From an archaeon (GTDB lineage: Archaea > Thermoproteota > Thermoprotei_A > Marsarchaeales > Marsarchaeaceae), in contig JAKAWJ010000001.1 in NCBI GenBank assembly GCA_021817005.1, positions 1 through 64,000 on the forward strand: a stretch of 64,000 nucleotides of DNA, written 5' to 3'. The translations under genes were made by a program, and so were the position numbers. Positions 1-64,000 of the stretch are shown piece after piece. Positions within the stretch are counted from its first letter, which is position 1; every line of letters starts with the position of its first letter. A model generated the notes under the pieces. The model worked only from the letters and a program-made list of their open reading frames with translations. It was not told where the DNA came from and made no database searches.

Positions 1-4
1 ATTT

Positions 5-2980
5 TCATTCCGAGTAACGCAGCGCTTCAGCAGGTAGAATCTTTGAAGCGTTTAGAGCTGGCCATGCGGTTGCTAGGAGTGCAAATGCGTAGGAAATTAC
101 CCCAATTTCAATTATGCTAACGAACGGAACCGAAAAGCCGAGTGAGTGAAAACGTGGAAACGACAATGAAATGCTGTAGACAAGGCTCAACCCCACAAGT
201 ATTCCTATCAGTATCCCAAAAATAGCTATGAAGCTATTCTCAATCAGGAAACTCCACAAGATCATCCTCTTCGTAAAGCCCAGTGCCCTGAGCGTGCCAA
301 TCTCTCGTCTTCGCTCCACTACCGATCTCACCGTAATGATGCTCAGGCCGGCTATCCCAACTATTAGACCAAAACCCACAAAACTTTCAAGTAGTGAAAT
401 CTGGGCGTTTCCTCCCTGAAGGATTTGTGCCAGAATGTCTTGATACACAATGACAGTCATTCCATAGCCAAGAAAATCTCGCTTCAAGCCTATCGAGACC
501 AATTCCGTGTCTTTCTTGTTACTCAGGGAAATCATCGCGAACTGTTGGCCGCTAGCCACCAGATGATCTTGTTCGATCACCTGTGTTGTTGTAAGGAGGG
601 TAGGAGGGCCGGCCCAGCTCATTATCGCAATTTCGGTCACATTTGTCTTGGTTCCATTAGGCAACTGGATCGAAATCAGGTCGCCTGCGTACCTTTGTTC
701 TGACCTGGATACACTATCCTCCAGAGCATTGGTTGCGTACACCACATCACTATGATTCGACTCAACTTGCTCCCACACCTTCTCAGGGTTTGGTTTTCCG
801 TTTGGTAGCAAAAATGGGCTTGTCGCGCTAGTGAGATTGAAACTGTTTTCCGAAAAGAAGCTGTTGGAACCGCTGCTGTTTGCACCCAGATATTCCAGGT
901 ATAAAGCGCTCTCGTTCGGGCGACTCAGATCCTTTGTAAGCGCGTAGGTTCCGTAGAAAACCGTAGTGCGATTGGCTGCGATGTAAGAAGAGACGTTTGG
1001 ATCCGAGACAATTTTCTGATACAAGCCCGGAACTGGAGTCGAAGTAGACGCAATCATTTGGTAGCCTCCAGTGACCGCAGGATACTCTTGAACAGCAATT
1101 CCATTAAACAGTGAGAGCAAGACGCCTATCCCAATTATGACGGCTATTATCAACGCAAACATCAGAAGAATTCCCCCAGTTCTGAACTGCTTGCGCTGCG
1201 GGTAAGAAAGACCCATTTTAAGGGTCGGGGATTTCGAAGCTCCCTTGCCTGCCCTGAGCAGAACCTTCATTATTGAAGAGGTATTGTAGGAGACAAGAGC
1301 CACAGCCGAAGCCACCATAAAGAATAATCCTATGATTGCTGGAAGAAAGTAGTATCCAAGAGGTGGTGTAAACGGCCCCGCAACGGAGAGATAAGGATCT
1401 CCCCAGTAAATCAGCTCGAGAATGGAAGAGATTGAAAATGCGTATCTTTCTCCGATGAATTTTGTGAGAATCAGGCCCAATCCGAATATTGCAATTGCTG
1501 GACCCAGAACGAAGAGCGATGCATTTCGACTTGAATTTCCCTGCGCTAAAGAAATGAGACCAAGGGCAACTATCACAAGTCCCATGAAAAACATGCGCGT
1601 ATGGGTGGATTTGCTCGCTGGAGGCTCAGTTATGTTTCTGATTGCCCTTATGATATTCAGCCTGCTGACTCGCCAGGATGAAACAATGATTGTGAGATAG
1701 GTGATGAGTATGCCTGAAGAGAAGGCAAGAATCAATGTCTCTGGAGTAAATGTAAAATTGTCTATTATCAGAGAAGAAGAGCTCGTTGCCCCAGATACAC
1801 CGATTACGTTTGAACCGAATATGTAGATCATGACGAACGCGATTCCGATACCCGAAACTGCGCCGATGGACGAGGATAGGAGCGAGTAAAAGAATCCTTC
1901 AAACATGAACTGTTTTACCAAGTGATTCCTCTTCATTCCCAGCGCTCGGGCCATGCCCATCTCTTGCTTCCTTTCTTCTGAGAGCATCACAAAGACGTTC
2001 ACTATGAGCACAGTTCCAACTGCAACAGTAAAGCTGCTCACTATCAGAAAAATTTGTGAGGTGGACGTTGCTGCTTTCAACGCGCTAAATACGCTTTCGT
2101 TTTTGTCACCGAATGCGTAAAGCGGGCCGCTGTTCCCTAGCGAATTGCCTAGGGATTCAAGTGTCGCGTTTGCAAGAGCTCCAACTCGATTTGTATACCG
2201 TATTGAATCTTGAACTCCTCCCGTGTTTGTTATCGCGATGAAGTTGATCTTGCCCTTTTCACCGGTGATGCTCTGCGCGACCTGCAAATTTACGACGATA
2301 TGGTCGCTTCCGTATGGAAAGCCTGACCTTGCATGACTGTAATCTATTCCAGTAATTGTAAGAGTGGTTGTGTTTCGACCGTAGAAAACTTCCAGTTTGT
2401 CGCCCACCGAGGCATTGATGTCTCGCGCAGTCTGGTAATTCACAATAGCACCGTTACTACCTGTATCTGGATTGATTGTCTTCCCGTTTCTATCAGTATA
2501 ATTGCCCAATATAGAAGTAGAGTTGGGATAGACTCCGATCAGAATGACCTGCGCTTGCCCGACATCGCTCCTCTTGTCGAAAATGGAAACAGTGCTGATG
2601 ATTTCGGGGGTTACTCCCGCGACGTCTTGATTTCCGAGAATGTGACTTCTCAGGTTGTCGTATACTGAATAGTTGAAAAATTGATATCCTACCTGCGGAT
2701 TGAGATTGTAAACGCCTTCGTCCACAGCCCCATAATTAGAGTATGCCTCGCTTGTCAGGATGTGGGTAGATGTGTCCCCCGCGACGAGTGAACCCGAAAT
2801 CATTGCCGTTCCAATAAGCAGTCCGAGAACAACGAGGATGGTCGTCGTCTTCCTCCGAGTGAAGTTGCGCAAAGCTATGCGGCTCGAGGCGCTGTCTTTT
2901 AGCATCAAGGCTATGGTAAGAATAAGCAGGAACAGCACGGGAGAAAGAATCGGCAGAATGGAAGTGGGAAACGATGTCAT
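5..2980 (-). CDS. FtsX/MacB-type ABC transporter permease
   Basis: Large inner-membrane permease of 991 residues. An N-terminal helix pair is followed by a long extracytoplasmic domain (about residues 70-300) and three helices that form a first FtsX module. Middle helices, a second extracellular segment (about 640-870) and a C-terminal three-helix FtsX module follow. Both modules carry the coupling motif after a helix (ERKQEMGMARALGMKR and ERRREIGTLRALGFTKR), which contacts the ATPase. The duplicated FtsX architecture is typical of MacB/LolCE-like systems that move lipids or peptides, or act on the envelope mechanically; the substrate is unknown. It starts 22 bases after the stop of the ATPase gene, with a GAGG 8 bases before the ATG, so the two form an operon. 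The stop codon lies inside the window, so the gene is complete. Confidence 0.9.
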   Translation of the reverse strand: MTSFPTSILPILSPVLFLLILTIALMLKDSASSRIALRNFTRRKTTTILVVLGLLIGTAMISGSLVAGDTSTHILTSEAYSNYGAVDEGVYNLNPQVGYQFFNYSVYDNLRSHILGNQDVAGVTPEIISTVSIFDKRSDVGQAQVILIGVYPNSTSILGNYTDRNGKTINPDTGSNGAIVNYQTARDINASVGDKLEVFYGRNTTTLTITGIDYSHARSGFPYGSDHIVVNLQVAQSITGEKGKINFIAITNTGGVQDSIRYTNRVGALANATLESLGNSLGNSGPLYAFGDKNESVFSALKAATSTSQIFLIVSSFTVAVGTVLIVNVFVMLSEERKQEMGMARALGMKRNHLVKQFMFEGFFYSLLSSSIGAVSGIGIAFVMIYIFGSNVIGVSGATSSSSLIIDNFTFTPETLILAFSSGILITYLTIIVSSWRVSRLNIIRAIRNITEPPASKSTHTRMFFMGLVIVALGLISLAQGNSSRNASLFVLGPAIAIFGLGLILTKFIGERYAFSISSILELIYWGDPYLSVAGPFTPPLGYYFLPAIIGLFFMVASAVALVSYNTSSIMKVLLRAGKGASKSPTLKMGLSYPQRKQFRTGGILLMFALIIAVIIGIGVLLSLFNGIAVQEYPAVTGGYQMIASTSTPVPGLYQKIVSDPNVSSYIAANRTTVFYGTYALTKDLSRPNESALYLEYLGANSSGSNSFFSENSFNLTSATSPFLLPNGKPNPEKVWEQVESNHSDVVYATNALEDSVSRSEQRYAGDLISIQLPNGTKTNVTEIAIMSWAGPPTLLTTTQVIEQDHLVASGQQFAMISLSNKKDTELVSIGLKRDFLGYGMTVIVYQDILAQILQGGNAQISLLESFVGFGLIVGIAGLSIITVRSVVERRREIGTLRALGFTKRMILWSFLIENSFIAIFGILIGILVGLSLVYSISLSFPRFHSLGFSVPFVSIIEIGVISYAFALLATAWPALNASKILPAEALRYSE

Positions 2981-3002
2981 GCTGAAGCCTCAGGCATTTG
3001 AT

Positions 3003-3779
3003 TCACTCATTGGAATTATCTTCATCTAACTCTGTGGAACTAGAGAGGGAGGGAGGGGAAGAAGTGTCCTTAGTTCTTACGATCTGTCCATTGCGCATCA
3101 CGACTATCCTATCTGTCTGACTCGCAACGGCTTGGTCATGAGTTACGACAATAAGAGTCAAACCAACTTCTCTGTTGAGTTTGCGCAGCAGGCTGATTAT
3201 TTCAAGAGAGTTCTCGGAATCCAAATTACCCGTGGGCTCGTCCGCCCAGATAATGGAAGGACTGTTTGCAAGAGACCTGGCTATTGCCACTCTTTGCTGC
3301 TGTCCGCCAGAAAGCTCTGAAGGCCTGTGGTCCTTCCATTCCTCCAATCCGACAAGAGAAAGAGCCTCTATCGCTTTTCTCCGGGCTAGCTTTTCATCAA
3401 CGTGGGAAATGATCAGCGGAAGTTCAACGTTCTCCAGTGCGCTCAGAACAGGAAGTAGGTTATAGGATTGAAATATGAATCCCATCTTTTTCGCTCGAAA
3501 CTCTGATTTCCTGTTGTCAGACATTTTGTGAACGTCTACACCGTCAATGATCACTTTTCCTCCAGTAAGGTCGTCAAGACCAGACAAGCAGTTGAGAAGT
3601 GTCGTCTTACCGCATCCTGATGGACCCATTATCGCAATCATTTCGGACGTCCTGACTTCGAGATTTATTCCGCGCAAGGCTTCGACTTTGATAGCTCCCG
3701 AAGAGTAAATCTTGCTCACGTTTTGTGCTTTCACCATCGCGGAATCCTTTGGACCGGAATCTTCAGCCAAGCAGTTCAC
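3003..3779 (-). CDS. MacB/LolD-type ABC transporter ATP-binding protein
   Basis: Cytoplasmic ATPase partner of the FtsX permease downstream. Walker A is GPSGCGKTT, the signature is LSGGQQQRVAIARSL, Walker B is IIWADEPTGNLDS, and an H-loop lies in VVTHD. The TGNLDS form of the D-loop and the ~220-residue core are typical of the LolD/MacB/FtsE subfamily. The GTG at 3779 gives 258 residues. A start at residue 15 (MVKAQNVSKIY, position 3737) fits the family N-terminus better, so the exact start is open. A weak TATA-like stretch lies near 3832. Confidence 0.92.
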   Translation of the reverse strand: MNCLAEDSGPKDSAMVKAQNVSKIYSSGAIKVEALRGINLEVRTSEMIAIMGPSGCGKTTLLNCLSGLDDLTGGKVIIDGVDVHKMSDNRKSEFRAKKMGFIFQSYNLLPVLSALENVELPLIISHVDEKLARRKAIEALSLVGLEEWKDHRPSELSGGQQQRVAIARSLANSPSIIWADEPTGNLDSENSLEIISLLRKLNREVGLTLIVVTHDQAVASQTDRIVVMRNGQIVRTKDTSSPPSLSSSTELDEDNSNE

Positions 3780-3818
3780 TCACTCTTATTGCCGGAGCAC
3801 TCACATCGTCCATCCCAA

Positions 3819-4214
3819 TCACGGGGCGTTAAAAGTTTTCGAAGGTTGGGCTGATGTCCTTGAGATCATGCTTCGTACCACAAGCAATTCTGAAAAGTAA
3901 GAAGCAAAGGCTAGCAGAAAGCCCAACGCCATAACAACCGAGTAAACAGGATCCTGTCCGTAAAAGGCGAACAACCTTCCTGCCTGGCCCGCCAGAGTTA
4001 CGAAAATCAATGCCATCGCTGAAGTAGCTATTGCAGGAATGCTACGAGTTAAGGCCGAGACGACTAGGATGACCAGACCCAGTCCTACAAGAAGCAATCC
4101 AACGGCGTAGTGAGCAGTGAAGATGCCACCCCGAGGGTACGGGGCGACCAAATAGGCGTTCACATAAATTCCGAGGAAGTATTGCAGCGCCAGCACGATC
4201 AAAACTGCAAGCAA
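3819..4214 (-). CDS. Small four-helix membrane protein
   Basis: Predicted integral membrane protein with about four helices and short loops (131 residues from a TTG at 4214). No function is recognised. The frame stays open upstream to about 4284. The extra residues (ending IPPVSKEPIVLRF just before the first helix) look like a genuine N-terminal cytoplasmic segment, but no ATG, GTG or TTG occurs in them. A good TATA box at 4312-4319 predicts transcription starting near 4289, so either translation starts at the TTG with a long leader or a rare start codon is used further up. Confidence 0.7.
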   Translation of the reverse strand: MLAVLIVLALQYFLGIYVNAYLVAPYPRGGIFTAHYAVGLLLVGLGLVILVVSALTRSIPAIATSAMALIFVTLAGQAGRLFAFYGQDPVYSVVMALGFLLAFASYFSELLVVRSMISRTSAQPSKTFNAP

Positions 4215-4311
4215 CAGAAATCGAAGAACAATCGGTTCCTTCGATACTGGTGGGATTCGCGAGGATGACTGTTCTGCCAGGTTTTAATCGCCGGCGGCGC
4301 GTCCGCGGTAT

Positions 4312-4319
4312 TATTTATA
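4312..4319 (-). promoter_or_regulatory. TATA box for the four-helix membrane protein gene
   Basis: TATAAATA read on the minus strand, the strongest AT-rich element in this intergenic region. It predicts a start site near 4289, about 75 bases before the TTG of the downstream gene. Confidence 0.6.
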
Positions 4320-4321
4320 CG

Positions 4322-4465
4322 TTACGCAGTTGATATCAGAATACATACAGCATGCGCGAGATAGCTCCTGACCGCTTCTCGCATGGTCTGTTTCTTTGCC
4401 TCATACCGGCTCGTCACAGTCATCAGTCTGTGTAATTCGAGATGCACGAATGCCCACATCGACAT
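4322..4465 (-). CDS. Possible 47-residue protein or gene remnant
   Basis: A short open frame beginning MSMWAFVHLELHRLM, with a helix-rich, charged composition unlike random frames here. It ends in TAA beside the TATA box of the next gene. No family was recognised. It may be the C-terminal relic of a longer gene, since the frame is open a little further upstream without a start codon. A TATA-like TAAATACT lies near 4502. The remaining intergenic sequence (4466-4690) shows nothing I can assign. Confidence 0.3.
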   Translation of the reverse strand: MSMWAFVHLELHRLMTVTSRYEAKKQTMREAVRSYLAHAVCILISTA

Positions 4466-4690
4466 CCCAATCTGTTTCAGAATCCCGCCCTAGTCGAAGT
4501 ATTTAGCAGCGCTGTGTGCGAAACGATTGCGAGTTTACCGCGGGTCTGCTCAATCGATTCTTCATATCACGCACGGGATTTCGAGTTCCAGCAGTAGCAG
4601 TGGCGAAGATGCAAGGAGGGGAAAAATTTTCCTTCTCGAGTGATCGTGGGCGATTTTTCCACGAATGACTCAATGCTCCTGCTCGTGAGG

Positions 4691-6337
4691 CTAGGCTGCG
4701 AATACGCCTTCTTCTACAACATATTTTTTGCGTGCCAAATCCATCAGGTTCCTCGTGAACACTACACCGTAGATTGCGACAATCACTGCGAATATTATAG
4801 AGACGTAGGCTGCCGCAGCTATCTGCCCGTTAGCCATGTTGGCGGAGATATAATACATCATTCCGAACGGAACCTGAAGACCATTTGGGGCGACAGTAGG
4901 GGCTATGTTTGGCCAAAATTCTCCTATCGCTATCCCTGCCCACGCACTGTTTATCGTGCTGGAAAGACCCGTTATGATGTAAGGTAACGTGGAAGGGAAG
5001 ATTACACGCCTCATTCTTGTTGAGAAAGGTAACTCATGGTTTCTTGCGAGCTCATTGAATTCAGAAGGTATGGCCTGAACCCCAATCCAGAAGTCAAAGA
5101 AAACGTAGTAAAAGCAACTCAAGAAACCAAGGATAAATATGTATACTTCAGAGTAAATGAAAGGAAGTGTGTGTTCCAAGAACGGCAATGTAAAGATGAA
5201 TATGAGCGGGAAGTAAGCTGGTGCTGGGAACGCGGCGAATACCTGGATCAGAGGAAGGATGGTGTCCCCCGCGCGGCGGTGCGTTGCGAGCAGGTAACCG
5301 ACAGATACAGCGAAAGCAAGTGAGGCCAAGGTGATCAGAGTTACTCGCAGGTAGTCAGCCCCCACGTACTCAAGAAGTCTGGGTGTTTCCTGAAGGAAGG
5401 AGTACCATGTCGACACCGGCACGGAAATGACTATTCGGAGCGACGAGTACAATACGTAAGCGAAAAGGAGAAACAGGATAGCGTACATCACATACTTGGC
5501 GATTCCGTTATGACTTCGGTTTTCCTGCACAAGGTTGCCGGTTTTTGACCTAGCCGCCAACCTTGGGACGTTCCTCATTTGAGCCCTGAACGCCCGCCAC
5601 GGATATGCAATCCTCCCCCGCCACCTACCTGCGTACCTCTTTATGGCGTCTGAAGTATCAACTCCATACTTCGCTACCGCCCACCTGCTGAGCCTGGAAA
5701 GGGCGAAAGTGACGACCGCCACTGCGATGGCTATTGAGGCAAGGGAATAGTATACACCTACAAAGTTTCCGCTGCTGAGGTACTCTGTTATCAGCGTCCC
5801 GATGCCGAATGTCGAACACGTTCCCCTCGGACAAACACTTGCCGTGGCTGCTCCAGCTGTGAACACTTCGCTAACCGAAATGTAGAAAAACGCATCTGCG
5901 AAGCTTGAAAAAATATTGGAAGTTAGGCGCGGTATGGAATGTGGGATATAGAGCTCTTTTAATCTCTTGAAAAATCCAAAACCATAGTTGTCAGACACTT
6001 CGATAAGGTGCTCTGGTACTGTCTTGAACGCTTGGTAGGTGCCAATCCAGATGTTCCAGGCGACGGCGTCGAACACAAGAAAGTCCACAGCCAGCTCCAC
6101 ACCAAAACGCGCTGGCAGGGCTAGGACGAAGATGACAAGGACAAAAGGGAGGAAGCCTATTACCGGTATGGATTCGAGGACGTTCACGAGAGGTATGTAA
6201 ACACTCTCGAAACTCCTGCTTTTTATCGAGGCATAGGCAAGCAACCAGCCGGTGATTATGGACAGCCCTATGAGACCAAATATCCTCCCCAACGTGGCAA
6301 GGGTCGCGAAGGGGATAGCGAGGTCCATAAGACACAC
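4691..6337 (-). CDS. Double-length NitT/SsuC-type ABC transporter permease
   Basis: 548-residue inner-membrane protein made of two fused BPD_transp_1 (binding-protein-dependent permease) halves, about residues 1-235 and 290-540. Each half contains an EAA-like cytoplasmic loop (around VPEHLIEVSDNYG and IPSEFNELARNHE). The halves are joined by a basic linker. Fused two-domain permeases of this type occur in archaeal systems related to nitrate, sulfonate and taurine importers. The stop of the ATPase gene upstream is one base before the GTG used here (an ATG follows at 6328), so the two genes are one transcription unit. No periplasmic binding protein gene is present nearby, so the substrate cannot be inferred. 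Confidence 0.88.
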   Translation of the reverse strand: MCLMDLAIPFATLATLGRIFGLIGLSIITGWLLAYASIKSRSFESVYIPLVNVLESIPVIGFLPFVLVIFVLALPARFGVELAVDFLVFDAVAWNIWIGTYQAFKTVPEHLIEVSDNYGFGFFKRLKELYIPHSIPRLTSNIFSSFADAFFYISVSEVFTAGAATASVCPRGTCSTFGIGTLITEYLSSGNFVGVYYSLASIAIAVAVVTFALSRLSRWAVAKYGVDTSDAIKRYAGRWRGRIAYPWRAFRAQMRNVPRLAARSKTGNLVQENRSHNGIAKYVMYAILFLLFAYVLYSSLRIVISVPVSTWYSFLQETPRLLEYVGADYLRVTLITLASLAFAVSVGYLLATHRRAGDTILPLIQVFAAFPAPAYFPLIFIFTLPFLEHTLPFIYSEVYIFILGFLSCFYYVFFDFWIGVQAIPSEFNELARNHELPFSTRMRRVIFPSTLPYIITGLSSTINSAWAGIAIGEFWPNIAPTVAPNGLQVPFGMMYYISANMANGQIAAAAYVSIIFAVIVAIYGVVFTRNLMDLARKKYVVEEGVFAA

Positions 6338-6338
6338 G

Positions 6339-7160
6339 CTACCTGATAGATCTGATATCTAGGCCCCTATACAGAGTGTCGACGTAGTCGTAGAATAGAG
6401 GGTCGCGTTCGTCTCTGGGTCTAGGCAGGTCTATCCTAACAACGTCTGTTATTCTCGCAGGAGAACCATTCATTATGTAGACTCTGTCAGCAAGTTGAAC
6501 CACCTCATGGAGGTTATGAGACACTAGCACCACCGACTTCAACGTTGTCTCGGGGTTGAAAACCAGTTCATGCACCTCCTTTCTTATTTCGTTCGCCGTC
6601 AACTCGTCCAGATGTACAAAAGGCTCATCGAGAAGAAGTACCTCTGGCGAAGCTCCTAATGCACGCGCGAGTGCAACGCGCTGACGCATTCCCCCACTCA
6701 TCTCCTTTGGATAGAGGTTCTCCGCTCCTTCGAGCCCCACAAGGGATAGCATCTTCTTCGAAAGCTGGATTGCCTCATCCTCCGTCATATTCTTGTCCGA
6801 GAGAACGAGCCTTACATTTTCGAGCGCTGTCATCCAAGGGAAGGTCGCGATAGACTGATGGACGAGCGAGATCCTGGAAGAGGGGCGGCGCACCTCGACT
6901 CCGTCGAGAAAGACTCGTCCAGTCGTGGGTGGTATTAGGTGAGCGATAACCCGGAGCAGTGTCGATTTGCCAGTGCCAGTTGGCCCCACGACGGCCACCA
7001 GCTCATCCTTCGCTGTATACAGATTTATATCCACGAATATTGTCTTTGAATTAGGAAATCTGTAGCTGAGCTCTTGGCAATCCAGAACAACCAATTCCCT
7101 CTGATCCCTACGCTCATCTACAATATTTCGAATTGTCAAAAAAAAGCGCCCCTCATCCAC
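6339..7160 (-). CDS. NitT/SsuB-type ABC transporter ATP-binding protein
   Basis: Cytoplasmic ATPase that energises the fused permease downstream. Walker A is GPTGTGKST, the signature is MSGGMRQRVALARAL, Walker B is VLLLDEPFVHLDE, and the switch histidine lies in VLVSHNLHE. The DEPFVHLD form is typical of the nitrate/sulfonate/taurine ATPase group. The GTG at 7160 lies slightly upstream of the start site predicted from the TATA box at 7176-7183 (about 7153). A TTG at 7139 may therefore be the true start, removing seven residues. Confidence 0.92.
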   Translation of the reverse strand: MDEGRFFLTIRNIVDERRDQRELVVLDCQELSYRFPNSKTIFVDINLYTAKDELVAVVGPTGTGKSTLLRVIAHLIPPTTGRVFLDGVEVRRPSSRISLVHQSIATFPWMTALENVRLVLSDKNMTEDEAIQLSKKMLSLVGLEGAENLYPKEMSGGMRQRVALARALGASPEVLLLDEPFVHLDELTANEIRKEVHELVFNPETTLKSVVLVSHNLHEVVQLADRVYIMNGSPARITDVVRIDLPRPRDERDPLFYDYVDTLYRGLDIRSIR

Positions 7161-7175
7161 GCCCCCCCAGAGCCG

Positions 7176-7183
7176 TTTTTATA
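7176..7183 (-). promoter_or_regulatory. TATA box for the NitT-type ABC operon
   Basis: TATAAAAA on the minus strand, preceded by GG. Its centre predicts a transcription start near 7153. This argues for a start codon at 7139 rather than 7160 in the downstream gene. Confidence 0.6.
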
Positions 7184-7475
7184 CCTAACTGTGTAATTGG
7201 GGGAGGTGCTACTCAAGTCCTGTGAAATTAGTCAACGATTGTAGAGGCCAAATGCGGGGCCCAGATGCTTCTATTCCCTGATCCATGAACCTCCGCTCGA
7301 TTAATGGGGGGGCCGGCGAGGTCTAGGTAACATCTGATAGCGGTCCCCGTTCCGTTTAAAGCAGCCATCTGCAGAACTATTGATGAAAATATATCGCCGG
7401 AAGGGCGCTAGGGACCTTCTTTAAAGGAGGACTGACAAGCGCGATACCCAGTACTAGGGCCCTGCAGTTTCGCCG

Positions 7476-7690
7476 ATTTCAAGGGAGCTTCTCGCCTTTT
7501 TGCGAGGCTTGAAGAGGATGAACTCCTGGTACGAAGCGAGGGGGAGGTATGCTATCTTCCACCCACTATTCACCGAGTACCTGAAGAAACAATGATGGGA
7601 GCGCGGGCAGAGGTCAGCGGAGCTAGCCTGCTGTGCTCAGAAGTACGCCCACCTCGACGCAGAGCCGGAAGGTCAGGATTCTGTCAGCCT
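7476..7690 (+). pseudogene. Decayed protein-coding remnant
   Basis: One plus-strand frame reads ELLAFLRGLKRMNSWYEARG and continues coherently through a TGA at 7593 into WERGQRSAELACCAQKYAH. The composition looks like real protein, but there is no start codon or intact frame. No family was identified. The rest of the 7.2-7.88 kb interval holds nothing else I can support. Confidence 0.35.
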
Positions 7691-7880
7691 TTATTTCAAA
7701 AGTTCAGCTTTCCCCCTAAGCTTTTCCGGCATCCTTCTCGGAGTCAGCCGGAGAAAGACAAGTGCATACTCAGTTTGACTTTGTACTCGGCACAGACTTA
7801 ACTCGGTCTATAGATTAGCGCTACTTGAGTTCGGCAAAGGAGAGAGGAAGGTTTTTGGGGAGCTAGAAATGCGGAAATTA

Positions 7881-7888
7881 TTATAAAT
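7881..7888 (+). promoter_or_regulatory. TATA box, leaderless promoter of the surface protein gene
   Basis: TTATAAAT centred 26.5 bases before the GTG at 7911, so transcript and translation start at the same base. Confidence 0.8.
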
Positions 7889-7910
7889 AGCCGACGCTCC
7901 CTTTTCAGCT

Positions 7911-10169
7911 GTGCATGCCGCGTTTGCGTTTACGCTACTTTTACTTTGCCTAGCCAGTGCTGCAGGGGTAATCGCGGCAGTTCCTCAGACCCTTCCCCTT
8001 GCGCCAAGCTTACTGACTTCTAAACAGTCCAGCACTCACAGTGTAGAGTCAGGGGCAGGTCTTCCTGCGGGCTCGCCAAAAGGAGCCCTGCCAGTGCTGG
8101 CGAACAAAACCCCCGAGTCTGCAATCCCAGCTGCAAACTACGATGAGCAGCTTGGTGAGACCTTGACACAGAATTTTATAACGCTTGCATACAACATCAC
8201 GGCACTCACGCAGACTGACTCTTACGGCTACGGCCCCTCCTACTTTGTGAATGGTTACATGAACGGAGGCTGGTGGTATCAGGCCGGGCTGGCCTATGAC
8301 TGGCCCTACGCAGCGGGGGGTTACAATCCCGGATTTAATCTGCTCTACGAAGTGTGGAATGCGAGCGGGAGCTCGGTATTTCCTTCTCAAGGACGGGCAG
8401 GCATGCTGAGCCTTTCGGGCCCCGTGAACAGCGGGGACAAAGTGCTGGTTGGCATACACTACGACAACGCGACGAACGAGGTTTCAATGTACGCCCTCGA
8501 CTGGAACACTGGCTCCTACGCCCTCATCTCCTACGCAGCACACGGCTCCTATTTCGAGGGAGACCCAAACTCCGCATCTACAACTCAAGGTTACTTTACT
8601 GGACCAATGACGGAGTGGTACCACGTCAGTCCTTACTATGGAGGAGAGCAGGTGCAGACTTATTCAGATGGTGGTTTCCAGCTTACGTCGGCGTGGTTGT
8701 GGGCGGACGAATTCAATCCAACTTCAAATGTTTCCGAGTTCTCCTCCTCGACCAACTCTCCAGTCAGCTTTTCACCGCCAGCCGAGCTGCAACCGTTTGC
8801 TTCAAACGGGGCGGTGGAATACGGAAGCGCCTACGAGTTCGTGACTGGTGCGCTCCCCCTTAGCCTTACAAGCGGAAGCCTCAATTCAGAAACCACGGAC
8901 GCCAATTTCTCTTCGTCTGTGGCTTTCAGCCTGAGCGTTAGCGGAGGAGTGCCGCCGTATACTTATGCGGTCTACGTTGGTGGAACCCAAGTATACTCTT
9001 CTCAGTTCTCCGGAGGGTCACTTTCCACTTCTGTGCCAATCCCGGGGCTCGCCGCCGGGACCCGTTACTACGATATTGTGGTCACAGACTCTGACGGCAA
9101 TTCGGTAACTACCGGTGACGGGCAAATCACAGTGAATCCTGATCCTTCCGTCAGCGGCTCATTGTCGCAGAAGAACTACGATGCCGGTCAAAACCTAACA
9201 GTGTACTACAGGGCTTCTGGCGGCACTCCTCCTTATACCATTAGTATCTCGGTGAATGGCACTGCAGCCCAGAACGGGACAGTGCTCAGGAGTCTGGGGG
9301 CGCACGTCGCCTATGTCAAACTCGTGGATTCCGTGGGCTACGTCGTGAAGTCGAGTCCGCTTGAGTTTGCCGTGAACCCCGACCCTTCGAGCAAGCTGTC
9401 AGCAGTTAGGACCACGACTGACGCTGGACTCACTGTCGAGATAAGTGATATGGTTCTGAACGGAACAGCCCCCTACTCTTACGCCTGGTACGTAAACGGC
9501 GCAGAGTCGAGCGGCACGTCCAGCTTTGGTTTCAGTGCTTCCCAGCTTGGGCGTTATACCGTGTACTCTATTGTCACCGACGCAGCTGGGTACAGGGTGA
9601 AGTCCGGCAATGTGACGCTCGACGTGAATCCCGACCCGGTAATATCGTCTTTCAGCGTATCACCACAGTCCTCCAACTTCTTCCTGCTGGCCACTTCAGC
9701 AAGCGCAACTGGTTCGGCATCCTCTGGAACCGGTCCCTATACGTATGAGTGGTATGATAACGGGTTGCTGGTATCCAATACGACTTCTCCGAGTTATACC
9801 TATCAGTTCAAGAATATGGGTGAGCACACCCTGCAACTAAAGGTGCTGGACGCAGCGGGTTATGTCGTGAGCTCTCAGACCGTGGCCATCGATTACACCT
9901 ACAACTTTCTCACAATAGGACTGGTCGCGGCTGTCGTCGCAGGTGTAATCGGAGGCGGGCTGGCAGTCTTGCGCAGGCGGAAGGGCAAAGGCGAAAGTGG
10001 GACAGAAGCGGCCGCAACAACAATGGCACAGCCGCCGGTTTCTCAAGCGCCGCAAAATACTGCTCCCCCTGCAAAGACGGAGCCCTCGATAGCTTACTGC
10101 CCGGAGTGCGGCCACAGGTTGACCGGCGGTAACTTCTGCGAAAAATGCGGAGCCAAACTTTCAGGCTAA
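7911..10169 (+). CDS. Secreted surface protein with Ig/PKD-like repeats, C-terminal anchor and cytoplasmic zinc ribbon
   Basis: 752 residues from a leaderless GTG. A hydrophobic signal segment (about 5-23) precedes a large extracellular domain rich in Tyr, Gly and Trp (about 75-310). About four PKD/Ig-like repeats of ~85 residues follow, joined by recurring VNPDP linkers and sharing D-(S/A)-x-GY-V-x-S motifs. Next come a membrane helix (about 665-687), a basic stop-transfer RRRKG and a ~65-residue cytoplasmic tail ending in a zinc ribbon, CPECGHRLTGGNFCEKCG. A cytoplasmic zinc ribbon on a surface anchor suggests an interaction or sensing role; this is inference. The N-terminal domain could be related to archaeal surface proteases, but I saw no catalytic motif. 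Confidence 0.9.
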   Translation: MHAAFAFTLLLLCLASAAGVIAAVPQTLPLAPSLLTSKQSSTHSVESGAGLPAGSPKGALPVLANKTPESAIPAANYDEQLGETLTQNFITLAYNITALTQTDSYGYGPSYFVNGYMNGGWWYQAGLAYDWPYAAGGYNPGFNLLYEVWNASGSSVFPSQGRAGMLSLSGPVNSGDKVLVGIHYDNATNEVSMYALDWNTGSYALISYAAHGSYFEGDPNSASTTQGYFTGPMTEWYHVSPYYGGEQVQTYSDGGFQLTSAWLWADEFNPTSNVSEFSSSTNSPVSFSPPAELQPFASNGAVEYGSAYEFVTGALPLSLTSGSLNSETTDANFSSSVAFSLSVSGGVPPYTYAVYVGGTQVYSSQFSGGSLSTSVPIPGLAAGTRYYDIVVTDSDGNSVTTGDGQITVNPDPSVSGSLSQKNYDAGQNLTVYYRASGGTPPYTISISVNGTAAQNGTVLRSLGAHVAYVKLVDSVGYVVKSSPLEFAVNPDPSSKLSAVRTTTDAGLTVEISDMVLNGTAPYSYAWYVNGAESSGTSSFGFSASQLGRYTVYSIVTDAAGYRVKSGNVTLDVNPDPVISSFSVSPQSSNFFLLATSASATGSASSGTGPYTYEWYDNGLLVSNTTSPSYTYQFKNMGEHTLQLKVLDAAGYVVSSQTVAIDYTYNFLTIGLVAAVVAGVIGGGLAVLRRRKGKGESGTEAAATTMAQPPVSQAPQNTAPPAKTEPSIAYCPECGHRLTGGNFCEKCGAKLSG

Positions 10170-10559
10170 AGTCGAAGCAAGCTTGGGAAAGGCGAGCACG
10201 TAGCTCCAATTATGACTATTGTATTCGGTTTGGTAATGGAAAATATTCGCAGATATGATTACAGCTCGCGTCATGACGGGTTTCGCGATTGACAGTTAGT
10301 CGCCACCTCTTGCTTGACCCTATCCCTTCTTCTGCTTTTCCTTCACATGATACCTTTCTGTATATCACTGCGGTCCAGTCGCCGGCAGGCAACCCGCCAA
10401 AGAGAAGTCTCACGAACGGTCAGGCAAGCTCGAAGTATTACTCGTCACCGGAAACACTTACTCTGCTTCTTCCATTGGGTCTGGACACAGATGCGTCCCG
10501 GCAGTCGCCGCAGTGAACCATCTCGCCGGCTTCATTGCGGTGGGTGAGTGAAGTCCCGA

Positions 10560-10835
10560 TTCCCGGTTGTTCGCTCAATGGTCAGATAGGAGGGTTACCC
10601 GCAAAGAGCGGGGAGATTCGCGCATGTAGAGAGGGCTACTTCCGTAACGAGTCCCCGGGCGATGTTTAAACGGGCAGAGCAGCCCGGGCCAAAAGTCACA
10701 GGCTTCGTCAAGGGAGAGAGTCGCTCTCTCTTCCCTGCGTGAACGGACCACGTGCAGAGGCATCGGTTTCATCAGGCAGATTGGCGTTCGGATAACCCGT
10801 GGTTGTAAGAAGTTTCGCGGGTTCAAAATCTGAAC
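10560..10835. other. GC-rich intergenic region with strong hairpins, possible structured RNA
   Basis: This gene-free stretch contains several inverted repeats. AGGGAGAGAG pairs with CTCTCTCTTCCCT around a TCG loop at 10711-10736. CCCGGGC at 10654 pairs with GCCCGGG at 10682. AACCCG near 10795 pairs with CGCGGGTT near 10816. An 83-codon minus-strand frame (10575-10826) covers it but has an unconvincing composition. I recognise no tRNA, SRP, RNase P or rRNA signature. 10170-10560 holds nothing I can assign. Confidence 0.3.
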
Positions 10836-10845
10836 TTTCTTCCCG

Positions 10846-10853
10846 GTTTAAAT
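10846..10853 (+). promoter_or_regulatory. TATA box of the ABC cassette
   Basis: GTTTAAAT predicts a transcription start near 10876, nine bases before the ATG at 10885. Confidence 0.6.
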
Positions 10854-10884
10854 CGTCGGGGTTATAGTTAGCCCGCGCTTCGAA

Positions 10885-11667
10885 ATGCTCGAAATCGATG
10901 ACCTATCCGTGACTTACCGGAAGGGTTCAGATGCTTTGAAGGGAGTTAACCTGAAGCTCCATAAGGGCAAGGCGGTCGTGGTCGGCCCAAACGGCTCCGG
11001 CAAAACCACCCTACTCAGAGCCACGCTGGGGCTTGCGCCGATAAGCCGCGGACGAGTGCGCGTCTTTGGACTAGACGTGCAGAGTATCAGGACCGATACC
11101 AGGCTTTCGACCAACGTGCTTGAAGTCTATCGTCTCGCCCGGCTGCGAGTAAAGGACATAATTTCCCTTTACGCGGAATTGAAGGGCGCAGATCCAGCGC
11201 AGTCGCTCAAGATGATCGACGACTTTGAACTCGGCGGCATACTGAGCAAGTGGATATATGAACTCAGTTCGGGCCAGCAAAAGCTGCTCGGAAACATACT
11301 CGCGCTGAGTTTCGAGCCCAGGCTCTGTCTGCTCGACGAGCCCTTCGACCAGGTTGACCAGTCCCGCAGGCTGAGGCTGGCCCAGCTGCTTCGGGATTTC
11401 CCTGGAGAAGTGCTCCTGAACACTCACGAGTTTGGCCTGCTGGACAGGCTGGGAGACTCTGCGCTCTACTTTATGATCGAAGGCAGGTTATTCGGAAGTT
11501 TCGAGCTTTCGCAGCTTACGAGGCTGTATATCAGCCGCGGGGAGGTGGCGGGTGCGCTCGTAACGCTCGACACTTCCTACGGGAAGTTCTCGGTGACTCT
11601 GGACAGGGGCGAGGCCGCAATAACCACTTCGACTTCGCTTGAAAGGTTGCTCGAGGCGGTTGCGTGA
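10885..11667 (+). CDS. ABC-2-type transporter ATP-binding protein
   Basis: Cytoplasmic ATPase of 260 residues. Walker A is GPNGSGKTTLL, the signature is shortened to ELSSGQQKLLGNIL, Walker B is LCLLDEPFDQVD, and the switch histidine lies in LLNTHEFG. The Q/SSGQQ signature and single-domain layout resemble the CcmA/ABC-2 export group. The stop overlaps the start of the membrane protein gene that follows by 4 bases, so the two are co-translated, and that protein is the likely permease. Confidence 0.9.
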   Translation: MLEIDDLSVTYRKGSDALKGVNLKLHKGKAVVVGPNGSGKTTLLRATLGLAPISRGRVRVFGLDVQSIRTDTRLSTNVLEVYRLARLRVKDIISLYAELKGADPAQSLKMIDDFELGGILSKWIYELSSGQQKLLGNILALSFEPRLCLLDEPFDQVDQSRRLRLAQLLRDFPGEVLLNTHEFGLLDRLGDSALYFMIEGRLFGSFELSQLTRLYISRGEVAGALVTLDTSYGKFSVTLDRGEAAITTSTSLERLLEAVA

Positions 11668-12476
11668 TGGCCGTAATCAGCTACTATACCCGGAGCCTGC
11701 TCACGAACAAGAGCCTGTGGGGCTGGGGAGTGCTCTTTATGGGTTTCTGGCTCGTCCTGGGAGCCTACATATTCGTCCAGAGCGGAGAAATTGCTACAGC
11801 CCAGGCCGCTCTGGCTTACACCGCAGACTGGTACGGGATAATCGCGCTGTTTTCGCTGTCGAGCCTGTCAACCAGTATCGCGTACTCTATCTATTACGCT
11901 TCGCCCGCGCTCGCCTACTGCTTCCGCTATACAAAACTCAGGCCCATCACATATCTCCTGAATTTACTGGGTTCGTCCTCCTTTCTGGGCGTGTTTCTCA
12001 GCCTCATCATGCTCGGGGGGACCTACGCGCTCTACAGCACGAGATTCGGATTCAATCTAAAGCCGAGCGATATTCCGGCTGCCGTGATCTTCTCCGCGCT
12101 TTCTGGCGCGTTCATGCTCGCGCTTTCATCTTTCCTCGTGCTTGTTGTGAACAACTACCTCGGGCTCCGGAACGTTTCCTTCGTCTCATTCGTTCCGCTC
12201 CTTCTATCCTATGTCTTCGGGTTCGGCCAACTTTTTACGTCGCTTCCGACTGTGCTCCTCTATTCGTCGCCCATGACCGCAATGATTGATTTGCTTTACC
12301 ACTTTTACAGCGGCTACGCTCCTACGGTTGTGCTCACCAACCCCTCGAGTGCAGCTCTGGACTGGAGATTGATGGCAGCGAGCCTGACAGCGTGGACACT
12401 CGTTCTGCTCCTCACAAGCGGATTCCTTCTCGGCCGGATTAGGCCACGCTCGATAGAAGAGGCCCGCCAGGCTTGA
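11664..12476 (+). CDS. ABC-2-like membrane permease
   Basis: 270-residue protein with about six predicted helices and no recognisable catalytic motif. It starts with GTG-ATG overlapping the ATPase stop. Position and topology make it the membrane half of the exporter. The last residues (RPRSIEEARQA) form a cytoplasmic tail, and the TGA overlaps the TTG start of the next gene. Confidence 0.8.
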   Translation: MMAVISYYTRSLLTNKSLWGWGVLFMGFWLVLGAYIFVQSGEIATAQAALAYTADWYGIIALFSLSSLSTSIAYSIYYASPALAYCFRYTKLRPITYLLNLLGSSSFLGVFLSLIMLGGTYALYSTRFGFNLKPSDIPAAVIFSALSGAFMLALSSFLVLVVNNYLGLRNVSFVSFVPLLLSYVFGFGQLFTSLPTVLLYSSPMTAMIDLLYHFYSGYAPTVVLTNPSSAALDWRLMAASLTAWTLVLLLTSGFLLGRIRPRSIEEARQA

Positions 12477-13144
12477 CGGTCGGGGGCGAGCTTTCGCGGG
12501 ACGAGCTCGAGTGGGTTTCCAGGCGCACTCTCGATTTCGAGGAGTATGTGCTGCGCAGAGCGTGGGGAGTTTTCTACGCGACGTGGGCGGCAGCCTATCT
12601 CGCCTATGTGGGTTTGCCATATCTTATTTCGGGACTGCCGAATGCGTTCGCATGGCCGGTTTATGCGCTAGGCTATGGCGTAGTGAGCATTTCAGCTGGC
12701 ATACTCGCAGGCAGAATTTTTCTCACTGCGGGACGCACGCTCAGATTGAGAAGGTCACTGGAGCCCGAGAGCTGGAGCGGGGGGTTCGGGCTTCGGTTCA
12801 TTGCAGTGTTCGTTCTCTTCTTTGCGTCAGCGGGACTGAGCGTCTACTTTTTTGGAGCAAGAGGGATTTCGCTCTACTTCGTGGTGTTGCTGGTTTACGA
12901 TGTTTATCTATTCCGGCTGCTGAAATCAAGCTTTGGAAAGCTATCTTTTGACGGACTTGTGGCTACGATAAGCTACGGAGCAGGCGCGCTCGCATCTTCC
13001 GCTGCAGCGGCTCTCGGGCTCTGGGATTACGTCACAGCGGCGTGGGTTGTGACCGCGGCCTGCTGGCTGTTTTCTTCGGTGTACGCGCTCTATCACGCCC
13101 CCGAGGTTTACGCTGGGGGCTCTTTCATGGTGGAGAGAGATTAA
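12473..13144 (+). CDS. Six-helix membrane protein of the ABC cassette
   Basis: 223 residues. A polar N-terminal stretch (ELSRDELEWVSRRTLDFEEYVLRRAW) precedes about six helices. It begins at a TTG that shares bases with the previous TGA (TTGA), which implies translational coupling. No family was recognised. It is probably an accessory membrane subunit, or part of a regulator pair with the winged-helix protein that follows. Confidence 0.75.
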   Translation: MTVGGELSRDELEWVSRRTLDFEEYVLRRAWGVFYATWAAAYLAYVGLPYLISGLPNAFAWPVYALGYGVVSISAGILAGRIFLTAGRTLRLRRSLEPESWSGGFGLRFIAVFVLFFASAGLSVYFFGARGISLYFVVLLVYDVYLFRLLKSSFGKLSFDGLVATISYGAGALASSAAAALGLWDYVTAAWVVTAACWLFSSVYALYHAPEVYAGGSFMVERD

Positions 13145-13514
13145 GAAAAGAGAAGAAGAGGAAGAGGGGACGGCTGCGGCCAGCCGGAACGAGCGCCTGA
13201 AAGAGTTCGCGAGCCTGCTTGACGAGCCCGCGCTAAGGTCCACCGCGAGACTGCTCATTCTCGCATCGCTAGCGCTCAACCGCCGAATGGGTTTCGCTAC
13301 GCTCTTGCAGCTCACAAGTCTGGGGAAGGGCAGCCTGAGCGCGCATCTCGACCAGCTCGAGGAAGCCGGCCTGCTCAGGCTCAGGCGAGTGTTCACAATC
13401 GCGGGTCCCAGAGTCGTCGCTGACATAACTCCGAAGGGACTCGACGCGTATGAAAAATACATAGGAGTGCTTGAGAAGCTGGGCAGCGCCCGAAAGGAAA
13501 GCTCGCAGGACTAG
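13140..13514 (+). CDS. Winged-helix transcriptional regulator (HTH_34-like)
   Basis: The complete domain runs from DEPALRSTARLLILASLA through the recognition helix (SLGKGSLSAHLDQLEEAGLL) to the wing and the ITPKGLDAYEKY tail. This matches the fold of HTH_34/MarR-like repressors with a GKGSLSxHL core. The first ATG (13287) lies inside the domain. In the 49 codons upstream there is no ATG, GTG or TTG, only an ATT at 13140 that overlaps the TAA of the membrane protein gene. The product therefore starts at a rare codon, or by re-initiation, or the two genes are joined by a frameshift. It likely controls this cassette. Confidence 0.75.
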   Translation: MKKREEEEEGTAAASRNERLKEFASLLDEPALRSTARLLILASLALNRRMGFATLLQLTSLGKGSLSAHLDQLEEAGLLRLRRVFTIAGPRVVADITPKGLDAYEKYIGVLEKLGSARKESSQD

Positions 13515-13743
13515 GCTTGAGGCATGGCTCGGAAGTCAAGTTACACAGTGACTGTTTGAGTGTTGAATTGACTGATTGAGTGGCACCGCGGACTCATGTT
13601 GTCTAGCTCAAGGCGGAGGAAACTACCGCAGATATTTTTCTGGCGTGGGGGGGGGGAAACAAAGTTACACACGGGGTAGCACGTTCTTGCGAGAGTTGGG
13701 CGCTCAGCTAAAACGGGCAGAAAGCGATATCAGACGCTTGAGC

Positions 13744-15054
13744 ATGCCCCGGGAAGTGTCACAGCCGCCCAGTTACAGCGCCCAAACGCCCGGAAGGTTC
13801 GGACCGGAGAACGAGTTCGTGCTCCCGAATTATGACGGATACTGCCTGAACAACGTTCCCCGGGCGATACGGGCTCTGCTGGAGGGCAGAGGGCGTGCCG
13901 CAGGAAGGCTCGGCTCTCTTATTGAGAGCAGGACCGGGTTGCGGGATGTGAGAAACATCGTGCTCGTCCTCGCGGACGGCCTGGGTTACGGGCTCTGGGA
14001 GGAGCACGCAAACGACCCGGGGTTTTTTGCGACCGTTACGAAAGCAGGGTTTGCGCAACCGATAACGACCGTCTTTCCGTCGACTACGTGCGCCGCGCTC
14101 ACTACGCTTGCGACAGGGCTCACTCCCCAGGAGCACGGGCTCGCAGAGTGGTTCCTGTACCTCAGGGAAGTGGACGCTGTTATCGAGTCGCTTCCCTTCC
14201 GGCGCATGGGCTCAGAGATGGTGGATGAGCTCCTCGCCGAAGTCGATTCGCGCGTGCTTTTCAGCGGAAGGCCGGTGTTCGAATCGCTGAGCGAGAAAGG
14301 AGTGGATTGTCACTCGCTCCTTGGTCGCGGGATAGCATCTACTGCTTACACCAAGTTGTCACTTTCGGGGTCGAACATAACGGGGTATGATTCGCCGCAG
14401 GAGATGTTCCAGAGTGTTACAAAGATAGTGAACCGTGCCCGGTCTCCGACGCTGGTTTACGCCTACCTCCCAAACGTGGACAGCGCCGAGCACAGGTATG
14501 GCCCGAGGTCGGATGAGGCGGCGCTCGAAGTGGCCTCGCTATCCGCTGGTCTTGGAGAGTCTTTGAGGGGGCTTGAGAGCGCGGCAGCAGATTCCACGCT
14601 CGTAATTCTCACCGCGGATCACGGTCACGTCCAGACCAAGCCTGAAGAGATGCGATACCTGAACCGCTACCCTGCTCTTGTATCCGCTTTTGAGCGAGGG
14701 CCCACTGGCAGGCAAATACTTCCGGCAGGTTCGCCGAGGGACGTTATGCTGCATATCAAGAAGGAAGATTACTTTGATGCGAAGGCGTTGCTCGAGGCAG
14801 AATTGGGAAGCCTAGTTGTGGCGCTTTCGACAGATGACGCGCTCGGGCTTGGATTGTATGGGAGAGGCTCGCCAGCCCAGGCGTTCAGAGAGCGAGTGGG
14901 GAACCTCCTCCTCCTTATGCGGGATTCGGAAAGCGCATGGTTCGAATTTGAGGGTGCACCTCCTCTTGACTTGGTAGGGATGCACGGTGGAGCTACGGAG
15001 GACGAAATCATGATACCGCTCGCCGTGGCAAAGGCAAGCTCGTTCAAGAAGTGA
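13744..15054 (+). CDS. Alkaline phosphatase-superfamily nucleotide pyrophosphatase/phosphodiesterase
   Basis: Two-metal phosphodiesterase-fold enzyme (type I phosphodiesterase/nucleotide pyrophosphatase family). The first metal Asp is in VLVLADGLGYGL, the nucleophilic Thr in FPSTTCAALTTLATG, and the other metal ligands in PNVDSAEHRYGP and ILTADHGHVQ. There is no signal peptide, so it is cytoplasmic. The frame extends back to 13576, but the ATG at 13744 (MPREVSQPPSY) gives a compact 436-residue protein. The 57 upstream residues are low-complexity and include glycine codons from a run of ten Gs (13647-13656). Substrate unknown. Confidence 0.87.
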   Translation: MPREVSQPPSYSAQTPGRFGPENEFVLPNYDGYCLNNVPRAIRALLEGRGRAAGRLGSLIESRTGLRDVRNIVLVLADGLGYGLWEEHANDPGFFATVTKAGFAQPITTVFPSTTCAALTTLATGLTPQEHGLAEWFLYLREVDAVIESLPFRRMGSEMVDELLAEVDSRVLFSGRPVFESLSEKGVDCHSLLGRGIASTAYTKLSLSGSNITGYDSPQEMFQSVTKIVNRARSPTLVYAYLPNVDSAEHRYGPRSDEAALEVASLSAGLGESLRGLESAAADSTLVILTADHGHVQTKPEEMRYLNRYPALVSAFERGPTGRQILPAGSPRDVMLHIKKEDYFDAKALLEAELGSLVVALSTDDALGLGLYGRGSPAQAFRERVGNLLLLMRDSESAWFEFEGAPPLDLVGMHGGATEDEIMIPLAVAKASSFKK

Positions 15055-15485
15055 CTACTTTCGCGGGGCTTTGAGCGCGGGCCGTGGGCTCTTCCAAAGT
15101 GAACTTGGGAACTCGTGAATCCCGTCGCAGAGTCTAACTGCCAGTGTCAGAGTGGAAGGGGTGGAGGCGGCACATAGAAAGAGTGGATGCTGCCACACAC
15201 CTCAAAGCGGGTGTTACTCAGAGCAGCCTCGCGTCGCTCGAATTGAACGCGATGAAGACTCTCGAAGGATTATTCGATAGACGGAGCAACGCGCCGCGTA
15301 ACTGGGCCTGAAAAACTACAATCGGATAGAAAGATTTCTGAATGTGTCGGGGCAAGGCTGATGTGGTGCGCAAACCTCTACTTGTACTATGGAAAGTCTG
15401 CAAAGTTCTAGAGGTTCCACTCCTCAATCTCTCTTTTGATTTTAAAGAGAAGATGAATCTCTTTTTCTGAATCAGTCTTCCACAT

Positions 15486-15536
15486 GTCAGTAGTGGCAGC
15501 CATTACCGGCGGACTTCTGAGCCTTCTGCTAGCATG
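15486..15536 (+). other. 17-codon fragment resembling the start of a membrane protein
   Basis: ATG reading MSVVAAITGGLLSLLLA then TGA, about 40 bases after a TTTTAAAG element. It resembles the first helix of a lost membrane protein. The rest of 15055-15533 shows no gene. Confidence 0.2.
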
Positions 15537-16250
15537 AGTACGCTACCAAGCGCACACTGTCTCGAACTCTTTCGCCAAATAAGGAACTTCCTTGATATGG
15601 ATTTCTCATATGAATTGCAGTCGCGTTGCAACAATGGATTATTGCTTAGACGAAACTGGGTGCCGAGGCGACTGCGGTTGAGATCAAGCGTCGGATACAG
15701 AATCTGCCCTCAAATTGAACTCTCTTTAAAAGAAGGAGAGTTACGTCCGTTATCTACTTCCAATAATGATGCATGGGGCCATCGATTAAGTGGTCAAAAG
15801 CAACGAGTCGGCAGGTACAGGATTCGCAGGTTGCTCAGAGAGTCGTGGCGCAGTTGGCTACCGAGAGAACCACTGGGCACGGGAATGGACTTCGGGCATT
15901 TTCTGGAAATAGATTCGCTAGGTAGTGCAGTTACTCGCTCCGAGATTTTCACGGACTGCTGGAAGGAGGTCAGTGAGCAGATGCGGAAACTTTACGCTAC
16001 GCGAGATTTGGAACGTTTGTTCAGCGTGAATGGATACTTCACCTCTTGCTCCCCTACCTGGCTCCGAATAGAGAAAGCTGGAGCATCCGGCTCTGCGTAT
16101 GTGATTGGCATTAGAGGCCGACGAGCCCTTCCTAATATGGAATCTATGGCATATCATGTAAGCAAGCCAAGTATTCCCGGTACGTCAAGCCCTTCCGCAG
16201 CTTCAGGGAGAATTGAGGTTCAAGCTGAGGGAGAAGGGAAGGTGGAGTAG
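15534..16250 (+). CDS. Uncertain open frame of 238 codons
   Basis: The first half has an arginine-rich, unconvincing composition. The second half (from about residue 117, MDFGHFLEIDSLG) looks more like a real protein. The TAG lies four bases before the TTG of a convincing zinc-ribbon gene whose ribosome-binding site overlaps its last codons, which slightly favours a real gene in an operon. No family was recognised. A near-perfect inverted repeat lies inside it at 15718-15742 (AACTCTC/GAGAGTT arms). Confidence 0.3.
   Translation: MSTLPSAHCLELFRQIRNFLDMDFSYELQSRCNNGLLLRRNWVPRRLRLRSSVGYRICPQIELSLKEGELRPLSTSNNDAWGHRLSGQKQRVGRYRIRRLLRESWRSWLPREPLGTGMDFGHFLEIDSLGSAVTRSEIFTDCWKEVSEQMRKLYATRDLERLFSVNGYFTSCSPTWLRIEKAGASGSAYVIGIRGRRALPNMESMAYHVSKPSIPGTSSPSAASGRIEVQAEGEGKVE
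15718..15742. repeat. Short inverted repeat (hairpin)
   Basis: AACTCTC and GAGAGTT arms, with further TT/AA pairing around a TAAAAG centre. It lies inside the uncertain 15534-16250 frame, which weakens the case that that frame is coding. Confidence 0.45.
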
Positions 16251-16253
16251 CAC

Positions 16254-16619
16254 TTGGAGAGTGGAAAAACGGACTACCTCCTCCGGGCGTTCGTCTCCGA
16301 GCGCGCACTCACTCCTTCGAAGAACCCGCCGCTCTGCGACGCGTGTGCAGAGCCCTTCGAGAAGGTCGAGGAGCGGGCGGGCTTCGATGTCGCCGCGCTC
16401 GTGCTAATAGATTCAGAGACCGGAGAAGGCTCTCTCTGGGGGCTCGTCTGTCCGAAGTGCGTGAGCGTTTACCACGGGGAGCTTTCGGTAAAGACCGAAC
16501 GGGAGGAACCAGAGGCAGCACGGGCGCTAAGGGGTGTGCTCGGCCATCCGCTTATGATTGAAACCATCGAAACAGACGAAGAGTTTTACAACGCTCTCCG
16601 GAGAGGAGTTTCGAAGTGA
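16254..16619 (+). CDS. Small zinc-ribbon protein
   Basis: 121 residues from a TTG preceded by a GGTGGAG ribosome-binding-like stretch; it is the first possible start after an in-frame TAG. CDAC (about 29-32) and CPKC (about 67-70) form a zinc ribbon around a segment beginning FEKVEERAGFDVAALV. The C-terminal half is acidic. No family was recognised; a nucleic-acid or protein-binding role is possible. Confidence 0.7.
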   Translation: MESGKTDYLLRAFVSERALTPSKNPPLCDACAEPFEKVEERAGFDVAALVLIDSETGEGSLWGLVCPKCVSVYHGELSVKTEREEPEAARALRGVLGHPLMIETIETDEEFYNALRRGVSK

Positions 16620-16709
16620 GCGACTCCGGAGTGCGCGGGGGAGAGAGCGGTCGAGCGATAGCGCGGCCAGCCGTGAATACTTGAAGTGTTCTTCCGGCGG
16701 TTCTGACGA

Positions 16710-17079
16710 ATGGACGCAAAGATGCGTGGTTGTCGTACGTGTAGCAAAGACCGCGGAGGGCTACGTGGACGAGTTTGACGGTTTGGAGGGTGGGGCGTAG
16801 AGTGCACCCAAGTGCGCGAGAAATGCAGGAAGAGTTTCGAGGACGCCCCGGCCAAAAGAATCCGACTCACCGCGCACGTCTCTTTTCGCTTTGGGCACTG
16901 GCCAGGCTCGACAAGAAGCGCCACCGGGCCATCGAAGTCCTCGAGTGCGGTGAGCGCCGTCGGAGTTTCAACGTCGTTGCAGCGGTTGTTTGTCTCGAGC
17001 CAGAAGGTGCAGCCTTTGCCTATTGGCTGCCCTCAAGACTATCAGGCACGCGATCGGAAAGTGCAGTGTCTATGGCTTG
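16710..17079 (+). pseudogene. Frameshifted small zinc-finger-like gene
   Basis: Coherent pieces occur in different plus-strand frames: MRGCRTCSKDRGG, then ECTQVREKCRKSFEDAPAKR with LTAHVSFRFGHW, then RLDKKRHRAIEVLECGERR. Together they look like one cysteine-containing ~90-residue protein broken by a TGA and at least one frameshift. The end overlaps the 3' end of the next minus-strand gene. Confidence 0.35.
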
Positions 17080-17531
17080 ACTAGGAGCTCGATTATCCCT
17101 ACGCTGGGATACACCACGAATCCGATGGACTCGCCATTGCTCACATATGAAAAGGCATAGCTGCCGTCTTCGGAGGGCACCTGCCCGCTACCACAAAATC
17201 CGTTCGAGCAGGTGTAGCTTATGTTGAAACCACTGGGTTCTCCCGGAAGGCCAGTATAGGGCAAACGAGTGAACTTAATCCCATCGAAAGTGACCGAGCT
17301 ACCCACTGGAAAAGAGCCGAAAGTGACGTTCTCCGCATAGGGATGCTCTGCTAGGAACTGCTTGAGCGTCATTACCTCAGGAGCTGTGGTAGTGGGAGCT
17401 GAGGGAGGGGCAGGGATTCCGTACCAGATGACGAGCGCCACCAGGCCCAAAGTAGCAATCGCCAGAATTACCCCCACTGGTTTGCTATTTCCCAATCTAG
17501 TTTCTGAATCTCCGCGGAACGTCATAAACAT
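17070..17531 (-). CDS. Membrane-anchored extracytoplasmic protein
   Basis: 153 residues. A short basic N-terminus, one helix (about 20-40, VILAIATLGLVALVIWYGI), a Pro/Thr-rich linker and a ~100-residue external domain containing CSNGFCGSG (a possible disulfide) and GIIELLVKP at the end. The architecture fits a small archaeal surface protein. An ATG at 17525 is an alternative start. No family was recognised. Confidence 0.7.
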   Translation of the reverse strand: MFMTFRGDSETRLGNSKPVGVILAIATLGLVALVIWYGIPAPPSAPTTTAPEVMTLKQFLAEHPYAENVTFGSFPVGSSVTFDGIKFTRLPYTGLPGEPSGFNISYTCSNGFCGSGQVPSEDGSYAFSYVSNGESIGFVVYPSVGIIELLVKP

Positions 17532-17543
17532 TGCACTCTGAGC

Positions 17544-17640
17544 TTTTTTGCGTAGAAGTAGGAACCTAGCCCTGCCTTATGAGCCTAGAGCAAATATTCA
17601 TCGATAAGATATACTCGCTGCTTAGGGAGGGCTCGCCCAA
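17544..17640 (+). repeat. Direct repeat copy A flanking the defence island
   Basis: 97 bases, beginning TTTTTTGCGTAGAAGT and ending CTCGCCCAA, that align without gaps to 28661-28757 (about 80 of 97 identical by hand count). Both copies lie on the same strand and encode similar N-terminal peptides (MSLEQIFIDKIYSLLREGSP here). Confidence 0.8.
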
Positions 17641-18204
17641 TGTGTGCTTCCATGCAGCGCAAGTCTCTTCTTGTTCAGAGCCTCCAGCTTCGTCGGAAAG
17701 TAAGACGTCGCTTGGCACCATTCAGGCCCCCAAACATGGCCGAATTTGAAAGTGGGGCTGTCGCAACTCCTCTTCAATACGGAGCCGCGCTTCCTTCTCG
17801 GTGACGAATTGGACAAGATGATCGACTTGGACTAGGCTGTGCTACTCCCTCTTTGCGAGAACGGGATCGTTCCAGAAACAAAGTTCGGTATGCCGAGAGA
17901 AGCTAGGCTTGCCACAAGGGTCTGCGAAGCTGCGAACAACCCCCGGTGCGTTCCTGAGGAGGTCCGGTCTAGGTTTCTCGTGCTGAAGTTTCGGCGTTAC
18001 TCCCCCGAACGGTACGGGACTGCAGTAAAGAGAATCCTTGTAAAAAGGGAAGGGGTGCAGGCAGAGCTGGCGGAACTATGTCGCGGAAAGGGTCAGCAAA
18101 GGGCTTGACACAATAGAACTCAGGGATTCCATAAAATCGGCAGACTGACCCGGAACAGGGAGGAAGTGGACGTGATTCTCGGGTCGATAGACAAATGCAG
18201 ATGA
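17579..18204 (+). pseudogene. Decayed gene starting in repeat copy A
   Basis: It starts MSLEQIFIDKIYSLLREGSP and then loses frame. Downstream, one frame reads TEPRFLLGDELDKMIDLD, crosses a TAG at 17833 and runs on to RYGTAVKRILVKREGVQAEL. After a shift it reads ERVSKGLDTIELRDSIKSAD, and after another shift LTRNREEVDVILGSIDKC. At least three disruptions are visible. The helical, charged composition suggests a real ancestral protein of ~220 residues, family unknown. Confidence 0.5.
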
Positions 18205-18450
18205 TTGTGAAATCTATCCTGAACGAATCGGCACTTGGCTGACCCAGCCAGCCCGATTCGGAAGAGAGTAGGTTCGTTGGTTCTCGGCACTCGGCTCAAA
18301 AACATTACGTCGAGGTGATTTTCAGGCCCATCCCAGAAATCCCAGCTTACTTGCCCAAAAAAAAGGCTAAGTAAAAATTCAAAAAATACGGTGAAGATTA
18401 TCAAAGGGTCTGCCTGAAGGTGTAGCAATGCTACGATAACAGTTTCGCGA

Positions 18451-18590
18451 ATATAAAAGGCATATACTCTGAAATTTTCGGACTGATCAACCGCTGCCTG
18501 AATGTGGGCGAAGATGAGTAACTGGATAAGAGCCTTGAGAGGATTGCGCGTCTATTCAATAATCATCTCATATCCTGCGCGAATCAATGA
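18451..18590 (+). pseudogene. Short decayed gene fragment with a TATA box
   Basis: ATATAAAA at 18451 is followed by a frame reading GIYSEIFGLINRCLNVGEDE, then TAA, then LDKSLERIARLFNNHLISC. It looks like a protein fragment broken by one stop. 18205-18450 and 18591-18924 hold nothing I can assign. Confidence 0.35.
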
Positions 18591-18924
18591 ATGTAAAGGC
18601 AAGGGGGGCTGTCTCTGCGCGAGTGCAGCCAGAAACGGACGAGGCGCCCCCCGGGCCGGCATTCATAACTCGACCTTTCTGAGCATATCGTCAGCAAACT
18701 TTTGCTGGGTGGTGAAATTTGCCCGAGCACGCAGTATGCGCCGTATGCGAGAAGCACGCAGAGAAGGCTCTAGCTTGCCGGGTATGAAGTCCATCAGGGT
18801 AAACCACGCGATCAGTTTTCTGTGTCATAAGTAAGATTGTCGCATTCTCCCAGAACCAGCTCTCCATTTATGGAAAGATAGCTCGAGTAGTTGTCAGCAC
18901 AGCTGCCTATCTCGTCCGCAAAGG

Positions 18925-19059
18925 TCATCGAGACCCCAATTTGGAAAGTGTTGCAACAGCTTTTCCCCTACTTGCAAGTACATCCATCAGTTCCGCGAGT
19001 TTCCAAGCATTTTCGCCCTTAACCAGAACACCTATCTCGTAGTTGGAATACATGCCGCC
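18925..19059 (-). pseudogene. drmC: 3' part of drmC beyond an in-frame TAG
   Basis: After the amber codon at 19060-19062 the drmC frame stays open for 44 codons (GGMYSNYEIGVLVKGENAW onward) to a TGA. This is the expected PLD C-terminus (NxELGVLVxG pattern), so the TAG interrupts an otherwise intact gene. Confidence 0.7.
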
Positions 19060-19434
19060 CTAGGAAAAATTCGCTGACCCAACAAATGCCTTAAGTCTGT
19101 CAGAAACAACAACTTTGGCATGAAGTTGCTTTCTTTTCTCATCTAGGTCGAGAACTTGGACTGATGGCGAGTGCGATGATAGTTTGGTCAACTTCTTCTG
19201 CATGACGGGATTCTGGTTCCGAAAAGAGTTGACTACAATCGTCACCTTCACCCTCCTTTCAGCAGCCGCAGAAAGTAATTCCAGTATCTGTACGGCGCTC
19301 GGGGTAAGCAGATATGCGAGCATCTGAATTTCCCTATATGCACCTGAAATCAACTCCTCGATTACCGGTTCAATCCCTCTGACTCCTTGCCTGACCAGCT
19401 CAGGGCCAGTTGCCAAAATTTCGGAGTCGGTCAT
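19060..19434 (-). CDS. drmC: DrmC-like phospholipase D-family protein of DISARM, cut by TAG
   Basis: PLD-fold protein with the catalytic motif HAKVVVSD (H-x-K-x4-D) followed by VGSANFS. The preceding segment (EPVIEELISGAYREIQML) is the usual first helix of such nuclease or phosphodiesterase domains. It starts at an ATG overlapping the drmB TGA by four bases, the last gene of the operon. Translation stops at TAG immediately after GSANFS, leaving 124 residues instead of about 169; the missing part is intact downstream. In known DISARM systems DrmC is the dispensable PLD component. Either it is inactivated here, or the codon is read through, or the sequence has an error. Confidence 0.78.
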   Translation of the reverse strand: MTDSEILATGPELVRQGVRGIEPVIEELISGAYREIQMLAYLLTPSAVQILELLSAAAERRVKVTIVVNSFRNQNPVMQKKLTKLSSHSPSVQVLDLDEKRKQLHAKVVVSDRLKAFVGSANFS

Positions 19435-21263
19435 CTCAGGTTCTCTAGGAGCACAGTCCTGTCAAGCCACATATTTCGGTGTTCGCATGATGTTTCAGGG
19501 AGCAGCAGACAGCCATAACATGCGGCCCCGTTATAGTATCCCGCTTTAAATGCATGGTTCTTGCAGAGCGGGTCTCCTGAACATGACCCCGCATTTTGCA
19601 TTGCTCTTTCAAGGAATTTTGAGAACTGGGGAACAAGAGCGATTAGACCACCCAGCGAGCCTTCGCTCCCGGGCTGAGTCGCATAGAGAAGCACCCCTCC
19701 TCTGGTTCTGTTTCCCTGTTTCTCAAGATAGACTCTTTCCCTGATAGAGGCAGAGGAATACCCTGCGTCTACTGCGATCGCGCGTAGTAGAAGATGACTC
19801 AGTGTATGCCACCACACGAATGCAGGACTGAGCTCGGTCCTGTGCCGGCTGTCTCTGAATACATGTACGTCATCATATTTAGATGGTTGATCTGCGGCAC
19901 TTGACCAACGTTCTGATGATTCTCCGCATGGGGCGTCTTGCCATCCGTCAACTGGGTCACGTGTGACAAAGATTCCTTCACCCATGAACTGCACACCGGG
20001 GTACCATTTAGTTTTGTTCGAATCCGCAAATGACACGTCGACTATCTTGGCGAGTACTTCCGTATCGCCCTCTCTCCTGTACTCAGTGTCGACCTCTCTC
20101 CGGTACCCCTTCTGAACGGTTACAGTGCTCAGCTTTGAAACCGGCGCAATCCTAAAACACAGCTGGTCCACGGAGACTGACCTGACTGCAGGTAGCTTGA
20201 TTTCAATCAGGAAGGGGGAACTCTTGTTAGGACCACTTAAGGACGGAATACCATTCAGCGAACCGTCCCTGAGCGCATTGAACTCTTCCAGTATAAGGTC
20301 CTCATAGGTGTTCAACACAGGGGTGCTCACGTCTTTTATGGCTGCTATGATTTCATTCCAACTGTACCTGAGGATGTCGTAAGCGTGGTCTTGTCCGATT
20401 AAGCGTAATTGAACTAACTTATTCAGAGACCCTTCCAGCGCACTCCTGTCCGTTGGAGGGTACCATTGCAGGAACTTTAAAACCGGTTCAAGTTCAAGCA
20501 GAGCATGGAGTTCAGTGCAACGGGGTGGAATCGCGAAGAGAGTAACCAGTTCAGGCACTCTGAGATTGGAGGCTTGTCTCTGAATAATCCTAGCAGTTTT
20601 TATGTTGCACTTCTCGCAATGTTGGGCACTCTTGTTTGATGGAGCTTCCCGTTCAGGCATCCTGCCAGTACAGGGCCAGCTCCAGTTCCTTGAGAATGCC
20701 GCACCCATCGTTCCACTACCTCCGCAACTTGGACACTCCACCCGGACTGATGACAGAGCTTGTCCGCCTCCCCGCCAAATGTACCAGTTACTGCTACTGC
20801 AGGACTGTTTGCTTCTTGTGTGAGTTAATCTGTACCAGTCGACCTCGTCCATGTGTCCCTCTGGACAGGCTAGTATAAAGCGGATGGCTTCCTCTCGCTT
20901 ACTGCCAAGCATTCCGCACTGCGGACAGTTTAGTCCGGCGTGCAGAATGGAGTAATTTCCTTTGTGGCCAGAGGAGTTCAGGCAAAGTCTCCAGTTAGGA
21001 AAGGGATTGGTCCGGTAGATAAATTCACCATCTGGCTTCTCCAGTTCCGCATTGGAGGGTAGCCTGAAAATTCTCGAATTGTTCAGAAGTCCTGCAGACA
21101 TTCTCTGATTGGAAATTTCGTAATCTGAGGGCTGCAGAGATGAATTCCTGTCAAACAGTCCTAAGTCGGGGCTGAGAATTACTCTTGGGCCATTCGGCCC
21201 TTCAAGGATCGCGCCCGGCCCGTAAGTTACGATATACTGAGAAGGTCTGACCTGCTGAGTGAT
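19431..21263 (-). CDS. drmB: DrmB, DUF1998 zinc-binding protein of DISARM
   Basis: Partner of the DrmA helicase. The conserved N-terminus RPSQYIVTYGPGAI is present. Cys clusters follow (CPQCG, CPSCGGSG, CEKC), and the C-terminal DUF1998 signature is GAACYGCLLLPETSCEHRN. The first ATG (21101) lies 50 residues inside the protein. The frame runs upstream, without ATG, GTG or TTG, straight into the TAG of drmA, which is in the same frame. The coordinates given here assume initiation at an ATC (21263) purely as a placeholder. It overlaps drmC by four bases. Confidence 0.87.
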   Translation of the reverse strand: MTQQVRPSQYIVTYGPGAILEGPNGPRVILSPDLGLFDRNSSLQPSDYEISNQRMSAGLLNNSRIFRLPSNAELEKPDGEFIYRTNPFPNWRLCLNSSGHKGNYSILHAGLNCPQCGMLGSKREEAIRFILACPEGHMDEVDWYRLTHTRSKQSCSSSNWYIWRGGGQALSSVRVECPSCGGSGTMGAAFSRNWSWPCTGRMPEREAPSNKSAQHCEKCNIKTARIIQRQASNLRVPELVTLFAIPPRCTELHALLELEPVLKFLQWYPPTDRSALEGSLNKLVQLRLIGQDHAYDILRYSWNEIIAAIKDVSTPVLNTYEDLILEEFNALRDGSLNGIPSLSGPNKSSPFLIEIKLPAVRSVSVDQLCFRIAPVSKLSTVTVQKGYRREVDTEYRREGDTEVLAKIVDVSFADSNKTKWYPGVQFMGEGIFVTRDPVDGWQDAPCGESSERWSSAADQPSKYDDVHVFRDSRHRTELSPAFVWWHTLSHLLLRAIAVDAGYSSASIRERVYLEKQGNRTRGGVLLYATQPGSEGSLGGLIALVPQFSKFLERAMQNAGSCSGDPLCKNHAFKAGYYNGAACYGCLLLPETSCEHRNMWLDRTVLLENLR

Positions 21264-21272
21264 ACGGCTCGC

Positions 21273-24200
21273 CTACGTTTGAAAACCTGTGGTCTCTTCA
21301 ATGTCGCGAAGCGAGGTAGGAGAGTTTCTGAAAACCACGCCAATACTGGGACTGCGAGCGTGCTGATGCTGCGGATCACCGAGGACCACTGATTTTGCGG
21401 GTGGACCCTTTATCGCATATTCCGTGTACACCAGATTTTGGAAGTTTTTGGCGACCGAATGCCAGGTGTCGAGTGCCCCCTTTGCATACCCAGAAACATA
21501 AAATGCGGAAGGCCGGTGAGCCGAGGGCTGAGCATTCGCGCGCACTTCCAGCAAAACTGGAATCTCGATCGTCTCACCTGTCGTCCTGTTAGAACTCATC
21601 TCTTGAGCCTTATCGTCACGGTCCCACGGGACTTCAGTATCTGTCATGTTCCTGAGCAGCGACACAATAACCGGGCCCATCGCGCGGTCAAGTACACCGG
21701 GGGCGAATGGATAGACTGTCACGGGTTCAACATATCGATGCAGTTGCCTGTGATATCCCATAAAGTACTCGTAATGGCTCAGGTCTCGCGGCCTGCCTGC
21801 CCGGTAGAAGGTCACAACTACTGCTCCGTTTCTTCTGCCCACTCTTCCGGTGGCCTGAATGTACGAGGATGTCGTCTTGGGCTGACCGTTCACAACCATC
21901 AGTCCTATCCGAGAAATATCAACACCTGTGCCGAACATGGATGTGGTAAACAGAGCGTCAGGGGCGTCTGGATAAGCGGTCCCCAAAAGCCCCAGCACAG
22001 AAGGCAGGTCGGTTGACGAGGTTCTGCTGGAGAGTTCAACAGCCCTGTCATCCGGTATGTCCCGAGACGAAGAGAGTGCCTCCAGCCTTTGGGGGATGTC
22101 CTGCCTGTAAAGGGCTCTCGCACCGGCCAGTTCTCTTACGGCATTGAAATAGCCAGTCAGAGTCCAGAAGTTATCTATATCTGAATCTGAATTGCTTCGC
22201 AGGTCTCCGACTGTCTTAAGGAGCCGGGCCCATATTCTGACCAGAGGCGTGAGTGCTCCCCACCTAGGAGCGCAAACTCCTACGTATAATCTTCCTGCTC
22301 CCCTGTCGTCTAAAGGGTGGCCTTCTTTTTCGGATACAAAAAATCTCTCTCCGAAAGCTGGACCGTAGGGAGGGAAGATTTGGAGCTTTCTCACAAACAG
22401 GCATTTGACTTGGTCAGCTGCGTTCTTTACGGTAGCAGAAGACGCAATATACTTCGGCCGGTGCTGGCTGAATTGAGAGGACAGATAATCGATGGCTGTT
22501 TCATAGATACCTGTAAGACTTCCCAGCGGTCCCTCAATCAAATGGAGTTCATCTTGCAGAACGAGCTCTGGTGGTCTCAGGCGGGGGATGTCGGCAAACA
22601 ATCGTTTACTCTGCCACCCAGAAGGGCTGGGGTGCTGGCCATTGGACCCTCGATGCTGGTAATCCCTGTAATAGCCGTAAATCACATGATGGTGCTGGAC
22701 ATTCCCGAAGAAGGAAGCTACTCTTGGCTCGTACGGTAATCGGGCAAACTTGTCGACTGTAGCTGTAATGACTGGTGGTAATCTCTCGTATATCTGATCG
22801 TCGACCGTGCAGGCTGGAATAGGGATTCTATCGCTGAAAAATTCACTTCCTTTACGGAAGGGTTCCTGCACATGCACGTAATATCCTTTCTGATTCTCCT
22901 GCAGACCCGTTTGTCTCTCTCTCGGAGCGTAACTGCTTAAGACTCCGCCCGTGAACCATCCCATGGGGAGCTTCGCGCACCACTCCTCGTGAAGCGGACA
23001 ATCTGGATTGGGGCAGAATATCTCGAAGTCGTATTCCTTTCTTTCGTTGTTCCTGTTCACATAATACCTTATGAAGTAACCCATCCTTGACGCCCTAGCC
23101 GCGCACAAGACCTGTTTACTGTCAATGCTTAGCCCAGCGGCCCGAAGCTTGCCGCAAATGTCGTTCCAGAATCCATCGACCATCTTCGGAAGGATTCGCG
23201 CTTGGCTCTTTATTTTTAGCGTTAAGGTGGCGTAATCCGGATTGGCGTTGGCAGTAAGGTTGAAATTCAGTAACTTCACATTTCTATACGACTGCCCGCA
23301 CAATGAACGCACCTTGGCCTCCAGTTCTGGAGCAGAATCGAAGTTTATTATTAGATGCAGAGTTTGCACCCCAGCAGGTAGCCCCATTTCTGGGACTGCC
23401 AGCACCCCACCACATGCGGGACAGTCGAGTACCTGTGCCGGATCCCCACGTCCCTCCCTCCCTCTTAGAATGGAAATCGCGCCGGGTATGTATACAGAGT
23501 TATTACTACCGCTGGACGACGCTTGTCGAGACCAGTCCTCCAGTTTATTTGGGCTTACGTCCTGGCCAACCCAGAGCCCTGCCAAGAAGGGAGATGCTCC
23601 CCAGATAAAATTATCGTTCCTCTTGCACCCTTTGGGCCTCCACCCTAAGGCATGTCGTTGGGAGAGCCCCTGAACGCGCAAATATTCGCACGCGGTGATA
23701 AGTGCCAGCAGCCTTCTGAACTGCTGGATAGTGAGTAATCTGAGGGTATACCGGGTGATCGCAGCAACTCCTGCGCCCGTAGTGTCTACGTTCTCAGATT
23801 CTGAGCGCTTCGCCGCGACAAGTCTGCGATAGGCCAAGGCAAACGCCACAACAGCCAGATATGCTTCTGTCTTTCCAGCTCCGGTAGGAACCCAAAGCAG
23901 GTCGCAGACCTCTCTGAATTCTGAATCTGTATTGAGCACGGACTCAATTGTCAACAGTATAAACGCAAGCTGAAAGGGGCGCCACTTGAAGCCTTTCTTT
24001 GATTTCCACATCGCTTGCTGTTCCATGGCACGATTGGCGAAACAAAAAGAGAGCCTTGCATCTTCGTTACTGCACAGCAAATTCAGTCCCTTCCGCATTC
24101 GCTCAAGAGCGACTTTACAGTCATTCACAATTCTAGTGGTGATATTCGCCATGGTATTCGGTAGGCCATCAGAACTCGAGGGAGATCGCTGGAGCCCTGA

Positions 24201-25283
24201 GATCCACTTGGAATAACCGGTTAGTAGCGGTTTTAATGCCTCCATCAGCTCACCGGGATCCCAGCACTCAGCAAGACTCGCGCAGTTCAATTCTGGCTCT
24301 GGTCCAGAGCTCAAATCCCACTCGAGTCGAGGAGCAGGCGTCCAGTAGACAGGGATAAACTCTGTCCGCACGTCGGGTGCAGAAAAGCGATGAGCAGTCT
24401 CTCGGTCCAGCAACTGAGAGTCGACCCAGTGGGAAAGCTCATTCATGTTTGGAGACCCGTCTTGTCCATTTTTTGGCAGACTCCTTTCCGGGTCTACGTC
24501 CTTCCATACCGCTGAGCATAGATGTCCTCTGGCGAGGACTGGCCGTTTGGAATAAAGGAGTGTCAGGATTTCTTCGTCTTCCGCATCGCCTCTGTCCGGT
24601 GAATGAGCCTCGTCGCTAGCTGAAATGACCCGGCAATTATCGGAACACAAAATTCGAACTTGGGGCTGGAAAATAAAAGATTTCGAGCGGCTCTTCTGCT
24701 CATTTTGAGAAGGCAATTCATTGACCAGATAAAGGCTAACATAATACTGATTTACTCCTGACTGTTGGCAAGTGTAGTGCAGAGAGACTTCTCCCTGTCC
24801 TTTCTGGGACTTGTTTCCGTTGCCGTCAAACCAGATTGGGTAGGTAAGCCCTTCCGCTATCTTGACGACTGCGCTCTTGGGCTTTCTTTTCCAGACCGTT
24901 TCGCCATTCTCCGTCTCCTGAGAGTATGTTGCCCATGTCAGGCATACTTCCAAAGACGGTGAGCCCGAACTCTGAACTGTGAATGAGATTCCCATGGTTG
25001 GTGGCCGCGCCTTTGGGTGCAGAGCTGGGTAAAACAGAGGCGGTGCACTTACTTCTGGTGGCTCATACTGATTGTCGTCAGCCGCCGTGGCTGCAGCTAC
25101 TTCTTGGAGCGGAATCTCTTCAGCCTCACCTATCTCGGAAGTGTCCTCTGCGAAGCGCTCTGCTACAGGACCTAGCACACCGGTGATGTACTCATTTCCG
25201 GGGTCTTCATGCATTGATTCATGTAGCCCTCCACGCGGTCCAAGCAGCTCTTTAGCAAGCTCCGCGACTAGCTCATTCCTCAT
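21273..25283 (-). CDS. drmA: DrmA, DISARM superfamily 2 helicase
   Basis: 1336 residues from the ATG at 25283 (MRNELVAELAKELLGPRGG, the usual DrmA opening ahead of a YITGVLGP segment). The helicase core contains Walker A in LLWVPTGAGKTEAYL, the motif II box DELH in LVLQDELHLIEGPLG, motif III in YIASSATV and motif VI in QATGRVGRRNG. A Cys-containing insert (CPACGG, and CPNPDC about 180 residues later) sits between the two RecA lobes. The C-terminus (NSPTSLRDIEE) matches the family end. The frame continues to an ATG at 25403 in a less convincing extension. It is the motor of the DISARM complex, acting on invading DNA together with DrmB. Confidence 0.9.
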   Translation of the reverse strand: MRNELVAELAKELLGPRGGLHESMHEDPGNEYITGVLGPVAERFAEDTSEIGEAEEIPLQEVAAATAADDNQYEPPEVSAPPLFYPALHPKARPPTMGISFTVQSSGSPSLEVCLTWATYSQETENGETVWKRKPKSAVVKIAEGLTYPIWFDGNGNKSQKGQGEVSLHYTCQQSGVNQYYVSLYLVNELPSQNEQKSRSKSFIFQPQVRILCSDNCRVISASDEAHSPDRGDAEDEEILTLLYSKRPVLARGHLCSAVWKDVDPERSLPKNGQDGSPNMNELSHWVDSQLLDRETAHRFSAPDVRTEFIPVYWTPAPRLEWDLSSGPEPELNCASLAECWDPGELMEALKPLLTGYSKWISGLQRSPSSSDGLPNTMANITTRIVNDCKVALERMRKGLNLLCSNEDARLSFCFANRAMEQQAMWKSKKGFKWRPFQLAFILLTIESVLNTDSEFREVCDLLWVPTGAGKTEAYLAVVAFALAYRRLVAAKRSESENVDTTGAGVAAITRYTLRLLTIQQFRRLLALITACEYLRVQGLSQRHALGWRPKGCKRNDNFIWGASPFLAGLWVGQDVSPNKLEDWSRQASSSGSNNSVYIPGAISILRGREGRGDPAQVLDCPACGGVLAVPEMGLPAGVQTLHLIINFDSAPELEAKVRSLCGQSYRNVKLLNFNLTANANPDYATLTLKIKSQARILPKMVDGFWNDICGKLRAAGLSIDSKQVLCAARASRMGYFIRYYVNRNNERKEYDFEIFCPNPDCPLHEEWCAKLPMGWFTGGVLSSYAPRERQTGLQENQKGYYVHVQEPFRKGSEFFSDRIPIPACTVDDQIYERLPPVITATVDKFARLPYEPRVASFFGNVQHHHVIYGYYRDYQHRGSNGQHPSPSGWQSKRLFADIPRLRPPELVLQDELHLIEGPLGSLTGIYETAIDYLSSQFSQHRPKYIASSATVKNAADQVKCLFVRKLQIFPPYGPAFGERFFVSEKEGHPLDDRGAGRLYVGVCAPRWGALTPLVRIWARLLKTVGDLRSNSDSDIDNFWTLTGYFNAVRELAGARALYRQDIPQRLEALSSSRDIPDDRAVELSSRTSSTDLPSVLGLLGTAYPDAPDALFTTSMFGTGVDISRIGLMVVNGQPKTTSSYIQATGRVGRRNGAVVVTFYRAGRPRDLSHYEYFMGYHRQLHRYVEPVTVYPFAPGVLDRAMGPVIVSLLRNMTDTEVPWDRDDKAQEMSSNRTTGETIEIPVLLEVRANAQPSAHRPSAFYVSGYAKGALDTWHSVAKNFQNLVYTEYAIKGPPAKSVVLGDPQHQHARSPSIGVVFRNSPTSLRDIEETTGFQT

Positions 25284-25576
25284 CAAGCCTTCATATCGCC
25301 TCTTGCATGCCGGTACAGGACTCTGACCCTTGGGGGATCTTTCCCAGCTGATAATCTTCTTACCGGTGAACTGTAAAGGATGGTGGGTGATATTGCTGGC
25401 CATAATTGGCTCTCGTTCCTCAATGTGTGTCTGCTAGATTCTTTCGGCTGGCAGTGAGTACGTCCCGAACTATTGGCATCACCTCCGGGCTCGGCGGTGT
25501 GTGCTGAACTCGTCAGGTGGGTCAGATTACACAGTCCAGAATGCACGTTCAAACGGCTCATGCGATTCAGGCTCAT
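25284..25576 (-). other. Leader region of drmA with an overlapping 97-codon frame
   Basis: A frame from ATG 25576 ends in TGA exactly at the drmA TTG/ATG start (TTGATGA arrangement), downstream of a good TATA box at 25633-25640. Its composition is not protein-like, so I treat it as a leader rather than a gene, but coupling of this frame to drmA cannot be excluded. Confidence 0.25.
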
Positions 25577-25632
25577 AGTTCACGCCTCTCAGAGCTGGGC
25601 CTGAGGGACAGGAGCACTCCATTCAGCTGACT

Positions 25633-25640
25633 ATTTATAT
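25633..25640 (-). promoter_or_regulatory. TATA box ahead of drmA
   Basis: ATATAAAT on the minus strand, inside the region after the glycosylase gene. It predicts a start near 25610 and so a long leader for drmAB(C), separate from the methyltransferase promoter. Confidence 0.6.
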
Positions 25641-25655
25641 TTTCCTTATGCTGCG

Positions 25656-26336
25656 CTAGCGCCTCCGCAATTCGCTCCTGTGCGACAGACCGTATCTGCA
25701 ATAGTTTGCGATAGGACACACTTGGCATTTGGGATTTCTGGGCACGCAAACAAGGGCGGCTAGGTCTATCATCGCGTAACCGAAATTTGCGGGTTGTTCT
25801 CTGTCCATCAGGCGGGCTCCAAGAGACCTGAAGCGATGACTCCTCCTCGAGCTGTCGGTGATTTTTTCGCTGAATATGCGCCCCAGCACCCGGACCGTGT
25901 TCGTATCAAGAAGTACCTCAGGGAAACCGAAAGCAAAACAGCGGATGGCCGAGGAGATGTAGCTGCCTATCCCGGGCAGCAACTGCAGCTCATTTTTCTC
26001 TTCAGGTAGTTGTCCGTCATACTGGTCCACTATTTGCCGTGCGGCGTTCACCAGCATTCGCGAGCGCCAGAACAGGCCCAGAGGACGGAGCATACTTACA
26101 AGCTCTTCCTGATCTGAGTCTGCCAGTATGCGAAATGACGGATATTGTGTAATAAACTTCTCATAGACGGGCTGGACCTGCGCTGCGCGCGTGCGATGCA
26201 GGAGAGCTTCCGATATGAACACTCTGTAAGGAGTCCGTCTCGCTCTCCAAGGATAATTTCGACCCGATACTTTCCACCACCCAAGCAGTGCTCTTGATAA
26301 TCCGTCAGTATCGAGCCATGAACCCGACTGAATCAC
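25656..26336 (-). CDS. HhH-GPD DNA glycosylase, mismatch (T/G)-type
   Basis: 226-residue base-excision repair enzyme of the EndoIII/MutY family. The helix-hairpin-helix is LPGIGSYISSAI, the catalytic Asp is in LLDTNTVRVLG, and the iron-sulfur cluster loop is C-x6-C-x2-C-x5-C (CVPRNPKCQVCPIANYC). Endonuclease III has Lys at the catalytic position after LPGxG; here it is Tyr, as in the thermophilic T/G mismatch glycosylase Mig. The ATG overlaps the methyltransferase stop by four bases. The likely role is removal of thymine (or uracil) produced by deamination of the 5-methylcytosine made by its neighbour. It could be an ordinary MutY, but the Tyr and the context favour Mig. Confidence 0.85.
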   Translation of the reverse strand: MIQSGSWLDTDGLSRALLGWWKVSGRNYPWRARRTPYRVFISEALLHRTRAAQVQPVYEKFITQYPSFRILADSDQEELVSMLRPLGLFWRSRMLVNAARQIVDQYDGQLPEEKNELQLLPGIGSYISSAIRCFAFGFPEVLLDTNTVRVLGRIFSEKITDSSRRSHRFRSLGARLMDREQPANFGYAMIDLAALVCVPRNPKCQVCPIANYCRYGLSHRSELRRR

Positions 26337-27277
26337 GGCTGGAGAACCTCCTTTATTGCTTCAGCGAGCTTCCGGGAAAAGACCGGACTTACCGAGTCCG
26401 CAATCATCTGGTATTTCGCCGCCAGTCCTGCTCTTTCAGGAAACCTGAGGCCCTCGCTGAACCCCATTATAAGGAACGCCTCCCTGACCGAAATCACACG
26501 GTCCTTCTCTTTGAGATTACAATTCTTTCTTTTTGGTTGCAGCGAGTCGGGATGAAGTATGTATGTTTTCATGATGTTTCCAAAAGAAGGCGCCGGCTCG
26601 CCCCACTTCAGTTTATACCAGCCATACTTCCCCGAGTTGTAGAGTGGCAGATATTTCTCTATAGTATTGAGTCTGGGCCACTCATGATAGGATTTCTGCC
26701 CCCTCTCCGTGTTTCGAAGGTCCCAGATCTTGGACTTCACGGTCGATTCAGGCGACCTGCGCTTATCAAGTGCTTCCTTTACTCGACTGCTCTGGTCATT
26801 CAGCACTCCGACCGCAAAAAACCGTTGCCTGCGAGTAGCCGCTCCGAACTCACTGTACTTGATGTTGGTCTTCAGAATGGAATAGCCGGCCCGCTCGGCT
26901 TTTCTGCTCCAGTATTCGAACGTGCCGGAATGTCCGGCGGGCGGAACGTTTTCGAACACGAAAGCTAGGGGTCGGGGTCTCAATGCGAGAACGTGTTTGA
27001 AGTATACCCCCAGCAATCTGTAGTCAAGATGTCTTTTCTCTCGTTTAATCGTGTTGACAGATGACCAGGGTCTACATGGGGGACCTCCTATCAAAATCTC
27101 ATAATTTCCCGTCATATTCTCCATAAGTAAATCTTTCTGAACGAACCTGCCAAAGCCATTCAGTTCGAAAGTTTGGCCAGCCAGTTCTGATCTGTCAACG
27201 CCAGTAACTTGAAATCCAGCTGCTTTGAATCCGCTCGCGAGACCTCCCATACCGGAGAACAGGTCAAGCACTTTCAC
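26333..27277 (-). CDS. drmMII: DNA (cytosine-5) methyltransferase, DrmMII-like
   Basis: 314-residue m5C methyltransferase. Motif I is LDLFSGMGGLASGF, motif IV is GGPPCRPWS with the catalytic Cys, motif VI is FENVP, motif VIII is ATRRQRFFAVG and motif X is ADSVSPVFSRKLAEAI. It starts with GTG. It heads the operon, with the glycosylase overlapping its 3' end. As in class 2 DISARM, it would mark host DNA and so distinguish self from invader. The recognition sequence cannot be told from the sequence; the target-recognition region is short (about residues 170-240). Confidence 0.9.
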   Translation of the reverse strand: MKVLDLFSGMGGLASGFKAAGFQVTGVDRSELAGQTFELNGFGRFVQKDLLMENMTGNYEILIGGPPCRPWSSVNTIKREKRHLDYRLLGVYFKHVLALRPRPLAFVFENVPPAGHSGTFEYWSRKAERAGYSILKTNIKYSEFGAATRRQRFFAVGVLNDQSSRVKEALDKRRSPESTVKSKIWDLRNTERGQKSYHEWPRLNTIEKYLPLYNSGKYGWYKLKWGEPAPSFGNIMKTYILHPDSLQPKRKNCNLKEKDRVISVREAFLIMGFSEGLRFPERAGLAAKYQMIADSVSPVFSRKLAEAIKEVLQP

Positions 27278-27374
27278 AGCGCGTTTTTACACTCCCCCTT
27301 CGCTCCGCCTCACCAGCACCCCTTCATCTCCAGTGGGTCAGAGACCTTCGGGCACCCAAGTGTTCTTGAATGGT

Positions 27375-27382
27375 TTATATAA
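27375..27382. promoter_or_regulatory. Symmetric TATA box ahead of the DISARM operon
   Basis: TTATATAA reads the same on both strands. On the minus strand it predicts a start near 27352, with a ~75-base leader before the methyltransferase GTG. On the plus strand it would fire into a degenerate region with no sound gene. Confidence 0.6.
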
Positions 27383-27399
27383 CTTCCATGTTCTCAGCC

Positions 27400-27843
27400 G
27401 CCTCGATAAATTATCCGGGTTTTGTGACAGAGGGTTGTCGCTGCCTACCCGCAGCGCCTTAGGCGTTCGCATACTAAAGAACGAGGAAGACTCGGGCATG
27501 TTTGCTGTGGCCACTTCGGGCGACTCTAAGGAGAACCAGTGTCGGTCCATCGCCTCTAAATGTTTGTTAGGTCAAGGTGGGGAGTCGAGCATGGCTAGGG
27601 TGTTCTGCAAGCCCTCGGCAACTTCAAGCGTAAGCTTGCGCCCCTGATTAAGTCGACCGGGATAGAATCTGAATTATTCTGGGTTCATTCTATTAGTTTG
27701 ACTGTTGTATTAAATGTAAAGAAATTTGTGCTTTTTATTTCGCTTTCATTCCGCGCGGCTCGCCCAATATACAGGAATCAAATGCTGATTTGAAGCGCTA
27801 AAATTGTAGTGAACCTCCTGACCCTAGTTATGGATAACTGAAT
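27400..27843. other. Gene-poor flank of the DISARM island
   Basis: A plus-strand frame through 27436-27647 (ALGVRILKNEEDSGMFAVAT) looks partly protein-like but has no clear start or family. I see no supportable gene. Confidence 0.25.
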
Positions 27844-28617
27844 CTAACAATGAATAATGCGCCACCGTATTTGTTCCTCTCGTAATTTTCGTAGAGGAAA
27901 CCGATGCTTCCTCTGTTTTTCCTGCATTATTTCGGTGTTAATGTAAAGCCCAAGTCCCCGGTGGTTTAGCTTGCTGATCACGAGTGGTTCTTTGTAGAGC
28001 GTCTGCTTGTTGTTGCGTAAGACTAGCGAGCCGTTGTTACCAATGACTACTGACTCGGTCATTGAGTTGATTGGGGAAGAGAACTTCCTGTTAATTATAT
28101 CCCTTTTAAAGCTCAGTGCGTATATTGTGTTAGAGATGGTATTTTCTAGCATCTGCGAGAGCGAAGCCGAGGATATTCCTCTGGAAAGTCTTCGGACTTC
28201 GCGTTATCGCTCTGTATTTTGTCTGCTTAGAAGTTTTCGCATAGAGCATTCGATGATATGGCGATTGCGACCGCGACCTTGGTTCGGGTGTGCTGTTCCG
28301 TGTTCCTGACGTACGCGGCTACACCAAGCAGAGCGACTTCGTTACTCAATCCGTACAGTATTTGTTCTCAGCCTTGCACGTTCATGCTGAACAGTTGTCC
28401 TTTTTGTGAGACCTTGAGGTAGGCGTTCAGATTTCCCACCATGCTGTCAAATTCGTTCGTGAATCTTTCCGGAGCAGGCCCGATTCCCGTAAGGCGGAGG
28501 GACGCCTTCCGTTTCTCCTCCTTGGTTTCCGAAAGCTCCTCTATAGTTTTGTTCAGGTGGTAATGACATCCTCGACCTGCCGCTCAAGAGTACTCGACCA
28601 CTCGAATGGAACCTCAA
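27844..28617 (-). pseudogene. Decayed ~250-residue gene
   Basis: Minus-strand pieces follow one another in order: TTVIEVPFEWSSTLERQVED, then after a shift HLNKTIEELSETKEEKRKAS with RFTNEFDSMVGNLNAYLKVS. A TGA comes next, then EQILYGLSNEVALLGVAAYV, a TAA near 28227, and after another shift RRLSRGISSASLSQMLENTI running to 27844. The internal stretch NNGSLVLRNNKQTLYKEPL is still open. At least four lesions are visible. No family was recognised; the middle is coiled-coil-like. Confidence 0.6.
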
Positions 28618-28660
28618 TTACCGTAGTCCCCGAACGGGGGTTGTGGCGGGCTACGAGCCA

Positions 28661-28757
28661 TTTTTTGCGTAGAAGTCGAAACGTGGCCCTGCCTTATGCG
28701 CCTAAAGCAAGGATTCATCAGCAGTATACACTCGCTGCTTAAGGAAGACTCGCCCAA
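28661..28757 (+). repeat. Direct repeat copy B flanking the defence island
   Basis: Ungapped 97-base match to 17544-17640, same orientation. It encodes MRLKQGFISSIHSLLKEDSP from the ATG at 28696. Confidence 0.8.
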
Positions 28758-29103
28758 GGCGTCCTTCTTTAGAGTTTAGAGAAAATTAAGTGAATGGGAA
28801 GAAGCCAAGTTCGCCGATGTCGAACCTCTGGTAGCGCCATCGTTCGCCACAGCCATTTTCGTCGGCTCAGGGATTGAAACCGACAGTGTATGCTTTAGCT
28901 ACAGAGTCTTTAACTCTCCCGGTGGGCTCTCTCGTGATGTGTACGTTCCGGTTTCGAGAGAGAGTTCGAGATCCGTCCATGGGACACGTGAATCACTCTA
29001 CCTGTCTTGGAAAGACAAATTCAGCCAGCTTCTCCAGTCCACACTGTGGTTCATCCTGTCCTTATGGCTCAGTCTATGCTCAAGCACACGCTCTCAAGGT
29101 TGA
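28696..29103 (+). pseudogene. Repeat-B gene interrupted by a single TAG
   Basis: After MRLKQGFISSIHSLLKEDSP and seven more codons comes TAG (28777). The same frame then stays open for another ~108 codons (RKLSEWEEAKFADVEPLVAP, then FATAIFVGSGIETDSVCFSY) to a TGA at 29101. It is homologous at its start to the pseudogene at 17579. The family is unknown. 29104-29631 contains no supportable gene. Confidence 0.5.
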
Positions 29104-29631
29104 TTAACAGCCAGCGCTATAGAAATTGAAGAGATACGAGGATCCCTCATGCCTGTCTATTGAAGTTTTTTGTACTGGAATATGCCCTAGCTACATCCAA
29201 AAGTTAGTCAAGGAACGGTGGCAATGTAATCAGCTGAATCTGGAGGTTGATGGGGATAGACAGAGTCTGTACACTGACGAACAAAAGGGGGAAGGGAATG
29301 AGGCTGCTTCTAAGTACGGAAATACAACCCAGACCATGTCCTGCACAGGATTCTCTGGGAGTTAGCAGACTAACCCGCCGAAGTAAGCTTACCCTTCAAC
29401 TACTCGGGGGCACTTGCAAAGCGAAAGCGGAATATTCTAACGCGCCAAGAGAAGCAGCAAACTCCAGTCTGACCGCCCCTCTGCTTGTTGTCAGAAATGG
29501 GAAACGACTCGAACCACTTTGTATCCTGAAAGCGAAATATATCATACTCGTTATTCAGACCAGTCTCGGTTTGCCATAATTAGACAAAGTTCATGTCGCT
29601 ATGAATTTAGATTGAAGAATCGCGTCGATAA

Positions 29632-29946
29632 CTACTTAAAAATTTTGGCAACCAGAACTGCAATATAGCCGAAGCATGATAATCCTACCAGAAAAAGAAA
29701 CGTCAATCCGAGCGCTGGAATTTCTCCGCCTGGCCAAATCACTCCATAATAGTCAGAAATAAAAAGAAGAACCAGCGAAACAGAAGTTACCAGTATAAAG
29801 TCAAATGTGGCTATTAAAATGATAGGACGAAGTTCCTTGCTTAAATAGATTCTTTCACTGGCCAATCCGTGAATTACAGACATTAACACGAAGAACAGTG
29901 TGCCCGGGATTACTGCACCCAAAAACATGGTATCATAGAAGGTCAT
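29632..29946 (-). CDS. Small three- to four-helix membrane protein paired with a PLD-like protein
   Basis: 104 residues with helices near 8-28, 44-65 and 78-102, and a short charged loop (ASERIYLSKELR). Its ATG lies 14 bases inside the end of the upstream PLD-like gene, so both come from one transcript and are probably functionally linked. No family was recognised. Confidence 0.75.
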   Translation of the reverse strand: MTFYDTMFLGAVIPGTLFFVLMSVIHGLASERIYLSKELRPIILIATFDFILVTSVSLVLLFISDYYGVIWPGGEIPALGLTFLFLVGLSCFGYIAVLVAKIFK

Positions 29947-30748
29947 TGAGGTGGCCCTCGTCTAACTCTTCGACCAGAACGAGCTTAAGGTCATTGTCAC
30001 TAATTCGTCGTTGGAAGGATTGTCTGGCAAACTGGTCTGCGCCATGCGGCGCAACCAAAATGCCACATCTAATGTGCCTGTTATAATGTCTTTCAGTTGT
30101 CACCTTCAGGATATATTCTTCCGCTAGACTTTGATTGACAGCAGATTCCGCAATATCTGTTAGGACTATGTCTCTGTCTTTCGTTGCTACGAAGTTGAAA
30201 CGATTTCCCATCATCCTCAATTTACCATTTTCCAGAACTTCGTAATGGCGTTCATGTAGTATCCTTCTCAAAAATTCAGTTTGATAGGTGGAAGCAGGGC
30301 TTGGCTCCTTTTCCCGCCTCTCTCCTTTTTCCCACATTTCCTCAAACCTTCTGTAGAATTGCATTACCACAGGTTCTTCACTGAAACCCACAGCAACATA
30401 TTCTCGATTTACGTGTGGATAGCCCAGGGTTGTGTCTGAAGGGATTCCCATAAGCACGTAAGAACGGTCGAAAATAAGCACTCTAATATCTCCATGATCA
30501 TAAAAACGAACAGGACAGCCGAGTTTTTCGAATTCTTCTGTATATTCGTTAGCTGTTTGCAGTTTCACACTCAACACCCTTACGACCACTCCCTTCGACC
30601 TTGCTATTCGTATCGCATCAGCGAACTCCTTTTCTTGCGAAATCCAGGCAATATGACGGCCCATTAGGAGCGCATCACTTTTGCACTGCTGGAGCATCTC
30701 TGATGTCTTTTTGACAAAATCTCTTCTAGAGGTAAATATCTCGCACAT
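29933..30748 (-). CDS. PLD-fold protein with uncharacterised C-terminal domain
   Basis: 271 residues from the ATG at 30748 (MCEIFTSRRDF); the frame extends to 30850 but the promoter favours the shorter start. Residues ~1-150 match the single-HKD PLD-like fold seen in TrmB C-terminal domains: KSDALLMGRHIAWI, then GVVVRVLSVKLQT, then FYDHGDIRVLIFDRSYVLMG, where H-x-K is reduced to HGD. Residues ~165-271 contain FVATKDRDIVLTDIAES and HIRCGILVAPHGAD, which loosely resemble a restriction-endonuclease-like core. It overlaps a small membrane protein gene. A defence or membrane-associated effector role is inference from context. Confidence 0.72.
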   Translation of the reverse strand: MCEIFTSRRDFVKKTSEMLQQCKSDALLMGRHIAWISQEKEFADAIRIARSKGVVVRVLSVKLQTANEYTEEFEKLGCPVRFYDHGDIRVLIFDRSYVLMGIPSDTTLGYPHVNREYVAVGFSEEPVVMQFYRRFEEMWEKGERREKEPSPASTYQTEFLRRILHERHYEVLENGKLRMMGNRFNFVATKDRDIVLTDIAESAVNQSLAEEYILKVTTERHYNRHIRCGILVAPHGADQFARQSFQRRISDNDLKLVLVEELDEGHLNDLL

Positions 30749-30761
30749 TGCCCCCGACCCG

Positions 30762-30776
30762 CCTGAAAAGTTCAGG
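30762..30776. promoter_or_regulatory. Palindrome at the predicted start site (operator candidate)
   Basis: CCTGAA-AAG-TTCAGG is a perfect 6-base inverted repeat. The start site predicted from the TATA box at 30792-30799 (about 30769) falls in its centre, so a bound repressor would block transcription of the PLD-like pair. Confidence 0.5.
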
Positions 30777-30791
30777 GCTGTAGCGTGCCTA

Positions 30792-30799
30792 ATAATTTT
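30792..30799 (-). promoter_or_regulatory. TATA box of the PLD-like/membrane pair
   Basis: AAAATTAT on the minus strand, about 21 bases from the palindrome centre and 47 from the ATG. The interval 30800-31250 otherwise holds only a doubtful 116-codon minus-strand frame (30860-31210) that I do not accept as a gene. Confidence 0.5.
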
Positions 30800-31250
30800 T
30801 TCGCTTCTGTATTGATGACTAGGATAAGCCCTGTTTGCGGTCGATAGCACGAGAAGAAGTTAGGCCTTTGCCCTCAGCCGTGCAGCCCGCCCTTCACGGA
30901 AGCTATCACAGCTTTTGAGCGGGTTAAAATCTTCTGACCCAAGCAAGAGCGGCACATTCATACAGGCAGGTTCAGTTTCCGCAATCAAAGACGGTTGGTG
31001 AGTTTGTGGTATTGCTCTATATCCACGAAATATAATCCCTTTAGTCAAGACTTGATCAATGGGATCAATTGTGAACAGCGCATGGCATATAACATCTATC
31101 GCCAAGACAGATTCTGAGGAGGGTCCACAGAACAACCCGAGGAAGGCTCTTCGCCACACGCTCCCCGCAAGCTCCCACCCTCGCAGCAAGTGCATGATGA
31201 AGTTCATCATTCAAATTTTAAGAACGCTAACACCCGCTACAATCCTCGAA

Positions 31251-32237
31251 TTAATTGCCAGATGCTTCCACTTTCACACCTTCTGCGTTCATATCTAACG
31301 GCAGGATCTCGGCACCTCCTGACTCGAGTCTTTCCGAAACATTCTCGTAAGAATCTTTCCCTGCCACGGCAATCACGCAATCTCCCCCTCCAGCGCCAGA
31401 AAGCTTGGCCCCATATGCTCCTCCTTTAATCGCTAAGGAAACAAGACGGCCCAGCGTTTCGGTGCTCACTCCCAAGGACGAAAGAAGGCCATGATTCAGT
31501 GTCATCAATATGCCAACCTCTTCCCAGTCGCTTCTTAAAAGCGCGCTTTCCGCAAGTTTGACTATTTCGTCGCTGATCGAAAATAAACTTTGGCACAGCG
31601 AATTATGACCCGCACACAAGTCGGCAACTTTGTTAACATAAAATGCGGTGCTGGCCTTTTCTCCAGAATATGCAACAATCAGTGGAATATCTGAAATCGG
31701 CAGCGCTCGGACTTTCCCATTCTGCGAAAAATCTATTGTTCCGCCGTAGATCGCAGAGGCCACATCAAAACCTGAAGCCAAAGGCATCCCGGACTTCTTG
31801 TGTCTACCTTGGACATTTAACACTGCATCATATGCTATATGAAACAGCGTTCCGTTGTCCAGCTTCAGGTTATTCAGGTGCGCGAGCGCCTTAATAACTC
31901 CGACCGTCACGGCTGATGAGCTTCCAAGTCCGTACTTGGCAGAGAAGTCGCTCCAAATCTCTATTTCTCCACCAAACGATCCTCCAAAGTAGTTTGAGAT
32001 GCTCTGCATTGCAGCAATCACAAAGGCTGCGTTCCTTGGATAAGTGGTCCCCTTTTCTATCAGGTAGTGGTCGAATCCCATGTCCTTGGAGGTCAGGACC
32101 GTTTCACGTGAGTCTCTGATTTTGACCCACATACGTTTGTTGACTGCGGTCACTATGCAGTGACCTCCGTAAACTACCGCGTGCTCTCCAAAAAGCGCGA
32201 GCTTGGCCGGAGTGGAAACTACGCAGGTATCGCTCAC
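31251..32237 (-). CDS. Phosphomevalonate kinase-like GHMP kinase
   Basis: 328-residue GHMP-fold kinase. Motif 1 is PAKLALFGEHAVVYGG, the ATP loop is KYGLGSSSAVTVG and motif 3 is KLSGAGGGDCVIA. The segment SGFDVASAIYGGTIDF matches the GSGFDV-xx-A-x-YG signature of phosphomevalonate kinases rather than mevalonate kinases. It lies two bases after the decarboxylase gene, and a second GHMP kinase at 63.5 kb is the better mevalonate kinase. Predicted reaction: mevalonate 5-phosphate to the 5-diphosphate, in the cytoplasm. Mevalonate kinase is the alternative. Confidence 0.83.
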   Translation of the reverse strand: MSDTCVVSTPAKLALFGEHAVVYGGHCIVTAVNKRMWVKIRDSRETVLTSKDMGFDHYLIEKGTTYPRNAAFVIAAMQSISNYFGGSFGGEIEIWSDFSAKYGLGSSSAVTVGVIKALAHLNNLKLDNGTLFHIAYDAVLNVQGRHKKSGMPLASGFDVASAIYGGTIDFSQNGKVRALPISDIPLIVAYSGEKASTAFYVNKVADLCAGHNSLCQSLFSISDEIVKLAESALLRSDWEEVGILMTLNHGLLSSLGVSTETLGRLVSLAIKGGAYGAKLSGAGGGDCVIAVAGKDSYENVSERLESGGAEILPLDMNAEGVKVEASGN

Positions 32238-32239
32238 TC

Positions 32240-33301
32240 CTACATCGCCTGCTTAGGTGAAAGGGACACAGGTATCATTGCGTTCACGTCTATCAGATGA
32301 CTTGAATCGTCCTGAAGGATTTTGGGACCCTCCCCAACCTTCGACTCCAAAACCTCTTCTACCCCACTTATTCGGGAAATTTGATTCTTTAGCTCGTTTG
32401 CGCAATCATCCGTAGTAATGATAAACGCATTTGGTCCGGCGTCAAAGGTATAGGCCGCCTTAATGCTGCCGCTATTAAATTCCATTACAGCTCTGATTAT
32501 ATTTCTGGATACGTCATTCAAATAGAAGAAGGGGGGCCACGAGTCCATCATTACTGCGTGGAGGTTATTGCTTTCCCGCATTACCTCAAGAAAGAGATTC
32601 TCCGTATCCTTTCTTGCAATCAGTTCTTTCACGGCTGAAAGGTGTTTATCCACTTCTTTAAGCCGTTGCAAAAAAAGAGAGCTGGTTTTAACAGTCCTTG
32701 TCTGGCCCACTCTGGAGGACACTTCTTTCTTTTGTGAAGTAACTATCGCTATCAGAATTCTGATTTCGGGCCAGAAGGTATGGGGTTCAATCTGAACTGC
32801 GTAGGAATCTCTCCCGTCCTGATGAGCTCCCTTCGTCCATTCCACAAAACCTCCCATGATTGACCTGCACGCAGACCCACTACCCTGACGTGCAATTATA
32901 GAAAGTGCCTGGGGGTCCAGCTTGAGATTCAGCGCGTGTGCGCCTCCAAGCGTGAGCGCAGCAATCCCGGAGGCAGACGACGCAAGCCCGGCGCTAGAAG
33001 GAAAGGAGTTGAATGAGACAACCAGCGCTCTCGATCGTGATTCGTCTGAGCGCAGCAAATTTAGAACTCTAACAACATCTGCAGACTCCTCTTCCGTTTG
33101 TCTTCTTCCGTTCAGCCAGAATTCATCCTTCTTAAGTTGTTCACTGAATAGAACCGTCGTCCGGGTTTTGATGGGAGCATCCAGCGTGACAGATAGGCTC
33201 CCATTCAGTGGAAGAAACAGTTTATCATCCCTCTTTCCCCAGTATTTTATAAGCGCAATATTCGGGCTAGCTTCGGCAGTAGCGATTTTATGGCCGCTCA
33301 A
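32240..33301 (-). CDS. mvaD: Diphosphomevalonate decarboxylase
   Basis: 353 residues. It has the family signature NIALIKYWGKRD near the N-terminus, LPLNGSLSVTLD, the phosphate-binding GLASSASGIAALT, GSGSACRSIMGGF and the catalytic Asp in YTFDAGPNAFI. It makes isopentenyl diphosphate from mevalonate 5-diphosphate with ATP and loss of CO2. It starts with TTG two bases after the predicted transcription start (TATA-like at 33326-33333), and is followed by the PMK-like gene. The catalytic Asp and active-site Lys are kept, which argues against a mevalonate 3-kinase. A decarboxylase acting on the monophosphate cannot be excluded. Confidence 0.9.
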   Translation of the reverse strand: MSGHKIATAEASPNIALIKYWGKRDDKLFLPLNGSLSVTLDAPIKTRTTVLFSEQLKKDEFWLNGRRQTEEESADVVRVLNLLRSDESRSRALVVSFNSFPSSAGLASSASGIAALTLGGAHALNLKLDPQALSIIARQGSGSACRSIMGGFVEWTKGAHQDGRDSYAVQIEPHTFWPEIRILIAIVTSQKKEVSSRVGQTRTVKTSSLFLQRLKEVDKHLSAVKELIARKDTENLFLEVMRESNNLHAVMMDSWPPFFYLNDVSRNIIRAVMEFNSGSIKAAYTFDAGPNAFIITTDDCANELKNQISRISGVEEVLESKVGEGPKILQDDSSHLIDVNAMIPVSLSPKQAM

Positions 33302-33325
33302 CTTGATTTCCGTATACTTGAGGGG

Positions 33326-33333
33326 TGCTTAAC
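33326..33333 (-). promoter_or_regulatory. TATA-like box of the mvaD operon
   Basis: GTTAAGCA on the minus strand, centred 28 bases from the TTG of mvaD. The rest of the gap up to 33654 holds no gene. Confidence 0.5.
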
Positions 33334-33654
33334 ATTTTCGACTTTACAATCTCGTAAGGAACCCGGATAGGGCCTTATAGATTACACATTCTTGAACAGC
33401 GACTCTCGGGCAATTGTGACGAAGTATCCAGTAACACTGGCTAGGAAAGAAAGTCGTGAAAGTGCTTGTTTGAAAAATACTTTTTATCACTGTGCAATCT
33501 TAACGCTGTATCCGATTCGATGATTATTTGGCTTTCAATGATGGAGCATGACCCTCCGAAGCCAAAAAGAACGGTAGCGAGTTTCTTATCTATCGTAACG
33601 GGAGCGTCACTTTTGCGACAGATGGCCTACGATTTGTGCACTTTGCCAGAGGGA

Positions 33655-34473
33655 TTACTTCCTGCCTCGGCCTCTTTTCAACTTGGACCGTTTGAGAAGC
33701 GCTTTCAGCTTCTGGAACGCGTCATCCTCTCCCACTAGGTCCGCAAGCTGCCAGAGCTTCACCAGCATTTCCCTTCTCTTTGAGACGTTCGCCTTGTAGC
33801 TCTTGAGAGCTGCCGAGGTCAGCGGGCCCATCGCTACCTTTTTCAGGCTCTCGTCGAACCGCATCATTAGAGAGTCGCCCAGAAACGGAGAGACCGATGG
33901 GTCGATCTCCGAAACTGCGTCAAGAACGAACGCAGACAGAAGCCCGAGTTCTCCCTGATACCCGGGTGAGTAGCCGAGCAACCTGAGAAGCAATTGGCCC
34001 CCGGTAACCGAGCCACTTCCGAGGAGCGCATAGCCCGGTACCTTGTGCAGGGGGTTGGCTATCCCATGGTCGTCGAAAACATACAGTCTTGGCTTGCCAG
34101 TCGAAGAAAGCGAAGCGAGGAGCAGCTCTGTGTCAACGCTGATTCCGTTGTTCCGGAGGTCAGCGTATCTTGCCATGAGGCGGGCTTCGAGAGTAGCCAC
34201 AATCTCGTCGAGTTCCTCGTCATTCGGGTTGCGCTTCTTTCCTGTTGCCCTCAGCCAGCCGAGAAACTCCTTCTCTATCAGAGATGCGCCCTGCTTGACA
34301 AGCGCGGAGTTTCCGGAGCCTCCAACAACCGCAAGGTCAATCTCGCTCTGTCCGTTTCCCTGATAGATGGGGTATATCTTTGTCTCTTCATGCATTACGT
34401 ACCCCCCTGACGCTCTGCTGTCAGCTGTGACCACCACGCCCGTATCCCAGACCATGCCGATTATGAGTGTCAA
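33655..34473 (-). CDS. Proteasome-like Ntn hydrolase
   Basis: 272 residues. The N-terminus TLIIGMVWDTGVVVTADSRA follows the initiator and has the proteasome beta pattern: Thr2 would become the N-terminal nucleophile. The Asp of ADSRAS lies at position 17 of the mature chain and a Lys in ETKIYPI at about 31. A glycine-rich YALLGSGSVTGGQLLL follows the usual beta-subunit position. The ~60-residue C-terminal extension is basic (KLKRGRGRK). It is more distant than a true 20S beta subunit and lacks a propeptide, so it may form its own ring. It starts with TTG, with a TATA-like box at 34501-34508. Confidence 0.83.
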   Translation of the reverse strand: MTLIIGMVWDTGVVVTADSRASGGYVMHEETKIYPIYQGNGQSEIDLAVVGGSGNSALVKQGASLIEKEFLGWLRATGKKRNPNDEELDEIVATLEARLMARYADLRNNGISVDTELLLASLSSTGKPRLYVFDDHGIANPLHKVPGYALLGSGSVTGGQLLLRLLGYSPGYQGELGLLSAFVLDAVSEIDPSVSPFLGDSLMMRFDESLKKVAMGPLTSAALKSYKANVSKRREMLVKLWQLADLVGEDDAFQKLKALLKRSKLKRGRGRK

Positions 34474-34500
34474 TTCAGCCGTTCACTTGGTCTGCTCCAC

Positions 34501-34508
34501 CAATATGC
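34501..34508 (-). promoter_or_regulatory. TATA box of the proteasome-like gene
   Basis: GCATATTG on the minus strand, predicting a start near 34478, five bases before the TTG. Confidence 0.5.
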
Positions 34509-34540
34509 AAGGGCCATATTTGTGTGTCTAAACTCTTGGC

Positions 34541-34753
34541 TCAGACTGCATCTGAACGGAAGAAATTCCTGATGCGATTGTCGAGCTTACCCGAAGACAC
34601 CGGGCAAACCATGAAGATATTTGCTTTAGTTTTCTTTAACTCTGTAAGGTTTTCCAGGACAACATTCACAGCGCCAGTAAGTAGCTGGTCGTCAGGATTT
34701 GCTACCGAATCGAAGTGTTTCAGGTATGCGACGCGTGGCTGCTGTGCCTCCAC
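34541..34753 (-). CDS. Possible 70-residue protein
   Basis: GTG start with a plausible protein composition (VAYLKHFDSVANPDDQLLTG, later ELKKTKANIFMVCPVSSGKL). It shares an AT-rich element near 34769 with a divergent short frame. No family was recognised; it may be a remnant. The rest of 34.95-35.25 kb shows nothing. Confidence 0.35.
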   Translation of the reverse strand: MEAQQPRVAYLKHFDSVANPDDQLLTGAVNVVLENLTELKKTKANIFMVCPVSSGKLDNRIRNFFRSDAV

Positions 34754-34793
34754 CTTACCAAACTACATTATCGCTGGCCCTGCAATCACTGTG

Positions 34794-34952
34794 ATGCGTA
34801 GCTTGGTCTCAGATCGTCTGTCTTCATTCTACAGGCAGCTTATTGAGATTCCAATCAAGGAGCTCGTTAAGGCAAGAGTAGGTGCCTTCTTGGGCGCTAG
34901 TTTTGCCGTTGCCAGGGTACGTCGCTTGCCTTATGAGAATTCGGGGCTGTGA
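34794..34952 (+). CDS. Possible 52-residue protein
   Basis: An ATG 25 bases after a CATTATCG element reads MRSLVSDRLSSFYRQLIEI and continues IPIKELVKARVGAFLGASF. It is divergent from the 34541-34753 frame. The helical composition and promoter spacing give mild support. Confidence 0.3.
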   Translation: MRSLVSDRLSSFYRQLIEIPIKELVKARVGAFLGASFAVARVRRLPYENSGL

Positions 34953-35246
34953 ACCAAAACCGTTCTATTTCGATCGAAACTTCGCGTGAAGGTAGCCATG
35001 CAGTCACAGCGATTAGATGGATGTGGTCAATTCTACTTGTTACCTAAGCTGGGTCTGCCCTCCCGTGTAGCGCAATCATTCATTGAGTTCAACTTTTGTG
35101 GCGCGACCCAGCTCAGGATTGATCTGGTCTTAAGCCAAACAGGCATGCAGATATGCCGAACCTTACCTATGGCATCTGGATGCAGGAAATAGCTGGGCTG
35201 ACTAAAGGTGATACAACGCATGCCCGGAATTTTCATACCTCCGATT

Positions 35247-35531
35247 TTAGGCGTCGAGCTCTCTATTCAGTAACCCATCTTTGATACCACGACCCAGGAC
35301 TTTCTCCAAGATTCCGACGAGCTTTCGGGCGGAGTCCGGTGTGAGCTCTACAGCTATCCTTGACTCGCCGCCATTCTGCTCGCTCACAAGGTCCATCGTC
35401 ACCGCATATTGAGAGCCTGTATGGTTGCCTGAGTCGAGCGTTGCGATCGCCCGTGCCAGTTTGAACCAGCCAAGTCCGCCCTCTGCTCCTCCAGTGATCT
35501 CAGAGGTTTCTATGATACCCGTGCACGACAT
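35247..35531 (-). CDS. Conserved small protein resembling DUF6295
   Basis: 94 residues: MSCTGIIETSEITGG, then GGLGWFKLARAIATLDS and ESRIAVELTPDSARKLVGIL. This order (CT-II, GWF, AVELTPESAR) matches what I recall of a small uncharacterised bacterial and archaeal family annotated as DUF6295. It lies nine bases after a dienelactone hydrolase gene, so is co-transcribed with it. Function unknown. Confidence 0.78.
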   Translation of the reverse strand: MSCTGIIETSEITGGAEGGLGWFKLARAIATLDSGNHTGSQYAVTMDLVSEQNGGESRIAVELTPDSARKLVGILEKVLGRGIKDGLLNRELDA

Positions 35532-35540
35532 GTTATCTCA

Positions 35541-36314
35541 CTAGTCAGAGGGAGTCGAAAGATGTTTTCCGAAGAAAGCAAAGACCTTCTGCCAGCCGTC
35601 GACAGCCTGCTCCTGTCTGTATGCGGCTCTGTCATAATAGAAGAACCCATGCCCGGCCTTCGGGTACATATGGAACTCGTAATTCTTTCCGAGCCTCTTC
35701 AGCTCTTGCTCATGTTCAGCTACCTGGGCCGGAGTGGGGGACTTGTCCTCTTCGCCAAAGAGCCCGAGTAGGGGACAGGAAAGGTCCTTTGTGTACTCTA
35801 TCGGCGCCACCGGAGTTTTTGGTGAGAGTTCTTCCTTGGACATCACCACGCGACCGCCCCACAGGTCGACAACGGCGTCCACGCCTTTCGCGCGACAGGC
35901 AACCAGATATGCGTGCCTTCCTCCAGAGCAGCTTCCAATTACGCCGACCTTCCCGTTGCTGTAAGGCAGGGATCTGAGATAATTGATCGCTCCCTGCACG
36001 TCTCCGATTACGTCCGAATCGGCCACGCCTCCGGCCGCCCGGACCTTGGCAGGCACAGCTTCGGGGACGTCATGACCAAATCTGTAGTAGAGGTTGGGGC
36101 AGATGGCGAGATAGCCATGGTATGCGAACTTGCGGGTAAACTCCTTATAGAGCTCATCCCAGCCAGGCGCATGATGGATGAGAACCACTGCCGGGAAGGG
36201 CCCGGCTCCGAGGGGCCTTGCAAAATACGCGTTGATGGTCTCTTCTCTGCAACCGTGAATTGAGACCGTTTCTGCCAGCATCCCTTCGTAAAGCTCTGTA
36301 GTGTACTGTCGCAT
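35541..36314 (-). CDS. Dienelactone hydrolase-family alpha/beta hydrolase
   Basis: 257 residues with the alpha/beta-hydrolase triad of the DLH family: nucleophilic Cys in VIGSCSGGRHAYL, Asp in FGEEDKSPTP and His in PKAGHGFFYYD. The oxyanion strand is VVLIHHAPGWDE. Cytoplasmic; it acts on esters or lactones of unknown identity. ATG start three bases after the predicted transcription start. First gene of a two-gene operon. Confidence 0.9.
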   Translation of the reverse strand: MRQYTTELYEGMLAETVSIHGCREETINAYFARPLGAGPFPAVVLIHHAPGWDELYKEFTRKFAYHGYLAICPNLYYRFGHDVPEAVPAKVRAAGGVADSDVIGDVQGAINYLRSLPYSNGKVGVIGSCSGGRHAYLVACRAKGVDAVVDLWGGRVVMSKEELSPKTPVAPIEYTKDLSCPLLGLFGEEDKSPTPAQVAEHEQELKRLGKNYEFHMYPKAGHGFFYYDRAAYRQEQAVDGWQKVFAFFGKHLSTPSD

Positions 36315-36339
36315 GCCAAGCTCTGAGCATGGGCCATGT

Positions 36340-36347
36340 TTAAAATT
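36340..36347 (-). promoter_or_regulatory. TATA box of the dienelactone hydrolase operon
   Basis: AATTTTAA on the minus strand, centred 29.5 bases from the ATG. No gene is supported in 36348-36800. Confidence 0.6.
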
Positions 36348-36828
36348 TAGCGCTACGGAGCTCTTCTGCGGAAGGACCCGCCTGCAGGCAGAATTACGCT
36401 AACGTTCGAACTGTCTGGCACTGGAAATTCCCATTTGCATTTGCCGAATTATGGCGACAATCCAGCGAGAACCTACCGACAAAAGAGCGAGAACGATCTA
36501 TTTACTTCCGCCGCCCTTAAACAGCCGATACCATATTTGCTGTTAGAGCGACTTTTTTCCCTGTGTAAATAGGGGCTACCGCTGGAGCTTCGAGCTCTGG
36601 GTCGATTTAAAACACCGTCAGGTGGACTCGACAGGTCGGAGCCCAGAGCGGGCGCTCGGTTCAACATGGTTAGCTCGTATGGCTTAGCTCGCTGTCACAG
36701 CTCACTGTCACAACCCTATCTGATGGGCTGGGATACCCGCGCTTGCGGAGACCGTCTGTTTTTTGCGGCTCTTTTTGCAGTTTACCGTGGCATAGCGAGA
36801 GTTGTTCTCGGGCACTCCTCTCGAAGCA

Positions 36829-37005
36829 ATGAGCGCACTCTGTAGGAGGAACGGAGCGAAGCAAATTTCGGCACCATCTTCCCGACTGCGTCCGGTAGCC
36901 CGCGCTCTCTCAGCATTGGTCTTTGTGTTGCTCACAGTACTTGGCAACTACTTGATAAGTGAGCTCGCTACTTATGCTTCCATACGGTGGTCAGGTATGG
37001 CTTGA
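36829..37005 (+). CDS. Small single-helix membrane protein
   Basis: 58 residues from ATG 36829 (a TTG at 36802 is possible). A basic N-terminus, SSRLRPVARALSALVFVLLT, leads into one helix. Its TGA shares bases with the TTG of the next membrane protein (TTGA), the same coupling arrangement as at 12473, which supports it being real. Confidence 0.5.
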   Translation: MSALCRRNGAKQISAPSSRLRPVARALSALVFVLLTVLGNYLISELATYASIRWSGMA

Positions 37006-37814
37006 CAACTGACTCTCAGCGAAGCACGTTGAAATGTTTTGGTGAAGGCTTCAGTCTGGGTAGGCAGCTCTATTATCTCGCAGCCCTGCCCTTCCTGCTA
37101 GACCTGCTCACTCTGGCGCCTCGATATATAGCGATCTATGCGCCGGGTTACTCCAGATTCGGCCTTTCGTTTTCATTTCCTGTGGCTTTTCCTTCGCTTG
37201 CGAATTTTTATTCCTTCCCTGGAGCCCCGTCGACTGCATTCGCATCGTATCCATTTTCCGCACTGGGAGCCGGGGATCGCTTGGTGTCGGCCACTTTCGG
37301 CATTCTGCTCTTTCTTATAGTATACACCGCTGTAGTCGCGTTTCTTTCGGGAGGATTCCTTGGGAGACTCAGTAATCCAGTTTCTGGCGTCGACCTGGCG
37401 TTCACATCCCTAGGGCGCAGATACTTCGCGAGGCTCTACATTTACGCGCTGGCCTGGGAGCTACTGAGCCTGGGTCTAACACTTATACCCTTATCAGGAT
37501 TTTTGATTGTCTATCTCGGGATTTTGTTTTTCCTGGACTATCTTTTGTTTCTGACGCCCTTTGTCGTTGTAATGTATAACGAAAGCCTGCTAAAGGCCCT
37601 CCGCCGGAGCGTGGGCGTTTCGACTCTTTTGGCATCGAGCACAGTGGCATACGTTCTCGTTTACGCAGTTGCTACACTCTTGATTTCTATTCCAGTATAT
37701 TTCGTTCTGAATCTGGGCGTGGCCGGATTCGTACTGGGTGTCGCGATTACTTCGTATGTCGGGACTTGCCTTGTAGCGTCAACTGTAGTCTACTGCAGGG
37801 AAGTAGTTCACTGA
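37002..37814 (+). CDS. Polytopic membrane protein
   Basis: 270 residues from the TTG at 37002 (a GTG at 36987 is possible). Six helices are arranged around a long loop rich in Phe, Ser and Pro (about 40-80). The layout recalls DUF4013-type archaeal proteins, including VVVMYNESLLKALRRSVGV between the fourth and fifth helices, but I am not certain. The following gap (37815-38075) holds no gene. Confidence 0.78.
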   Translation: MTTDSQRSTLKCFGEGFSLGRQLYYLAALPFLLDLLTLAPRYIAIYAPGYSRFGLSFSFPVAFPSLANFYSFPGAPSTAFASYPFSALGAGDRLVSATFGILLFLIVYTAVVAFLSGGFLGRLSNPVSGVDLAFTSLGRRYFARLYIYALAWELLSLGLTLIPLSGFLIVYLGILFFLDYLLFLTPFVVVMYNESLLKALRRSVGVSTLLASSTVAYVLVYAVATLLISIPVYFVLNLGVAGFVLGVAITSYVGTCLVASTVVYCREVVH

Positions 37815-38075
37815 CAAAAATAAAGACGCGTGGCAACTTCTTGGCTAGCGCGAGGTAATTTGGCACCAGCTTTCTCCCGATTGAATCCATCCTATGTATT
37901 CCAGAGCGTCCGCCAAAGTTTCCATCGGCTAGGGTTTCATGAGAATGGCAACGAAAGACTCGCACTTATGCAGGATCGGGAAATTGATCCTTTGGCTAGC
38001 TTCGGGCGTGCACAGAATGGACCATAGCATGTTCGGGATAATCCCAGCTATTTTCGCAAAGGGAAGAAAGCGCCT

Positions 38076-38618
38076 TCAATAATTCTGGCCATGCCTTTCT
38101 ACGATTTCTCTGATTACGTTCAGATTGTGCGCCGTCGCCTTGACCTTCAGGAGAGACTCCAGGAAAGGGTTTGGAAGACCGCCTTCGCCTCCGCCGTGAG
38201 TTATACTGAACACTTCAGAGCCATGGTGAGAGACGATTTCAGCGCTAGATTTCGGGATCATAGCCGGAAGAGCGATAGGAAGCCGAGTAAGCGGATTTGG
38301 CAAGAGTGTTACAAGATAGGAGGCTTCTCGGGTTTCACCACGTTTTGTTGGCGCACTCCTCATTATTTCCTTTAGATCCGATAGTTTTCGAATAAGGACG
38401 GCCACATCGTAGCCAAGAGCCTCCCTAAGGCCATTTTCCAGCTTGAGCCTGGCGGTATCCCGACTGATTCTACCAGACTCGAAGACTATATTGCCACTCT
38501 GCCTGAACGCTCTTGCGCCCTTGAAACCCAGTTTCCTGAATACTCTTTCGAGCTCTTCGTTCTTTGCGGCGTGTCCACCGACGTTGATTCCTCTCAGAAA
38601 TGCGACAAGAGTGGCCAT
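38076..38618 (-). CDS. DUF1697 family protein
   Basis: 180 residues: MATLVAFLRGINVGGH at the N-terminus, RKLGFKGARAFRQSGNIVFE in the middle and HNLNVIREIVE near the end. All are hallmarks of DUF1697, an uncharacterised cytoplasmic family. A second ATG precedes at 38621. TATA box at 38645-38652. Confidence 0.9.
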   Translation of the reverse strand: MATLVAFLRGINVGGHAAKNEELERVFRKLGFKGARAFRQSGNIVFESGRISRDTARLKLENGLREALGYDVAVLIRKLSDLKEIMRSAPTKRGETREASYLVTLLPNPLTRLPIALPAMIPKSSAEIVSHHGSEVFSITHGGGEGGLPNPFLESLLKVKATAHNLNVIREIVERHGQNY

Positions 38619-38644
38619 CAAAATAGTCTCGTGGGCACAGGGGT

Positions 38645-38652
38645 GGTATAAT
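38645..38652 (-). promoter_or_regulatory. TATA box of the DUF1697 gene
   Basis: ATTATACC on the minus strand. The predicted start site (about 38622) is at the first ATG. Confidence 0.65.
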
Positions 38653-38688
38653 GCTTTGTAGCCATCCCGTGTAATTCATGCAAGTGGT

Positions 38689-39885
38689 CTAGGCTGGTTT
38701 AGCAACTGGCTCCTTGCGCACTGAATCGAGCGCCTGTTCAAAATCTTCAACAAGGTCTTCAGTCGCTTCTATTCCCACGGAGAATCTGATGAGTCCATCC
38801 GTGATACCAAGCTTGAGCCTGTCTTCTCGTGACATGCCGGCATGCGACGTCTTTGCTGGAATCGTAATCAGACTCTCCACCCCTCCAAGGCTTGGCGCCA
38901 CAACGGGAATGCCCACACGCCTCAGAAAAGATTCAGCAGCCTTCTTTCCTCCGTGTAGCTCGAAACTGAGCATGCCTCCATACCCATCAAAGAGTTCGGT
39001 CGCCCGTTTGTGCTGGGGGTGGGTGCTGAGACCCGGATAGTTTACTTTCGAGATTTCATGACGAGAAGCTAGATACTTTGCAAGCTTTAACGCGCTCGCG
39101 TTCTGAAATTTCACGCGGACGTCAAGTGTTTTCATGCCTCGGTGAAGGAGGAAACAGGCATGTGGGTCGAGCGAGCCTCCCAGATGGTCAAGAAGGCGCT
39201 TCACCCTGCCCACAAGCTCGGAGCTTCCGATTACAGCGCCCGCAACAATGTCGGAGTGGCCGTTGAGATACTTTGTTGCGCTGTGAAGTGAAAGGTCGAA
39301 GCCATGTTCTAGGGGTCTGAAGTTGACCGGGCTTGCGAACGTGTTGTCGATCATCGACACAAGTCCGTGCTTCTTTGCAAAGCGGACCACCGCTTTGTGG
39401 TCCGCCACCTCAAGTAGCGGGTTTGTCATGGTCTCCACATATATGGCCTTTGTATTCGCTCGTAACTTCTCCTCCCATGACCCCGGGCTGTTGCCGTCTA
39501 TGAAGTCGTAAGTTATGCCGAACTGTCCGAGGTTTTTTGTGACAAAGTCGTGAGTACCTCCGTAAAGACAGTTCTGAATAAGGAGATGGTCTCCCTTCGA
39601 GAGGACTGCCAGTACTGTGGTCGAGATTGCGGCCATACCGCTCGCCATAACTAGGGCATCTTCGCCGCCTTCGATAACCGCCAGCTTCTCGTGTAGCGCA
39701 ATATGGTTTGGAGTATTGTTCAGCCGAATGTAGCGAATGTCGTGATAATCCTCGCCCCCTAATGTCTCGAACATCGCAGACTGAAAAATCGGCATGCTCA
39801 CTGAGCCTAGAACACGCGGAAGGGGCTCACCTGCGTGGACTGCATTTGTTCCGAGGTGCTTGAACCATCTGAGCTTCTTTGCCAC
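38689..39885 (-). CDS. Cys/Met-metabolism PLP enzyme (cystathionine gamma-synthase/lyase type)
   Basis: 398 residues, fold type I. The PLP-binding Lys is in SLHSATKYLNGHSD. The N-terminal TNAVHAGEPLP and the phosphate-binding MASGMAAISTTVLA fit the family, and the Tyr of YGGTHD is also present. The C-terminal SLGGVESLITIPA fits the substrate-binding end of gamma-lyases and synthases. Whether it is a gamma-synthase, gamma-lyase or beta-lyase cannot be read from sequence alone. It lies near a D-amino-acid-type PLP enzyme. Confidence 0.92.
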   Translation of the reverse strand: MAKKLRWFKHLGTNAVHAGEPLPRVLGSVSMPIFQSAMFETLGGEDYHDIRYIRLNNTPNHIALHEKLAVIEGGEDALVMASGMAAISTTVLAVLSKGDHLLIQNCLYGGTHDFVTKNLGQFGITYDFIDGNSPGSWEEKLRANTKAIYVETMTNPLLEVADHKAVVRFAKKHGLVSMIDNTFASPVNFRPLEHGFDLSLHSATKYLNGHSDIVAGAVIGSSELVGRVKRLLDHLGGSLDPHACFLLHRGMKTLDVRVKFQNASALKLAKYLASRHEISKVNYPGLSTHPQHKRATELFDGYGGMLSFELHGGKKAAESFLRRVGIPVVAPSLGGVESLITIPAKTSHAGMSREDRLKLGITDGLIRFSVGIEATEDLVEDFEQALDSVRKEPVAKPA

Positions 39886-39916
39886 GGGAGTTCCAGAGTC
39901 CCCTGACCCGCAGGAG

Positions 39917-39924
39917 CCTTAAGG
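39917..39924 (-). promoter_or_regulatory. TATA-like box of the PLP enzyme gene
   Basis: CCTTAAGG, palindromic, centred 35 bases from the ATG, so predicting a nine-base leader. 39925-40194 holds no gene. Confidence 0.4.
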
Positions 39925-40194
39925 CTTGTCGAATGTTGCCTTGCCTATTGAGAGCTTCGTCCCTGCGAGGCTGTCGAGAGGATTAAGCAGCTTCGCGCCG
40001 TTGGGAGCAGAGCGCTAGGCGGAGGCGCTCTATTCTTCGCTTGCTTTCGCAGGTTGTCTCGTGGCGTCGGGGCACACTGAGACTGAACCACGACTGGATT
40101 GCTGTATTACCGCGTCAAACGGGCTCCACGCGCAGGATAAGCCTGTGCCGCTATTCGTCGCCCTGGAATGATTGCCGCAGCGCTCGCGTGCCGA

Positions 40195-41274
40195 TCACTG
40201 CATCTTTCCACGTGCGACCACTGAGAATTTTCTCTCCACCTTCCCATTCCTTACACCGAACAATTCGTCAAACTGGTTCACGGCAGTGCAGCAGTGAGCC
40301 GGCACGAACCGAATCACGTCGCCAACTGCCACATCCTTCCCGTTTCCGGTCAGGCGCAGCCACCCATGCTCTTCCGAAAAGTGATCCATAACTATTCCAC
40401 TCTGCTCGAACGCCACGGGATATAACCCCACATCAAAATTGAAAGCTTTTGAGCCTGCATCTACGACTGCCCTCGCTCTCGCGGGTTTGCTCATCACAGT
40501 TCCAGCTACCGTCAGGGCAAGGTCATCCCATGTGGCAACTCCCCTTTTTACGAGCACATGATCGTTGAAAATGTACATCCCGGGCTGCACCTCCGTGACG
40601 TCAGGGTGCTTCGCATTAAACTGCGTGCTAACAGAGGAGCCAACGCTTACAACGTCAACTTTGATTCCTTTATTCTCAACACCTTTCTTCGCCTCCACAA
40701 TTTCGTCCATTGCGGCTTTCGAGAGCCGCATTTGCTCCTTTTTCGTCCGCGCTTGGTTCACATTTCCCTCGTAGCCCATCAGACCTCTGAACACCAGGTT
40801 TTCGCGTCGAGCGATTTCAGTTGCCAAGGCTGGAGCGCTCGTCGAGCGCACGCCACAGCGGTGCATGCCAGTGTCCACGTCGACATATACATCGATCTCC
40901 CGGCCTGCGTCCCTGAAGACCTGGCTCATTAACTGAATCGCTTCCAAGCTGTCCGCTGCGATACCGAGCCGTACGCTCGGCGGGATTCGGGCAAGCCGTT
41001 CAAGCTTTGGACGTGTCACAACTTCGTTCGTAAGAAAAATATCGTTCAATCCGTTCGCTGCGAAAATTTCGACTTCGCTCACCTTCTGCAGGCATATGCC
41101 TTTCGAGCCCTCCTTGAGCTGCAGTTTGGATATCTCTGGCACCTTGTGCGTCTTTGCGTGCGCTCTGAGCGACACGCCGCACTCTTTCACGAACGCTGCC
41201 ATTCTTCTGATATTGCGCTCCATTCTATCCAGGTCTACAATCAGGCTTGGAGTGTCCAGTTCGTCAATTTTCAT
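40195..41274 (-). CDS. D-threonine aldolase/D-serine dehydratase-type PLP enzyme
   Basis: 359 residues, fold type III (alanine racemase-like barrel) plus a C-terminal domain. The PLP Lys is in RAHAKTHKVPEI. The metal-binding H-x-C of the DSD1/D-threonine aldolase group is in FVPAHCCTAVN, and DVYVDVDTGMHRCGV and TEVQPGMYIFND are also family motifs. It breaks down D-amino acids such as D-threonine or D-serine. Its ATG is four bases after the predicted transcription start, and the upstream ParB-like gene ends inside this promoter. Confidence 0.9.
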   Translation of the reverse strand: MKIDELDTPSLIVDLDRMERNIRRMAAFVKECGVSLRAHAKTHKVPEISKLQLKEGSKGICLQKVSEVEIFAANGLNDIFLTNEVVTRPKLERLARIPPSVRLGIAADSLEAIQLMSQVFRDAGREIDVYVDVDTGMHRCGVRSTSAPALATEIARRENLVFRGLMGYEGNVNQARTKKEQMRLSKAAMDEIVEAKKGVENKGIKVDVVSVGSSVSTQFNAKHPDVTEVQPGMYIFNDHVLVKRGVATWDDLALTVAGTVMSKPARARAVVDAGSKAFNFDVGLYPVAFEQSGIVMDHFSEEHGWLRLTGNGKDVAVGDVIRFVPAHCCTAVNQFDELFGVRNGKVERKFSVVARGKMQ

Positions 41275-41300
41275 GGCATCCTGCGGTTAACGGCTGCCGT

Positions 41301-41308
41301 GTTAATCT
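41301..41308 (-). promoter_or_regulatory. TATA box of the D-threonine aldolase-like gene
   Basis: AGATTAAC on the minus strand, centred 30.5 bases from the ATG and overlapping the stop of the upstream gene. Confidence 0.55.
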
Positions 41309-41712
41309 TTGCGAATCAGCCATCCTGAGTACACGAAAACTCTTTTTGCTCGCAACCTGAGTAGCGCGTGATATCGACAGTGACCATCCTTGAGTGTCCT
41401 ATCTTCGTTCCCAATTACGAGCGGCGGGATAACCGTTTGCTCTGCCCTGAGCGCACCGACGAGCCGCTTCGTGCGGCTCTTGAGCTCCTCCCTGAAGACG
41501 TAGCCCGTCGCGGGTATAGTGAGCTCCATTATTCTCGGGTCAGGATGTATTTCGTGAAGACCAACTGTGCGAAGGCTCCACTTCCTTGATGGAAGGGAAT
41601 TGAGCCATGCGTCTTCTTCGGGATCGCGTCCTTCAAAGAGCGCATCCCTCATCCACTCCTCTCGCAGAACCCTATTGACGTATTTCGCAATCTGGGCGGG
41701 CTGCGGGAGCAC
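41302..41712 (-). CDS. ParB-like domain protein, N-terminus uncertain
   Basis: 136 residues from the GTG at 41712. The segment TVIPPLVIGNEDRTLKDGHC with RYHALLRL matches the ParB/sulfiredoxin-like nucleotide-binding core (DGHxRxxA). The frame is open ~50 codons further upstream and there encodes a cysteine-rich stretch, VCAPRSCIARIFPGEEHKNL, that looks genuine, but no ATG, GTG or TTG is available. A TATA-like element near 41869 would place the transcript start near 41843, ahead of that stretch. The real protein may be ~175 residues with a metal-binding N-terminus. Confidence 0.7.
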   Translation of the reverse strand: MLPQPAQIAKYVNRVLREEWMRDALFEGRDPEEDAWLNSLPSRKWSLRTVGLHEIHPDPRIMELTIPATGYVFREELKSRTKRLVGALRAEQTVIPPLVIGNEDRTLKDGHCRYHALLRLRAKRVFVYSGWLIRKD

Positions 41713-41901
41713 CCAGTAATTGACGCCGTCTAGCTTGCTTATGGGAACTTTGGTCTGGTACTCTGTTCTGCAGAGGTTCTTGTGCTCTTCCCCGGGAAAA
41801 ATCCGGGCGATACACGAGCGAGGGGCGCATACCCAAGGAAGGTGAGCCTCCGGAAGCCTGGCTATAATTAAAAATTTTCCGGAGGTACTTGATTCTTTAG
41901 C

Positions 41902-42279
41902 TTAGTGCCGCGCGAGCTGGACTATTCCCTGAATCACTGAGGTAGCAGCAGAAGCTTCCAAAAATATCAGCATTAGCTCTAAACCTATCGCCGCTTCCAG
42001 TGGGTAGCCATGGTATGTCACTGAGATTGACAAATTTCCACCTCCCAGCAATCTGTAGAAGTATAGCCCCGCAAGCGCTCCGTGGGCAATCGTGAAAAAG
42101 CCAGCGTAACGGGTGCCAGCAGCCACTGCACCGATAGCAGTGGTCACCGCAATTGTAAGCACAATAATCGCCGCTGAGCCTCCGCTTAAGTTCGAGATTA
42201 TACCCGAGGCGTTTACTCCCTGCCGGAGGAGATATGGTTCAACTATTCGCGGCAGTATCAGCAGGAACAATACAATCAA
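41902..42279 (-). CDS. Small three-helix membrane protein
   Basis: 125 residues from a TTG at 42279. Helices lie near 1-10, 36-60 and 95-115. The frame continues upstream (NRRKLIQGIVEGG) without a standard start codon, so the first helix may be longer. No family was recognised. 42280-42476 holds no further gene. Confidence 0.65.
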   Translation of the reverse strand: MIVLFLLILPRIVEPYLLRQGVNASGIISNLSGGSAAIIVLTIAVTTAIGAVAAGTRYAGFFTIAHGALAGLYFYRLLGGGNLSISVTYHGYPLEAAIGLELMLIFLEASAATSVIQGIVQLARH

Positions 42280-42476
42280 CCCTCCCTCGACGATTCCCTG
42301 AATCAGTTTCCTCCGGTTCAGCTTTAATTTCAGACTATCCCACCCTGTGCTATCGAATTCCTCTGAGCGGCAAACGTTGCCAGATGGCGGGCATCTTTCG
42401 GAACATCCGCGGGGTTCTTGGTCACTCGAACTGCTTTAAAGCTCCGGATCGGTGATCTGTTCTCTGGCAGCTTCGG

Positions 42477-42896
42477 TCACGCCTGGGATTCCTGAATTAT
42501 TTGCATTGGGAGTACTCCTCCGACGTTCATTGACGCGCTCACTCTCAGCGTTAGATTGGCTGGGCTATTTAGAACACCTGCTTGGCTAGTGGGTGAGACC
42601 GTGACGTTGAACAGAACGCTTTGGCCGGGTGCCACTACCATAGTTACCGAGCTTCCCGTTCCCAGGAGCTCGCCAGTCGAAGAAAGCACGGAAAGGTTCA
42701 CTTGGAAGTCCCTGACCGGGAGGAAGCCACCGTTTGTAGCTTCAAGGGGAATGACCACCCTTTGGCCCGCAGTTATGCTCGCTCCGGTTTGGCTAATTTT
42801 GAACGAAGCCACAGAGATCGCGGGAACTAGCAACGCGCCGAAACCCGCGAGCAGAAGTATCAGGGAGCATATTCCCAGCAAACTAGACGGCCGCAC
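42477..42896 (-). CDS. Secreted or membrane-anchored small protein with Ig-like fold
   Basis: 139 residues: a signal anchor (about 7-27, LGICSLILLLAGFGALLVP) and a ~105-residue external domain with alternating strands (RVVIPLEATNGG, QVNLSVLSS, SVLFNVTVSP, LTLRVSAS) and several N-glycosylation sequons. It is similar in layout to CARDB or Ig-like surface modules. Starts with GTG. Confidence 0.75.
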   Translation of the reverse strand: MRPSSLLGICSLILLLAGFGALLVPAISVASFKISQTGASITAGQRVVIPLEATNGGFLPVRDFQVNLSVLSSTGELLGTGSSVTMVVAPGQSVLFNVTVSPTSQAGVLNSPANLTLRVSASMNVGGVLPMQIIQESQA

Positions 42897-43037
42897 TCAG
42901 CAGAGCCTCCAACCCTGTCTTATCCCCCCGGGCCCTAGCGAAAAGCTCGTGGATTGTGTAGTTCTACGAGTTCACTTCTACCAAGGCGCATTAGGCGAGC
43001 AGAGCAGACAGGCTCTTCCTCGCCATCCCACGGCAAA

Positions 43038-43472
43038 CTATTCAGCCAGTTTGCCGGCTTCGCGAAGCCTGCGGGCGAGCTCGCGCATCACCGCAAGCGA
43101 AGCGTCTGGGTTGGTCTTGAGAAACGCCCTGAATTCCCAGCTTGTCATGAGTAGACAGCGGGTATCTTCGAGTGCGGTCACGTCCGCCGATCTTGGCTGG
43201 TCGTCAAGGAGTGTCAGTTCTCCGAAGAACTGGCCACTACCCAGTTTGGCAAGAGATTTGCCGCCTTTATTTACGTCTACATGGCCATCCAGAATAAGGT
43301 AGAAGCCAACTCCGCTTTCTCCCTCGCGGACGATCCTCTCTCCCGCCCGGAAAGTTCTTTCCTTAGAATTTTTTGCGAGCGACTCCAGTTGCTTCTTAGT
43401 AAGACCGGAAAATACTGATGCTCGCTGCAGAGACTCTACAATTTTGTCGGGGTCTACAGGCTTCGATGCCAA
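43038..43472 (-). CDS. Stand-alone cyclic nucleotide-binding domain protein
   Basis: 144 residues making one CNB domain: beta-roll GERIVREGESGVGFYLILDG and the phosphate-binding cassette FFGELTLLDDQPRSADVTA with its Arg and Glu, then a C-terminal helix (PDASLAVMRELARRLREAG). There is no DNA-binding domain, kinase or channel attached. It follows a polytopic membrane protein gene by 30 bases on the same strand, so may act with it. Cyclic-nucleotide signalling is poorly documented in archaea. Confidence 0.9.
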   Translation of the reverse strand: MASKPVDPDKIVESLQRASVFSGLTKKQLESLAKNSKERTFRAGERIVREGESGVGFYLILDGHVDVNKGGKSLAKLGSGQFFGELTLLDDQPRSADVTALEDTRCLLMTSWEFRAFLKTNPDASLAVMRELARRLREAGKLAE

Positions 43473-43502
43473 GGTTACTTCGAAAGATGTGAAATCAGGG
43501 TT

Positions 43503-44609
43503 CTACTTAACCACGTCGCCCGAATCCTTCATGCCTCGGGTAGGACGCTCGTCCTCCTGAGCCGGCCCTGTCAGCTTTTTAGGACTTGGCTGAGGAAGCG
43601 CTTGCGAGACTGCTTGCGGGTAGATCTTCCAGAGCCACACGAGAAAGAGGGTCATAAGCAAATCAGCCAGAAGAGTGATCGGCAACCTGGCTTCGGATAT
43701 CACGCCTATCACCTCAATCGGCAGCAAGAGCCCGGCTGCGAGAGCAATGAGCGGTCTCTTGTTCCCATCTAGCCTTATCGAGCGAATTGCGAAAACTAGG
43801 AATGCACCCTCAATCAGGATTATTGAAATCAGAGCAAGGTAGACAGGGACGTGATTGGCAGCTTCTGCAAGGCCAGTAAAGAGCACGGAAGGGTAAAAGC
43901 CGAGACCGAGCGCGGTCGTCACGGGCGAACTGCTTTTCTGAAGCCTTCGCCCCAGTTTTATCGCATTCCGCGGCAGCGCATAGCCGAGGATGGCGAGAGA
44001 TGCTACTACGGCCAGGCTTGCAGAGACGAGAGTGGGACCGGCCCAGTAGTGTTCCACTTTTGCAACCCCAAGCTGAAGAAATGCAACGTCAGCGCCGAGA
44101 ATGGCGATTGCATAGAAGAGCCTTCTACCACCGAGCAGCCGGGTACCAGCTGACTGCGGAACAGCCAGTGACAACAGCAAAATCGGAAGTGATATGCTGT
44201 AGACAATGTGTACTGGGATTATCACAGCCACCCAGACCCAGTTCACTCCGAGCCAGTGGCCGTAGAGACCGAATGGCCCCACGGGGGGAGCGTGCGGGTT
44301 AAAGAGCGTTGCAAGAGCCGTGCCTTCTTCTAGTACGCCGTAAGCGCTTCCAAAGAGCAGGAGCGAGCCTGCACCCTTTTGCCAGCGCACCATTGCCTCA
44401 CGAACCAGTAGCGCCCCGGGACCGTAGAGCGAAAGGTTCGTAGCTAGCTGAACCGCAAATGCCGGCGGATTCAGCACAATTGCATTGAGCGGACTGGAAT
44501 TCGAGAGATACTCCGGTATTCCTGGGGAAAGAAGAAGTAGCAGTACTACCGGGTGTCTTCGAAGATAGCCCATGGGCGTCCTGTTGAATCGATTAGCCAC
44601 TCGAACCAT
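43503..44609 (-). CDS. Polytopic membrane protein
   Basis: 368 residues with about nine helices and conserved-looking short motifs (YGVLEEGTALATLF, GLYGHWLGVNWVWVA) at helix ends. The C-terminal 35 residues are cytoplasmic and charged. The E-x-x-x-A/H arrangement recalls membrane-metalloprotease-like folds, but I cannot assign it. It is followed by the CNB-domain gene. Confidence 0.8.
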   Translation of the reverse strand: MVRVANRFNRTPMGYLRRHPVVLLLLLSPGIPEYLSNSSPLNAIVLNPPAFAVQLATNLSLYGPGALLVREAMVRWQKGAGSLLLFGSAYGVLEEGTALATLFNPHAPPVGPFGLYGHWLGVNWVWVAVIIPVHIVYSISLPILLLSLAVPQSAGTRLLGGRRLFYAIAILGADVAFLQLGVAKVEHYWAGPTLVSASLAVVASLAILGYALPRNAIKLGRRLQKSSSPVTTALGLGFYPSVLFTGLAEAANHVPVYLALISIILIEGAFLVFAIRSIRLDGNKRPLIALAAGLLLPIEVIGVISEARLPITLLADLLMTLFLVWLWKIYPQAVSQALPQPSPKKLTGPAQEDERPTRGMKDSGDVVK

Positions 44610-44675
44610 GGCCCTCTGCAGAGCGCGATTGCTCGGTAATGGAGTGCGTAGTCATCCGGCGGCTCTCAATCGGCC

Positions 44676-45050
44676 TCAAGTGAGCTGTTTTTCCTTCGGA
44701 ACGAACCTCATCGATATCGAGTTCACACAATGCCTTGTGTTCTTACGCGTAAACCCCTCCCCCACGAACACATGCCCCAGGTGGGCCCCACATCTTGCGC
44801 ACTCTATTTCTGTCCTCATACCGTCCGGGTCTGGAAGTCTGCGTACGGCGCCGGGAATTTCATCATCGAAGGATGGCCAGCCACAGTGGGCATCGAATTT
44901 GTCCTCAGATCGGTACAGGGCGGCTCCGCACCTCCGGCAACAATATATTCCCGGCCTGAACTCGGACTCGTATTCGCCAGAAAAAGGCGCCTCCGTACCC
45001 TTGTAAATGATAACCCTCTCCTCTTCGGGTGTGAGCTCGTTCAGTTTCAT
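44676..45050 (-). CDS. msrB: Peptide methionine-R-sulfoxide reductase
   Basis: 124 residues from ATG 45050 (MKLNELTPEEERVI). Zinc ligands are in CCRRCGAALY and ECARCGAHLGH, the substrate pocket is HCGWPSFDD, and the catalytic Cys is in RHCVNSISMRF. It repairs oxidised methionine in proteins, using thioredoxin. The frame extends to 45140 without family similarity. A thioredoxin gene lies about 5 kb away. 45051-45272 has no other gene. Confidence 0.95.
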   Translation of the reverse strand: MKLNELTPEEERVIIYKGTEAPFSGEYESEFRPGIYCCRRCGAALYRSEDKFDAHCGWPSFDDEIPGAVRRLPDPDGMRTEIECARCGAHLGHVFVGEGFTRKNTRHCVNSISMRFVPKEKQLT

Positions 45051-45272
45051 GGTGAACCTCAAACGGTTTGGGCCTTCCTTGGGATAAACGCTTCCTTGGC
45101 TTGGGAAAAGGCGGCTGTTGGGCTGTGAAAGCTGAAGCATCTTTCAGGCAGCCATGCATCTAACGGCTCACCTCGGACGAAAAATTCGGACGACACCTTA
45201 GAGCTTGGCCATAATTTGCCCAAAGTCAGTTCAGGCCCAGACAGAAGACGCGCAGGCCCTGCTAATCAATGT

Positions 45273-46109
45273 TCAGGCTTTCCTTTTTGCCAGCGCATTC
45301 AGTTCTTCGTAGGTGATTGCGCCATCGGTCAGCGCAGAGAAGTCGCCAGTTTCTATCACCTTTTTGCATACGCGTCTCAGGAATCCAAAGACCGCATAGG
45401 AGGCGCTGGGACCGAAACTGACTCGCCTCACTCCCAGTTGCTCGAGCGTGTTAAAATCCGCGAGGCCCTTCCGCACCATCACGTTTGTCGGAAATTGTAG
45501 CTCGGCGACGAACTTCTGGATGGAGCGAGTTTCGAGTAGCCCCATAGGGTAGACGCAGTCCGCGCCGGCGTCACGGTAGGCCTTTGCGCGCGCGACGCAT
45601 TCAGTGAACCTCTGCTCTTCGTTTCCGGCGGCGTATCTCAGGGCGTCCGTCCTTGCGTTGATGACAAACGGCACGCCCATGGTGTCGCTCAGCTGCTTCA
45701 GCTCCTTGATTTTTTCTACCTGGTCTGTCACGGGGTATAGCTTTCGCGTCGAGTGCTCAAAATCCTCTATGTTGACTCCCACTGCGCCGGCATCGATGAA
45801 ACCCTTTACGCTCTCCGTTACTTCTCTGGGAGAGGCTCCGTATCCCGCAACTACATCAGCAGAAAGAGGTACCGAAAGAACGCTCGAGATTTTTTTAACG
45901 GCGCTGATGAGTTCGACCCTGGGCATATACTGACCGTCAGGGTAACCCAAGGAAACCATCAGCCCTGCGCTACTCGTGGCCACCGCAGGGAACCCCAATT
46001 CCTCAAACATCCTCGCGCTGGGCACGTCCCAGGCGTTCGGGAGTATAAACGCTCGCCCTGACCTGTGAAGGGCCCTGAATCGCTCTGCGAGCGCAGCTTG
46101 TGACGACAT
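45273..46109 (-). CDS. Isocitrate lyase/PEP mutase-family protein
   Basis: 278 residues from ATG 46109 (MSSQAALAERFRALH). A TIM-barrel lyase with ILPNAWDVPSARMFEELGF, LSADVVAGYGASP (the metal Asp region), GVNIEDFEH and FVINARTDAL. This order is typical of the carboxyphosphonoenolpyruvate phosphonomutase-like branch. The substrate is probably a 2-methylisocitrate-, oxaloacetate- or phosphonate-type acid; the sequence does not decide. Confidence 0.9.
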   Translation of the reverse strand: MSSQAALAERFRALHRSGRAFILPNAWDVPSARMFEELGFPAVATSSAGLMVSLGYPDGQYMPRVELISAVKKISSVLSVPLSADVVAGYGASPREVTESVKGFIDAGAVGVNIEDFEHSTRKLYPVTDQVEKIKELKQLSDTMGVPFVINARTDALRYAAGNEEQRFTECVARAKAYRDAGADCVYPMGLLETRSIQKFVAELQFPTNVMVRKGLADFNTLEQLGVRRVSFGPSASYAVFGFLRRVCKKVIETGDFSALTDGAITYEELNALAKRKA

Positions 46110-46306
46110 ACCGATTCTACTGCTCTCAGATACCCTGCAGCCGTATTGGTCTTTCCTTGTAACCTTGGGTCGCTCCTGCGCTCTCACGAGGACCTCGACC
46201 CCAACTCAGGCGGTGGTCCGGGCGAAGACAGAGCGGAAGACCGGGTTCTGCGTAGCACACTTTGAGAAGGTCCAACTTCTTTCGTTTCTAGGGCCATATC
46301 AGAAAC

Positions 46307-46314
46307 CGTTAAGT
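46307..46314 (+). promoter_or_regulatory. TATA-like box of the large surface protein gene
   Basis: CGTTAAGT centred 29.5 bases before the ATG at 46340. Confidence 0.45.
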
Positions 46315-46339
46315 CGGGCCGCGCTTTCCGGCGGCTCGT

Positions 46340-49300
46340 ATGGCGGACCGAGCAGTCTCTGCAAGGCTTGCCCTGGTCCTAATCATTATAGTTGGAATCG
46401 GAATCATTGCGTCGGTATTCATTGGTCTGGAAGTCATAGGTCCCGGGAAGTCAAAGACCAGCACGACTCCCACAAGCCTCTCCGGCACTACGACAACTTC
46501 GACACAGCCATCGTCGGGCGACCCCTATGCACACACTGCCCCGGCCACTTTTGCGCTCGTGTCTGAACCTTCGGTGCCTGAACACAACAGTCTGTTCGTT
46601 AAGAGGGCCGAGGAAACCTACGTGTTCGTATATGCGAACCTGGAGAACTTCACGAAAGTTGAACTCTCGAATTTCGTGCTTGTCGTCTTCAATTCAACGA
46701 GCCCCTCTGGCTATTCTTCCCTTATTTTGTCCAAATTGAGCAGCCAGGCGGTGTCGGAAGCATTCGCTCACGGGGGCGCGACCATTCTACTGGGGCCGGT
46801 CTGGAGCGCGAACCAGACGGTGTTCGCACTCGCGGGTTACTCCGGTTCAGGCCTGACTGCTGCGCTCAATCTCTTTTTTGTTCACCCCAAACCTTTGCTT
46901 CCGGCTCCTGCGACCGCCTTGCTGGGACTGGGCAATACCACTACAGCCTCGGCAGCTGCTGCAATGCGCGAAGCCCCGTCGGGTTATACTCCCTTCCGCC
47001 GCGGATTTGACCAGGGCTGCATAAATGTCAACGCTACCAGCCTGTGCCCGCAGCTTGGCCCAGAGCTGAGTGCGTACTATGGGAACTATAACCTGACTCC
47101 TTCAGACAAAATTCTCTACCCCGATTACAGTTATTACTTCGACTTCGCGGACCTGATATCCTATATGCCGATTCTGTCAGATCAAAACAACGCCTGGCAG
47201 GCGAACGGTAGCGCTCTGCCACACTCTTCAGGTGTATGTGTGCCAGAGCCGCCACCTCCTGACGGCGAATCCATATGCTACGGCGAGCTGATCGGGATGC
47301 CGGTGTTCCAGTTTGGCTCGAACCCGGTTCATGCTCCGGTCTACTATCTGAAGAATGCGGACTGCAGCCTGGGCCCGATTAGATGCACTAACGAGATGGG
47401 CCTTCTCCTCTCGGGTTGCCAGACGCAAATGTTCTGCAGCTCAATTCTGAATCTCTTCAATCTTCCTGACATGCTTAACATCACGAATGACTGGAACTTG
47501 AGCAATGACGCAACCTTGATCAATCTCACGTCGGCGTTCGCTGCTTACAATTACGCGCAAGTGAACGTGTCCTCTGTCACAATGCTTCTCCCGCTGCCTC
47601 TCCTGCCTCCCCTTCCATTCTCGTACGCTTCGACCCTTAGTCAAATGATCGCTGATGGAATCGATATGTATTCCGCGCCTACCGGAATCTGTGAGGTAAC
47701 CGGTAACGTCTGTATTCCTGGATGCACACTTTTCTCATCTGCCTGTGTTTTCAATTATACCATGTGGGCGCTACTCTCAGTAAGCTCGAACATTGCGGGT
47801 GTGACAGGCGAGCTGAGTCCGGGCACAAACTTTTCCGGACTCTTTTACCCCGTGACTCTGACCGCGCCTTCCACATTCACAAACTTCACGGGCACGTATT
47901 CCTTTTCTTACTGGGACGTCTCTTCAGAAATAAACGGTACCAGCTACACTCAGCAGTACGACTCCCCGAACGTGAGCATCGACGTTCTCGGCCCGGTACA
48001 GGCGAAGGCGGTCTACACCTTCAGCGCGGCGAGCGGAAGCATTGTGGGCAGGGTAGAGTTTGCTTACCTGAACCCCCATACTGGCGCGATTGTCATTGGT
48101 CCGCCAATAGAGGGAGCCACTGTCACCGTGAAGACACAATCGGGAAGCACCGTTGCCACAAGCGTTACTGGGCTCGACGGCTTCTACGCCACCCCATATC
48201 TCTCTCCAGGCTGCTACAATGTCAGCGCCTACGAATATGGTTTCAATCTGCAGCCGGCAGTGAATCCGCAGTGCGTGGACGGCACAGTGAATGATTCGAT
48301 TTTCGAGTGGGAAAATTATTTTGATTATTATGCGCTTTCGAGCAACGGACTGGGTTCAATCACTCTTCCTGCGCACGAGAGTTCCGGGGTGGTGTTTTAC
48401 CTCTGGTATCCAGACGGCCAGCCGGCTGCGAATATAACGGTCTCCGCTTACACTGATTCGGGCAATGTTCAGGGCAATCTGGGCCCCCCGTTCGGTGGAC
48501 TGGCATCTTCAAGAACGGACGCAGGCGGGGCAGCCTACTTTACGTGGACTGCTGGCGGGATTCCAGGCTTCTATCGCATTTTCTTCAGCACCGCTGTAGC
48601 TGGCCAGACACTGTTCTACGCCTTACCTACTTGGGTGCTGGGCTTCAATACGACCGTGCAGAATTCGACCGTCACGGTCTACCAGGGCTCGAGCGTGGCA
48701 GTTCCCCTTTCCACCGGTTACTTTGTGAATTCGACTGCAAACTACACTGGGGAGCCATTGTTCATCGGGCTTAATGCTACGCTTTCCGTTTCCGGAATCC
48801 CAGCGGGAGTTTCTGCATACTTCACGCCCAACCCTCTGGTAGCTCCCGCCTACGTCAACCTGGGCTATAATCCGCTGAGACCGGATTCCGCGCTTGAACT
48901 CCAGATCGGGAACAACACTCCTCCTGGGGTATACAGGCTCTCACTCAGTTCCGTATTTTCGAGCGCGTATTTCGAGCCATCTGTTACGAACACGACGCCC
49001 CTTACGCTGACGGTTCTCGCCTGTGTCTCGCCACTTGCGGAACTGACCGGGGAAGTGCTTAACCTGGACGGTAACCCAACACCTGCGAACGTCACCATCT
49101 TTTCGAGCTCGGGCGTGAAGGTATTCACCCAAAACACGAGCACGGGATTCTTCTCTACCGGTTACTCACTCACCCCCGGCAATTACAATGTGAGCGCATA
49201 CCTGCCGTATTTCAGTAATCCTTACTTCAGCGAAATCGTCGCCGTAAAATCCTGTTCGTCTCAGAGTCTCGTGCTAACCCCTCGCGGCGCGCTCTCAGTT

Positions 49301-49681
49301 CAGGTGTTGTACGATGGCGCTCCGGCATCTCACGCCAATTTGTCTATCATCTATCCAAACGGATACGTTTTCAATGTGTCCACAAACGCACAGGGTGTTT
49401 ATAGTTCGGCCTATTCGCTACAGCCAGGAAACTACACAGTAGTGGCTCGTGTCAACGGGCAGAGTGCCAGTCAGTCGTTTTTGATACAGGGGGGTAAGAT
49501 GACGACTGTCACCGTTGACGTTGGCGGTTCCCTTCTTCTACGAGATGCCCACCAATCCGTGACGCGCGTCTTTCTCCGCCTCCCCCTTGCAGCCATAATC
49601 ATATCTATATTCGTAGCGAGCATACGCAGGCCCTGGGTCCCCCGCATTGGTTCGAGAACAGAGAGAAGGAAAATCTTGTAG
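46340..49681 (+). CDS. Large surface glycoprotein with carboxypeptidase-regulatory-like repeats
   Basis: 1113 residues. N-terminal anchor helix (about 10-33), then a Ser/Thr-rich linker and a ~500-residue external domain with many Cys (CINVNATSLCP, CYGELIG, CEVTGNVCIPGC) and N-glycosylation sequons. At least three CarbopepD_reg-like modules follow (SIVGRVEFAY to YATPYLSPGCYNVSAYEYG, then LTGEVLNLDGNPTPANVTI to YSLTPGNYNVSAYLP, then LSVQVLYDG to YSLQPGNYTVVARV). A last hydrophobic segment (LPLAAIIISIFVAS) with a basic tail suggests two-ended anchoring. It is probably a cell-envelope or adhesion component; no enzymatic motif seen. Confidence 0.88.
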   Translation: MADRAVSARLALVLIIIVGIGIIASVFIGLEVIGPGKSKTSTTPTSLSGTTTTSTQPSSGDPYAHTAPATFALVSEPSVPEHNSLFVKRAEETYVFVYANLENFTKVELSNFVLVVFNSTSPSGYSSLILSKLSSQAVSEAFAHGGATILLGPVWSANQTVFALAGYSGSGLTAALNLFFVHPKPLLPAPATALLGLGNTTTASAAAAMREAPSGYTPFRRGFDQGCINVNATSLCPQLGPELSAYYGNYNLTPSDKILYPDYSYYFDFADLISYMPILSDQNNAWQANGSALPHSSGVCVPEPPPPDGESICYGELIGMPVFQFGSNPVHAPVYYLKNADCSLGPIRCTNEMGLLLSGCQTQMFCSSILNLFNLPDMLNITNDWNLSNDATLINLTSAFAAYNYAQVNVSSVTMLLPLPLLPPLPFSYASTLSQMIADGIDMYSAPTGICEVTGNVCIPGCTLFSSACVFNYTMWALLSVSSNIAGVTGELSPGTNFSGLFYPVTLTAPSTFTNFTGTYSFSYWDVSSEINGTSYTQQYDSPNVSIDVLGPVQAKAVYTFSAASGSIVGRVEFAYLNPHTGAIVIGPPIEGATVTVKTQSGSTVATSVTGLDGFYATPYLSPGCYNVSAYEYGFNLQPAVNPQCVDGTVNDSIFEWENYFDYYALSSNGLGSITLPAHESSGVVFYLWYPDGQPAANITVSAYTDSGNVQGNLGPPFGGLASSRTDAGGAAYFTWTAGGIPGFYRIFFSTAVAGQTLFYALPTWVLGFNTTVQNSTVTVYQGSSVAVPLSTGYFVNSTANYTGEPLFIGLNATLSVSGIPAGVSAYFTPNPLVAPAYVNLGYNPLRPDSALELQIGNNTPPGVYRLSLSSVFSSAYFEPSVTNTTPLTLTVLACVSPLAELTGEVLNLDGNPTPANVTIFSSSGVKVFTQNTSTGFFSTGYSLTPGNYNVSAYLPYFSNPYFSEIVAVKSCSSQSLVLTPRGALSVQVLYDGAPASHANLSIIYPNGYVFNVSTNAQGVYSSAYSLQPGNYTVVARVNGQSASQSFLIQGGKMTTVTVDVGGSLLLRDAHQSVTRVFLRLPLAAIIISIFVASIRRPWVPRIGSRTERRKIL

Positions 49682-49766
49682 CCCTCTAACGACTCTGTCT
49701 AAGAGAGGACCAGAACATCCGCGGGCTTTACCCGCGTTGAACTGGAGCTCTCTCCATCTTACAGCG

Positions 49767-50159
49767 CTACAGATATGGTTTTAGTTCTGCAAGAATCTGG
49801 GCTTTCGGTCGGGCGCCTATGAAACCGTGAACCGCCTTTCCATTTTTAAAGAAGAGCATGGTTGGTATGCTCTGGATCCCGAATTCTCCCGGAACCAAGG
49901 GGTTATCATCCACATTCATCTTTGCGAACACCACCTTTCCTGAATATTCCCTGGCAAGCTCCTCAACTATGGGCTCCACCATTCTGCAGGGTCCGCACCA
50001 TGCAGCCCAAAAATCAACCACTACGAAAGGGTACTTTTGCAGCGTCTCTCTGAAGTTTGCGTCAGTCACCGCGACCGGATGACTTGGCATGGATGAGGAT
50101 TGCTCGATTTCGGCGGCCTTCTTCCTCTTCAATTTTTCTAACTCTTCGTCCTGAGACAT
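49767..50159 (-). CDS. Thioredoxin with charged N-terminal extension
   Basis: 130 residues. The redox motif is FWAAWCGPCRMVEP, with the cis-Pro in IQSIPTMLFF. A ~30-residue extension, rich in Lys and Glu (ELEKLKRKKAAEIEQ), precedes the domain and is absent from standard thioredoxins. Cytoplasmic disulfide reductase, possible donor for MsrB. Divergent from a TrmB-like regulator gene. Confidence 0.93.
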   Translation of the reverse strand: MSQDEELEKLKRKKAAEIEQSSSMPSHPVAVTDANFRETLQKYPFVVVDFWAAWCGPCRMVEPIVEELAREYSGKVVFAKMNVDDNPLVPGEFGIQSIPTMLFFKNGKAVHGFIGARPKAQILAELKPYL

Positions 50160-50252
50160 TTTCTCGCTTGTTCCTGCTCGACCCGGCTTCTGTCCCTGTC
50201 CGCTTGGACGGATGCGCGTATCGAGGTAAGTATTATTTGGCTTTCTGCATAT

Positions 50253-50291
50253 TTAAGTCTCGTTATATTGCCAATTTTATGCAAGACTTAA
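50253..50291. promoter_or_regulatory. Inverted repeat spanning the regulator promoter
   Basis: TTAAGTCT (50253-50260) and AGACTTAA (50284-50291) form perfect 8-base arms 23 bases apart, with AT-rich promoter elements between them. The layout suggests an operator for the divergent thioredoxin and regulator genes, perhaps autoregulation. Confidence 0.5.
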
Positions 50292-50321
50292 GTGGCCGGA
50301 CAGCACTGGATTGGGGTAGCC

Positions 50322-50717
50322 ATGAGCATGATCCGATTTCTGGCACGTCGCCAGGCGACCTGCACAGATTTGCTCACCTGTCTCTATGATTTGAAACCTG
50401 CTGAATCTGAGATCTTTTACGAACTCGTGAGGAAGGGACCGTGCTCTCTGGACCAGCTGTCCATGAGCGTAAAGAGGGAAAGGACTACTGTCTACCGCTG
50501 TCTGCAGAGGCTGACAGTCGCAGGGCTGACCTACCGCGAGGTCCAGGGAAGGCAGGGCAGGGGTTACATTCACCTCTACGCCGCGGCCGACCTCGCTACA
50601 ATAAAGGAAGCTTCGAGGGTGCGGGTAAGCGAGCTTTGCAAGTCGTTAGGAAGACTTGTTGACACGTTTGAGAGCGACGTGATGAGCAAGGTCAATTCCA
50701 CTAAGGCGGGGCAATAG
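50322..50717 (+). CDS. TrmB-like winged-helix regulator
   Basis: 131 residues from ATG 50322. After LTCLYDLKPAESEIFYELVR comes a winged helix (CSLDQLSMSVKRERTTVYRCL with LTVAGLTYRE) and a C-terminal helix. This is the MarR/TrmB-type N-terminal domain without a sensor domain. A CTD-less TrmB is common in archaea. The frame extends to 50292. The gap 50718-51010 holds no gene. Confidence 0.85.
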   Translation: MSMIRFLARRQATCTDLLTCLYDLKPAESEIFYELVRKGPCSLDQLSMSVKRERTTVYRCLQRLTVAGLTYREVQGRQGRGYIHLYAAADLATIKEASRVRVSELCKSLGRLVDTFESDVMSKVNSTKAGQ

Positions 50718-51011
50718 GCTCGCCTCAGTCTCTGGCCCCAAAACAGCTAGCCTTTCGCTCTAAGATTGCCGGAACTGGCTGAGCCTGGCCTGCGACAGCT
50801 GCCGACCCGTGCAACACCTTCCAGGAAATCGGGCAATGGGGTGGGTGCCTGTGTGGTCGGCCTCACAGGTTCAACCGCGAACCCCGGCAGCTCGTCGGTC
50901 ATGGCAAAAGAAGCGCGGAGGAGTTAAAGTGGTGAACCGGATTATGCAACTCTGTAGTCGTCAGAGCGTCGGTTTTGTTCTTTAAACATGAACTCCCTCG
51001 ACAGGCGCTAG

Positions 51012-51019
51012 CTTTTAAA
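51012..51019 (+). promoter_or_regulatory. TATA box, leaderless thioesterase promoter
   Basis: CTTTTAAA centred 25.5 bases before the ATG at 51041. Confidence 0.75.
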
Positions 51020-51040
51020 GAGGAGAAACCTCGTTTGTGC

Positions 51041-52072
51041 ATGCCTGCCCTACCTGCAATCCAGCGGCCAGAGATTTCTATCAGGGAGACCGCAGTTGAG
51101 ACCGTGTTTCTGGTCAACCCGGCCGATGCCAACCCTCTGGGCATCCTGCATGGCGGAAACATGATGAACTGGCTGGTTTCAGTGGGGACACTCGCGGTCT
51201 CGAGACTGGCCAAGGGGAACGCTGTACTGGGTTCGCTGGATAGCGTATTCTTTGTGAACCCGGTGAAAGTCGGAAATCTTGCTTACGTTCGTGCGTGGAC
51301 CGAATACATCGGAAAGAGCTCTCTCGAAGTAGGGGTGCGGGCAAGAACAGAGAACCCGATCACTGGGCAAACTTCAGTCACTACACTTTCGCACATGGCC
51401 TTCATAGCCGTGGGAATGCATGGCGAACCGAGGCTTGTTCCGGCGCGCATCAAGCCCGAAAAGGGAGAGAGTGCGATTTACAGGCAGGCAGTCTCTCGCT
51501 GGGAGGCAAGGAAGTCTTCCCTTCAAGGACGGAAACTGCTCGCCGAGGACACGGGAGAGTACGGCAAAGGTTCGAAGTGGCACATGAGTTTTTCAAGGAT
51601 AGTGATGACGGAAGACGCAGTGTATGGGGGTATAATGTTCGGTGGTCGCCTGCTGAAACTCCTTGACGAATTCACGGGCGCGTTGGCAACAAGATTTTGC
51701 AAGGGTGATGCGGTGACCGGGGCGGTCGACGATATGAGCTTCTACTATCCAATAAGGGTAGGCGACGTGCTCGACGTGGATGTCGCGCTCAACCGCGTAG
51801 GCCGTAGCTCCTTGGAAATAGGTGCGAAGGTAGTGGCCGAAGACCCTTTCACGGGCAACAGGCATCATGCGGCCACTGCATACTACACGTTTGTGCACAT
51901 TGGAAGCGATGGCAAACCGGTTTCAGTGCCTCCCTACAAACCGCATTCCAAGGACGAAATCATGAGGCTCGAGGAAGCTGAGTCCCGCGCCGAGCAGAGA
52001 GAGAAAAAATTGATTGCGTTGCGTGAGCTAGTGAATACCGGGTCTCCCGGTAGATTCGCTGACCCTGCCTGA
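51041..52072 (+). CDS. Double hotdog-domain acyl-CoA thioesterase
   Basis: 343 residues with two HotDog domains. Domain 1 has ADANPLGILHGGNMMNWLVS and the segment beginning GSLDSVFFVNPVKVGN. Domain 2 has YGGIMFGGRLLKLLDEFTG and AVDDMSFYYPIRVGDVLDVD. Each carries the G-x-(I/M)-x-G-G catalytic helix. Two-domain enzymes of this sort hydrolyse acyl-CoA thioesters. The C-terminal ~40 residues are a charged coiled helix. The start was chosen by the promoter (leaderless). Confidence 0.92.
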   Translation: MPALPAIQRPEISIRETAVETVFLVNPADANPLGILHGGNMMNWLVSVGTLAVSRLAKGNAVLGSLDSVFFVNPVKVGNLAYVRAWTEYIGKSSLEVGVRARTENPITGQTSVTTLSHMAFIAVGMHGEPRLVPARIKPEKGESAIYRQAVSRWEARKSSLQGRKLLAEDTGEYGKGSKWHMSFSRIVMTEDAVYGGIMFGGRLLKLLDEFTGALATRFCKGDAVTGAVDDMSFYYPIRVGDVLDVDVALNRVGRSSLEIGAKVVAEDPFTGNRHHAATAYYTFVHIGSDGKPVSVPPYKPHSKDEIMRLEEAESRAEQREKKLIALRELVNTGSPGRFADPA

Positions 52073-52141
52073 ACGCACGGACCCGCGCGCATCCGGCCTG
52101 CAGCCTTTAAAGCCACCCGGCGCTGAGTTGCCTGAACCCCG

Positions 52142-52966
52142 TTGAAGGTTTACATTTCAGCCGATATGGAAGGAATCACAGGAGTTGTCTCAAACGAAGA
52201 TGTCACCCCGGGCAAGATGAACTACGAGCGATTCAGAAATCAAATGTGCCATGACGTCAACGCCGCGATAGAAGGAGCACTTGAGGCAGGAGCTACCGAA
52301 GTAGTAGTAAATGACTCCCACGGCCAGATGACCAACCTCCTCCTTGAACAGCTTCACCCAGTCGCATCCCTCATTTCGGGGGTCACAAAGCCGCTCTACA
52401 TGATGGAGGGCATCGACAAGAGTTTCGATTGCGCCATGTTTGTGGGCTATCACTCAATGGTAGGGGGCAAAGGCGTTCTGAGCCACACTATGTCAGGGGC
52501 GAGTTCTGTGCAGCTCAACGGCCGCGCGACCAGTGAAGCAGAAATCAACGCTACGATAGCTGGGCACTTTGGCGTGCCAGTGACTATGGTTAGCGGGGAT
52601 CAGTACACCGTATCCGAGGTCAGGGAGGTTATGGCGGATGTAGAGGGAGCCATAGTAAAGTACGCGATAGACAGGCTTGCCGCGCGCTGCCTATCTCCAC
52701 AGGAGACAAGGAAACTGATCAAGGCTGCGGCAAAGGCTGGCGCAATCAAAGCAAGATCCACGAAGCCCTACAGGCTTGGCTCCGGAGCGGAATACACTTT
52801 CCAGTTCTTGCAGCCGAGCATGGCAGCAAGAGCCGCTATTCTCCCCTTTGTTGAGCAGCTGGACGTAAGAACTGTGAGGGTAAGGGGGGTGGACGCGATT
52901 GACGGCTGGAGGAGATTCTGGAGCGCTCTTCTTCTCGGCAGAAGCGCCCAGCCGGATGCTTACTGA
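52142..52966 (+). CDS. dppA: D-aminopeptidase DppA family (M55)
   Basis: 274 residues from TTG. Metal-binding residues lie in ISADMEGITGVV, VVVNDSHGQMTNL (Asp and His), MFVGYHSMVG and LSHTMSG, with the catalytic environment in INATIAGHFGVP. This is the zinc-dependent M55 DppA fold, which forms rings that hydrolyse D-amino-acid-containing peptides. A CTTTAAAG element near 52109 fits as promoter. Confidence 0.93.
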   Translation: MKVYISADMEGITGVVSNEDVTPGKMNYERFRNQMCHDVNAAIEGALEAGATEVVVNDSHGQMTNLLLEQLHPVASLISGVTKPLYMMEGIDKSFDCAMFVGYHSMVGGKGVLSHTMSGASSVQLNGRATSEAEINATIAGHFGVPVTMVSGDQYTVSEVREVMADVEGAIVKYAIDRLAARCLSPQETRKLIKAAAKAGAIKARSTKPYRLGSGAEYTFQFLQPSMAARAAILPFVEQLDVRTVRVRGVDAIDGWRRFWSALLLGRSAQPDAY

Positions 52967-53064
52967 CGAAAGTTTTGCCTGCGTATAACCCGCCCGAGCA
53001 GCTCGTCCAATCGCACTGATGTTCGAAACTGCGCCAGTCTGGAAGCGGCGTAACCCGTTCCGAG

Positions 53065-53952
53065 TTAGCTCACTACCGGTACGCCGAGAGCCGCGAAGAG
53101 GAGGTAGAGTACTCCGCTGCCCAGTGCAATAATTCCGAGCGCGATTATAACGTAAACGATTTTTGATTTTCCTGCGATCCGGATAAGAAAATCAATGAGG
53201 AATAGACTTATCACCGTGGCAGTCAGAATTGCTACCCCAAGCCCGATTATGCCAATTCCGGAGAGCGCCGCGGATACATTGGTATGGCTCACCAGCAAAG
53301 TGAGAGCAAACGCGGCGGCCGAAGCGAATATTCCGACGAGGAAGGATAATCTGAACGCTTCATCCGGTTCGACATCCATAAGAAGCATGGCGCTCGTTGT
53401 TGTGCCCGACCGGCTTACCCCCGGGAGAGCCGCGATTCCTTGAGTGATTCCGACAATCGCATAGTCTTTGAGCCGCAGACTGTCGAACCTCTTTCTGTTC
53501 GAAAGCTCTGTTTGTCCCTTGCGGGAATAGCGTATCAGCATCGCATCGCCAATCAGAATTGCTCCAATCACGAGCATGGGAATACCTACTGACACACCCT
53601 TCACGGAGTCGGCCGCAAGATAGAGCGGAGCCCCGATGAGCCCAGTTACCACGGTCGTCACAACTACATATTTGAACAGCTTGATCTCCGCCGGGCTGCC
53701 CCTTAGCGCCACAACCTTGAGGAGAGACAGAATGTCTCTCCTGAAGTATATTATAGCGGCAAGTATAGTGCCAACTTCCATAAACAGCCCAAACGTGTAT
53801 GCCTGCTGGAAACTCAGGCCGAGCAGAAACTCTGAGGCTATGAGCACCTGCGTCTTGCTGCTGATTGGCAGCCATTCAGAAATCCCCTGGATTACGCCGA
53901 TTATGATAGCGTAGAGTATCTGTAGTAGTGTAGGCACGCCTGCAGCCTGCAA
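53065..53952 (-). CDS. uppP: Undecaprenyl-diphosphatase UppP family
   Basis: 295 residues, about eight helices. The two catalytic boxes are present: GVIQGISEWLPISSK near the N-terminus and GVSRSGTTTSA in the middle. It dephosphorylates polyprenyl diphosphate carriers on the outer face of the membrane; in archaea it probably recycles dolichol-type or other lipid carriers for glycosylation. A TTG start is used, but a GTG at 53937 fits the predicted transcription start (~53948) as well. Confidence 0.95.
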   Translation of the reverse strand: MQAAGVPTLLQILYAIIIGVIQGISEWLPISSKTQVLIASEFLLGLSFQQAYTFGLFMEVGTILAAIIYFRRDILSLLKVVALRGSPAEIKLFKYVVVTTVVTGLIGAPLYLAADSVKGVSVGIPMLVIGAILIGDAMLIRYSRKGQTELSNRKRFDSLRLKDYAIVGITQGIAALPGVSRSGTTTSAMLLMDVEPDEAFRLSFLVGIFASAAAFALTLLVSHTNVSAALSGIGIIGLGVAILTATVISLFLIDFLIRIAGKSKIVYVIIALGIIALGSGVLYLLFAALGVPVVS

Positions 53953-54129
53953 GGGCGAGATTTAGACGTATTGAATACCGGCCGGAGCGCCGGAAACCCA
54001 AGCTGCAAAATGCGTAGCACGCGCATGGGGCTCTGATTCGTAAAAGTCCCTTCCAAGCCGCTCACGCCATCTTTTTTCAAAGAGGCTGCTTTACGCGCTC
54101 AATATCACGCAGTTTCGACTTGGCCCACC

Positions 54130-54137
54130 TTATATTT
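54130..54137 (+). promoter_or_regulatory. TATA box, leaderless aldo/keto reductase promoter
   Basis: TTATATTT centred 27.5 bases before the ATG at 54161. Confidence 0.7.
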
Positions 54138-54160
54138 CGGGGCGCAGCCGGGGATACTGA

Positions 54161-55009
54161 ATGGAATTCAAACAATTCGGAAAAGATGGTCCCAGAATTT
54201 CTGCGATTGGGATGGGGACATACTACGACCCTTTGTGGATACTTACTGGTTATCTTGGGTGGCAGAGAGGTGCTGCCGAAAAGCTCGGGGCTCTGAAAGC
54301 AGGACTTGAACTCGGCATGAACCTGATTGACACGGCTGAAGTATACCGTTCAGAGGAGATTGTGGGTCGGGCAATCAGGGGAATGCAAAGGGAGAGCTTG
54401 TTCATCGCAACCAAGGTTATGTCTAACCACCTTAAGGCGAATTCGGTCACGAAAAGTCTGGAGTCCAGTCTAAAGAGGCTGGGCACGAGCTATGTTGATC
54501 TCTATCAGATACACTGGCCGAGCCAAACGGTTCCAATTGCAGAGACCCTGGGAGCTATGGAGAAGTTGGCAGAGCTTGGAAAGGTAAGGTACATTGGTGT
54601 CAGCAATTTCAGTCTGAAACAGATGATAGAGGCAAGGGCAGCGCTGAAGAAGCTTGACCTTGCCTCTACTCAGATGAGTTATAACCTGTTAGATCGCAAA
54701 ATCGAAGAAGACATCATTCCCTATTGCAGAAAGGAAGGGTTGAGCATCCTCGCCTATTTCCCGCTCGCCCACGGAAAGCTCACAAAATCGGAGGCGCTTT
54801 TGAAGGTGGCCGAGGCGCATGGGAAGACGAGCTCCCAGGTTGCGCTCAACTGGCTGGCGGACAAAGATTCGGTCTTTCCGATTCCCAGGGCCTCTACGGC
54901 CGCTCATGTAAGGGAGAACGCCGGAAGTGTGGGCTGGCAATTGAGCGAGGCTGAAATGGTGTACCTGGAATCGCTGCGACCACCAAAGGTGTCTCCTCCG
55001 GTGCGCTAG
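54161..55009 (+). CDS. Aldo/keto reductase
   Basis: 282-residue TIM-barrel NAD(P)H oxidoreductase. Catalytic Asp and Tyr are in NLIDTAEVYRSEEIVG, Lys in LFIATKVMS and His in LYQIHWPSQ. The cofactor-binding tail is FPIPRASTAAHVRENAG. It reduces aldehydes or ketones; specificity unknown. A gene for an AIR synthase-like protein follows ten bases later. Confidence 0.92.
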   Translation: MEFKQFGKDGPRISAIGMGTYYDPLWILTGYLGWQRGAAEKLGALKAGLELGMNLIDTAEVYRSEEIVGRAIRGMQRESLFIATKVMSNHLKANSVTKSLESSLKRLGTSYVDLYQIHWPSQTVPIAETLGAMEKLAELGKVRYIGVSNFSLKQMIEARAALKKLDLASTQMSYNLLDRKIEEDIIPYCRKEGLSILAYFPLAHGKLTKSEALLKVAEAHGKTSSQVALNWLADKDSVFPIPRASTAAHVRENAGSVGWQLSEAEMVYLESLRPPKVSPPVR

Positions 55010-55018
55010 GTAGTCAGC

Positions 55019-56071
55019 ATGTACGGGAAACTGGATTCCGTTGCCCTGGGAAAGTCAGTACTCCCGTATCTCGGATCGAGAAGGCCCGACGTGCTAGTTG
55101 GTCCTGAGTATGGCGTAGATGTTTCTATCCTTAAGATCGGCCGAGAAATTCTCGCGCTCAAGAATGACCCGCTTTTTGTATACTCTAAACTCGGGATTCA
55201 GAAGTCGGCCTGGGCGGCATTTCACACCCTGGCCTCGGATATCGTGACGTCAGGACTTTCCCCAACTCACTTAATTCTGGACCTTGAGATAACACGAAGT
55301 CTGCGAGGAACCGGCCTGTCGAGATTCATGAGCGAGCTGAGCGCAGAGTGCGCCAAGTTCGGCGTATCGATTATTGGAGGCCATACCGCAAGATACAGCG
55401 GTTTGAATCGGTCTGTGGTGGGCTCTGGCACAATGCTCGGAGTGGGCAGGGAAACTCACTACGTCACTACAAGGAATGCAAGAGCCGGGGATGACATCAT
55501 AGTTACGAAATACGCAGGAGCAGAGGCCGCAAGCTACATTTCCTACGAATTTGCTGACGCGGTTAAAGACGCCCTTGGCCGCAAAACTCTCAGCAAAGTT
55601 CGCTCGATGTTCTTTGAGTCAACAACGGTCAAGGAGGCTCTCGCACTCAAGGAAGAAGGCCTGGTGGGGAAAGCCGTCAGCTCAATGCACGATGTAACTG
55701 AGGGGGGCATACTGGGTGCAACGCATGAGCTAACCAGCGCGAGCGGGTGTGGTTGCACGCTAGAATTGGACCTAGTTCCGACTGATACCGATGTCAACGC
55801 AGTGCTTGGGCTCTTCGAACTCGATTGCTATACCTCTACGAGCGAGGGTTCTTTGTTAATTACCACACGGCAGCCTGACACTAGACGGGTGCTCAGTTTT
55901 CTCGAGAGCCTCGGGACTAGGGCGCAAGTTATAGGAAGGCTGGAGGAACGCCGATTTGGGTCGTGGGTAAAGAAAGGAGAGAGTAGCACCAAATTAGGAC
56001 CTGCAGGGAGCGACAGGTACTGGAAACTATTTACTGTAAGCCGGGATAGAGAGAAGATTCATCGCAGCTGA
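55019..56071 (+). CDS. AIR synthase (PurM/HypE-like) family protein
   Basis: 350 residues. The fold is recognised by VGPEYGVDVSILKIG, the metal/ATP-site segment IIGGHTARYSG, DIIVTKYAGAEAA and the C-terminal MHDVTEGGILGATHEL. The last motif is the conserved D(V/I)T-EGG of HypE and SelD. The true substrates of stand-alone archaeal members are unknown. It sits ten bases after the aldo/keto reductase, so the two are co-transcribed. It is not PurM itself (no glycinamide-pathway neighbours) nor SelD (no Sec/Cys loop). Confidence 0.85.
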   Translation: MYGKLDSVALGKSVLPYLGSRRPDVLVGPEYGVDVSILKIGREILALKNDPLFVYSKLGIQKSAWAAFHTLASDIVTSGLSPTHLILDLEITRSLRGTGLSRFMSELSAECAKFGVSIIGGHTARYSGLNRSVVGSGTMLGVGRETHYVTTRNARAGDDIIVTKYAGAEAASYISYEFADAVKDALGRKTLSKVRSMFFESTTVKEALALKEEGLVGKAVSSMHDVTEGGILGATHELTSASGCGCTLELDLVPTDTDVNAVLGLFELDCYTSTSEGSLLITTRQPDTRRVLSFLESLGTRAQVIGRLEERRFGSWVKKGESSTKLGPAGSDRYWKLFTVSRDREKIHRS

Positions 56072-56698
56072 TCCCGACCTTATCACCTACGCTCTTCCGA
56101 AGTGAACCCGCAAAAAATTCACCAAGAGACCGCGGATGCAGGAGCGATATCTCGGAACTTTGCAACCCATCAAAAGGCAGGAGCGCCGGACGACCCAGGT
56201 CAGGAAGTTACGAAGCTACTACTCACTAACTTGGATTTTTTATTTAAGAAACAGATGGCGGCTCCAATATGTTTCGCCGGAATTATTATTGTACGCAGAC
56301 TGGGCAAGGGTTCGGCCCTCCATGCCGCTGTTAGCGTCGTTGTTTCGGCCGAGTTGCTCGGTAGAGAGTGGCTATTCGATTGGAATTCCATAAGACTTTT
56401 TCTGCCAAGGCTGTTTCATCGTGGCGATAGTGACGGCGCCCGAAAATTTTTTCGGCCACTTGTTCAAGGCATTGTCGAGAGTCGCGGACTTCTTTTTTGA
56501 TTTGGTCCAAAATATCTGATACGAATCCTGCACATCAGCAATTTGGTCCGCCGTAGTTGAATAAATTTCATTTCTGACAAAGATGAGACGACAACTGTAT
56601 TTCGGTAAGACTCTGCAAAAAATTGGTTTTGGGTTGTTGTGTGATTTGAATCACCAGCAAAAGCGGATCAAGAGAAAATCGACGAACCATTGAACAAT
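56072..56698. other. Gene-poor AT-rich region
   Basis: A 132-codon plus-strand frame (56102-56500) covers part of it but lacks a convincing composition. TATTTAAG near 56238 is a possible TATA box. I see no supported gene. Confidence 0.3.
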
Positions 56699-56743
56699 GC
56701 GTAAATAGTACCTGCGTACAATTATTCGCGGAGGAAATTTTTC

Positions 56744-56788
56744 TTGGCAAAGAAAGCAGCCAAAAAGAAAAAGGGCGCAAAGAAATAG
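56744..56788 (+). CDS. Lysine-rich 14-residue micropeptide gene (candidate)
   Basis: TTG start encoding MAKKAAKKKKGAKK then TAG. GGAGG lies 10 bases upstream, and a TAAATAGT TATA-like box at 56701-56708 predicts a start at about 56731. The product resembles the Lys/Ala tails of histone H1-like proteins. The stop is followed by an inverted repeat (GCGAG/CTCGC) enclosing a run of seven Ts, which may be a terminator. Too short for confidence. Confidence 0.4.
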   Translation: MAKKAAKKKKGAKK

Positions 56789-56819
56789 CGAGTTTACAAA
56801 CTAGAATTTTTTTGCTCGC
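56789..56819 (+). terminator. Possible terminator after the lysine-rich micropeptide
   Basis: GCGAG and CTCGC arms around an AT-rich loop with TTTTTTT, immediately after the short frame. Confidence 0.35.
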
Positions 56820-56936
56820 GTTAGAAGTGCCGAGTCGGCAAAGATTTTTTCAACTACAATTTTTTATTTCCGCACGCAAAATAATTTTTTCCTCCTTCGT
56901 TTTGCATTTGAGCACTGGTTTGAGCAGTACAGTGAA

Positions 56937-57545
56937 TTATGGCTCCTGCGAATCTGATCGGGGACCACTCCGGACAATTCTGGACCAATCAATCTTGTAG
57001 ACCAATATTCCCAGAAAAAGAAACATCGCTGACAGAATCACCGAGATCAAGACCTGGGAGAGCCCTAGATTCGTTAAACTGCCGAACAGCTTTAGAAATC
57101 CCAAATACTCAGCCGCGATTTCGACTGAGCTTTTTGCGACCTTGGCGCCCAGAGTGACTCCGAACAGCGGCGCAAGCTTCGCGCGGTTTGCCCCAGCGCC
57201 AATGTAAAGATAATCGTCCAGCGGCAGTATCGGAATGAATGCCGCAAGGAACAGTGCGACATAAAATGGCTTCTTTCCAACCCAAGTACCGAGCAACTGA
57301 ACGTTCCGGTTCCTCCCAAGCCTGGTATGGAAACCGAATGCGCCAAAGTAGATTCCGAGCTTCGCCAGCCCTGCCGCAAGCCCGGTAAGAACCACAAGGG
57401 CTAGATAAAGACCGGGGCTGAAACCAACGTTCAGCAGCAGATAGGTCGCCAGTAGCGTGTACGAGGCGCCAATGAAAGGCGTGACATTTGACCCAAACGT
57501 GATAAGAGTCACGACAAGCAAAGCGTAGACAATGTCTTGGCTCAC
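56937..57545 (-). CDS. Membrane protein with VTT/DedA-like layout
   Basis: 202 residues from GTG 57545. About five helices, with a re-entrant GFHTRLGRNRNVQLLGTW loop, FLAAFIPILPLDDYLYIGAG and TLGAKVAKSSVEIAAE. This is similar in order to SNARE-associated (VTT/DedA) proteins but not firmly assigned. The frame continues to 57803, antisense to the ferredoxin-reductase-like gene; that part is not credible. Confidence 0.7.
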   Translation of the reverse strand: MSQDIVYALLVVTLITFGSNVTPFIGASYTLLATYLLLNVGFSPGLYLALVVLTGLAAGLAKLGIYFGAFGFHTRLGRNRNVQLLGTWVGKKPFYVALFLAAFIPILPLDDYLYIGAGANRAKLAPLFGVTLGAKVAKSSVEIAAEYLGFLKLFGSLTNLGLSQVLISVILSAMFLFLGILVYKIDWSRIVRSGPRSDSQEP

Positions 57546-57657
57546 TGCAATGCCCGCTCCCTCGATTTGATCCAAGCGGGCCCTAGCACTCGCACTGGTA
57601 TTGGCAGACTGAGCCGGGCTGAGGCTACGCAGGGCTGGCCCGAGTGATTTCGCACTG

Positions 57658-57665
57658 CTTATACA
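57658..57665 (+). promoter_or_regulatory. TATA box, leaderless FNR-like promoter
   Basis: CTTATACA centred 26.5 bases before the GTG at 57688. Confidence 0.7.
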
Positions 57666-57687
57666 ATGTTGCTGGTCACTATTAGGC

Positions 57688-58434
57688 GTGAGTTCTACGA
57701 AGACCTTCAACCTCAGGTTTTCACACACCCAGCGTGAAACCCCCACGGTTTTGAGTTTCTTCTTTAATGTTGAAAGTGGAGCGCTGAATTTCAGGGCAGG
57801 CAACTATCTTATTCTTAGGTTTCGCGACCTCGCAGATGACCCAAGAGGGCCGATGCGGCAGTTTTCGATTGCATCTTCTCCCTCTGAGAGCGGCTCAATG
57901 CTACGAATTGCGACAACTATCGAACCAGACGACTCGCCCTTCAAGAGGCGTCTCAATGATCTAAAGCCATCCGAGCCGGTAGAAGCTCTGGGCCCATTCG
58001 GGAGCTTCACGATTGATGAAGCTAGGTGGAAGGACAGTGAGGTGGTACTTGTGGGGGCTGGTATCGGCGTCACCCCCCTGAGGTCGATGCTGTTCGAAGC
58101 TGCCAAACTGAAGTTGGATTCAAATCTGAAACTGATTCATCTCGCTCGAGATCCTTCTGAATTTGTGTTTGCTACAGAATTCGACAGTCTGAGTTCGTCA
58201 CACTCCCGCCTGAACATCCGGCGCATCCTGTCTTCTCCGCGCGCGGATTCTCCCAGTCAGCACGTCGGTTCGGTCGAGCTATCGGTTCTCAGTGGCATGG
58301 TGGAGGAGATGCGCAGTGCGCTGTTTTATTTGAGCGGACCAGCAGGAATAGTTCATGCTTTGTCGCAGGCTCTAAGCACGTCTGCATCTGTGCCGCACTC
58401 GAACATCAGAACCGAGAGATTCACTGGTTATTGA
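57688..58434 (+). CDS. Ferredoxin-NAD(P)+ reductase-like flavoprotein
   Basis: 248 residues. FAD-binding domain with MRQFSIASSPSES (the R-x-Y/F-S motif), then a nucleotide-binding domain with VVLVGAGIGVTPLRSML (G-x-G-x-x-P) and a C-terminal FYLSGPAGIVHAL. No [2Fe-2S] domain is fused. Cytoplasmic electron-transfer oxidoreductase with an unidentified partner. Confidence 0.9.
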   Translation: MSSTKTFNLRFSHTQRETPTVLSFFFNVESGALNFRAGNYLILRFRDLADDPRGPMRQFSIASSPSESGSMLRIATTIEPDDSPFKRRLNDLKPSEPVEALGPFGSFTIDEARWKDSEVVLVGAGIGVTPLRSMLFEAAKLKLDSNLKLIHLARDPSEFVFATEFDSLSSSHSRLNIRRILSSPRADSPSQHVGSVELSVLSGMVEEMRSALFYLSGPAGIVHALSQALSTSASVPHSNIRTERFTGY

Positions 58435-58482
58435 GGGCGTTCACCAGGTGATTCCGGCTCGGCTTCAATGCCCAAGGTAAGG

Positions 58483-58490
58483 TGTAAAAG
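58483..58490 (+). promoter_or_regulatory. TATA box of the F420-type oxidoreductase gene
   Basis: GTGTAAAA predicts a start near 58513, seven bases before the ATG. Confidence 0.55.
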
Positions 58491-58519
58491 CCCGCCCCAA
58501 GTCTTGGACTCGAAATCTG

Positions 58520-59527
58520 ATGAATCTGAAGTTCGGTTACCGAGCCGCGGCGGAAGAACACCCGGCAGACGTGCTTTTACGTAATTCACTCGTGGCGGAA
58601 TCCAAGGGTTTCGATTTCTTGGTCACTAGTGACCACTTCCATCCTTGGTTTAATACCGATGCGCACTCTAGTTTTGCGTTCAGCTGGCTGGCATCTCTCG
58701 GGCAGGCAACCAGCAAGTTAACGTTTGGAACGGGCGTAACTCCACCTATACTCCGCTACCACCCCGCACTCGTCGCCCAGGCCTTTGGTACGCTATCGTA
58801 TATGTACCCAGGAAGGGTGTTTCTTTCCGTTGGTACTGGGGAAGCGATGAATGAAGTTCCGCTGGGCTTCCCTTGGCCATCGTTTTCCGAGCGGCTTGAG
58901 AGGTTAAAGGAAGCTATAGAAATAATCAGAGCACTCTGGACGAGGGATTTCGTGACATACAGCGGCAAGTATTTCACGGTCAAGGACGCGAACCTTTACG
59001 ACAAACCCAAGGTTGTTCCACCAATTTTTGTCGCCGGCGTGGGGGCGCACTCGATAAGACTGGCTGGTGATTTGGGGGATGGCTATATGTGCGTTCCTCT
59101 CCCCCCATCTACTTACCCAGAGGTTCTCGCTCAGTTGCGCTCCGCGTGCACCGAATCTGGAAAGGATTTCGAAAAGTTTCCAAAGATGGTCGAAGTGTTC
59201 GTGGGGTATGATGCCGATTATGATCGCGCACTCGCTCACATTAGGAGATGGAAGACTGTGCTGATTCCGAATGTGCTGAGTAGCGACACATATGACCCAA
59301 GAAAGCTTGAGGAAGAGTCGAAGACTGTGGATGATAGTGAACTAACGAACTACCAAGCTACCATTTGCACAAGCGTGGATGAGATAGTTAAAGCCGCAGA
59401 GCGCTACATCAATTACGGCTTCGATATGATTCAGATCCACAGCTGTTCGCCAAGCGAGGAAGGCTTCCTTACCGATTTCGGCTCAAAGGGTTTGCCTTAT
59501 CTGATACAAACCTACAAGAACGCCTAA
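58520..59527 (+). CDS. F420-dependent LLM-class oxidoreductase (G6PDH-like)
   Basis: 335-residue luciferase-like TIM barrel. FLVTSDHFHPWF, FGTGVTPPILRYHPA, FLSVGTGEAMNEVPLG and PPIFVAGVGAHSIRLAGD match the F420-dependent glucose-6-phosphate dehydrogenase subgroup. It implies that the organism makes cofactor F420. The substrate may be another sugar phosphate or alcohol. Confidence 0.92.
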   Translation: MNLKFGYRAAAEEHPADVLLRNSLVAESKGFDFLVTSDHFHPWFNTDAHSSFAFSWLASLGQATSKLTFGTGVTPPILRYHPALVAQAFGTLSYMYPGRVFLSVGTGEAMNEVPLGFPWPSFSERLERLKEAIEIIRALWTRDFVTYSGKYFTVKDANLYDKPKVVPPIFVAGVGAHSIRLAGDLGDGYMCVPLPPSTYPEVLAQLRSACTESGKDFEKFPKMVEVFVGYDADYDRALAHIRRWKTVLIPNVLSSDTYDPRKLEEESKTVDDSELTNYQATICTSVDEIVKAAERYINYGFDMIQIHSCSPSEEGFLTDFGSKGLPYLIQTYKNA

Positions 59528-59539
59528 CAAGTAAGAAAG

Positions 59540-59547
59540 CATTTATG
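59540..59547 (+). promoter_or_regulatory. TATA box of the DUF488 gene
   Basis: CATTTATG predicts a start near 59570, which rules out the GTG at 59562 and favours the GTG at 59586. Confidence 0.55.
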
Positions 59548-59585
59548 GGGAAACAAGCTCAGTGGGAAACGAGAAGGGGTCTTTA

Positions 59586-59945
59586 GTGCATCGGGTGAGC
59601 GTCAAAAGAATATACGAACCAGCTTCGTCAGCCGATGGCTACCGGATTCTTGTTGACAGGCTCTGGCCGCGAGGGGTGTCCAAGGATGGTGCGAAGCTTG
59701 ACCTCTGGCTGAGGGAGGTAGGCCCATCGGACTCATTGAGAAAGTGGTTCGGACACGAGCCATCCAAGTACTCGGAATTCAAGAAGAAGTACAGACACGA
59801 GCTAGCGTCGTCTCCCGCATATCTACGACTCAAACAGATAGCGCTAGAGCACGAAGTTCTCACTCTGCTCTTTTCCGCAAAGAACGAAGAAATGAATCAG
59901 GCAGTGGCGCTCGCCGAATTTTTGCGCGAGGACCTCGGGGTCTAG
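59586..59945 (+). CDS. DUF488 family protein
   Basis: 119 residues from GTG 59586. VKRIYEPASSADGYRILVDR with LWPRGVSKDGAKLDLWLREV and SLRKWFGHEPSKYSEFKKKY are the conserved segments of DUF488 (YeaO-like). Uncharacterised cytoplasmic protein, often near redox or metal genes. Confidence 0.93.
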   Translation: MHRVSVKRIYEPASSADGYRILVDRLWPRGVSKDGAKLDLWLREVGPSDSLRKWFGHEPSKYSEFKKKYRHELASSPAYLRLKQIALEHEVLTLLFSAKNEEMNQAVALAEFLREDLGV

Positions 59946-60008
59946 GCAGTAAATGAGAGTCCGGCGCGTTATGCGTTCTTATCTTGGATTCTCCGCACTC
60001 TAGCCCTC

Positions 60009-60575
60009 TCAGGTGTTTCTAACTCTAACCCTATTTTGATTGCAGCGTGAGCACTTCTCCCTTCCCAGTAGGATCCGGTTGCCGCATTCAGTGCAGTTTG
60101 TGGAAATATCCTGGCTCACTTCTCCGCTCTTGAATTTTGCAAGGTAGGATCGCACTGTGGAGACTTGGTCATCGGTCTGTAACGAGCCCGGTCTTCGCAA
60201 TCTTACCATCTCAATCGCGGAGTCAGCATCAATCCCGAGCAGCGCACCTGTGAAAGCAGCCGCAACCGTGCCAGTCCTCCCAAGCCCGGCATAGCAGTGC
60301 ACGAGCACGCTTCTCTTCTGTACAACCGTCAGCCTGTACAAGTCATGGACTGCCTCGTCTACCTGTTCTATCATGGGGGCTGCGAAATCTGGGACGTATA
60401 GTTCTTTGAAACTCATCCCCAGCCTCCGGCACCATTCCTCTTCTTCCGGATGGCTTTCCAGGCTCAGGATGGCTGAGACGCCCATATTCCGGGCCTCGAA
60501 AATATCGCTTTCATGTTGCGGCTGAGAAGAAGCGAGGACCATTCCCTTTAGTAACCAAGTACGCTCAAGAGACAT
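60009..60575 (-). CDS. Dual-specificity protein phosphatase with C-terminal zinc ribbon
   Basis: 188 residues. Phosphatase signature VHCYAGLGRTGTVAAAF (H-C-x5-R) with an acid Asp in LYVPDFAAP. A C-terminal zinc ribbon (CTECGNRILLGREKCSRC) is fused, an unusual addition for this family. It probably dephosphorylates Ser, Thr or Tyr residues. A TATA box (60604-60611) lies ~32 bases before the ATG and close to the divergent transporter gene. Confidence 0.92.
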   Translation of the reverse strand: MSLERTWLLKGMVLASSQPQHESDIFEARNMGVSAILSLESHPEEEEWCRRLGMSFKELYVPDFAAPMIEQVDEAVHDLYRLTVVQKRSVLVHCYAGLGRTGTVAAAFTGALLGIDADSAIEMVRLRRPGSLQTDDQVSTVRSYLAKFKSGEVSQDISTNCTECGNRILLGREKCSRCNQNRVRVRNT

Positions 60576-60603
60576 CGTCTGTCTAACCCAGTAGATTAGA
60601 GCG

Positions 60604-60611
60604 TCATAAGT
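60604..60611 (-). promoter_or_regulatory. TATA box of the phosphatase gene
   Basis: TACTTATG on the minus strand, predicted start near 60581. Confidence 0.55.
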
Positions 60612-60725
60612 ATATAGTTCTTGGGACCATTACCTCACGTTTTTCGGTCTCACAGAGAGAACAGGAGGCGCGAAGGGTTTAGATATCCAAAGTTGCAGCC
60701 AGTGTGTTTTTGGTTGCCCTCCGAA

Positions 60726-61952
60726 GTGAATAGCAGTGGCAGAAGACTGGCCAGCTTGGCCTTTACCTCCCTCGGCCATTTCGCGAATGACGGGATGACT
60801 TTTTCCGTTGGATTAATCGCTGACCTTTTCACCGCGGAAAAAATTGCCGCGCCACCAGCGATCACACTTATGTTTGTGGTCTTCTACGCTAGCCCCCTCA
60901 TCCTGAGCCTGTACGTAGGTCGAAAGGCGGATGCGAGCGGTCGACCAGGTCGCCTGATTTCGCTGGGTGTGGCCCTCCTCGCGCTGGGAATGGTGGGCTT
61001 CTACTCGTCAATCGAACTTGTGCCCAAGTCGCTAGTCGAACCAACAATTCTTGTTTCAGCGCTGCTCGCAGGTTTCGGTAGCGCATTTTATCATCCGCTT
61101 GGTGCGACAATTCTGCAGTCTACCTTCGGCCAGGCTTCAAAAGGAAAGGCGATGGGGGTGAATGGTGCGATGGGAAGCCTCGGAAGAACGATATACCCGA
61201 CGCTCTTTTTTGTATTTGCAGCACTGAGTTCGAATGGTGACGCCCCCCTCTTTTTCGGTCTCATCGGTTTGGTGCTCGCGTTCGCGATCTACGTGGGGTT
61301 GCGGGGATTCCAGGGTCCCGTTACGGCACGTAAGCAGGGTGCCGATGCTACTCCTCAGAGGTCACTTTCGATTGGTGTAATTGTTCTTTCTGTAGTGGCG
61401 TTTGTGAGGTCCGCTACGCTCGGGGGGATGACGTCCTGGCTACCCACGTATCTGACATACGGGAAGGGCTACGGATTTACAGGGAAAGTAGGAATCGCGA
61501 TTAGCCTAATCTATGCTGTAGCAATTCTGGGTCAACCGTTTTTCGGGTGGCTGGTTGATAAATTCGACAAGAGGTATGTGCTCGGGCTGAGCACTTTCTT
61601 CGCAGGGCTGAGTATGCTTGCTTCTGTTAGCCTTAGCGGTATAGTGACCACTGTTTTTCTTGCGGCCTTTGCCTTCTGCGCCTTTAGCGGATTCCCCCTA
61701 CTGCTCTCGCTTGCGTCCGACTATGCTCAAGGCGGACATTCCTCACTGAGCAACGCCATGGTTTGGGGTCTAGGTAGTGGTGGCGGGGGCACGCTCGGGC
61801 CGGCTATAGTAGGCTACCTAATCGGATTCGGCCAGTATGGGCTACTGGGTCAAGCCTTCCTTACTATGTCGTTTGCAGCCATAGTGGTCTCTGCCGCTTC
61901 AATATTCATGCCAAAGCCGCTGTCTTACAGAAAGCTGCCGGCGTTCTCGTAA
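60726..61952 (+). CDS. Major facilitator superfamily transporter
   Basis: 408 residues from GTG 60726. About twelve helices with the MFS A-loop variant YVGRKADASGRPGRL between helices 2 and 3 and its repeat WLVDKFDKRYVLG. The family of ATILQSTFGQASKGKAMGV is typical of fosmidomycin-resistance-like/NarK-like members. Substrate unknown. The TTTAGATA element at 60678 favours this start; the frame reaches 60621. Confidence 0.88.
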   Translation: MNSSGRRLASLAFTSLGHFANDGMTFSVGLIADLFTAEKIAAPPAITLMFVVFYASPLILSLYVGRKADASGRPGRLISLGVALLALGMVGFYSSIELVPKSLVEPTILVSALLAGFGSAFYHPLGATILQSTFGQASKGKAMGVNGAMGSLGRTIYPTLFFVFAALSSNGDAPLFFGLIGLVLAFAIYVGLRGFQGPVTARKQGADATPQRSLSIGVIVLSVVAFVRSATLGGMTSWLPTYLTYGKGYGFTGKVGIAISLIYAVAILGQPFFGWLVDKFDKRYVLGLSTFFAGLSMLASVSLSGIVTTVFLAAFAFCAFSGFPLLLSLASDYAQGGHSSLSNAMVWGLGSGGGGTLGPAIVGYLIGFGQYGLLGQAFLTMSFAAIVVSAASIFMPKPLSYRKLPAFS

Positions 61953-61970
61953 AACCAGATAGTTCTGACG

Positions 61971-62450
61971 TCAGTCGAAGCGGACGGCGTCTCTCGGATC
62001 TTCCTTCAGCACATCAAGAACGAATGAGGTATTGCTCCTCTCTACCCCTTCAACTTCGGTGAATTTCTGTATGGTATCCTCAAGTTGCTCGCGAGTTCTT
62101 GCCCTGCTGAGAACTATGAAGTCATTCTCCCCCAGCACAAAGTAGACCGCCCACACTCCCTTTATTGCTGCAAGCTTGGTGCCAACAAACTTTTGATAGT
62201 CCGGGCCATATCTTGCTCTTATCAGAGAAACCGCGGTGATTGGTTCTCCAAGTTTGTCGAAATCCAGCCAAGGGAGGAAACCTTTCAACACACCCGACTT
62301 CCTGAGTTTGTTGAGCCTATTGTGCACGGTCGATTTGGATACGCGGGCTTTGTCAGAGATGTGCTTCAGGCTCAGGTCGCCATTTCGAACAAGCGCGGCG
62401 AGTATTTTCATGTCAACCGAATCCAGCTCTCTGAATTCTTCGCTTGGCAC
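61971..62450 (-). CDS. Lrp/AsnC family transcriptional regulator
   Basis: 159 residues. An N-terminal helix-turn-helix (VDMKILAALVRNGDLSLKHI, then ARVSKSTVHNRLNKLRKSGV) precedes the RAM ligand/oligomer domain (VSLIRARYG, VWAVYFVLGENDFIVLSRA, FVLDVLKED). It binds DNA as an oligomer, probably sensing an amino acid. The end lies 18 bases from the convergent MFS gene. Confidence 0.93.
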   Translation of the reverse strand: MPSEEFRELDSVDMKILAALVRNGDLSLKHISDKARVSKSTVHNRLNKLRKSGVLKGFLPWLDFDKLGEPITAVSLIRARYGPDYQKFVGTKLAAIKGVWAVYFVLGENDFIVLSRARTREQLEDTIQKFTEVEGVERSNTSFVLDVLKEDPRDAVRFD

Positions 62451-62471
62451 AGTTGGAACTACCCATCCGCC

Positions 62472-62479
62472 ATAAAAAA
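62472..62479 (-). promoter_or_regulatory. TATA box of the Lrp-type regulator
   Basis: TTTTTTAT on the minus strand, centred 25.5 bases before the ATG; leaderless. Confidence 0.7.
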
Positions 62480-62629
62480 CGCTACGTAAACTTGCTACCC
62501 TCGGTCTTTATTAGCGTGGTCTCAGCCCGCAGTCGCGCAGTCCTTCCCCCCACAACCCCTCAACGCTGGTCGTTGCGAAGTGTATGGCGTAGCTTATATT
62601 CATGCTCGGCAAACCCGCTTGCACCTACA

Positions 62630-62887
62630 ATGAGCCAAGGTTCAGAAGGCGGTTTCGGACACGGCGGCAGACGTCCTTTCGGCCCTAAACCGGTTGAGGA
62701 AGGAAAGGAGTACGAGGTTGAAGTAACGGAGATTTCACGAAGAGGCGACGGAGTCGCAAAGATTGAGGGCTTCGTGATATTCGTGCAAGGCGCGAAGGTG
62801 GGACAGAAGGTTCGGATAAAGGTCGACAGGGTTGGACCTCGATTCGCGAGCGCTTCGGTCGTAAATTCGGGCCAAAGCTCTGAATAA
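62630..62887 (+). CDS. Small TRAM-domain RNA-binding protein
   Basis: 85 residues from ATG 62630. A glycine-rich lead (GGFGHGGRRPFGPKPVEE) is followed by a complete TRAM domain: EYEVEVTEISRRGDGVAKIE with GFVIFVQGAKVGQKVRIKVD. Single-TRAM proteins are known archaeal RNA chaperones. A TTATATTC box near 62597 fits as promoter. Confidence 0.94.
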   Translation: MSQGSEGGFGHGGRRPFGPKPVEEGKEYEVEVTEISRRGDGVAKIEGFVIFVQGAKVGQKVRIKVDRVGPRFASASVVNSGQSSE

Positions 62888-63042
62888 GCTCCTGAGCTTC
62901 GGGTTATCCACTTTTCAATTTCTCCTGTTTTTATCCTTTAGCCAATTTTGCGCTGGCCGGTTCCGGATACCCTCTGCCTGCGGAGCTTCCTGGGCGCGAA
63001 GCGATTTCGGGCTACCGAAGATGCAAGTTCAGTTTCGCGCTA

Positions 63043-63050
63043 AGTATTTA
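63043..63050 (+). promoter_or_regulatory. TATA box of the SCP2-domain gene
   Basis: AGTATTTA centred 29.5 bases before the GTG at 63076. Confidence 0.65.
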
Positions 63051-63075
63051 ACAGCCTTCCCGGCTCAACCACTGC

Positions 63076-63408
63076 GTGACAGAACTAAGCTCAGCCTTTG
63101 CCGCGGAAGTGGAGAAAGCAAATAGAAGCGAAGCGATAAAGCAAAAGATTGCGGGCTGGAACAAAACCTTCCAGCTCAAGCCGGCTGACTCGGATCCGTT
63201 CCAGGTGATAATCGAGGGCGGCTCTGCTCGCGTAGAAATGGGTTTGGCAGGCGCTCCCGTGGCTACTCTGATCATGAGCAGCGCTGACATGCTTTCGATG
63301 ATTCAGGGAAAGCTTGATCCGGTGCAGGCGTTCTTTTCCGGTAAGCTGAAGATTGAAGGAAACATATTCGAGGCCCAGGCTCTGCAGGCGGTACTCTCCG
63401 GGGGTTAG
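63076..63408 (+). CDS. SCP2 sterol-binding-domain protein
   Basis: 110 residues. The lipid-binding fold is recognised by FQVIIEGGSARVEMGLAGAP and SSADMLSMIQGKLDPVQAFF, then GKLKIEGN near the end, the usual SCP2 order. It probably binds lipids or acyl-CoA in the cytoplasm. Single-gene unit. Confidence 0.9.
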   Translation: MTELSSAFAAEVEKANRSEAIKQKIAGWNKTFQLKPADSDPFQVIIEGGSARVEMGLAGAPVATLIMSSADMLSMIQGKLDPVQAFFSGKLKIEGNIFEAQALQAVLSGG

Positions 63409-63472
63409 CGATTCGCTCGTCTATCTCTGGACAAATCGCAGTTAATGCGCCACCAGAACTGTCATGCACTGA

Positions 63473-64000
63473 TTGGGTGTCAGGTTGACGCGCTTGGCCT
63501 CGGTTGCTGCCTCAGCCCCAGGTAAGGTCACCCTATTCGGGGAGCATGCCGTAGTGTACGGCCAACCTGCAATAGTGGGCGCCATTAATCGCAGAGTGAC
63601 CGTCTCTATTCAAGAGACGGGTGACGCAACATTCAGGCTGCGCATGCCTGACGTGGGTGAAGGGGAAGCGATACTGCGGCTCCGGAATGGCGAGGTGAAG
63701 CTGCAGTCATCGGAGCCCAGGCTCAGGATGGCAGCGCTGCTGGTTAGCGCCGCGATGAGTCAGGTTCTTCAAGAGCCCGAGAAGCTACGTGGAGCCTCTC
63801 TTAGAGTGACTTCCGAAATGCCGGTAGGCGCGGGCCTCGGAACCTCAGCCGCACTTGTTGTTGCAACTATAGCTGGTTTCTCAAGCTTGCTCGACGAGAA
63901 ACTAGATACAAAGACAATGGTCGAGCTCGCTAGGAGAGCGGAGCTCTCGGTTCAGGGCAGTTCCAGCGGAATGGATGTCTGTGCTTCGGTGGTGGGAGGA
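63473..64000 (+). CDS. mvk: Mevalonate kinase (truncated by window end)
   Basis: GHMP kinase N-terminal part. After several TTG candidates (63473, 63485, 63494) comes ASAPGKVTLFGEHAVVYGQP, and later EMPVGAGLGTSAALVVATIA with the catalytic Asp region QGSSSGMDVCASVVGG. This is the mevalonate kinase pattern, the first kinase of the route continued by the genes at 31-33 kb. A GTTAATGC element near 63444 favours the TTG at 63473. The 3' end lies beyond the window. Confidence 0.88.
   Translation, partial: MGVRLTRLASVAASAPGKVTLFGEHAVVYGQPAIVGAINRRVTVSIQETGDATFRLRMPDVGEGEAILRLRNGEVKLQSSEPRLRMAALLVSAAMSQVLQEPEKLRGASLRVTSEMPVGAGLGTSAALVVATIAGFSSLLDEKLDTKTMVELARRAELSVQGSSSGMDVCASVVGG

What the first reader, a model, noticed from the sequence alone, without database searches (positions are those of the whole stretch)
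18925..27382. Class 2-like DISARM defence operon in an archaeal genome
Minus-strand operon of five genes: m5C methyltransferase, HhH-GPD glycosylase, DrmA helicase with Walker A GAGKT and DELH, DrmB with the DUF1998 cysteine signature, and PLD-family DrmC with HAKVVVSD. drmA, drmB, drmC and an m5C methyltransferase define class 2 DISARM. No drmE is seen; a DNA glycosylase stands in the operon instead. The seen motifs are direct; the function is by family knowledge.
Basis: partly seen in the sequence, partly recalled or inferred. Interest (0 to 1): 0.85.

Follow-up and report, generated by a model that had tools for sequence, protein, structure and literature searches.

The report
Archaeal DISARM operon with mismatch-repair glycosylase
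An archaeal virus-defence operon of the known DISARM type carries, between its DNA methylase and its core genes, a DNA-repair glycosylase that recurs in the same place in archaea, Chloroflexota and an Aquificota-type bacterium and probably mends the mutations that the methylase causes; in this genome two of the defence genes look damaged.

Summary
The five genes are there, and profile searches place four as DISARM: DrmA, DrmB, DrmC and the m5C methyltransferase DrmMII. No drmE model matches anywhere in the assembly, so the strict PADLOC definition of class 2 is not met. The glycosylase is not a stand-in for drmE. The order methyltransferase–glycosylase–drmA–drmB–drmC recurs in 13 further loci from Thermoproteota, Bathyarchaeota, Methanosarcina and its phylum, Chloroflexota and Hydrogenothermus. 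In the sampled trees all 14 glycosylases form one clade, and they occur only within one DrmA clade. They have a MutY/Mig fold and carry the Mig.MthI (T:G glycosylase) residue pattern rather than the MutY pattern. The methyltransferases beside them are divergent, but all are C5-cytosine enzymes. In other DISARM loci a Vsr gene sits by the methyltransferase instead. Best reading: a DISARM subtype with a built-in repair enzyme for deaminated 5-methylcytosine. TAG is an ordinary stop here, so the restriction arm of this copy may be decaying, or these may be assembly errors. I found no published description of this subtype in the papers I could search.

The parts
26333..27277 (-). drmMII: C5-cytosine DNA methyltransferase, 314 aa, GTG start
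   Evidence: PADLOC DrmMII PDLC02655 4e-94, 1-313 of 1-320/323; Pfam PF00145 1e-32; motifs GGPPCRPWS, ENV, RRQRFF
25656..26336 (-). HhH-GPD DNA glycosylase, 226 aa, predicted monofunctional T:G (Mig-type) mismatch glycosylase with 4Fe-4S motif; frame overlaps the methyltransferase stop
   Evidence: PF00730 and PF10576; PADLOC PDLC03398 2e-37; Mig residues R47/A50/Y126/D144, Tyr rather than Gln at 187; AlphaFold pLDDT 91.8, MutY/Mig fold
25631..25643 (-). TATA-like stretch AAAATATAAATAG just after the glycosylase stop; possible own promoter for drmABC
   Evidence: read directly from sequence; function inferred
21273..25283 (-). drmA: YprA-family helicase, long form (1336 aa from the homologous start)
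   Evidence: PADLOC PDLC02571 1526 bits; NCBIfam DISARM_DrmAL 1504 bits; start by alignment
19431..21263 (-). drmB: OB-fold/zinc-binding partner of DrmA; homologous start position is ATC (21261-21263), same frame as drmA across its TAG stop
   Evidence: PADLOC PDLC02583 646 bits over 4-605/606; NCBIfam DrmB_fam 454 bits; start comparison
18925..19434 (-). drmC: short single-HKD PLD nuclease, interrupted by TAG; start ATG overlaps drmB stop (ATGA)
   Evidence: PADLOC DrmC PDLC02614 149 bits when the TAG is read through; Pfam PLDc_2 1e-17
19060..19062 (-). in-frame TAG in drmC, just after the HKD motif; Trp in the four nearest relatives

Best explanation
This is a DISARM system of a distinct, widely spread subtype: m5C methyltransferase, mismatch glycosylase, DrmA, DrmB, DrmC. 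The methyltransferase marks the host's own DNA with 5-methylcytosine. DrmA with DrmB recognises and acts on foreign DNA with unmodified ends, and DrmC or another nuclease may degrade it (known DISARM model, not tested here). 5-Methylcytosine deaminates to thymine and leaves T:G mismatches; the glycosylase removes the mispaired thymine so that base-excision repair can restore the C. The glycosylase is therefore the repair companion of the methyltransferase, as Mig is on plasmid pFV1 and as Vsr is beside other m5C methyltransferases. In this genome the modification and repair genes are intact, while drmB (no usual start codon) and drmC (premature TAG) look damaged, so the restricting half may be weak or lost. 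Shown: gene families, order, conservation, clades, residue pattern, lesions in the assembly. Inferred: substrate, pairing of functions, decay.
For: DISARM profiles. Same five-gene order in L013, L020, L021, L022, L024, L025, L031, L097 (in L022 the contig start cuts the methyltransferase) and in L161, L163, L164, L167, L169, picked by DrmB score alone. All 9 carriers in the DrmA tree lie in one 18-row clade (SH-aLRT 100); none of the 68 other rows carries it, nor do any of 11 lower-scoring DrmB loci, L170-L180. The 14 glycosylases are one clade (98/99; all 200 bootstrap trees) apart from MutY, Mig and Nth references. Residues: 14/14 have R47 and Y126 and none has the MutY Gln at 187, whereas all 4 MutY references have Q at 47, V at 50 and Q at 187; the weight of V45/Q182 in MutY against A50/L187 in Mig is from PMC2714593. 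The protein has no room for MutY's C-terminal domain. Upstream methyltransferases are divergent, but all 8 tested with Pfam here, and the window's own, are PF00145. Plasmid relatives also sit by m5C methyltransferases: pFV1 mig, Caldicellulosiruptor, Thermus, two haloarchaea. In 13 other DISARM loci a Vsr abuts the methyltransferase and none of these has the glycosylase.
Against: No enzymatic data. The predicted fold matches MutY and Mig equally (TM about 0.87), and by sequence alone MutY structures score above Mig (159 against 135 bits). Residue 187 is Tyr here, not Leu as in Mig; A50 is Val in three Chloroflexota carriers and Ser in one other. Several DrmA-clade members have an m5C methyltransferase but neither glycosylase nor a Vsr close by (for example L023, L028, L162), so repair is not obligatory.
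Confidence: 0.78

Rival explanations
1. The glycosylase is part of the immune mechanism: it excises a base in foreign DNA, and the abasic site or nick gives DrmAB a place to load, in the manner of base-excision restriction.
For: It is tied to one DrmA clade across two domains while the methyltransferase next to it is swapped. Glycosylases acting as restriction enzymes exist in another fold (R.PabI; PMC10273834).
Against: Mig-type residues and repeated pairing with m5C methyltransferases without DISARM on plasmids; Vsr occupies the corresponding place in other DISARM loci; several members of the same DrmA clade lack it.
Confidence: 0.1
2. The glycosylase is an adenine glycosylase (MutY) that happens to sit in the operon.
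For: Best PDB and NCBIfam matches are MutY; Y126 also occurs in Bacillus-type MutY (PMC2714593).
Against: It misses the NCBIfam mutY cut-off (189 against 286.5 bits); lacks the C-terminal domain; lacks Q at the positions of Mig 47 and 187; forms a clade apart from the MutY references; found in the same operon place in 14 loci.
Confidence: 0.07
3. drmB and drmC are not damaged: TAG is read through (pyrrolysine or a suppressor tRNA), giving a DrmA-DrmB fusion and a full-length DrmC.
For: Both odd sites involve TAG; drmA and drmB share one frame across TAG with conserved sequence on both sides; natural DrmA-DrmB fusion exists in L016, 2194 aa.
Against: TAG ends 14 of 44 main window frames, among them the glycosylase; no PylS match; no CUA tRNA among those ARAGORN could call. 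The assembly is only 84.6% complete and 7 of 39 tRNA candidates were not called.
Confidence: 0.05
4. The two lesions are errors or strain mixture in the assembly and the real operon is intact.
For: Each is a single-base difference in an otherwise well-conserved frame; 44 conserved codons follow the TAG. The genome is fragmented and 84.6% complete, which suggests a metagenome-assembled genome, though its origin was not told.
Against: Two in one operon, whereas the other 20 main window frames tested give long open frames and mostly good domain coverage. No reads to check.
Confidence: 0.35

Closest known systems
DISARM class 2 (drmA, drmB, drmC, drmE, drmMII; Ofir et al. 2018, rule as given for PADLOC in PMC9252829)
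   Same: DrmA, DrmB, DrmC and an m5C methyltransferase in one operon
   Different: No drmE found; a Mig-type glycosylase sits between methyltransferase and drmA; DrmA is the long form (NF038326) of a separate clade; methyltransferase first
Mig.MthI (thymine-DNA glycosylase of plasmid pFV1, PDB 1KEA) beside an NgoPII-type restriction-modification system
   Same: Short HhH-GPD enzyme beside an m5C methyltransferase; Y126, D144, R47, A50
   Different: Partner system is type II restriction-modification, not DISARM; DISARM glycosylases are a separate clade and mostly carry an aromatic residue at 187
Vsr endonuclease beside m5C methyltransferases
   Same: T:G mismatch repair gene paired with an m5C methyltransferase; found by sequence beside the methyltransferase in 13 other DISARM loci here
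   Different: Unrelated fold and chemistry (nicking endonuclease rather than base removal)
YprA-family systems ARMADA, Druantia, Dpd, BRIGADE, TALON (PMC12458937)
   Same: YprA-family helicase at the core
   Different: The window has a separate DrmB gene and DrmC, and matches DISARM models far better than Druantia or Dpd models

Membership tests
DISARM (core) | DrmA helicase | tested here: met
   PDLC02571 1526 bits; NF038326 1504 bits over cut-off 999
DISARM (core) | DrmB as a separate, adjacent gene with C-terminal zinc-binding domain | tested here: met
   PDLC02583 646 bits; NF038324 454 over 240; MZB domain. Start codon abnormal
DISARM (core) | DrmC PLD nuclease | tested here: inconclusive
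   PDLC02614 149 bits on the read-through frame; TAG after codon 124; NCBIfam DrmC_I below its cut-off
DISARM class 2 | DrmMII m5C methyltransferase | tested here: met
   PDLC02655 4e-94; PF00145
DISARM class 2 | DrmE | tested here: not met
   PDLC02635 finds nothing in the assembly nor in 8 genomes with the same operon, while it rings in G420 at 1.6e-151; assembly 84.6% complete
DISARM class 1 | DrmD and DrmMI | tested here: not met
   No such gene in the operon or among the window frames scanned with PADLOC; rest of the genome not searched for these
DISARM | anti-phage activity | not testable with these tools
   needs a culture or heterologous expression
Mig-type T:G glycosylase | catalytic Asp144, Tyr126, no Lys at 126, R47, A50, non-Gln at 187, no C-terminal MutY domain | tested here: met
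   alignment to pFV1 Mig; residue 187 is Tyr, not Leu
Mig-type T:G glycosylase | thymine removal from T:G | not testable with these tools
   biochemical assay needed
MutY | Gln at the position of Mig 187 and C-terminal 8-oxoG domain | tested here: not met
Pyrrolysine/TAG recoding | pylS and tRNA-Pyl, TAG not a normal stop | tested here: not met
   limited by assembly completeness

The most novel reading that the evidence does not exclude
The operon-borne glycosylase is an active part of DISARM immunity, converting deaminated or modified bases in foreign DNA into abasic sites or ends on which DrmAB loads, so that a glycosylase and a helicase work as one restriction machine.
Probability: 0.1. 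Interest if true: 0.8.

Novelty: new variant of a known kind. Interest (0 to 1): 0.5.

Why it matters
DISARM marks the host genome with 5-methylcytosine, which is a mutation hazard, above all at high temperature. A subtype that carries its own mismatch glycosylase, conserved across archaea and bacteria and kept while the methyltransferase is swapped, suggests that the mutational cost of self-marking shapes which defence systems can be kept. It also gives annotation pipelines a better label for a gene that PADLOC now calls a type II nicking endonuclease, and a testable prediction on C-to-T mutation at methylated sites.

Tried and rejected
TAG as a sense codon: rejected, TAG is an ordinary stop in the window, no PylS, no CUA tRNA called. 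Alternative usual start for drmB upstream or between drmA and the conserved N-terminus: none. drmE elsewhere in the genome: none. First genome-contig scan with DrmA alone: no relatives; repeated with an alignment. Scan of viral contigs with the glycosylase alignment: nothing. DrmA in phage records: one weak partial hit. Structure search to tell MutY from Mig: cannot separate them. The 372-base gap as a repeat: single copy in the genome. Rfam on the window: nothing. A second defence system in the window: none of the 10 further frames scanned matched PADLOC. The original DISARM paper is not held.
Full report
What is in the sequence. The window's minus strand holds, from 27277 down to 18925, an m5C methyltransferase, an HhH-GPD glycosylase, drmA, drmB and drmC. 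PADLOC profiles match four of them strongly as DISARM: DrmMII 314 bits, DrmA 1526, DrmB 646, DrmC 149. NCBIfam agrees for DrmA (long form, above its cut-off) and DrmB. Methyltransferase and glycosylase frames overlap (26333-26336), and drmB and drmC overlap by ATGA (19431-19434), as in one transcription unit. A 372-base gap separates glycosylase and drmA; just after the glycosylase stop it holds AAAATATAAATAG, a plausible archaeal TATA box, so drmABC may have its own promoter (function inferred). The genome has a full archaeal 16S rRNA match, in a 1.93 Mb assembly of 56 contigs, 84.6% complete.

drmC, as given in the finding, is not open: TAG at 19060-19062 follows GSANFS and ends the frame at 124 codons, and 44 further codons (NYEIGVLVKG...) continue the homology. 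In the four nearest relatives this codon is Trp. drmB has no ATG, GTG or TTG between drmA's TAG stop and codon 21101, which lies beyond the conserved N-terminus. Where the nearest relative L013 has ATG, the window has ATC. All 24 relatives compared have an ATG, GTG or TTG close to the conserved motif; in 19 the script located it, and in the other five (L024, L025, L027, L029, L162, whose motif reads ISRSQ) the frame printed begins with M or VNM. drmA and drmB lie in the same frame, so read-through of one TAG would fuse them, and a natural fusion exists in L016. But TAG ends 14 of 44 main window frames, including the glycosylase, no PylS is found, and no CUA tRNA is called. I take the lesions as real damage or assembly error, not recoding; reads would decide.

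Not class 2 by the strict rule. PADLOC's class 2 requires DrmE (PMC9252829). The DrmE model finds nothing in this assembly and nothing in eight genomes with the same five-gene order, while it scores 1.6e-151 in G420. So the window is a DISARM system with DrmMII but without DrmE.

The glycosylase is a fixed member of a DISARM subtype. L013, from another family of the same phylum, has all five genes in the same order and overlapping or nearly so. A scan of named genomes with a DrmA alignment, followed by gene calling, found the same order in two Chloroflexota/Anaerolineae loci, two Methanosarcina, a Hydrogenothermus and a Bathyarchaeota; a third Anaerolineae locus, L022, shows it with the methyltransferase cut by the contig start. 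As a check, genomes were drawn from the phyla of a Methanosarcina and an Anaerolineae carrier and loci were picked by DrmB score alone. Of nine high-scoring loci not already held, five carry the glycosylase (L161, L163, L164, L167, L169), two do not (L162, L168) and two are cut by contig ends; of 11 lower-scoring loci none does. In a DrmA tree of 86 rows all nine carriers fall inside one clade of 18 rows (SH-aLRT 100), and none of the other 68 rows carries it. Within that clade gain and loss have occurred (5-6 changes). The 14 glycosylases form one clade with 98/99 support in a tree with Mig, plasmid relatives, MutY and Nth. That tree has few reference rows, so 'one clade' holds against the references sampled.

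What the glycosylase probably does. Position 126 (Mig numbering) is Tyr, not the Lys of bifunctional EndoIII; Asp144 is present; R47 is present in all 14 and A50 in ten; position 187 is Leu, Phe or Tyr, never the MutY Gln. PMC2714593 names V45 and Q182 of MutY as adenine determinants, with A50 and L187 at these places in Mig.MthI, and describes Mig.MthI as acting on deaminated 5-methylcytosine. The window protein is 226 aa, without the C-terminal MutY domain. The AlphaFold model is confident (pLDDT 91.8), but the fold fits MutY and Mig alike. Context points the same way: plasmid relatives beside m5C methyltransferases include pFV1 mig itself, annotated as thymine/uracil-DNA glycosylase, and genes in Caldicellulosiruptor, Thermus and two haloarchaea. 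The methyltransferases upstream of the DISARM glycosylases are very different from each other, yet all eight tested with Pfam are C5-cytosine enzymes. In 13 other DISARM loci a Vsr gene, the other well-known T:G repair enzyme, abuts the m5C methyltransferase, and none of these has the glycosylase; one of them, L168, belongs by DrmB score to the carrier type but has its methyltransferase downstream.

How it most likely works. From the published DISARM model (PMC9142583), methylation marks self, DrmAB acts on unmodified DNA with 5' single-stranded ends, and DrmC is dispensable and may help degrade. The glycosylase keeps the price of self-marking down. In this genome the modification and repair genes are intact while the restricting genes are the damaged ones, which is the order of loss one would expect, since losing the methyltransferase first would be dangerous and losing the glycosylase first would be mutagenic (inference).

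Novelty. Among papers that hold DISARM together with glycosylase, MutY, Vsr or base-excision terms, those I read do not describe a glycosylase in DISARM; the library is partial and the original DISARM paper is not held. I rate it a new variant of a known kind.

Noticed in passing
window 29933-30850 (-) and 29632-29946 (-): A 305-aa protein with a weak PLD-like N-terminal half and a nuclease-like C-terminal half, followed by a small protein with hydrophobic stretches, lies about 2.4 kb upstream of the DISARM operon; no PADLOC match for the larger one.
   Followed up: partly
L111 (G042:C6) 2749-3396 and 1-420: A second Mig-type glycosylase (Trp at position 187) lies on the same small contig as an m5C methyltransferase fragment, outside DISARM, in a genome that also has a DISARM locus.
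   Followed up: partly
L016 5218-11802: A natural single-frame DrmA-DrmB fusion of 2194 aa, followed by a drmC, in an archaeon of the same phylum.
   Followed up: no
L118 and L119 (haloarchaeal plasmids) 4962-5606: Conserved 'hypothetical protein' near a DNA cytosine methyltransferase and an ATP-binding protein carries the Mig residues; probably an unannotated T:G glycosylase of a restriction or defence module.
   Followed up: partly
L021 7300-8316 and L167 11948-12916: m5C methyltransferases with an unusual motif IV (SPECTSHS instead of GGPPCQ) that still match PF00145 and keep ENV.
   Followed up: partly
window 25656-26336 (-), PADLOC model PDLC03398: PADLOC labels this Mig-type glycosylase family 'Type II nicking endonuclease' (REase_II), which could make pipelines report a restriction system here.
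   Followed up: no
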